NCBI GenBank assembly: GCA_016875025.1
Contig: VGSH01000019.1
Location: 1-35,374 of the forward strand
From: Deltaproteobacteria bacterium
Lineage (GTDB): Bacteria > Desulfobacterota > WTBG01 > CAIYCZ01 > CAIRTM01
DNA length: 35,374 nt
Reading direction: 5' to 3'
The translations under genes and the position numbers were made by a program. Shown here in pieces: positions 1-35,374 of the stretch. The stretch's first letter is position 1; every line of letters starts with the position of its first letter. The notes under the pieces are model-generated. The model saw only the letters and a program-made list of their open reading frames with translations, had not been told where the DNA came from and searched no databases.

Positions 1-127
1 TCCACTGAAAACCTCCTTTCGGTTAACTTTGAGCGGTTCACCGAATCAGGAGGTTTTCTTATATTCCCGCAAATGTCAAACTCTGTGAGTCCCCCGGCAA
101 AGCCGGGGGTTTACCTGTGATTATTAT
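1..127 (-). mobile_element. End fragment of an IS200/IS605-like element, truncated by the window edge
   Basis: Positions 1-127 are the exact reverse complement of 29176-29302. Contains the stem-loop cccccggcaaagccggggg and the RBS region of the tnpA-like ORF. Confidence 0.8.
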
Positions 128-292
128 AAAATTTCAGATAGTTACAGAGATACTGGACACCGGTTTCGCCGGCATGACGACTTGTCACGGGACCATTAAA
201 ATTTAATGCGCCGCAGGCGTTCCTGCCGGCAGCTTGGTATAGGCAGGACGGATCTTTTTATTCCATGAAGGCTGTCTTTGTTATGCTGCCGT

Positions 293-979
293 TTACAAGT
301 TTCCGAAAACCGACTTCAGCAGATCAGTGCTGCGCGCCGCAGGATTGGTTCTTATTTTTTTCTCCTCCTCACCAACCATGGTAAACAGCCCGTCGGTTGC
401 CCTGGTGGTCACGTACTGCTCGATATCAAGCGTCGTTTTGGGCACAAACGGAATGCTGTTATATTTTGTCATAAGGTTGTTGAACAGAGCGGTTGTTCCG
501 ACCTCCTGCATGCTGGCCGAAATAATCGGCTTGAAGGCGCTGAAAATCTGCTCCGAGGTTTTGCCCCTGAAATAATCAGTCGCGGCCGTATCGCCGCCGC
601 TGTACATCTTTTGCGCGTCGTCAATGCCCATGTCCTTGATGGCCCCGCCGAAAATCGAGGCCGCCTGCGGTGCCGCCTTTTCCGCGGCCCGGTTCATGCT
701 GAGGATAAAATCATCGAGCTGCTTCTGCATACCGAGCTTGCCCAGCACGTCGGCCACCTTCTGCATCCCGTCAGGCAGCAGGATTTTAATGGCCTGATTG
801 CCGAAGTAGCCGTCCGGCTGTGAAACCGTCTGAACCGCCTTCTCCGTGCCGATTGACAGGGCCTGCTTAAAGCCCGCAGCGAGCGTACTTTCAGAAGGCT
901 CGCCTGTTTGCGCCTGCGCAGAGACGCAAAACATCAAAAAGCACAAGGGCAGCGCCATACCACACCATACTTTTTTCAT
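293..979 (-). CDS. DUF4197-like secreted/periplasmic protein
   Basis: Likely start is MKKVWCGMALPLCFLMFCVSAQA (signal peptide). The body (FKQALSIGTEKAV, GYFGNQAIKILLP, ATDYFRGKTSEQIFSAFKPII) resembles DUF4197 proteins. Confidence 0.8.
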   Translation of the reverse strand: MKKVWCGMALPLCFLMFCVSAQAQTGEPSESTLAAGFKQALSIGTEKAVQTVSQPDGYFGNQAIKILLPDGMQKVADVLGKLGMQKQLDDFILSMNRAAEKAAPQAASIFGGAIKDMGIDDAQKMYSGGDTAATDYFRGKTSEQIFSAFKPIISASMQEVGTTALFNNLMTKYNSIPFVPKTTLDIEQYVTTRATDGLFTMVGEEEKKIRTNPAARSTDLLKSVFGNL

Positions 980-1022
980 GGCAGTCCTCCTTTCGATTGA
1001 AAAAATGTTAAGAGACAGCGCA

Positions 1023-1051
1023 ACTATAGGCAGGCTGCACATGTATGTCAA
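1023..1051 (-). promoter_or_regulatory. Sigma-70-type promoter upstream of the DUF4197 gene
   Basis: Minus strand reads TTGACA-17 nt-TATAGT, 44 nt upstream of the predicted start codon. Confidence 0.8.
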
Positions 1052-1112
1052 TAGAGAAAACAAAAAACGAGCCCGCAGTGTACCCGGAACCGTTTATGCC
1101 GCGGCCCTGCCT

Positions 1113-2357
1113 TCAGAAAACCGGCTGCGTTCGTGACACGCGCAGGAACAGCACCCAGGCGAGCAGAATTGAGCCCGCGGTGATCCACAGCGGCAGGCTG
1201 TAATGATGGCCGACGATATAGCCGCCAATCAGGGGCGGCACGAACTGGCCCATGGCCATGACCGACTGGTTGATGCCCAGTATCTCGCCCTGACGCTCTG
1301 CACCGGTAAGCCCGCACACAAGCGACGTGACATTGGGGTTTGACAGGCCGTGAAATATGGGTATGAACACGATGGCCGCAAACAGCAGCCAGAAACTGTT
1401 CACCAGCAGCAGCAGCGGAAACGATCCGGCCAGCAGCACAAGCGTTACGGCCACGATCTGCCGCGAAGAGAACCTGCGCGACACCGGCCGCACCAGCAGC
1501 GCCTGCGTCATAATCGACCAGATGCCCATGTAGGAAAGGATCATGCCCAGCTGCGAGCGCGTAGCCTGAAACTGCTCGACTAGAAACACCTGAAAAAACT
1601 GGGTAAAGAAGTTAAAGCCGAAGGCTACGGCAAACACCACCAGAAACATCCGGCGATAGTCGACCACGGTAAACGCGCGCAGGATGTTTTTCGGCCCGAC
1701 CAGAAGGTTGAATTTAACCTGCGGCCGGCAGCCCTCCGGAAGCGTCTCGGAAAAAAGCCAGGCAACCTGCGCAAAATTGAAGACTGCCAGTGCAGCCGAC
1801 AGCCAGAACGGGGTTGCATAGCTGAACCCTGCATACACATGCGGGTCGGAAAGGAATCCTCCGAGCGCGGGCCCTATGAACAGGCTCAGGCCGAATGCGG
1901 CACCGAGCAGGCCGAAATTTCGAGGTCGTGATTTCTCATCACTCAGATCCGCCACAGCCGACTGGGTCACCGCAAGGCTGCCTGAAAAGCATCCCGTTAT
2001 GATGCGGCTTACAAACACCAGCGTCAGGCTTTCAAACAGAATGCCCACGGCCATAAGTATATAGCCCCCGCATGAGCCTGCGATGGCCAGCAGCAGAATC
2101 TGCTTGCGGCCCCGGCGATCGGACAGGGCGCCCAGCAGCGGCGAGGTAAAAAACTGACACAGGGGAAAAACCCCCAAAAGAAAACCCAGAATGGTTGTGC
2201 GCACGGTCATGGGCGTGCCGACCGCCAGGATGCCGCCGGCCTGATCGAGGCACATGGGCGTGAAAATGGGGATGGCAAGCGTCAGGCCGGTGAAGTTTAA
2301 AAAAGCGGTAAACGCGATGATGGTAAGCTCACGTCGCTCGGTAGCTGGTTCAGTCAT
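1113..2357 (-). CDS. MFS transporter (TetA/multidrug-like)
   Basis: 414 aa, multiple TM segments, MFS motif-A-like GALSDRRGRKQILLLA. Confidence 0.85.
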   Translation of the reverse strand: MTEPATERRELTIIAFTAFLNFTGLTLAIPIFTPMCLDQAGGILAVGTPMTVRTTILGFLLGVFPLCQFFTSPLLGALSDRRGRKQILLLAIAGSCGGYILMAVGILFESLTLVFVSRIITGCFSGSLAVTQSAVADLSDEKSRPRNFGLLGAAFGLSLFIGPALGGFLSDPHVYAGFSYATPFWLSAALAVFNFAQVAWLFSETLPEGCRPQVKFNLLVGPKNILRAFTVVDYRRMFLVVFAVAFGFNFFTQFFQVFLVEQFQATRSQLGMILSYMGIWSIMTQALLVRPVSRRFSSRQIVAVTLVLLAGSFPLLLLVNSFWLLFAAIVFIPIFHGLSNPNVTSLVCGLTGAERQGEILGINQSVMAMGQFVPPLIGGYIVGHHYSLPLWITAGSILLAWVLFLRVSRTQPVF

Positions 2358-2513
2358 TGTGTGTATCCCTTAAAAAAACTGCACGGTTTTTCCCTGTCGG
2401 CAGAAACGCAGGCGGACAGCCGGACACGGATTCTTAATGGATCCCGCATCACATGCGGGGCGACATTCCTGTCAGCATCACGCCCGACACTGCGAACCTC
2501 TTTAAATCTTTCA

Positions 2514-2542
2514 ACTATAGGCAGTGGGCGGCTTGAAGTCAA
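2514..2542 (-). promoter_or_regulatory. Sigma-70-type promoter upstream of the MFS gene
   Basis: Minus strand reads TTGACT-17 nt-TATAGT. Confidence 0.7.
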
Positions 2543-2576
2543 CAATCAAATCCGGCACGATGGATGAGCGGCAGCC

Positions 2577-3659
2577 TCAGGCCTGCTCAGGCCGTGCGGC
2601 TTCAAAATAGCGGTGAAACTCCTCCGGCAGGCGTCGATAATCAATGCTTTGGCTTTCCGGCGAAAGGGGGCAGGAATTCTTGGTCAGCCAGAACAGCAGA
2701 TTCCTGTCGGGCGGGCCGTTCCGGGCTGCGCCAAGAAAGGCGGCAGCTGTTTTGCCGGTGTAGGTCCGGTCAAGCATGATGCCCTCGCAGCGCTCAAACA
2801 TCTCAATGGCCTCGTCAGACGCAGGTGTTGTCTGCCCATAGCCCGGGCCGAAAAATGAACCATCGGCACTGAGTCCCCCGGGCTCATGCTCCACAGCCGC
2901 AAGCGCGGGATCGGACTCAATCAGCAGCCGTTTCGTTGCTTCACAAAGCACCTGATATGTTTCCGCGTTAGCCACCACATCAGGCACAACCCTGATGGCC
3001 CTGACCCTGCTGCGCAAACCTGCCAGCCTGATACCCAATGCAAGCCCTGCTGCTGTTCCCATGGTGCCGTACGCAACAAAAATCTCATCGGGCTCGGGGA
3101 TCTCTCCGCAATCGATCTGCATTTTCAGTTCACAAGCCGCATTTACATACCCGATCGCTCCAAGAGCGCATGAACCGCCCGGCGGTATGCAGTAGGGCGG
3201 TTCCCCCTGCCGCACTGAGCCGCAGAGAAAATCCTCCATCATCCGGCAGTGCGCTGCATAATTCTCGGCATGATGCAAGCGCGCTCCGGTATGAAACGCG
3301 GCGAGCAGGTTAGCGCGCACCTCATCGCTTGCAGGCTGCGCAAACAGCATCAGCTCGACCTGAAAACCGAGCTTACGGCCGTACATGGCCGTAGCAAGGG
3401 CATGATTGGAGCCGGCCGCGCCTGAAGTAACAATGCTGCAAGCCCCTTTTCCCCGGGCATCGGCAAGAATAAACTCGAGCTTGCGGACCTTGTTGCCGCC
3501 GTATGGTCTGCCGCTGAGATCATCGCGCTTGATATACAGGCCATCATGGCCAAGCTGCTTTGAAAGGCCGGCAAGCTTCTCAACCGGCGTCGGCAGCGTT
3601 GCCAGGCTGCAATAGGGCAGATGAGAAAGGCCTTCAAAAACGCTGAATAAAGGGATCAT
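2577..3659 (-). CDS. PLP-dependent 1-aminocyclopropane-1-carboxylate deaminase/D-cysteine desulfhydrase family protein
   Basis: 360 aa. YIKRDDLSGRPYGGNKVRKLEFILADA contains the PLP-lysine motif; SGAAGSNHALATAMYGRKLG is typical of the family. Confidence 0.85.
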   Translation of the reverse strand: MIPLFSVFEGLSHLPYCSLATLPTPVEKLAGLSKQLGHDGLYIKRDDLSGRPYGGNKVRKLEFILADARGKGACSIVTSGAAGSNHALATAMYGRKLGFQVELMLFAQPASDEVRANLLAAFHTGARLHHAENYAAHCRMMEDFLCGSVRQGEPPYCIPPGGSCALGAIGYVNAACELKMQIDCGEIPEPDEIFVAYGTMGTAAGLALGIRLAGLRSRVRAIRVVPDVVANAETYQVLCEATKRLLIESDPALAAVEHEPGGLSADGSFFGPGYGQTTPASDEAIEMFERCEGIMLDRTYTGKTAAAFLGAARNGPPDRNLLFWLTKNSCPLSPESQSIDYRRLPEEFHRYFEAARPEQA

Positions 3660-3733
3660 ACCGAATCCGCGTTGCAGTGCACATTCAGTGCACGTTCATT
3701 TTCCCTGCAGATTTTTTTAAAAAAAGGTTCAAA

Positions 3734-3824
3734 CCCGTTCGTGGTGAGCTTGTCGAACCATGAACGGATCGTATACATGCGATACGTTGTCCGTTCGGCC
3801 CTTCGACAGGCTTAGGACGAACGG
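3734..3824. repeat. Dispersed palindromic intergenic repeat, copy 1
   Basis: cccgttcgtggtgagcttgtcgaaccatgaacgg...cccttcgacaggcttaggacgaacgg; inverted homolog at 9834-9922. Confidence 0.75.
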
Positions 3825-3935
3825 ATGCTGTTGTATTGCCGGCCATAATATTCAAAAAAAATGCTTTATTCCCTTCGTCAAACCTCTTCAAAACAGGGCT
3901 CCGGTGCAACATGGAAAACTGGCCGCGGGGATCGC

Positions 3936-4832
3936 TCACCCCGCAAACAGCAAAAAAGCCGTCGCCGCCGTGAGCAGCACGGTTGAGCCGATCGCACACG
4001 TTACAAACAGGGCCAGATGCTGCGTTCCGGGAACTGCGCCTGTGCGCAGCGCGAGCATGCCGGCAACGCACAGCGAGGGCACAGCAGTTGCCGCAAGTCT
4101 TGACCCCGGAGATACCTCCATCAGCAGCAGGAAAAATACGATGGCCGCGGCATTAAGAATAATAATGACAAGCTTCGCCGCCCCAGGCCCCAGCAGCACT
4201 GCTGATGTGTGCTTGCCGCTCGCGCGGTCGGAAGGCTCATCCGGCAGCGCGGTTGCCATGGCGCAGGCGAGCTGGCCGGGCAGGATGAAGGCCAGCAGCG
4301 CCCACTCGAATCGGGCCGCATCGCCGGCCTGCCCGTAATAGCCGAACACGGGCAGCACCAGTCCGACCCCGAACATCTGCAACAGCTCTCCGCCGCCGCG
4401 GTAGGACAGGCGCACGGGAGAGAAGCTGTACATCCACAGCAAGCCGAGCGACAGGCCGATAAACGGCAGGGCAAGAGCGCGCCCGCAGACAGCCGTGAGA
4501 AAAATGCCCACCATCACATTCAGCGCAACCGTGTACAGAACGGCAGCATAATTTTCCTGCAGCGAAATGAGCCCGTTCACCAGTGTGCGCGATCCTCCGG
4601 AAAACACGGTGTAGGTCGTGTTCAGGCGGTCGGTTTCAATGTCGGCGCGGTCATTTGCATAGACGATAAAGAGCTGCAGGAAAAGGCCGTACAGGTGCAG
4701 CAGCACGAACACGCTCCAGTCAATCCAGCCGGTACGGCTGTAATGGACTGCCTGCCCCAGCAGCAGCGGAAAAAAGATATAGGTCTGCGATGCCGGGCGC
4801 GATGCCAGCAGCCATGCTTGCAGCTTGTTCAT
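3936..4832 (-). CDS. UbiA/MenA-family prenyltransferase
   Basis: 298 aa, polytopic, with both Asp-rich motifs: NDRADIETD and DEPSDRASGKHTSAVLLG. Confidence 0.85.
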   Translation of the reverse strand: MNKLQAWLLASRPASQTYIFFPLLLGQAVHYSRTGWIDWSVFVLLHLYGLFLQLFIVYANDRADIETDRLNTTYTVFSGGSRTLVNGLISLQENYAAVLYTVALNVMVGIFLTAVCGRALALPFIGLSLGLLWMYSFSPVRLSYRGGGELLQMFGVGLVLPVFGYYGQAGDAARFEWALLAFILPGQLACAMATALPDEPSDRASGKHTSAVLLGPGAAKLVIIILNAAAIVFFLLLMEVSPGSRLAATAVPSLCVAGMLALRTGAVPGTQHLALFVTCAIGSTVLLTAATAFLLFAG

Positions 4833-5548
4833 GCGTGCCTTTCTATATTCCGCTTCACGAACCGCAGGTCGAAAACATACGGGTAAAACACTGTGGCAGC
4901 AAAGCCGGCTGCCCAGCCGTACAGCAGCTCCTCAACGGGAACGCCCGCAGCGAATACACCCAGAAACTTTTCAGTATGCCACACGGTTTGAAACATTCCG
5001 GGTATAACAAGATCGACGATCCGGCACAGAACAAAATACAGGGCTGTGGCAATGAACGCGCCGGCAAGTGCGGGCATGACAAGATCGCGGCGAAATATGG
5101 CCGCTGTCACTCCGGCACCAAGCATTGCCAGGCATGCGGCGTAAATTACGGCAATGCCCCCGGCAAGCATGCATGCAAGCAGCGCTCCTGCACATGAGAA
5201 CAGCAGCAGGGCCCGAACAGCGCACGCGCGCGCCGTGGTGCTTCCACAGGGCGCATACGCCCGATTACAGCAGGCAGCATACGCCGTGGCGCTGAAGGCG
5301 GCCAGGCCGGCCACAAAAAGGAAATCTTCGATTCCGAAACCGATGCGGCGGCCGAGGTCAAAGAGAAATACAGGCTCCCAGTAGTCGGGGTAGAACAGAA
5401 ACTCGGTGAAGGCAAACGGCAGCGAAAACAGCACCACGCGCGCAATAACCGTTCGCAGATCAGGCCGCACGCTATAAATCAGCACACCCGGCAGGGCAAA
5501 CAGCAGCGCCAGGGTCAAAAAATTCCAGGTCTGAAAAAATTCCAGCAT
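4829..5548 (-). CDS. Lycopene-cyclase-domain (CrtYc/CrtYd-like) membrane protein
   Basis: Two repeats with family-type motifs: FLFYPDYWEP...GIEDFLFVAG and HTEKFLGVFAAGVPVEELLYGWAAG. Overlaps the UbiA gene start by 4 nt. Start codon uncertain; ORF extends to 5578. Confidence 0.65.
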   Translation of the reverse strand: MLEFFQTWNFLTLALLFALPGVLIYSVRPDLRTVIARVVLFSLPFAFTEFLFYPDYWEPVFLFDLGRRIGFGIEDFLFVAGLAAFSATAYAACCNRAYAPCGSTTARACAVRALLLFSCAGALLACMLAGGIAVIYAACLAMLGAGVTAAIFRRDLVMPALAGAFIATALYFVLCRIVDLVIPGMFQTVWHTEKFLGVFAAGVPVEELLYGWAAGFAATVFYPYVFDLRFVKRNIERHA

Positions 5549-5637
5549 CGTTGTTAAAAAGCAGCGGCAAAAATACACTCATTTCAGCAACGGCATATGC
5601 GTGCCGCAAGCCAGTAATGTAAAACTCCCTCACATAA

Positions 5638-5787
5638 GGGCTGTTCAAAAATGCCCGGGTGCACGGCGCGCGCGGTCTGTGACACTTGCCTGCGGGCTGT
5701 CATGGGGGAATGCGGCGTACTTTACTGTACGCCGCGGTGATCCCGCCAAGGCGGGACAACGCGGCAGAATGGCGTTTTCAACAGCCC
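5638..5787. repeat. MITE-like repeat with GGGCTGTTCAAAA/TTTTCAACAGCCC ends
   Basis: Terminal inverted repeats gggctgttcaaaaatgcc/ggcgttttcaacagccc; internal hairpin gcggcgtac-tttact-gtacgccgc at 5712-5735. Confidence 0.7.
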
Positions 5788-5788
5788 G

Positions 5789-5977
5789 CTAAATAGGCAC
5801 CTTGTCAACCACTTCCGCGGCCTCATCAATGGCATCATGGACCGGGTTGCCGACACCCGGCACAATCGAAATCACGGCAGCGCCAAGGCGCATGGGAACG
5901 GTAACGATTTTTGTAAGAACGCAGCCCTGCGCAAGGCACAGCAACGCCAGCAGCATAATCATTTTTACATGCTTCAT
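5789..5977 (-). CDS. Small lipoprotein
   Basis: 62 aa: MKHVKMIMLLALLCLAQGC (lipobox LAQGC); RBS gaggtatttcga precedes the ATG. Confidence 0.7.
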   Translation of the reverse strand: MKHVKMIMLLALLCLAQGCVLTKIVTVPMRLGAAVISIVPGVGNPVHDAIDEAAEVVDKVPI

Positions 5978-6029
5978 TCGAAATACCTCCTCTTTGAATG
6001 TGGTAAACCGGCTGCTAAAACAAAGGCAA

Positions 6030-6058
6030 ACTATAGGCAGGCCGAACACGGGTGTCAA
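6030..6058 (-). promoter_or_regulatory. Sigma-70-type promoter upstream of the small lipoprotein gene
   Basis: Minus strand reads TTGACA-17 nt-TATAGT. Confidence 0.8.
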
Positions 6059-6267
6059 TAAAAAAGGTCGCCCTTTTACGCGAGGTATGCCGGAACCCCT
6101 GCTGCGCCCGAAAGAAAACCGACAAAAATATACGGGTGCATGCATTTTTAACTTGACTATCAAACTCAAATAGCGCAGTATGCAGGGGCACTTTTTCCCG
6201 ATACGGGCCCGTATGCGCGGCATACGGGCTTTTCAGCTTTATTGAAACTTTTTGAGGTTATACGGCT

Positions 6268-8346
6268 GTGGCAAAAGACATTACACAACTGAGAAACATC
6301 GGCATCTCCGCCCACATCGACAGCGGAAAAACAACGCTCTCCGAGCGCATCCTGTTTTACACCCGGCGCATTCACGCAATTCACGAAGTGCGCGGCAAGG
6401 ACGGCGTGGGCGCCACCATGGACTTCATGGAGCTGGAGCGCGAACGCGGCATTACCATCACGAGCGCGACCACCTACTGCGAATGGCTCGATCACCACAT
6501 CAACATTATCGACACACCCGGCCACGTTGATTTTACGATCGAGGTCGAGCGCGCCCTGCGCGTGCTTGACGGCGCCGTGCTGGTGCTGTGCTCGGTAGGC
6601 GGCGTGCAAAGCCAGTCTTTCACGGTCGACCGCCAGATGAAGCGCTACAATGTCCCGCGCATCGCATTCGTCAACAAATGCGACCGTGTGGGCGCCAACC
6701 CCGTGCGCGTGCGCGATCAGCTGCGCGAAAAGCTTAACCATAACCCGGTCCTGATGCAGATTCCGATCGGACTCGAGGACAAGCTCAGAGGCGTAGTCGA
6801 CCTGGTGGAGATGAAGGCCATCTGGTTCGAGGGCGATTCCGGTGAAGACTTGCGCACCGGCTCTGTTCCGCCGGAACTGCTGGAAGAGGCGCAGAGCTAC
6901 CGCGAGGAAATGCTCGACGCCGTATCCATGTTCTCCGATGAGCTGATGGAGGCCATTCTTGAAGGCTCCCCGACCTCTGAACAGATTCACGCCGCAGTGC
7001 GCTCCGGCACGCTTTCGCTGAAGCTCACGCCGGTATTTGTGGGATCAGCCTATAAAAATGTCGGCGTACAGCCGCTGATGGACGCCGTGGTAAAGTATCT
7101 GCCCGCGCCCTGCGATATTACCAATGAAGCAATTGACCTGTCCTCGCCGGAGGAGCACACCATCGCGTTGTCACACTCCCCCAAAGACAGCGCCGTGATG
7201 CTCGCCTTCAAGCTCGAAGACGGCCGCTACGGGCAGCTCACCTATCTGCGCATGTATCAGGGCCGCATCACCGCCGACTCACAGATCATCAACACCCGCA
7301 CCGGCCGCAAGCAGAAAGTCGGCCGCCTGGTGCGCATGCATGCCGACAAAATGGAAGACGCCACCGAGGCCAGAGCCGGCGATATCGTGGCCATGTTCGG
7401 CACGGACTGCAATTCCGGCGATACGTTCACCGACGGCAGCCTGCATGTTTCCATGACCTCGATGTTCGTGCCCGAACCGGTTATTTCCCTGTCGATCAAG
7501 CCCGTTGACCAGAAGGCCGAAGCCAACCTGTCAAAGGCGCTGCGCCGGTTTTCAAAGGAAGACCCCACATTCCGCGCCGAGGTCGATCCCGACTCGGGCG
7601 AAACCGTTATCCGCGGCATGGGCGAGCTGCAGCTCGAGGTATATATTGAGCGCATGAAGCGCGAATACAGCGCCGCGGTTGAAACCTCGCCCCCGCGCGT
7701 TGCCTACCGCGAAACCATTTCGCAGCGGGCTGATTTCAATTACACCCACAAAAAGCAAACCGGCGGTTCGGGCCAGTACGGCCGGGTCGCGGGCTTTATG
7801 GAACCCTTCGCGGACGGCGAATTTGAATTCACCGACCAGGTCGTGGGCGGCGCCATACCGCGTCAATTCATTTCAGCCGTTGAAAAAGGCTTTGCATCAA
7901 TGCTGGCCAAGGGGCCGCTGATCGGCGCGAAAGTCACCAACGTGCGCGTCGAGATAAATGACGGCGCCTCGCACGCGGTCGACTCCTCCGACATGGCCTT
8001 CCAGGAAGCCGCGCGCGGTGCATGGCGCGAAACATTCACCAAAGCCGCACCTAAAATCCTCGAGCCGATCATGCGCGTTACGGTTGAGAGCCCGTCGGAA
8101 TTTTCCGGCAACATTCTGACCACCCTGATGCAGCGGCGCGGCATGATCGTGGGCTCGCATGAAGACGGCGCAATCGTGCGCATTGAAGCCGAAGTGCCGC
8201 TTGCCGACATGTTCGGCTATGCGACGGTGCTGCGCTCAAGCACGCAGGGCAAGGCTGAATTCACCATGGAATTTGCGCGCTACCTGCCGGTTCCGGCCTC
8301 GATCGCTGAGGAACTGATTGCGCAGGCACGCTCGAAATCAAAATAG
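6268..8346 (+). CDS. fusA: Elongation factor G, mitochondrial EFG1/spdEFG1-like subtype
   Basis: 692 aa. [82 protein letters not shown] resembles mtEFG1. GTG start. Confidence 0.95.
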
Positions 8347-8373
8347 ATGCAGTGCAGATCAAAGGAGACTGGC

Positions 8374-9666
8374 ATGAATATACAGCAGCTCATATCTTCC
8401 AGCCCGGTCAGAATGCTGGAAAACATGATGGCAGGTGCTCTCGGCAGCGGCACGCTGGGCGTGTGCATGGCGCACGCCGGAATCGGCAAAACCGCCTTCT
8501 TAATCCAGATCGGCATTGACGCCGCGCTCAGCGGCAAAAAAGTGCTGCACGTCGCGCTCGGCCAGACAACCGAGCATGTGCAGTCATGGTATGAAACGTT
8601 GCTCAAGGATGTGCTGGCGCGCTGCGCCGTGGACGGCGCCGATGAGATCATTGCCGGCGCAGCCTCATGCCGTGTGATCCAGAGCTTTGCCGACCGCAAT
8701 TTTACCGCCGACCGGCTTCAACAGGTCGTCGAGCTCTACCGCTCGAACATGCAGTTCGCGTCCGACATCATTATTATCGACGGCTTTGACTGGGAAAACC
8801 TCAACGATATTGAAACCGCGGCACTGCTGGGCGCGTGCAAGGCATGCGCCGCAAGCCTGGGCGCCGGCCTGTGGATGAGCGCCGGCACGGGTCCGGACGG
8901 GGACCAGGCACCAAGGGCGCTGCCACGGCCGTGCGACATGTTTGAATCGCTGATTGACGCGGCGATTTTTCTCAGGCCGGACAACCGCCAGGTGCAGGTA
9001 TACCTGCTCAAAGCACCGGGTGCGGCAGACGCCAACCCCGTCATGCTGCTGCACAGCGATACCTTCCGCCTGGTTTCACCCGGCCAGATACCTTCGGCGC
9101 CGGCAAGCCCGGCAGCCTATGTGCTGCTCTCCGGCGGCGCGCAGGGAGCTGAAGAAGCCTTCGGGCAGTGCGCTGAACAGTGGGGTGTGCGTGAAGAAAA
9201 CTATACGTTTGCCGGCCATAAGCCGGCCCGAACGCGCGGGCTGGTCGTTCTCTCCGATGCCGAGCTCGAGCAGGGCCATGTCAGCCAGGTATACCTGAAA
9301 GCCCAGATGCACCGCAGCTACCCGGACATGAACACCATCAACAGGGTTATCCAGTCGATCTGGCATCAGGTCAATACGGCTTCCGAAGTTTTTGTGGTGG
9401 GAACGATCAATGACGATGCCACCGTGCGGGGCGGCACGGGCTGGGCAGCCGAACTGGGCCGGCACTGGCGCAAACGCGTGTTTGTGTTCGATCAGGGGAA
9501 AAAGGCCTGGTTCCGCTGGAACAACGGCGCCTGGGCCGTGGAGCATGAGCCCCGCATCACCGGCGCGCGCTTTACCGGCACGGGCACGCGCAATCTGACC
9601 GATCATGGCCGCGAGGCAATCCGTTCGCTGTTTGAGCGCTCATTCGGCACGCCGGCAGGCGCGTAG
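8374..9666 (+). CDS. Uncharacterised P-loop (RecA/KaiC-like) ATPase with C-terminal SLOG/Rossmann-like region
   Basis: Walker A-like MAHAGIGKTAF, Walker B-like DIIIIDGFDW. C-terminal half has LLSGGAQGAEEAFGQCAEQWG and ASEVFVVGTINDDATVRGGTGWAAELG. Confidence 0.6.
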   Translation: MNIQQLISSSPVRMLENMMAGALGSGTLGVCMAHAGIGKTAFLIQIGIDAALSGKKVLHVALGQTTEHVQSWYETLLKDVLARCAVDGADEIIAGAASCRVIQSFADRNFTADRLQQVVELYRSNMQFASDIIIIDGFDWENLNDIETAALLGACKACAASLGAGLWMSAGTGPDGDQAPRALPRPCDMFESLIDAAIFLRPDNRQVQVYLLKAPGAADANPVMLLHSDTFRLVSPGQIPSAPASPAAYVLLSGGAQGAEEAFGQCAEQWGVREENYTFAGHKPARTRGLVVLSDAELEQGHVSQVYLKAQMHRSYPDMNTINRVIQSIWHQVNTASEVFVVGTINDDATVRGGTGWAAELGRHWRKRVFVFDQGKKAWFRWNNGAWAVEHEPRITGARFTGTGTRNLTDHGREAIRSLFERSFGTPAGA

Positions 9667-9671
9667 CGCTG

Positions 9672-9794
9672 ACTGGCATTTTTGAGCGCACCGGGGCAGT
9701 AGAACGCAGTTGCAGGGGCACGGCATACCGTGCCCCTACCATATACAGAGCGTAGCGAAGCGCAACGCAGCAGACGGGCGTTTTTGAACAGCCT
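9672..9794. repeat. Repeat with gcaggggcacggca-type palindrome and gTTTTTGAACAGCCT end
   Basis: Palindrome gcaggggcacggcataccgtgcccctac at 9712-9739; end ggcgtttttgaacagcct; related copy at 21423-21545. Confidence 0.65.
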
Positions 9795-9833
9795 AAGGCA
9801 TATTTCTAAACACACTATCCTTCAATAAACTAT

Positions 9834-9922
9834 ACGTTCGCCCTGAGCCTGTCGAAGGGCCGAGCGGATCACGTATCGCACGACAGACCCGTTCATGGTT
9901 CGACAAGCTCACCACGAACGGG
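9834..9922. repeat. Dispersed palindromic intergenic repeat, copy 2
   Basis: acgttcgccctgagcctgtcgaagggccg...cccgttcatggttcgacaagctcaccacgaacggg; inverted relative to 3734-3824. Confidence 0.75.
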
Positions 9923-9978
9923 AGCACACCTGTATTTTTAAGCAATTTCTGGAAAAATACTCTCGCACAGGAGTGCCC

Positions 9979-11394
9979 ATGAAGCCAACCTGCACAAAGA
10001 TCGTGGCAACTCTCGGCCCGGCATCGAGCGATCCGGCGCGCATCGCCGACCTGATCGATGCCGGGGTTGATATCTTCCGTCTCAATTTTTCCCACGGCGA
10101 TCACACAACCCATCGAACAACAGTGAACACCATCCGTGTCCGGGCAGCAGGACAACCCGTCGGCATACTTCAGGACCTGCAGGGCCCGCGCATACGCACC
10201 GGACGGCTCGAAAATAAAACCACCCTGCTGTCGGCCGGGCAGGAGATCACCCTGAGAACCGGTGAAGGCGTGGGCAGCGCTCAGGTGATCATGGTCGACT
10301 ATGACCTGTTTGCCCGCGACATACAGCCGGGTGAGCGCATCCTGATCAGTGACGGCCTGATTGAACTGAAGGCGCTTGAGACGGACGGATCACAGGTGCG
10401 CTGCAGCGTGATCTGCGGCGGTGAGCTGGGCGAGCGCAAGGGCATCAACCTGCCCGACAGCCGTCTGAGCATTGCCGCCCCCACAGAAAAAGACCTCGCC
10501 GACATGCGGCTCGGCATTGAGCTGGGCGTAGACTTCGTGGCCCTGAGCTTTGTGGCGTGCGCGGCCGACATCGAGCGCCTGCGCGATGCCATGTACCGTC
10601 TCGGCGGCCTCAACTGCCGCATACCGGTCATCGCCAAGATCGAGCGGCCGCAGGCGCTGGATAACCTTGAAGAGATCATCACTGCTTCCGACGGCGTTAT
10701 GGTCGCACGCGGGGACCTGGGAATTGAAATGCCCCCTGAAGACGTGCCCGGCGCGCAGAAGCGCATTATCGCATCCGCCAACCGCATGGGCCGCCCGGTT
10801 ATCACCGCGACCCAGATGCTTGAGTCGATGATCGTCAACCCGCGCCCCACGCGCGCCGAGGCCGCCGATGTGGCCAATGCCGTGCTGGACGGAACCGACG
10901 CGGTTATGCTCTCAGGTGAAACATCCATCGGCTCCTGGCCCCTTGAAAGCGTGCGCATCATGGACCGGATCGCACGCAAGGCTGAGGCCATGCGCCGGGT
11001 AATGCCTCCTGGGCCCTATGCCACATGCACAGAGGGCGGCTCTTCGGCTGTCGCCTCCGCTGCCTGCAGCCTTGCGCGCCAGCTGCCCGCAGTCGCGATC
11101 GGGGTTTTCAGCATGACCGGAGCCACGGCCGCCGGTGTATCCCGCCTGCGCCCTGATGTGCCCGTAATCGCCTTTACTCCCGACCGAACCGTTTTTCAGC
11201 GTATGACCCTTTTGTGGGGTGTGCTGCCGGTAATGATCGACAGGTTTTTTTCTACGGAGGAGATGTTCGCCCGCGGCGATGCGCAAATCAGGGAACGCTT
11301 CCTGGTTGAGCCCGGTGAAACGGTTGTGTATCTGGCCGGCAGTGTACCCGGACTGCCCGGAGCCGCAGACCTTTTAAAAATCAGTAAATTTTAA
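9979..11394 (+). CDS. pyk: Pyruvate kinase
   Basis: TKIVATLGPASSDP, FRLNFSHGDH, MVARGDLGIEMP, NRMGRPVITATQMLESMI. Confidence 0.95.
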   Translation: MKPTCTKIVATLGPASSDPARIADLIDAGVDIFRLNFSHGDHTTHRTTVNTIRVRAAGQPVGILQDLQGPRIRTGRLENKTTLLSAGQEITLRTGEGVGSAQVIMVDYDLFARDIQPGERILISDGLIELKALETDGSQVRCSVICGGELGERKGINLPDSRLSIAAPTEKDLADMRLGIELGVDFVALSFVACAADIERLRDAMYRLGGLNCRIPVIAKIERPQALDNLEEIITASDGVMVARGDLGIEMPPEDVPGAQKRIIASANRMGRPVITATQMLESMIVNPRPTRAEAADVANAVLDGTDAVMLSGETSIGSWPLESVRIMDRIARKAEAMRRVMPPGPYATCTEGGSSAVASAACSLARQLPAVAIGVFSMTGATAAGVSRLRPDVPVIAFTPDRTVFQRMTLLWGVLPVMIDRFFSTEEMFARGDAQIRERFLVEPGETVVYLAGSVPGLPGAADLLKISKF

Positions 11395-11523
11395 AAAACC
11401 GGTTGAAAAAATTTTTTTTTACGGCTATTAAAAAACCGTATTGCACAATGAGGTCCTGCGCCGGAACTTACGCAGTGCGGACAAGTATGACAATAATACT
11501 CATCTCATACAGGAAGTGCCTCT

Positions 11524-11793
11524 ATGCAGCCCGTGAAAATCACAGCACTGCTGATACTCATCGCCCTTGTGGCTGTTTTCACCTTTCAGAACACCCAGGC
11601 CGTTGAAGTCAAGCTGTACTTCTGGAGTTTCACACTTTCAATTTCCCTGCTGCTGCTGGCTACGCTCATGGTCGGTTTGCTGTGCGGCATGCTGCTGATG
11701 GTGCTCAATTCGATGATGCGCACCCGACGCAAACAAACAGCCGGTACTGAAACCATTTTACCTAAAGGAAAGGATTCGCTATGGGATTCATGA
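11524..11793 (+). CDS. LapA/DUF1049-family inner membrane protein
   Basis: 89 aa, two TM helices, FTFQNTQAVEVKLYFWSFTLSISLLLL. Confidence 0.75.
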   Translation: MQPVKITALLILIALVAVFTFQNTQAVEVKLYFWSFTLSISLLLLATLMVGLLCGMLLMVLNSMMRTRRKQTAGTETILPKGKDSLWDS

Positions 11794-12029
11794 TATTCCT
11801 GACACTTCTGATTGCAATTGTCGCACTGATACTGGCCTACAAGGCCTACACCCGCAGCGGCGGCAATATCGACGAGCTGCGCTCGAACATTCACGAGCTC
11901 GGCATTTCAACCGAAAAGATCCGGCAGATGACCGCTGATGCGCTTTCAAAGATGGAAAAATCTCTGCGGGGCAAAGAGCACGGCACGCCTGAAGCCGGCC
12001 ACAACAGCGAAGAGAACAAGCAGCAGTAA
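11781..12029 (+). CDS. Small membrane-anchored protein with coiled-coil-like tail
   Basis: 82 aa, N-terminal TM then charged tail; overlaps the LapA stop by 13 nt. Confidence 0.6.
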   Translation: MGFMIFLTLLIAIVALILAYKAYTRSGGNIDELRSNIHELGISTEKIRQMTADALSKMEKSLRGKEHGTPEAGHNSEENKQQ

Positions 12030-12058
12030 CGCACGCTGTTTGATGCATGGTTTTTCAA

Positions 12059-12091
12059 CGGACGCGCTTTCCGTCGCGTCCGATTTTTTAT
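12059..12091 (+). terminator. Rho-independent terminator after the pyk-lapA group
   Basis: cggacgcg-ctttccgt-cgcgtccg followed by atttttta. Confidence 0.75.
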
Positions 12092-12225
12092 TCCGCCGTA
12101 TCTCACACAGCCATAACGGTGCATGCCCCCGCCTGAAACTCATCCCTATCCGTCAGGTGAGTGCAAAACAGCCCACTACCTCACCTCCCAACGCCATACT
12201 CCGAACTCCCAACTCCCGCTCCAGA

Positions 12226-14415
12226 CTACTCCGGCTTGAACACAACACAACTGAGAGGCGGAAGCGTTATTTCGATTGAATGCTCGCGGCCGTGGCAGGG
12301 CCAGCGTCCGGAGTGCACCCCTCCGAGATTGCCCATGTTGCTGCCGCCGCAGAGAGCGGAATCGCTGTTGAGAATTTCGCGGTAAAATGCTTCCCTGGGC
12401 ACGCCGATGCGGTAACGCTCGCGAGGTACCGGGGTAAAATTATACGCACAGATCAAAACGTCAGATGAGTTGCGCGCGCGCCGCATGAAGGTAACGATGC
12501 TGTCGTCGGCATCGTTAAAATCGATCCATTCAAACCCGGCATACTCGAAATCAAGCTCATAGAGTGCGGGCGATCCGGTGTACAGGCGGTTGAGCGCACG
12601 CACGAAGTCATTGAGCTTGCGATGCGGGTCCCAGACGAGCAGGTCCCAGGGCAGGCTGCCGCTGTAATCCCACTCCGACCACTGGCCGATATCGATACCC
12701 ATGAACAGCAGCTTCTTGCCCGGATGCATGAACATGTAGCCCAGAAGCGCGCGCACATTGGCAAACTTGCGCCAGTCATCGCCGGGCATGCGGCCCAGAA
12801 GCGACCCCTTGCCGTGCACGACCTCATCATGTGAAAAGGGCAGCACGAAATTTTCATAGAAGCTGTACATCAGCGCAAAGGTCAGCTGATTATGATGATA
12901 CTTGCGGTGCACCGGGTCCTTTGAAATGTAGGTCAGCATGTCGTGCATCCAGCCCATGTTCCACTTCAGGCCAAAACCCAGACCGCCAAGACTGGTCGGC
13001 CGCGACACAGCCGGCCACGCGGTTGATTCCTCGGCGATCATCAATACGCCCGGATGATAGCCGTACACGATCTCGTTCAGGCGCTTGATGAAGTCGATGG
13101 CCTCGAGATTTTCGCGGCCGCCGTGGCGGTTGGGTATCCATTCGCCCTGTTCGCGTGAATAGTCCAGGTACAGCATGGAGGCGACCGCATCAACGCGCAG
13201 GCCGTCCACATGGAACTGCTCGAACCAGTACAGGGCATTGGCCGTGAGAAAATTGCGCACCTCGTTGCGGCCGTAGTTGAACACCAGCGTGCCCCAGTCA
13301 GGGTGCATGCTCTGGCGCGGATCAGCATGCTCATACAGGCATGTTCCGTCAAAGCGGGCAAGCGCATGATCGTCCGTTGGGAAGTGCGCCGGCACCCAGT
13401 CGAAGATCACCCCAATGCCGCTGCCGTGGCACTGGTCGACCAGGTAGCGCAAATCATCAGGCGATCCGTACTGTGCCGCAGGGCTGTAATAGCCCGTTAC
13501 CTGATAGCCCCATGAAGGGTCATAGGGATGCGTGGCAAGCGGCATGAACTCGATATGCGTGTAGCCCATGTCCTTCACATACGCGATCAGCTCATCGGCC
13601 AGGGCCCGATAGTTCGGATCGCCGCCGCCTGCGGGCCGCTTCCAGGAACCGAAATGCACTTCATAGACCGAGATCGGCCGGTCAAGCCTCAGACGTGCGT
13701 CCCGCTGCGCCAGCCAGTCCTGATCAGCCCAGCTGTAACGGGAAGGCACGCTGGTGACCGAGGCGGTGCTGGCCCGCGCCTCAGAACATTGCGCGTAGGG
13801 ATCGGCCTTAACTGTGATATGGCCGTCGGTCGTGCGGATCTCGTACTTGTACGGCTCGCCCGCCCTGATGCCGGGCAAAAACAGCTCCCAGACACCGCTA
13901 GCGCCGCGAACCCGCATCGGGTGGATGCGGCCGTCCCAGTTGTTGAACGAGCCGACCACGCTGACCCGCTGTGCACTCGGTGCCCAGACCGAAAACAGAA
14001 AACCTTCACAGCCGCGCAGCGTTGTCGCATGCGCGCCGAGTTTTTCATAAATTTTATTATGATTGCCCTCGGCAAACAGGTGCAGATCAAAATCCGACAG
14101 CACCGGAGGAAAAGAGTACGGATCATCGAGCATTACTTCGACGCCGCCGGGATAGCTCACGCTCAAGCGGTAGTCGAAAAATTCACTCTCCCCTGCAAGC
14201 CGGGCCTCAAAAAGCCCTGAGCGGTGAATGCGTTCCATCGCTGCGGGCTCGCGTCCCTCAGCGCAGCCGATCACCCACACAGCCTCAGCTCCGGGCCGGA
14301 ATGCGCGCACAATAAGCCCGCCCTCGCACGGATGCATGCCCAGCACCTGAAACGGATCATGATGCTCGGCACTGACAATTTTTCGTATAACCTGCTGTGA
14401 CAGCGCAGCGCGCAT
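12226..14415 (-). CDS. glgB: 1,4-alpha-glucan branching enzyme
   Basis: EVHFGSWKRP, VDGLRVDAVASMLYLDYSR, MIAEESTAWP, PFSHDEVVHGKGSLLGRMPGD. Preferred ATG at 14415 with aaaggag upstream. Confidence 0.95.
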   Translation of the reverse strand: MRAALSQQVIRKIVSAEHHDPFQVLGMHPCEGGLIVRAFRPGAEAVWVIGCAEGREPAAMERIHRSGLFEARLAGESEFFDYRLSVSYPGGVEVMLDDPYSFPPVLSDFDLHLFAEGNHNKIYEKLGAHATTLRGCEGFLFSVWAPSAQRVSVVGSFNNWDGRIHPMRVRGASGVWELFLPGIRAGEPYKYEIRTTDGHITVKADPYAQCSEARASTASVTSVPSRYSWADQDWLAQRDARLRLDRPISVYEVHFGSWKRPAGGGDPNYRALADELIAYVKDMGYTHIEFMPLATHPYDPSWGYQVTGYYSPAAQYGSPDDLRYLVDQCHGSGIGVIFDWVPAHFPTDDHALARFDGTCLYEHADPRQSMHPDWGTLVFNYGRNEVRNFLTANALYWFEQFHVDGLRVDAVASMLYLDYSREQGEWIPNRHGGRENLEAIDFIKRLNEIVYGYHPGVLMIAEESTAWPAVSRPTSLGGLGFGLKWNMGWMHDMLTYISKDPVHRKYHHNQLTFALMYSFYENFVLPFSHDEVVHGKGSLLGRMPGDDWRKFANVRALLGYMFMHPGKKLLFMGIDIGQWSEWDYSGSLPWDLLVWDPHRKLNDFVRALNRLYTGSPALYELDFEYAGFEWIDFNDADDSIVTFMRRARNSSDVLICAYNFTPVPRERYRIGVPREAFYREILNSDSALCGGSNMGNLGGVHSGRWPCHGREHSIEITLPPLSCVVFKPE

Positions 14416-14496
14416 ATTCAATTCTCCTTTTAAAACGCTCTGGGTTATCTTCCGCCTGCCTGTCCGGGCCTGTCAAGCGTGGGGACTTTTTTAGTC

Positions 14497-15660
14497 TTAT
14501 GCCATGATATCTCCGCCCCAGAGGCGCTGCAGAAAATGCTCCCAGGGCATGATGAGGATGCCGTCGGCGGTTGTGCGGGGGCGCGGGGCGGTGCAGACCA
14601 GCAGAGCTTTTCCGGTTTTAAAATCCTCCCTGAAGGCCCGCAGGCCCCTGAGGTGGGAGTCGTCGGGCATTGCGGTCGATTTGATTTCGATCGCCACCTC
14701 GGCCTCACCCAGCACAAGATCAACTTCAAACCCTGATGCCGTGCGCCAGTATGCCAGCGGATAGAGCAAAGCGCTGTAGGATGCATGCGCCATGACTTCC
14801 ATAAGGATGAAATGCTCGAATGCCCTGCCGAAAAGTTCAGCGCCCGGCTCAACAACTCCCCTTTTGGCCAGGGCCCCCAGAATCCCGACATCGAAAAAAT
14901 AGAATTTAGGAGCCAGGATAACCCTGCGTTTAGCCCTGAAACGGTATGCGGGCAAAAACTTGCCGATCAGCGTATCTTCAAGGATTTCAAAATAGCTTTT
15001 CACCGTCGGCGCACTTATTCCGCATTCACGCGCAATAGTCTGATAATTGATGATCTCGCCGTTTGAGATTGCGGCTATTTCCAAAAAGCGACTGAATGCA
15101 CCGATACTGCGCGCAAGGGCCTCGGCCGCGATTTCTTCCTTCAAATAGTCACCGATGTAGGACTGGATGAGCCTGCGCGGTTTGTGCGCCATGTAATGGC
15201 GCGGCAGAAGCCCGCTGTTGATAGCTGTCTGCAGGCAGAAATCGGGTATTTCGGGATAGACCAGCGGAAACAGTTCACAGCGCACGGCGCGCCCGCCCAG
15301 CAGGCTGCTGCCGTGGCCGCGCTTCAGCTTGCGCGCGCTCGAACCGCACAGGATAAAGCGCAACCCGCGGTTCTCAATGAGCCAGTGGACTTCATCGATG
15401 AGTTCGGGGATCTTCTGAGCCTCGTCAATAATAACGGGCTCGTGCTGCGTGTCGCCGCTGAGCCCCGCTGCCTGCAGCTCTTCGCGTATCAGCGAGGGCC
15501 GCGCGCTGAGCCGGCGGTATTCATCCGAGAGCAGCAGGTCATAGCACACGGCTTTCGGGAAAAGCGCTTTCAGCAGCGTGCTCTTGCCCGTCTGACGGGG
15601 CCCCCATAAAAAGCAGGTGAGCGTACGACTTTCAAGAAGCTCTAAATATCGTTTATACAT
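14497..15660 (-). CDS. AAA ATPase, DUF4143-type
   Basis: Walker A GPRQTGKSTLLK, Walker B-like VIIDEAQKIPELI, FILCGSSARKLKRGHGSSLLGGRA, C-terminal DUF4143-like region (VDLVLGEAEVAIEIKS). Confidence 0.85.
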   Translation of the reverse strand: MYKRYLELLESRTLTCFLWGPRQTGKSTLLKALFPKAVCYDLLLSDEYRRLSARPSLIREELQAAGLSGDTQHEPVIIDEAQKIPELIDEVHWLIENRGLRFILCGSSARKLKRGHGSSLLGGRAVRCELFPLVYPEIPDFCLQTAINSGLLPRHYMAHKPRRLIQSYIGDYLKEEIAAEALARSIGAFSRFLEIAAISNGEIINYQTIARECGISAPTVKSYFEILEDTLIGKFLPAYRFRAKRRVILAPKFYFFDVGILGALAKRGVVEPGAELFGRAFEHFILMEVMAHASYSALLYPLAYWRTASGFEVDLVLGEAEVAIEIKSTAMPDDSHLRGLRAFREDFKTGKALLVCTAPRPRTTADGILIMPWEHFLQRLWGGDIMA

Positions 15661-15884
15661 GATAAATTAAAATACCATTTTATTTTATCATGTCAATATA
15701 CTATTTAAGGGCACACGGGGGAAAGGGCGGAAGGCACATAATTATCCTGTCCCTCTGCTTCTCTGCTACCTTCAATCCTTCCTGTAAAACCTGCGGGTTG
15801 GGGGCTTTCAATGGTGCGGTTGGCCGGAACCGGTATGGTGACGCCCGACGTGTATCCCGTCGCCGGTTCGCGAGCAGTGGCAGG

Positions 15885-16160
15885 TCATGCCGCCCGGTGA
15901 ATTTCCGACCCCTCGTACTCCGGGAACATGATAATCGCGGGATGCACCTTGAATGCCCTGGCAAGCTGCTCAGCCCGCTTTTTTCCGATATCAACTTTAT
16001 CGTTTTCAAGCAGGCTGATGTTCTTCGCATTAATTGAGCAGTGTTGTGCCAGTTCCTCCTGCGTCCATCCCTTTAACTCACGCAGCATTCGTATTACCTC
16101 GCCGGTGGTCAGGGTGGCATGCTGTTTTGCCGGCCTGAAATTTGATTTCTTAACGCCCAT
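15885..16160 (-). CDS. XRE-family antitoxin (HigA-like)
   Basis: GEVIRMLRELKGWTQEELAQHCSINAKNISLLENDKVDIGKKRAEQLARAF is a canonical HTH_3; MGVKK start preceded by aaggag. Confidence 0.85.
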   Translation of the reverse strand: MGVKKSNFRPAKQHATLTTGEVIRMLRELKGWTQEELAQHCSINAKNISLLENDKVDIGKKRAEQLARAFKVHPAIIMFPEYEGSEIHRAA

Positions 16161-16170
16161 AATATTCTCC

Positions 16171-16443
16171 TTAATATTGATGCGGTGTAATATCGATAAC
16201 GTAAACCGTAACAATATCTTTTTCGATCGAATAAATAACCCGGTATTGTATATTAAGCCGTGAAGATCGCTGCCCTTTCAGTTCTCCTTTGAGATGTTCG
16301 TCATGAAACCCGGGAAATTCGCGCAATTTGTCCGGACCATGCCGAAAAACAATATCTTTCCAGAGTTCGTATTTTTTAACGACCTGAACGGGCAGTTTCC
16401 TGATCGTCTTATCCAGACTGCTGTGTTCCTGTATGAGCCACAT
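16171..16443 (-). CDS. RelE/HigB-family toxin
   Basis: 90 aa; HDEHLKGELKGQRSSRLNIQYRVIYSIEKDIVTVYVIDITPHQY is RelE-superfamily-like; located 10 nt upstream of the XRE gene. Confidence 0.8.
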   Translation of the reverse strand: MWLIQEHSSLDKTIRKLPVQVVKKYELWKDIVFRHGPDKLREFPGFHDEHLKGELKGQRSSRLNIQYRVIYSIEKDIVTVYVIDITPHQY

Positions 16444-16631
16444 TATTAATTTTAATAACTTATTATTTTTAAGTAGTCAAGGTTAAAGTGGAATCCCTGT
16501 CGTAATTCAAATTCGTTCGGCGTACCAGTACCGCATGAGCAAAAAAAGTCGACAGAAAAAACGCTACCCGCCCCGCTGGCCTGACCGCATGGTTCGTCGG
16601 TCCATTTGAAGCCCTATCGCTGCCGTGCGGG

Positions 16632-16714
16632 TGCAAGCCCAGCACCTGAAACGGATCATGATGCTCGGCATTGACGATTTTTTTGTTTACCTGCTGCGAT
16701 AACGAGCTGCGCAT
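16632..16714 (-). pseudogene. Truncated 5' fragment of a second glgB
   Basis: MRSSLSQQVNKKIVNAEHHDPFQVLGLHPHG aligns with intact GlgB MRAALSQQVIRKIVSAEHHDPFQVLGMHPCE; homology then stops. Confidence 0.85.
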
Positions 16715-16783
16715 ATTTTTTCTCTTTGCGATACGGAACGGAGTCACACGCTTTACAACCCCAACTTCCGTTCTATTTATCAA

Positions 16784-16840
16784 GGGTGCGCCGTGCGCAC
16801 CGCTATCATCGAATCATTCAATGGTGCACACGGCGCACCC
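16784..16840. repeat. Palindromic repeat gggtgcgccgtgcgcacc...ggtgcacacggcgcaccc
   Basis: Inverted arms about 18 nt each; related ggtgcgcacagcgcaccc near 21239. Confidence 0.7.
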
Positions 16841-16882
16841 TACAGACTACAGACTCCGACCCGGATTTAGGCTTGGGCACGA

Positions 16883-18010
16883 TTAGTTTGCATGAGACAC
16901 CTCCAGAACCCGTAAAAGATGCTCGCGGATTTCTTTTGCCGTCGCTCCAAGATCAACGGTGGCAAATCGAATCTCATGGTTTTGGATCACAACGGCTTCG
17001 TTAACCATATCGCCCACTGAGGGGTGAAGGAGCAATCCCGATGCATGCTCCGCTAGCAGATCGCCATTACCTTCCTGAGACCTCAAATAGGCGTAAATTT
17101 GATAGACATATCCGCTTCGCAGCGTTTCTTCCCGATACCAGCCACGCGTCACGACAGAGTTGAACTTCGTATCGATAACGATGCGGCGTCCCGCGTCCGA
17201 GTTGTCGAGGATAATGTCGGTTCGCATAGAAGGGAGGATTTTGTCTATGCCCGGACTTTTGTTTTTAATGGACCAACAAATTGTTTTGCCCGCGTCGACG
17301 CGCCATCCTTTTTGGGAAAGCACGACATCATAGAACCCAGCGATCCCTTTCTCGTAAAGCTTCCGAATCCAGGTGATTTCTCTATCTGGCAGCGATAAAT
17401 GTTTTGCACCTACTGACTCTGTAGGCAGGGCAAGGTTGAAGGCCAGATGGGCTGCCGTTACCATTGGCTGGTCCTCTGCATCGTGCCTGCCAAAGCGGTT
17501 GATGGAGACCTCTCCACTGCGTGGTCGCTCCCCGGTTACGCCCATACGCCTCAAACTTGCCGCCAGCGACCTGCACCGGTGAGCAAGTGCGCCACGGAGA
17601 ACTATTTTGGATATTTCCTCCAGGGCTCCTCGGACAAAGCGGTTTCGGGGGGTATCGATTGTCAATTCATCGAACCGGCAAGCTACTTTACCCCGATCAA
17701 GTAATTGGTGCCTTTCAGTGTTCAGCAGGTCGATGCGCCCGCGCACACGACCAAGAACAGCCACCCGCGATTGGTACCCATAACTCAAGTTGCGTTGAAT
17801 GCGGTGCTCGACCTTGCGGCAGAGAATTTCTGCGACCAGGTCTGGGATGTCATCCGGGTTTTCCTCTACGGCGATTTTTGCCTTTTCGAGAGCCCTGAAG
17901 AGATTCGATGCGTACAGCATAAGCAACCAAAGGTTGCGCACCGGGATGCGGCCGATCCGACCGATCCCTTCATGAGCGTTTGATATCAAATTGGCTGCAG
18001 CAAGAGTCAC
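16883..18010 (-). CDS. mcrC: McrC-like subunit of a McrBC-type type IV restriction system
   Basis: IPVRNLWLLMLYASNL, nuclease-like DIILDN...RRIVIDTKFN, and linkage to the McrB-like gene. Confidence 0.85.
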   Translation of the reverse strand: MTLAAANLISNAHEGIGRIGRIPVRNLWLLMLYASNLFRALEKAKIAVEENPDDIPDLVAEILCRKVEHRIQRNLSYGYQSRVAVLGRVRGRIDLLNTERHQLLDRGKVACRFDELTIDTPRNRFVRGALEEISKIVLRGALAHRCRSLAASLRRMGVTGERPRSGEVSINRFGRHDAEDQPMVTAAHLAFNLALPTESVGAKHLSLPDREITWIRKLYEKGIAGFYDVVLSQKGWRVDAGKTICWSIKNKSPGIDKILPSMRTDIILDNSDAGRRIVIDTKFNSVVTRGWYREETLRSGYVYQIYAYLRSQEGNGDLLAEHASGLLLHPSVGDMVNEAVVIQNHEIRFATVDLGATAKEIREHLLRVLEVSHAN

Positions 18011-18012
18011 AA

Positions 18013-20586
18013 TCAGAACCCTTCAAGAAGCCGCTCCCTGGCCTTTTGAGATTTTTCAAGCGCATCGAACCAATATTCATCGAGCAGCGGCCCGATCTCG
18101 GTATCAACAACTTGGCGAAACCATTCCCGGGCATCACTGATCGGAACACCGAATGGCGGTGTGACATAGCTGTGTCCCACCCGGAACTGAGGGCCAAGAC
18201 TGATGTCGGCCGAGATTTCGTTGTTCAGAGCAACAAGACGTTTCTCGATTTCGACAAGGATTTCTGAATCAATACCGCACTGAGATTGAACCCAATCATG
18301 CCAGGGCTTGCCGAGCGTGGGCTCCAGATCGATAAAGGCAAAACGTCGGCGCAATGCCAGATCGACCAGTGCCAGGGAGCGATCGGCAATGTTCATCGTG
18401 CCTATGACATAGAGGTTGTCCGGAATAAAGACCCTCTCGCCAACCGACCGCTTATAGGAAAGCTCTAAGGCTTCATTCGGCGTTCTCTTGTCAACCTCGA
18501 GCAACGTCAACATCTCTCCTAAAATCTGTGCAGGGTTACCTCGATTAATTTCTTCGATGACGATAACGTACCTCGACATGGGATCTTTCGCAGCCGCCTT
18601 TATCATCTCCACGAAAGGCCCATCCACTAGCGTGAGCTTGCCGTCGCCCACGGGCCGCCAGCCCCGTATGAAATCCTCGTAAGAAAGATTTGGGTGAAAC
18701 TGGACTGCGCGGACTTTGCTGTCATCTCGTTGCCCCATCAAAGCAAAAGCCAGTCGCTTTGCCAGCCAGGTCTTTCCTGTCCCCGGCGGCCCCTGCAGGA
18801 TCAGATTTTTCTTGGTCCGGAGGCGCTCAAGAATTTTTCCGATTTTTTCTATGGCGAAGAAAGACCCATCAGCCAAAATGTTATCTATTGAATAAGGGAC
18901 TATTGGCTGAGCCTCATCTAAAACAGAAGATGAGTTCGAAAAGAAATCGGTAAAATGCCTGAGTTTATCCAGCTCTGATTTAGGCTGATTTAATAATTCC
19001 ATGCCTTTTTCAGAAATCTGAACGAATCCTCTTCTGGGAAAGTCAACTAATTCCGCCCGCTTTAAATAAGATTTTGCCCAAGCCGCACGATTATTAAATA
19101 ATGGTTGGCCTGTAGACTCAAGAGTGATGACATCATATTTTTCCAGACCCATTTCGATTTTAAGTTTCTGATATACATCTCTCGCAAGCTGCTCCCGCCC
19201 ATCCCTCAACTGTCTCAAAAAGGGGATCATCAAATCGTCAAATTTAGGAAGTAAATTCTTCAAATCAACATCAATTGCATCTGGTTCAACACCGTCCTCA
19301 AACATTTCGTCATCCTGCGCATCTGGATCTGTTGCATTCGGATGGGCAGATGTCCCACTGTCCTTAAAAAGCCAAGCAGCAAGGGAAAGTTCTGGAAAGG
19401 AGTGAACCGGATAAGCGTCCTCTTGAAATCGAGCTTCGAGGGCGTCCAGCACCGCAAGATAATCACTCGCATTGCAACGCCCCTTAGGGCCGTTCATGCC
19501 AATCTGAATATTAAGCTTCTTGTTGATGTAGCGCTGTGACTGGCCATCAAGTGTCGGAAAATTCCAGGGGCGAACCCAGTAAAGCCCCATGGTAAGGTTC
19601 CATCCGACACCCCAACTCTGCGTCGCTCTGTCGTAGGCAGCAACAAATGCTGACCGTGCATCAGCATCATCCGATTCCGCAAAAGCAACTGCCTGGCTGA
19701 AGACTTCCCATAGCGCGTCAATGTCATCTGATTGGCGCCTGTAGCTATAGCTAAAAAACCATGTCCTCTGATTGTTCAGAACTGGGATCCCCTCAAATGA
19801 GTCGGGGACAGGTTCTGTTACACCAAGCAGGCCGGCCAGTTCACTCGCTATGGCTTTACGATTGGCATCAGTAATTCCCCTGTTGAATATGCCCATGGCC
19901 GTGAAAGGGCAGATGTCCTTCAATGGCCCTCCTGGAACGTTTTCTTCATATTGGTCATTGAGAATCGACATGCAGTCGAAATTGTCTGCAATGGCATGAA
20001 TGCCGGAAACCAGCTCTTCACGCCTGTTACGAAAGGTGAGAAGCTTATCCGCCACCGCCTCATAAAATCGGGTCCAGTTGAACCGACGTTTGTCGACGGT
20101 ACTATCACCAAAACGCTCTCGCCAATAGGGAGCGTTGCGAAACCGGCTGATGTCTTGAGGCTTTTCCTCGAACGCAAATCCGATCAGGGCGTCTGTGGTC
20201 CAGTCGCCAGGCAAGACCCGCCAGACCGTGTTTCGGTAGGTATAAAAGTACCACTCACGCGGCGGATCGAAGGGTTTCCATTCAACCCTCAAGACGCGGC
20301 CATCACCGAGATTCTCCTTTACCGTGCCAATGGCCTTAATCGCCATGACAGAAACTGTTTGGCCTCGGTTATCAAAGGGCAAATCGTGTTTCCGCGTATA
20401 GGTCGACTTAATCGCAATACGGTCTCCAACCTGTATGGATTTCACCACGTCAAGGTATCTATCCTGATACCCATTCTCCCAAATACCCTCCTGCAGAAAC
20501 CGAGGTGATTGATCATCAGTTCCATCATATGTGGCCCCAACAAACCAGCTGGCTCGCGCCCCAGCTCCTTCTGATCTGGCATTCAT
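18013..20586 (-). CDS. mcrB: McrB-like AAA+ GTPase with extended N-terminal modules
   Basis: GPPGTGKTWLAKRLAFAL, VQFHPNLSYEDFIRGWRP, VIVIEEINRGNPAQILGEMLTLLE, GTMNIADRSLALVDLALRRRFAF. Confidence 0.9.
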   Translation of the reverse strand: MNARSEGAGARASWFVGATYDGTDDQSPRFLQEGIWENGYQDRYLDVVKSIQVGDRIAIKSTYTRKHDLPFDNRGQTVSVMAIKAIGTVKENLGDGRVLRVEWKPFDPPREWYFYTYRNTVWRVLPGDWTTDALIGFAFEEKPQDISRFRNAPYWRERFGDSTVDKRRFNWTRFYEAVADKLLTFRNRREELVSGIHAIADNFDCMSILNDQYEENVPGGPLKDICPFTAMGIFNRGITDANRKAIASELAGLLGVTEPVPDSFEGIPVLNNQRTWFFSYSYRRQSDDIDALWEVFSQAVAFAESDDADARSAFVAAYDRATQSWGVGWNLTMGLYWVRPWNFPTLDGQSQRYINKKLNIQIGMNGPKGRCNASDYLAVLDALEARFQEDAYPVHSFPELSLAAWLFKDSGTSAHPNATDPDAQDDEMFEDGVEPDAIDVDLKNLLPKFDDLMIPFLRQLRDGREQLARDVYQKLKIEMGLEKYDVITLESTGQPLFNNRAAWAKSYLKRAELVDFPRRGFVQISEKGMELLNQPKSELDKLRHFTDFFSNSSSVLDEAQPIVPYSIDNILADGSFFAIEKIGKILERLRTKKNLILQGPPGTGKTWLAKRLAFALMGQRDDSKVRAVQFHPNLSYEDFIRGWRPVGDGKLTLVDGPFVEMIKAAAKDPMSRYVIVIEEINRGNPAQILGEMLTLLEVDKRTPNEALELSYKRSVGERVFIPDNLYVIGTMNIADRSLALVDLALRRRFAFIDLEPTLGKPWHDWVQSQCGIDSEILVEIEKRLVALNNEISADISLGPQFRVGHSYVTPPFGVPISDAREWFRQVVDTEIGPLLDEYWFDALEKSQKARERLLEGF

Positions 20587-20809
20587 ATTCCACTCTCCAT
20601 TTTTTCGCTGTTTATCAGAACAGTATTGCAGCCTTGGAATAACAGCGCCCTTTATTGTTCGGTGCTTGCTTGGCCTCGACTGTTTTTATGCGCGTCACGG
20701 TATATAAACTTGCCGATTTTATTTTTTTGCAGGGGAAATTTCATCCGACAATAGCAAGCAGAAACCGGCCTGTCAACCGGCATGAGAATGCGGTTCAAAG
20801 TTCAACGTT

Positions 20810-20898
20810 GATGAAGCCGTAAAAAGTCACACATCACCCTCACCCCGACCCTCTCCCCTCAAGGGAGAGGGAGATTTTTGACTTTTTACGACGTCATC
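20810..20898. repeat. MITE-like inverted repeat element
   Basis: gatgaagccgtaaaaagtca...tgactttttacgacgtcatc (18/20 inverted match) flanking ccctctcccctcaagggagaggg. Confidence 0.8.
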
Positions 20899-20966
20899 AA
20901 AAGTTCAATGTTTAAGGTTAGTAGGGCAGTCCCCCCGTGGCCGCCCGGGAGTTAGGAGTTCGGAGA

Positions 20967-21410
20967 AAATCCTGGATTCCGGATCGTTGTCCGGCATGAC
21001 TGCTTGTTTGGTTTTGGGGTTTAAACCCCATCGTTTCGCAGCCGAGCCGGGTGCATGATCAAGGATACGGTCGTTATGCTGTTTGAGTCCCGCCGAGGCG
21101 GGACGAGTTCATAACGACCCCTTGAGCATGTGCCCGGCGAGGGAATCCGCCAAAGGCGGACGCGAAACGCCGGGGCGGCTTTCTTGGGGGTACCCTTTCT
21201 TTGCCGCCAAAGAAAGGGTACGAAAAAAGGCATTTTACGGTGCGCACAGCGCACCCTGATCTCTTGCGCAAAACAACCACAGCCCCTTCACGCAGCCTCC
21301 CGTTATTCCGGCACATCCTGTCACCCCGCACCTGATTCGGGGTCCATTCAGAAATCCTGGATTCCGGCTATCCGCGTCGCTCCTGCCGGAATGACAAATA
21401 AACCGTTTGA
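20967..21410. repeat. Cluster of dispersed palindromic repeats
   Basis: cctggattccggatcgttgtccggcatgac, gtcccgccgaggcgggac, ggtaccctttctttgccgccaaagaaagggtac, cctgattcggggtcc..cctggattccggctatccgcgtcgctcctgccggaatgac. Confidence 0.7.
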
Positions 21411-21422
21411 GGTGCAGGTGGC

Positions 21423-21545
21423 GCAGGGGCACGGCATGCCGTGCCCCTGCTGTATACCGCTGTGGCGAAGAATGGATACAATGCAAGCGATGTGCCCGTC
21501 CTCGGCAGTAGAGCTGCAGCGAAGGATGGACGTTTTGAACAGCCT
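21423..21545. repeat. Second copy of the gcaggggcacggca palindrome/TTTTGAACAGCCT repeat
   Basis: Perfect 28-bp palindrome gcaggggcacggcatgccgtgcccctgc at 21423-21450; end acgttttgaacagcct. Confidence 0.7.
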
Positions 21546-21610
21546 GCAAATAAAAGCCCCATGCCGTGAGGCATGGGGCCGTGTGTGGTCAGGGAATGCG
21601 GACGCGCTGC

Positions 21611-22024
21611 TCAGTTCATGCTCTGCGCGACCTTCAAACGGGCCTCAGCGCGGTTGAGAGCTGAGCGGGCGCGGAACATATCAAATGCGGAGTCCTTGGA
21701 GTTCAAGCGCTGGCGTGCACGGTCACGGGCCGCGGTCGCTCGGTCGACATCGATCACCGCGGCCAGCTCGGCAACCCGTGCTGTTACTGTAATTGCGTCA
21801 TTGGCGATCATGAAAAATCCGCGGTCGACAAATACGGGCGTCTCTTTTTTTTCACTGTCCCGCAGCACAAGCAGCCCGGCATTCAGGGTGCCCATCAGCG
21901 ATGTATGGCCCGGCAGCACGCCCAGAGGACCTGCGCCCGAGGGGATCACCGCAAAGGCATAGTCGCCGTCGATGAGCGTCCGGTCGCGCGTGATCAGCTT
22001 TAAATGAAAACTGGTGTTCTTCAT
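21611..22024 (-). CDS. atpC: F1 ATP synthase epsilon subunit
   Basis: 137 aa; LKLITRDRTLIDGDYAFAVIPSGAGPLGVLPGHTSLMGTLNAG; position in operon. Confidence 0.93.
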   Translation of the reverse strand: MKNTSFHLKLITRDRTLIDGDYAFAVIPSGAGPLGVLPGHTSLMGTLNAGLLVLRDSEKKETPVFVDRGFFMIANDAITVTARVAELAAVIDVDRATAARDRARQRLNSKDSAFDMFRARSALNRAEARLKVAQSMN

Positions 22025-22025
22025 G

Positions 22026-23465
<1,440 letters not shown>

Positions 23466-24340
23466 TTAGCCGTTGAGCGCTTCAACCCCGCCTATAATAT
23501 CTATCAGATCCCTGGTGATGGTGGCCTGGCGGGCCTTGTTGTAGCTCAGGTTAAGCTCTCCGATCACCTCTTCGGCATTGTCATTGGCATTGCGCATGGC
23601 CACCATGCGGGCTGCATATTCGCTGGCAAGCGATTCAACCAGCGCATAGTGCAGCTGCGTCTCAAGGTACTGGGGGATGAGCGCGTTGGCCAGGGCGTCG
23701 AAATTGGGCTCAAGCAGAAAATCAACCGCCCATTTTGCCAGCGATTTGGCCTCCTCGGCGCTCAGGCGCGGCACCGGCAGATGCTGCACTACCGTGGGCT
23801 TGTATACGAGCACATTCTCAAAACGGCTGTAGAGCAGATAGACCGCATCATAGCGGCGGGCCTCAAAAGCCCCGAGCGCGTTATAGTTTATCCGCTCGAC
23901 CTCCTTGCTGATTGCAGTGCCCCAGGGAGTGTCGAGCGCCTCTTCAATGGAAGCGCCCGTGCGCGCCAGGGCTTCAGCGCCCTTGCGGCCTATACACATG
24001 AAGGTGATATTCTTGCCGGCATGCTCCTGGCGGAAGGCCTCAACCGCGTTGATAACGCTGGTATTGAACGTGCCGCACAGCCCGCGGTCCGAGGTCAGCA
24101 CGATCAGCAGAATTGTATTCTGCTCGCGCTCCCTGAAAAGTTCATGCTCGCTGTCGCCCGCCGTTGTGCACAGGATGCGCACCATGCGGCCCATGGCATC
24201 GACGTAGCCGCGTGCATTTTCAGCCTGATTGCGCACCCGGGTGAGCTTCACGGCCGAAACCATTTCCATGGCCTTGGTGATCTGCTGCGTTGATTTTATG
24301 CCCCGGATCCGTCTGAGTATGTCGCGCGGTGATGCAGGCA

Positions 24341-24341
<1 letters not shown>
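23466..24341 (-). CDS. atpG: F1 ATP synthase gamma subunit
   Basis: RRIRGIKSTQQITKAMEMVSAVKL, LTSDRGLCGTFN, NKARQATITRDLIDIIGGVEAL. Confidence 0.97.
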
Positions 24342-25876
<1,535 letters not shown>

Positions 25877-25905
25877 TGTTCTCGACTCCTCTGTAATAAA
25901 TACTT

Positions 25906-26460
25906 TTACGCAACCGGCTTCAGCTGCGTGGTTTCTTCCAGCAGATGCTTGCGCAGCCGCGCCAGACGGCTCTTTACGGACCCGTCGATAACATGCGAGC
26001 CGACAAAAACCTGCATGCCGGCCAGCAGCCCGGCATCAGTCCGGGTCTCCAGCTTCACTTCCTTACCCAAAGCCGCGCTCAGGGAGGCGGTAAGACGCTG
26101 CTGCTGCGCATCGCGCAGCGCAGATGCGCAGCACACCCGGCCGCGCACGATCCCGCGCAGTCCGTCAGCTGCGTTTTTAAACTCAACGCACAGGCCCTTG
26201 AGCATGTGTTCGCGTTTTTTCGAAATCATATACAACAAAAACCGCACGAGTTCCGGCGGCGCATCCGCTGCAAGAGCGCTCACCAGGGCCTGTTTTTTTG
26301 TACGGCTGATGCCCGGATGATACAGCACCGCGGTAACCGGCGGACTGGTCCGCAGCAGCGCGTCGAAGCGCTCAAGCGCCGCCTCAACTGCGTCAATCCT
26401 GGCCGCGTCAAGCACGCCCAGAAAACCCTGCACATATCGCCGTGTTACCCGTGAGCTCAC
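25906..26460 (-). CDS. atpH: F1 ATP synthase delta subunit
   Basis: 184 aa, [13 protein letters not shown]-terminal [37 protein letters not shown]. Confidence 0.93.
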
Positions 26461-26966
26461 TGCCGCATGCCTCCGATTTCGCTGATAACCGCATCGGTGA
26501 GCCGGTCGGCATCGGAAGCGTCAACCTGGCGCTCAAGCAGGCGGCCGGCGATTTCAATTGAGAGCTGGATGACTTCGGTACGAATGTCGGCAATAACCTT
26601 TTTTTTCTCATGGTCAATGTCGGCAAGCGCCCTGAGGCGAATCTGTTCGGCATCCCGGCGCGTTTTCTCAATGACCTCGCGGCCTTCGCGCTCAGCCTGC
26701 TCGATTGCGCTCTTTACGATAGTCTCGGCTTCGGCGCGGGCCTGCTGCAGCTTCTGCTCGTAATCGACCTTGAGCGCATTGACCTCGCCACGGATTTTCT
26801 CATTTGAATCGTAGGCGTTTTTGATCTCGGCCGTGCGGTTCTGAATCATGTCGAGCACGCGGCCCCACAAAAACTTCTTCATCAGCCACACCAGGATCAA
26901 AAACCCGAGCAGCTGTATGAACAGCAGCTTAAAATTAATGCCAAGTTGTTCTAAAATATCAGCCAT
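26457..26966 (-). CDS. atpF: F0 ATP synthase b subunit
   Basis: 169 aa, N-terminal TM then long charged helix; overlaps atpH start. Confidence 0.92.
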   Translation of the reverse strand: MADILEQLGINFKLLFIQLLGFLILVWLMKKFLWGRVLDMIQNRTAEIKNAYDSNEKIRGEVNALKVDYEQKLQQARAEAETIVKSAIEQAEREGREVIEKTRRDAEQIRLRALADIDHEKKKVIADIRTEVIQLSIEIAGRLLERQVDASDADRLTDAVISEIGGMRQ

Positions 26967-27025
26967 AAACGTCCGCCTGTTTCAAATTACGCTGTCTGCA
27001 GCACCACCCGCTATGAGGGTGAAGA

Positions 27026-27319
27026 CTACAGCAGGGGTTTTCCGCTTTCAGCCAGCATCTGGAAGAGCTGGATAGCCACGTCCATTGACGGCAGCTTGCC
27101 CAGCAGCAGAATGCCGATAACGAGCGCGTAAATACACAGAGACTCAATCAGGGCCGCACCGATAATCAGTGTGGTGCGCAGGTTGCCGGAAGCCTCGGGC
27201 TGACGGGCCGTACCCTCAAGAGCAGCCGAAAGCGCGCGGCCGATACCCGCGCCGCAACCCATGGCCGCAAGGCCGATCGCCAGACAAATGCCAAGTCCGA
27301 TAAGTCCAAAATAAATCAT
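27026..27319 (-). CDS. atpE: F0 ATP synthase c subunit
   Basis: Two-helix hairpin with ARQPEASGNLRTTLIIGAALIESLCIYALVI. Confidence 0.96.
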   Translation of the reverse strand: MIYFGLIGLGICLAIGLAAMGCGAGIGRALSAALEGTARQPEASGNLRTTLIIGAALIESLCIYALVIGILLLGKLPSMDVAIQLFQMLAESGKPLL

Positions 27320-27431
27320 AGCAAAACCTCCCGTGTAAAAAATAATAGTGCATTATTGCCGTTAACCAACTCATGCGCATTGAAAACCCGGGGCTGTACA
27401 CCACCTGCCGTTGCCGGGCTGACTGCCGTGT

Positions 27432-28196
27432 TCAGTGACCCTCCTCGTGCTCTTCAATGGCCAGACTTAAATACACCGATGAAAGCATGGTAAAAATAGT
27501 TGCCTGTATGGTGCTGAAAAGAAGGGCCAGCAGCACCATGAACAGATGCAGCGGTACCGGTATGTTGCCGAATATCCAGGGAGTCAGAAAAACAAGCACC
27601 GCCAGGGTCAGGCCTTCTCCGGTCAGGTTGCCGTAGAGACGGATCGACAGCGAGGCCGGACGCACGAACTCACCGATGACATGCAGCGGAAACATCAGCG
27701 GTGCCAGAAAGATCGGCTCGAAAAAATGCTTGAAGTAGCCCAGTTTCTTGATACGCAGGCCTTCGAAGTTGTACATGACGAAGACCACGATCGCCATGGA
27801 AAGCGTTGTGTTCATGTAATGCGTGGGCGACTCCATCAGGGGGATCAGTCCCCACAGATTCATGGCCAGAATGAAAAAAAACAGCGTGCAGAAAAAGGGC
27901 AGGTAGCGGGCAGTGTGCTTTCCCAGCATGTCGTGGAGAAAATTGTATGCGCCCTCAACCACCAGCTCGACAAAGGCCTGGGCACCGCGCGGAATTTTCT
28001 CCATGCGGCGGGTCGCGTACATGCTGAAAAGAACCAGGGTGCAGCCCACCAGAAACGACATGATGAGCGGCACACAGTATTTTAACTCAACGTCCCAGAA
28101 ATAGGCGTGATGCATGTCAAGCCCCAGTTTCTCAGCCAGAAAATCAAGAAACGTGGGCAGGTGCAGTACCATTTCACCGCTGTTGGCAGCAGCCAT
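27432..28196 (-). CDS. atpB: F0 ATP synthase a subunit
   Basis: FVELVVEGAYNFLHDMLGK, NLWGLIP, FVRPASLSIRLYGNLTGEGLTLAVL (essential Arg). Confidence 0.97.
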   Translation of the reverse strand: MAAANSGEMVLHLPTFLDFLAEKLGLDMHHAYFWDVELKYCVPLIMSFLVGCTLVLFSMYATRRMEKIPRGAQAFVELVVEGAYNFLHDMLGKHTARYLPFFCTLFFFILAMNLWGLIPLMESPTHYMNTTLSMAIVVFVMYNFEGLRIKKLGYFKHFFEPIFLAPLMFPLHVIGEFVRPASLSIRLYGNLTGEGLTLAVLVFLTPWIFGNIPVPLHLFMVLLALLFSTIQATIFTMLSSVYLSLAIEEHEEGH

Positions 28197-28198
28197 GG

Positions 28199-28612
28199 CT
28201 ATCCCCTTTTACCAATTATTTTCACTATCGCCGACACCAGCATGGCAACCTGCGTTATGGCTATGCCGATAATCAGCGCGAACGGATTTATCTGCAGATA
28301 TTTGAACGCAAGCCATAACAGAACGCCAAGCAGGGGAAACTTCAGGATAAAAAGCTTTATGGCCAGTACGGCCAGCAGGGGATTTACGCTTTTATCTTTT
28401 TTTCCCCGGACGATGCAGCTTATCATAAACCACGTAGCCAGGAAGAACGAAATCCCGGTTACGGAACCGATGACCAATCCGTTGGTTACAGCCGGATCAC
28501 CCAGTATCAGGGAAAACATTACAGCGAGGACTGCGATAGCGACGGATAAAAAAAAACTCTCAGCGGGGTATCGAGGATGAGCGCCATTTTTTCGTGCTAT
28601 GCCTTGTATCAC
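28199..28612 (-). CDS. atpI: AtpI-like ATP synthase subunit I protein
   Basis: 137 aa, four predicted TM segments; immediately upstream of atpB. Confidence 0.75.
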   Translation of the reverse strand: MIQGIARKNGAHPRYPAESFFLSVAIAVLAVMFSLILGDPAVTNGLVIGSVTGISFFLATWFMISCIVRGKKDKSVNPLLAVLAIKLFILKFPLLGVLLWLAFKYLQINPFALIIGIAITQVAMLVSAIVKIIGKRG

Positions 28613-28614
28613 TG

Positions 28615-28842
28615 TTATTTATGATTACACGTCTTCGTCACCTGAAACAGTTTAACAAATGCAGCCACAATAAACCAGAGCAGAAACCCTATAAGAAACC
28701 AGGGTTCCGTGCCGAATTTCCGGTCAAGCCATGTTCCCAGAACATAGGCCAGGGCCACCGCCGCGGCCACGGTAAAGCCGAAGCTGAAAACATATGAAAG
28801 CCCGCCGAAGGAGAAGGCATCGCGTTTTTTTAATAGAGCCAC
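28615..28842 (-). CDS. atpZ: AtpZ/AtpI-type small membrane protein
   Basis: 75 aa; VAAAVALAYVLGTWLDRKFGTEPWFLIGFLLWFIVAAFVKLFQ typical of F0F1-ATPase-associated AtpZ proteins. Confidence 0.75.
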   Translation of the reverse strand: MALLKKRDAFSFGGLSYVFSFGFTVAAAVALAYVLGTWLDRKFGTEPWFLIGFLLWFIVAAFVKLFQVTKTCNHK

Positions 28843-28888
28843 AGGATTTCACTGTTCTCGCAATGTTTACGACAACTTCAGTTTTCAG

Positions 28889-28917
28889 AGGATAAAGGCA
28901 AACAGTTAAAATGTCAA
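28889..28917 (-). promoter_or_regulatory. Candidate atp operon promoter
   Basis: Minus strand reads TTGACA-17 nt-TATCCT, upstream of atpZ. Confidence 0.6.
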
Positions 28918-29018
28918 TATCTTTCTGGCAATATTTCGCGGGCTAACTTTTTGACTGGGTCGATTAAACAGCCGGGCGGATGCATTGAAAAAAGGGGGGT
29001 ACGGGGCTGCACGCTAAC

Positions 29019-29186
29019 TCAGGCCGACGATGCCGCCAGGCGGGTGCTATCATCGAGCACGCTCCGGATGGTTTCGGCGACGCTTTTGAAATCAAGCGGT
29101 TTGAGCAGGGCAGCGCTTATGCCGCTGTTTTTAATGATATCCTCGGAAGGATCAAGGCGGTAGCCCGAACAGAGAATAATAATCAC
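29019..29186 (-). pseudogene. C-terminal remnant of a response-regulator receiver (REC) domain
   Basis: Reads VIIILCSGYRLDPSEDIIKNSGISAALLKPLDFKSVAETIRSVLDDSTRLAASSA*; REC beta4-alpha5 pattern with conserved K-P; 5' part replaced by IS200-like sequence. Confidence 0.75.
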
Positions 29187-29490
29187 AGGTAAACCCCCGG
29201 CTTTGCCGGGGGACTCACAGAGTTTGACATTTGCGGGAATATAAGAAAACCTCCTGATTCGGTGAACCGCTCAAAGTTAACCGAAAGGAGGTTTTCAGTG
29301 GAACTGTACCAGAGCTTAGAACATACGAAATGGGATTGCAAGTACCACATCGTCTGGATACCCAAGTATCGCAAGAAGGCCATATACGGAAGCTTGCGTA
29401 AATATCTGGGCGAGGTGCATAGCTCGGTACTCGCGCAGGTGGTCACTGCGCTCAAGCGGCAACTGGGCGTAAACCCGAGCGCATAGCTCG
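29176..29490 (+). mobile_element. Degenerate, internally deleted IS200/IS605-like element
   Basis: Subterminal hairpin cccccggctttgccggggg; aaaggagg RBS; GTG-initiated VELYQSLEHTKWDCKYHIVWIPKYRKKAIYGSLRKYLGEV (IS200 TnpA N-terminus), then abrupt loss of the HxH and Tyr regions. Right boundary uncertain. Confidence 0.8.
29298..29486 (+). pseudogene. tnpA: Truncated IS200-type Y1 transposase
   Basis: N-terminal Y1 transposase sequence up to LGEV, then unrelated HSSVLAQVVTALKRQLGVNPSA. Confidence 0.8.
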
Positions 29491-29543
29491 CATGTCCCTA
29501 TATTTTGATTTTTTTCCTTATTTTTTTCAAAACGCGTTGCAAC

Positions 29544-31052
29544 TTAACATCCAGAAATTGAGCCCGGTGTACAAATGATGCGGTGATGTGAAAGCTGCCG
29601 AAATATTATAATAATTCCGACGACAAGGCTGGCCAGAGGGATAATAACTGCTGCGATATACCAAAATAAGGGTATTTCACCAAACATATTTATATACCAA
29701 AAATCCAATGTCTCTCTTCCACTATTTCGAAAGATTTCAAGATAATTACTAAACCCAAAAAAATTACCATAGCAAAGATCTATCATGGTCGTGTATTCAA
29801 CACTCATCCATACAAGCTGAAACGACATCCCCAGTAGTGATAATAATAAAATTACACTATAATATATTCTTCGCAAGCGACCTCTTTGGGCACATAATTC
29901 AGCAAGGGGCAACATGAGTAATGGAAGCGTTGGCAAAAGAAATCGAGGCCCAAGACACCAGCCTCCAGTTGTCACCCACCACTTGCTGTACATAACAAGA
30001 TATGTTAAGAACACGGAGATCATTAACAAACATAATAACCTTTGGTTTTTAAAAAAATAAACCCAGCCAAAACATGCGATTATAAGAGGTGGCGCAAATA
30101 TAAAAATACTGGAATTGGCGCTCAATAGATTGCTATAAAGTCCCCGTAATAATGGTGTTGAAAAGCCCTGATCATAGGCAGTGTGATAGCCTGTTTTAAA
30201 AAAGCCTCCAAACAGATAATAGTTGAGCAGTAACAAACCCATACCCGCAACGACAACAGGAAGCAGGTACGCGCTCAGTGCGGTAATCCATGAATTGCGT
30301 CCGGCACGGTATTTAAAAAATACAAACATGAGAGAAATGCCGAAGATAGGAATCCAGACAACCGTGGTAATGCGAACATGAACAGCAAAAGCACCGCATA
30401 AGCCCATTATGAGAAAATATCTGTATCTGAAACGGCTTTCAAGCTGTAAACGAGCAATTACCGTGCAAAGCAACAATACCGATTCCAAGGGATGGGTAAA
30501 AAAGTCGCGGGAAGAGGGCCAGAAATACGTAGAAAAAGCCGCCATTACGCTAACAGCCAAAGCTACCAGACAACTATAGCCAGCCAGAGTCAACAGGTAA
30601 TAAACGAGGCTTAAGCATATTGCCGTTATGATAGGAGAAAGCAAGAGTACAAAAAATGAAAGCAGGGGATCAGGCCGGTATTCCCCGTAAAAGGATCTAT
30701 AGGCAGGAACAGCCGTATTCCCTTTCAAAGTGGTACGCACTTTTGCCTGGGCATTTTCCATTCCAATAATTACCGAGTCAGGAACTCTGTCACGAACAAA
30801 CTTCCCTGCAATATACAGGGGGATTGCAAGGACACTCTGCCCTTTGCCAAGCTTACTGTAATGCTGTTTATCAATCCCTTGAACTGTCATATAAACCGGT
30901 GGAATCGCAAGGGTTCCTTTTTCAACCATGCTTTGCGCCATGGCATAATATTGATAGCCGTCTACGGTATAGATGTGCCCTGAGAAGGTGAGAATATATA
31001 CCCCTAATAGGGCAAAGAAGAATCCACAGGTCAAGCGGATATTGGACTGCAT
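29544..31052 (-). CDS. Polytopic membrane protein, GT-C/PMT-like glycosyltransferase
   Basis: 502 aa, many TM helices; early acidic loop FSGHIYTVDGYQYYAMAQSMVEKG typical of GT-C enzymes. Confidence 0.65.
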   Translation of the reverse strand: MQSNIRLTCGFFFALLGVYILTFSGHIYTVDGYQYYAMAQSMVEKGTLAIPPVYMTVQGIDKQHYSKLGKGQSVLAIPLYIAGKFVRDRVPDSVIIGMENAQAKVRTTLKGNTAVPAYRSFYGEYRPDPLLSFFVLLLSPIITAICLSLVYYLLTLAGYSCLVALAVSVMAAFSTYFWPSSRDFFTHPLESVLLLCTVIARLQLESRFRYRYFLIMGLCGAFAVHVRITTVVWIPIFGISLMFVFFKYRAGRNSWITALSAYLLPVVVAGMGLLLLNYYLFGGFFKTGYHTAYDQGFSTPLLRGLYSNLLSANSSIFIFAPPLIIACFGWVYFFKNQRLLCLLMISVFLTYLVMYSKWWVTTGGWCLGPRFLLPTLPLLMLPLAELCAQRGRLRRIYYSVILLLSLLGMSFQLVWMSVEYTTMIDLCYGNFFGFSNYLEIFRNSGRETLDFWYINMFGEIPLFWYIAAVIIPLASLVVGIIIIFRQLSHHRIICTPGSISGC

Positions 31053-31368
31053 AGCTTAGAGGAACTCACATTTAGAATACTTTTATTAGCAGAGCGGTTG
31101 AGAAGCAATAAGAAATTAGAAAAAATGTTACCAAATAAAAAACATGCTTTCTAACCACTGACCATAGGTAAACTGAAATAATTTGTCAACATAAAGGAGG
31201 CAGCAGAGCAACACGAGCCCTGGATAACCATTGCCGGTCAGTGGTATATCAAAAAGGTTGCGCTTCTATCGGCCCGAGCCGTAGATATGACAAACCCCGC
31301 AAGGACTATTTGCTGATATTTTTTCACCATCGCTTGTTGGACACTGCCAGCGTAACGGGGAAGAATAT

Positions 31369-33075
31369 TTATCCTTTAATTTTCTCCCACAGAATATTCT
31401 TAGATCCTTTCCGAAGGAACAACTCGCTATTATCTATCACTACCCTTGTATAGTCTTTATCAAGGTACTCTTTTGCTTCTCCGCGGGGAGGCAGCCAGGG
31501 GGGTTTAAGCCCTCCCATGGGAGGATAAATTCCCCACCCGTAAGCATCTGCCAAGCCCCATACCTGTGCTACTATGTCCGGCTTCAAATCGCCGATAGAA
31601 TATCCATAATCCCACTTTGAATGGCCGGGGTGAAAGGTTGTAAATCTGCGCAAACCCGGCCAGCGTCTTGATTTCCCTCGTGCAACTACTTTATCGTTTT
31701 TCCCAAGGATATCTATTGAATATCTTTCTGAAAAATAGGGGATTGCACCGGCCCAGACAACTGCAATGGTCGCATTTTGTGTAGATATTTTTTTAGTTAG
31801 AAGTGCTGTTTCTATCATACTTTGATTGTCCTGGACATGCAGAGAGCGGCTAACCAAAGTCCATTCTTCAAGGGCTCCAGAGCCTTCATTTATTGCGTTG
31901 AGGTTGACCATACACACAACCAACAGCACAATAAAAGCGAATACTTTTATTTTTGCCAGTACGATCCCACCTCCAATTAAAACATCTACTGACCGCCAGA
32001 TAATTTCTTTCAGAGCTAAAGAAAACAGAATGAAGAATGCCGGCATTGCAACGCAGATGTATCGATTGCTGCCTCCCCATTGCTCCCATGCGTCCCCTCC
32101 GACATACACGCTATAGAGCATTTGAGCCAGGAAAACACAGAACAAAAGCAATGTCGTGCTGTTTCTTCGGACCAGCACTATCACAACAGTGATCAAAAAC
32201 ACGACCCAGTTCATCCTCCAAATAAACGCAATCAGAACAAGCACACCCTGAACTACCCGAAGGTACAGCGGCGTGCCCGCCATTTTAAGATAATACGTGT
32301 TTGGAAGAATTTCACCAAAATACCAAAGTCTGAATAATGTCTGGGAGATAATGAAGAATGCAAACAGGGATACCCCATACACAAGGTTCTTTTGTCGTAT
32401 CTGCTTATTGGAGCCATACAAAAACGCCAGAATAACAACATACGGAATGGCCATGTCCATTCTGATGAGCGTGCCTAGGCCCATAAACAAAAAAGGCCAG
32501 GGTGAAAACTTTTTTGAATTAATGCACGTAATTGTCATATGCACTGTCATCGTCACAAGCAACGTCAGTACGCCGACCTCCATCCCTTGAAGTCCCCAGT
32601 GATTTATGGGGAGATAAAAAGCCGTGAGTATCACAGACCCCAGGCAGACCAAGGGTGAGAAACCGGATGCTGCTCCGGCAATCTTTTTAACAAACAGCAG
32701 ATTGAAAAGCAGGAAAACAACTGAGCTAATTTGTATAAAAAGACTTACCTTTGAGGGAGGAACCGGCAGCAGATGAAAAATCGACATATACATAACCCAC
32801 AGAGGATTTGAAAATCCCTCTACTTTTTCTCCCCCGGGGTTCCAGACCAGACCAGCCCCTGAAGCAAGATTTTTCGCATACCTCATGGAGATCATGGCAT
32901 CATCGAAAAGGGTAAAATAACGCTCTCCGTTAATGATAAAGCTTGTTTTGTAAATATACAGGCCCGCATACAAGATGTATGCGGAGAGAATTACAATAAA
33001 TAGGATTCCCGATACTTTTTTGTTTGTCATGGTATTTGACTGAAATTCACGGTTCTCTTTTTCGCTTTGCTCCAT
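31369..33075 (-). CDS. Polytopic membrane protein, GT-C-like (possible glycosyltransferase)
   Basis: 568 aa; YFTLFDDAMISMRYAKNLASGAGLVWNPGGEKVEGFSNPLWV and GGDAWEQWGGSNRYICVAMP resemble GT-C arabinosyl/mannosyltransferase-like proteins. Confidence 0.65.
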   Translation of the reverse strand: MEQSEKENREFQSNTMTNKKVSGILFIVILSAYILYAGLYIYKTSFIINGERYFTLFDDAMISMRYAKNLASGAGLVWNPGGEKVEGFSNPLWVMYMSIFHLLPVPPSKVSLFIQISSVVFLLFNLLFVKKIAGAASGFSPLVCLGSVILTAFYLPINHWGLQGMEVGVLTLLVTMTVHMTITCINSKKFSPWPFLFMGLGTLIRMDMAIPYVVILAFLYGSNKQIRQKNLVYGVSLFAFFIISQTLFRLWYFGEILPNTYYLKMAGTPLYLRVVQGVLVLIAFIWRMNWVVFLITVVIVLVRRNSTTLLLFCVFLAQMLYSVYVGGDAWEQWGGSNRYICVAMPAFFILFSLALKEIIWRSVDVLIGGGIVLAKIKVFAFIVLLVVCMVNLNAINEGSGALEEWTLVSRSLHVQDNQSMIETALLTKKISTQNATIAVVWAGAIPYFSERYSIDILGKNDKVVARGKSRRWPGLRRFTTFHPGHSKWDYGYSIGDLKPDIVAQVWGLADAYGWGIYPPMGGLKPPWLPPRGEAKEYLDKDYTRVVIDNSELFLRKGSKNILWEKIKG

Positions 33076-33148
33076 GACGAATTCTCCTTAACGGCGGGAA
33101 TAAAAACCCCTCGCCAAATGTCCGTCATTCGTTCAGCGTATCGCTTCT

Positions 33149-34867
33149 TCATCTTTCCGTCTTTCGAAAGACGTTTTTGCCTTGATATCCTCCAGTTCCG
33201 GGGTTGCAATCCACATCAGAGAAGTTGTTTCGTATAAAAGCTATAGCATAATCTGTTGTATATAACTTTTGAAATCCTTTTAATGAGGCGTTGTGTGCGT
33301 CCTTATAAAAAGCCAAAAAATCTTCTGTTCTCTTACTAGCCATTGCCGGTATCTGAATTATGCGGTACATTTCATCCAACTGTTCTTTTATTTCTTTTTT
33401 TCTCAAGACGATGATATCCGGGTTGATTCCGGTAATTTCTTCATAGCCAACAGGGTACCAAAGATTATTGTAAGCCACATACTCTTGCTGCGGAGGCAGG
33501 TAAATATAATAGTCCCGATAGATTATTAATGGTGCGCTGTGGGAAATTTTCTCAAGATAGTTCTTTTTCAATACCGTATAAAAGTTAATCGCCCTGCTTT
33601 CTTTTTCCTTATTGAGCATTTGAGTATATGTCGCAATGTCAGTTCTAATATATAGTACGAACTGGTATGCAATGAACAGAGCGATCAGCATGGACAGCCA
33701 GGCAATCGGTTTTTTGAATGTACTCGATCCGCGCACAACCCGCCACAGAGAGGGGCTGCAAACACAGGACAGCAGCGGAAGCAGCACAGGAATAAAATAT
33801 CTTCCGCTTGTGTTTGTAACAAAAAACAGCAGGTAACATGAAAATGGTATAGCCCAGCACAGTATCAGCACATAAAAGATTCTTTTCCTACTATCATACA
33901 GTATCCCCATGATGCAGAAGCAGCATGCAATTAGATACGTGAACCACAAGCCAAATGACCCGCTAAGGCTTTCCCGATACCAAATTCGAGCATTTTGCAG
34001 CCACTGCTCTTCCCATCCCAAAGTGTTCTTTAAGGATTGTATTCTTAAAGTTTCGATAATCTCTCCGGCAAACCCACGCACGGCCAACAATGGATTGGAG
34101 ATAATGATAACGACCGAAACAAGGCCTAAAAACATGAGACCTTTTTTGATAAATATAATATATTTCCCCTTTAAATTCCTTACGCTAATCCCCATATAAA
34201 TGGCAACTGCAGGCAATAAAAAAATCCCTATTACTTTTGTCCCGGCGGCAAGGCCGCAAAAAACACCTGCAATATAAAACCATGTTCCAAGTTTTAAATC
34301 ATCCTTGCACAGTGAAAATATTGTTAAAACGGTCAGCAATGTCGCCAGGCTGTCCGGGTGCCACCACATGTTATTGCCAAAAACACAGGGTATTGAAGAT
34401 AAGAATAAAAAAATGGCTGCCGAGCTGATCGTGAAACGAAATCCGTTTAAAAGATAAATAAGCAAAACAATCGCACCTATCATATAAACAGCGCTGAGCT
34501 GGCGCAGCACTAAAACGTACCAGCTCGTCAGGTCGCCCCCCGGAAGAAATGTTTTATTAAATATTTTTACGGGAACTATGGCAGCCAGAGAAGTTAAATA
34601 AAATGGGTATCCATAATGCCAGTGCCGGTAAACGATTATGTTCTCAAGTGTCTTAAGCAATGGCGTGGCCGACATGGCCATTCTGGAAAGATGCAGGTAC
34701 TGAATATGCTCATCACTGGGATAAATACCCAGATTATTTATATTGGCATTTTCAGCGCACAAAAGCATATCGGCATTTTGTGCTCCGGTAAAATTGGGGG
34801 GACAAAAAAGCACAAAATAGGCGGCGCACACCAGGAACAAAAGTAAACCGCCCTTTATCTTTACCAT
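33149..34867 (-). CDS. GT39-like membrane glycosyltransferase
   Basis: 572 aa; HWHYGYPFYLTSLAAI, GLAAGTKVIGIFLLPAVAIY, GRYFIPVLLPLLS. Confidence 0.65.
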   Translation of the reverse strand: MVKIKGGLLLFLVCAAYFVLFCPPNFTGAQNADMLLCAENANINNLGIYPSDEHIQYLHLSRMAMSATPLLKTLENIIVYRHWHYGYPFYLTSLAAIVPVKIFNKTFLPGGDLTSWYVLVLRQLSAVYMIGAIVLLIYLLNGFRFTISSAAIFLFLSSIPCVFGNNMWWHPDSLATLLTVLTIFSLCKDDLKLGTWFYIAGVFCGLAAGTKVIGIFLLPAVAIYMGISVRNLKGKYIIFIKKGLMFLGLVSVVIIISNPLLAVRGFAGEIIETLRIQSLKNTLGWEEQWLQNARIWYRESLSGSFGLWFTYLIACCFCIMGILYDSRKRIFYVLILCWAIPFSCYLLFFVTNTSGRYFIPVLLPLLSCVCSPSLWRVVRGSSTFKKPIAWLSMLIALFIAYQFVLYIRTDIATYTQMLNKEKESRAINFYTVLKKNYLEKISHSAPLIIYRDYYIYLPPQQEYVAYNNLWYPVGYEEITGINPDIIVLRKKEIKEQLDEMYRIIQIPAMASKRTEDFLAFYKDAHNASLKGFQKLYTTDYAIAFIRNNFSDVDCNPGTGGYQGKNVFRKTER

Positions 34868-34925
34868 ACCTAGTCAACGTTTGAATTATTAATTTTGGGA
34901 AGAGAAGTTCTCAGCAAACGAGTGA

Positions 34926-34954
34926 AGTATAGGCAAAAAGCTATTGTGAGTCAA
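34926..34954 (-). promoter_or_regulatory. Sigma-70-type promoter upstream of the GT39-like gene
   Basis: Minus strand reads TTGACT-17 nt-TATACT. Confidence 0.75.
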
Positions 34955-35286
34955 GGCCAAAAGGAGACTCAATTCTCCCAAAATTCATGACTTTTAACTA
35001 GATTTTTATTTTGCATGAGATGTTACATAATCCAGAGCGACACTTTAAACACAATTATATTTTATCAATTGTGTGATTTCCATTTCTAACATTGCCAAAT
35101 AATTTGACAACATCCCTAAGCTGTAATCTGCCAGAACATTCATTCCACCATACGGCAATGTGTATATTTTCTAAATTGATCGGCTGTTTTTTGTTTCACC
35201 CTTATGATAAACCAGATATAAAATTTATTTTTTTTACAAAGCTATTACCTGAATATTGCACGGTGACCTAAAAAACAGATAGAAAA

Positions 35287-35374
35287 CCATCGGGAAGCAC
35301 TGTATTAATGGGGTTGCGAAACCGTCAATCACCAATACAGGAGGCTCCCCAGATGGTTAAAAACAAGAAAAGAG
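35287..35374 (+). other. Candidate start of a mobile element or gene (inverted-repeat leader plus ATG at 35353), truncated by the window end
   Basis: accatcgggaagcactgtatt...aatacaggaggctccccagatggt forms an imperfect inverted repeat; ATGGTTAAAAACAAGAAAAGA opens at 35353. Confidence 0.3.

Follow-up and report, generated by a model that had tools for sequence, protein, structure and literature searches.

What does a gene that belongs to no characterised family do directly behind one for a translocase of the mitochondrial lineage? The question arises from a 35,374-nucleotide contig of a deltaproteobacterium, analysed over its whole length (the window), in which an ATPase fused to a SLOG-type domain follows a gene for elongation factor G (EF-G). 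The parts list of translation elongation is regarded as closed, and the SLOG fold has its known roles in the synthesis of hormones, in immunity, and in the uptake of DNA. If the pairing reflects function, elongation or its control would gain a new factor in Desulfobacterota, Myxococcota, and Acidobacteriota, in the form of a conserved partner for the EF-G lineage that is the sister group of mitochondrial EFG1, and the SLOG fold would gain a role at the ribosome.

The gene and its EF-G partner

The reading frame lies on the forward strand, starting with an ATG at position 8374 and ending with a stop at 9666, and it encodes a protein of 430 amino acids. The upstream EF-G stop ends at 8346, leaving the 27-nucleotide gap described in the original prediction, and direct reading of this gap reveals a good ribosome-binding site, AAAGGAGAC, at 8361 to 8373 on the same strand. 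An orthologue in the same genus shares 85% identity with a dN/dS of 0.18 over the whole gene (0.19 in the N-terminal half and 0.18 in the C-terminal half). Because of this orthologue and the conserved motifs described below, the gene is confirmed as real, beyond chance, with both halves under purifying selection. The full-length protein has no family above cut-off in Pfam or NCBIfam, no PADLOC match, and no convincing match among PDB sequences; membership in a characterised family had been set beforehand as one of two findings that would count against the original prediction, and these searches returned none.

The upstream gene (6268 to 8346, forward strand) encodes an EF-G of the spdEFG1 subfamily, the sister group of mitochondrial EFG1. 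It scores 937 bits against TIGR00484, and its best match in the PDB is human mtEFG1 at 786 bits, compared to 684 bits for bacterial EF-G. A KDG insertion in switch I is given as the defining spdEFG1 signature in PMC3150367, and the switch I of the window EF-G reads GKDGVGA, with the insertion present. The same insertion occurs in 60 of 63 EF-Gs linked to the ATPase, and all 30 of those sampled for a tree fell into a single clade (support 0.996) separate from EFG I. Searches of PMC3150367 and PMC4342817 brought up no accessory gene for spdEFG1.

Two observations on other EF-Gs accompany these results. The window genome also carries a fast-evolving EFG I-like gene (locus L042 on G000:C64) that lies outside any str operon and adjoins genes for glutamate racemase and a GerMN-like protein; spdEFG1 as the sole EF-G of this genome is not tenable. 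In Kapabacteria and Ignavibacteria (L213 and L214), EF-Gs with a three-residue switch I insertion (SKGGAG and SKTGSG) form the sister branch of the ATPase-linked spdEFG1 clade; a SLOG gene is present there and the ATPase absent.

The pairing was surveyed in genome sets from the window's own phylum, Desulfobacterota (n = 296), from Acidobacteriota (n = 149), and from Myxococcota (n = 144). Among Desulfobacterota, spdEFG1 was found in 98 genomes and the ATPase in 97, with both matched in 96. Only two genomes (G103 and G179) have spdEFG1 by itself and none has the ATPase alone, counting as paired one genome (G261) in which a contig edge truncates the EF-G next to the ATPase. The two genes are neighbours on the same strand in 94 of the 96 double-match genomes, with 14 to 249 nucleotides between aligned cores. 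In one genome (G007), the EF-G is split over two contigs and its C-terminal part adjoins the ATPase, and another (G175), at a contig edge, was not counted among the adjacent pairs. The 94 adjacent pairs, together with G007 and G261, therefore place spdEFG1 directly upstream of the ATPase in 96 of 97 ATPase genomes. A link to EF-G peculiar to the window is ruled out by this recurrence, and co-transcription with EF-G, originally proposed from the short gap alone, is strongly supported by adjacency conserved across genomes. Those relatives of the window's family that carry names are metagenome-assembled genomes (MAGs) of deltaproteobacteria or Thermodesulfobacteriota.

Outside the phylum, the ATPase accompanies spdEFG1 in each of the 15 Acidobacteriota genomes with this EF-G; two more genomes carry the ATPase with no spdEFG1 detected. 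Myxococcota are different in proportion: spdEFG1 occurs in 88 genomes, the ATPase in 49, and both in 48, leaving 40 of the 88 spdEFG1 genomes without the ATPase. In 36 of these 40, a permissive profile found no ATPase in the region downstream of EF-G, some of these regions ending at contig ends. The Myxococcota regions thus rule out a constant requirement of spdEFG1 for the ATPase. Because genomes with spdEFG1 only show no ATPase downstream, the ATPase is an accessory that depends on spdEFG1, and not vice versa, and the 40 Myxococcota genomes, together with the two Desulfobacterota, indicate that it is not indispensable for spdEFG1.

The two domains

The N-terminal half (residues 1 to 237; 8374 to 9084, forward strand) is a P-loop ATPase of the RecA superfamily with Walker A (AHAGIGKT, residues 33 to 40), Walker B (IIIIDG, residues 132 to 137), and a RecA-type core. 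This assignment is made because of agreement between structure and sequence profiles. An AlphaFold2 model of the full-length protein, built with 104 relatives, has a mean pLDDT of 92.5, and Foldseek matches it to KaiC (the top match), a RAD51 complex, T7 gp4, T4 gp41, and DnaB with E values from 1e-11 to 1e-9. A profile of the N-terminal half against the PDB finds the DnaB-like helicase T4 gp41 at 3e-11, its best sequence-profile match among solved structures. Weak NCBIfam matches to KaiC_arch and RadB all fall under the curated cut-offs. The domain shares only its core with the hexameric helicases DnaB, T7 gp4, and T4 gp41, as it has no helicase N-terminal domain, and in other families it stands alone as a separate gene.

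Conservation within the ATPase family is uneven. Nearly all of 67 sequences examined keep Walker A, in the form [AS]xxGxGKT, and the Asp of Walker B, with Glu at the Walker B position in a few. The position of the KaiC/DnaB catalytic glutamate, by comparison, is variable: the window has GQ there, and relatives have E, D, G, H, S, or other residues. This pattern suggests that ATP binding is under stricter retention than fast hydrolysis, and because the catalytic-glutamate position is not conserved, ATP binding may act as a switch. The same residues bear on the idea that spdEFG1 is phosphorylated, or modified in some other way, by the RecA/KaiC-fold domain under the control of a nucleotide-sensing SLOG domain. 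The position of KaiC at the top of the structural matches and the strict pairing with a single likely target agree with such a kinase or modifier, but the protein has one ATPase domain in place of the tandem CI-CII arrangement, the EE catalytic pair of KaiC is not conserved, and the scores against KaiC and RadB families stay below their cut-offs, so that we regard this activity as unlikely.

The C-terminal half (residues 249 to 425; 9118 to 9648, forward strand) is a Rossmann domain of the SLOG type in circularly permuted order. Its landmarks are an LSGGAQGAE loop, GGTGWxxE at residues 353 to 360, and a permuted strand, FTGTGTR, close to the C terminus. Modelled alone, it reaches a pLDDT of 92.5 and a pTM of 0.90. 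The best structural match in the PDB is 3IMK, a putative molybdenum carrier protein, at a probability of 1.00 and TM scores of 0.55/0.64 but with an E value of 0.019 and 12% identity. We take 3IMK to belong to the circularly permuted YpsA group of SLOG proteins; its alignment with the C-terminal half is sequential, so the same permutation is present in both. Sequence searches with the C-terminal half against solved structures returned no match, and Pfam SLOG families match weakly, with YAcAr in 9 of 56 family members and cpYpsA (PF12694) in 2 of 56, where the best E value of 0.015 is not significant. Although cpYpsA and 3IMK resemble the domain in fold and permutation, the VFDQ..W..W beta-hairpin and the GGTGWxxE motif of the new family fall outside the Pfam model.

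The permutation was shown with a phage profile. The PHROG "DprA-like" profile phrog_768 matches the C-terminal half at 7e-9, from profile position 33 onward. When the domain was searched as a tandem copy, positions 5 to 175 aligned across the junction and the score rose from 36.4 to 72.9 bits; a second family member behaved likewise (30.7 bits in tandem compared to 15.9 in single copy). The first strand-helix unit has therefore been moved to the C terminus. Permuted-SLOG relatives in the same order are also encoded in 82 phage records, jumbo and crAss-like phages included (e.g., LR756500.1, NC_055896.1, and NC_019526.1), where they are usually annotated as hypothetical or DprA-like.

Given this profile, the phage annotations, and the RecA fold of the N-terminal half, one could imagine a DNA-processing pair: the RecA-fold ATPase would be loaded onto single-stranded DNA by a DprA-like SLOG domain, and EF-G would be an incidental neighbour. 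We consider this quite improbable: adjacency to spdEFG1 in 94 of 96 double-match genomes is not incidental, and the separate SLOG genes discussed below adjoin genes for ribosome factors and not recombination genes. Apart from the PHROG profile there is no DprA match in Pfam or NCBIfam at the DprA/Smf family cut-off, and the cellular domain is permuted relative to phrog_768.

Across 160 C-terminal domains, GGTG (353 to 356) is present in all 160, R314 in 159, and E360 in 157, and E260, W379, and G404 are invariant. These residues look like a ligand-binding or active site. The motifs quoted in the original prediction are all present, AGIGKTAF at residues 35 to 42, DIIIIDGFD at 131 to 139, LSGGAQGAEEAF at 252 to 263, and RGGTGWAAELG at 352 to 362. 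Its proposal of a RecA/KaiC-like ATPase followed by a Rossmann/SLOG fold also holds, with the qualification that the SLOG domain is permuted; the second finding set beforehand as counting against it, a predicted structure with no such fold in the C-terminal half, did not occur.

Fused and separate forms

The fused form is found in the window's family, in Sorangium, Polyangium, and Minicystis, and in numerous MAGs that carry a Myxococcota or Acidobacteria label, and it always sits behind EF-G. In a tree of ATPase domains, all fused domains lie on one side of a single split, on a poorly supported branch, and the EF-G tree repeats the grouping of fused-type operons. Because the two trees group alike, the operon of the window's family belongs to the Myxococcota-type version, possibly as a result of transfer.

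Elsewhere, the SLOG domain is a separate gene of about 190 amino acids with about 50% identity. Its distribution follows that of the ATPase in Desulfobacterota (both, 40; ATPase only, 52; SLOG only, 38; neither, 161; odds ratio 3.3, p = 3e-5) and in Myxococcota (13, 8, 4, and 91, respectively; odds ratio 37, p = 6e-9), with p-values that overstate significance because shared ancestry is ignored. In a tree of 160 SLOG domains, one clade (support 0.865) takes in the fused copies without exception (40); its separate copies come from ATPase-positive genomes in 41 cases and from ATPase-negative genomes in 8, compared to 17 and 54, respectively, outside it (p = 7e-11, overstated by the same phylogenetic nonindependence).

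Two further arrangements were seen downstream of the ATPase. In one genome, an unfused ATPase gene is immediately followed by a remnant that matches only the final 34 positions of the SLOG profile (L189; G253:C42:2085-2186, minus strand), perhaps the scar of a lost fusion. In five other loci (L197, L202, L204, L205, and L206), an uncharacterised gene of about 240 amino acids (MPLEDDLIASLTQQ...) is found directly 3' of the ATPase.

The separate SLOG gene has its own set of neighbours. It lies just 5' of spdEFG1 and the ATPase in three loci (L138, L187, and L188), precedes TypA/BipA in family f32 and in L140 and L146, precedes RF3 in L133 and L296, and converges on RF3 in L303. In family f22 (L031, L164, and L165) it precedes ArfB, and one Acidobacteriota genome (L356) has the order ArfB, SLOG, ABC-F. 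An RRM RNA-binding protein adjoins it in Acidobacteria and Binatia. Ribosome-acting factors flank the SLOG gene in 5 of 31 Desulfobacterota families (f22, f32, f68, f91, and f100), well above the roughly estimated 1% expected for a random gene, in a neighbour category that was defined post hoc.

Neighbours of other kinds also occur. CmoB and MnmE flank the SLOG gene in some members of family f19, and in a subset of Desulfobacteria it lies between rdgB and cobD. With cmoB and mnmE as tRNA wobble-modification genes and rdgB as a nucleotide-sanitation gene, the SLOG domain could be an enzyme of the LOG type that cleaves the N-glycosidic bond of AMP-like or modified nucleotides released from tRNA or NAD, regulated by the ATPase and linked to translation through turnover of modified RNA. 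GGTGWxxE resembles the PGGxGTxxE motif of LOG phosphoribohydrolases with its Glu kept, the broader GG.G...E pattern is common to both, and a conserved Arg, here the near-invariant R314, is a further likeness. Against this enzyme, which we judge improbable, the domain has no significant match to a LOG family, its motif has Trp in place of Thr, and its order is permuted.

Proposed role and other features of the window

Because the gene is paired with a mitochondrial-like EF-G in almost every genome that holds it, we think it somewhat probable that the ATPase-SLOG protein is an undescribed translation protein that goes with spdEFG1 as an accessory or regulator. The main rivals of this reading are the KaiC-like modification of EF-G and the LOG-type nucleotide hydrolase considered above. 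Genomics gives good support to the link with translation, and from the same comparisons we infer a biochemical mechanism. Since they are fused and coinherited, the ATPase and SLOG domains would act together, and since EF-G and other ribosome factors are their neighbours, they would do so in translation. The ATPase would probably assemble as a ring or dimer, with ATP binding as its switch, and the SLOG domain would bind, and perhaps cleave, either a small nucleotide of the adenine type or part of an RNA, for example the end of a tRNA or mRNA. Precedent for the ligand would be a small nucleotide by analogy with LOG- and YpsA-like proteins (PMC9503650) or RNA by analogy with nucleic acid binding of DprA-like proteins. 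The combined state would then act on spdEFG1 or on the factor-binding site of the ribosome, so that translocation is tuned or rescued in keeping with the nucleotide or energy status of the cell or with the stalling of ribosomes. Where the ATPase and SLOG domains are encoded by separate genes, the two proteins would be expected to work as a complex. Counting against a role in translation are the many SLOG genes in genomes without the ATPase that sit next to nontranslation genes, those for RdgB and CobD among them.

A broader proposal is plausible, and we advance it tentatively: an unrecognised module may couple spdEFG1, of the mitochondrial-type translocase lineage, to an ATP-driven machine that contains a SLOG domain. 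There may also be a wider family of permuted SLOG proteins that act with EF-G, BipA, RF3, ArfB, and ABC-F and that possibly sense RNA or nucleotides to regulate translation or the rescue of ribosomes. Both folds are already known. The ATPase family, the permuted SLOG family, and the link to spdEFG1 were found in none of the open-licence literature searched, and this link makes a set of uncharacterised genes directly testable.

The original prediction had also noted that SLOG domains recur in conflict systems. They do occur in Thoeris and further immune systems (PMC9503650), and the window itself holds an McrBC-type restriction pair about 7 kb away, at 16883 to 20586, consisting of McrC and an AAA gene that resembles McrB and carries an Mrr_N domain. 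A defence system in which the ATPase and a SLOG sensor halt translation upon infection is nevertheless very unlikely. Membership in a known anti-phage system was rejected, as no PADLOC model matched. The SLOG domain has no match among plasmids, and the gene is single copy, retained vertically across its family, and tied to a fixed operon partner of the housekeeping type; the connotation of conflict was not upheld.

Several features of the window lie apart from this operon. A short fragment of the start of glgB (GlgB_N) at 16469 to 16783 is found about 2 kb upstream of a complete glgB (12226 to 14421), with a DUF4143 ATPase gene and a helix-turn-helix gene between them, as if the 5' end of glgB had been duplicated by an insertion. 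A palindromic repeat around GTTCGCCCTGAGCCTGTCGAAGGG / CCCTTCGACAGG is present in two copies, at about 3760 to 3850 and about 9830 to 9920, and one copy lies partly within the predicted start of a pyruvate kinase ORF.
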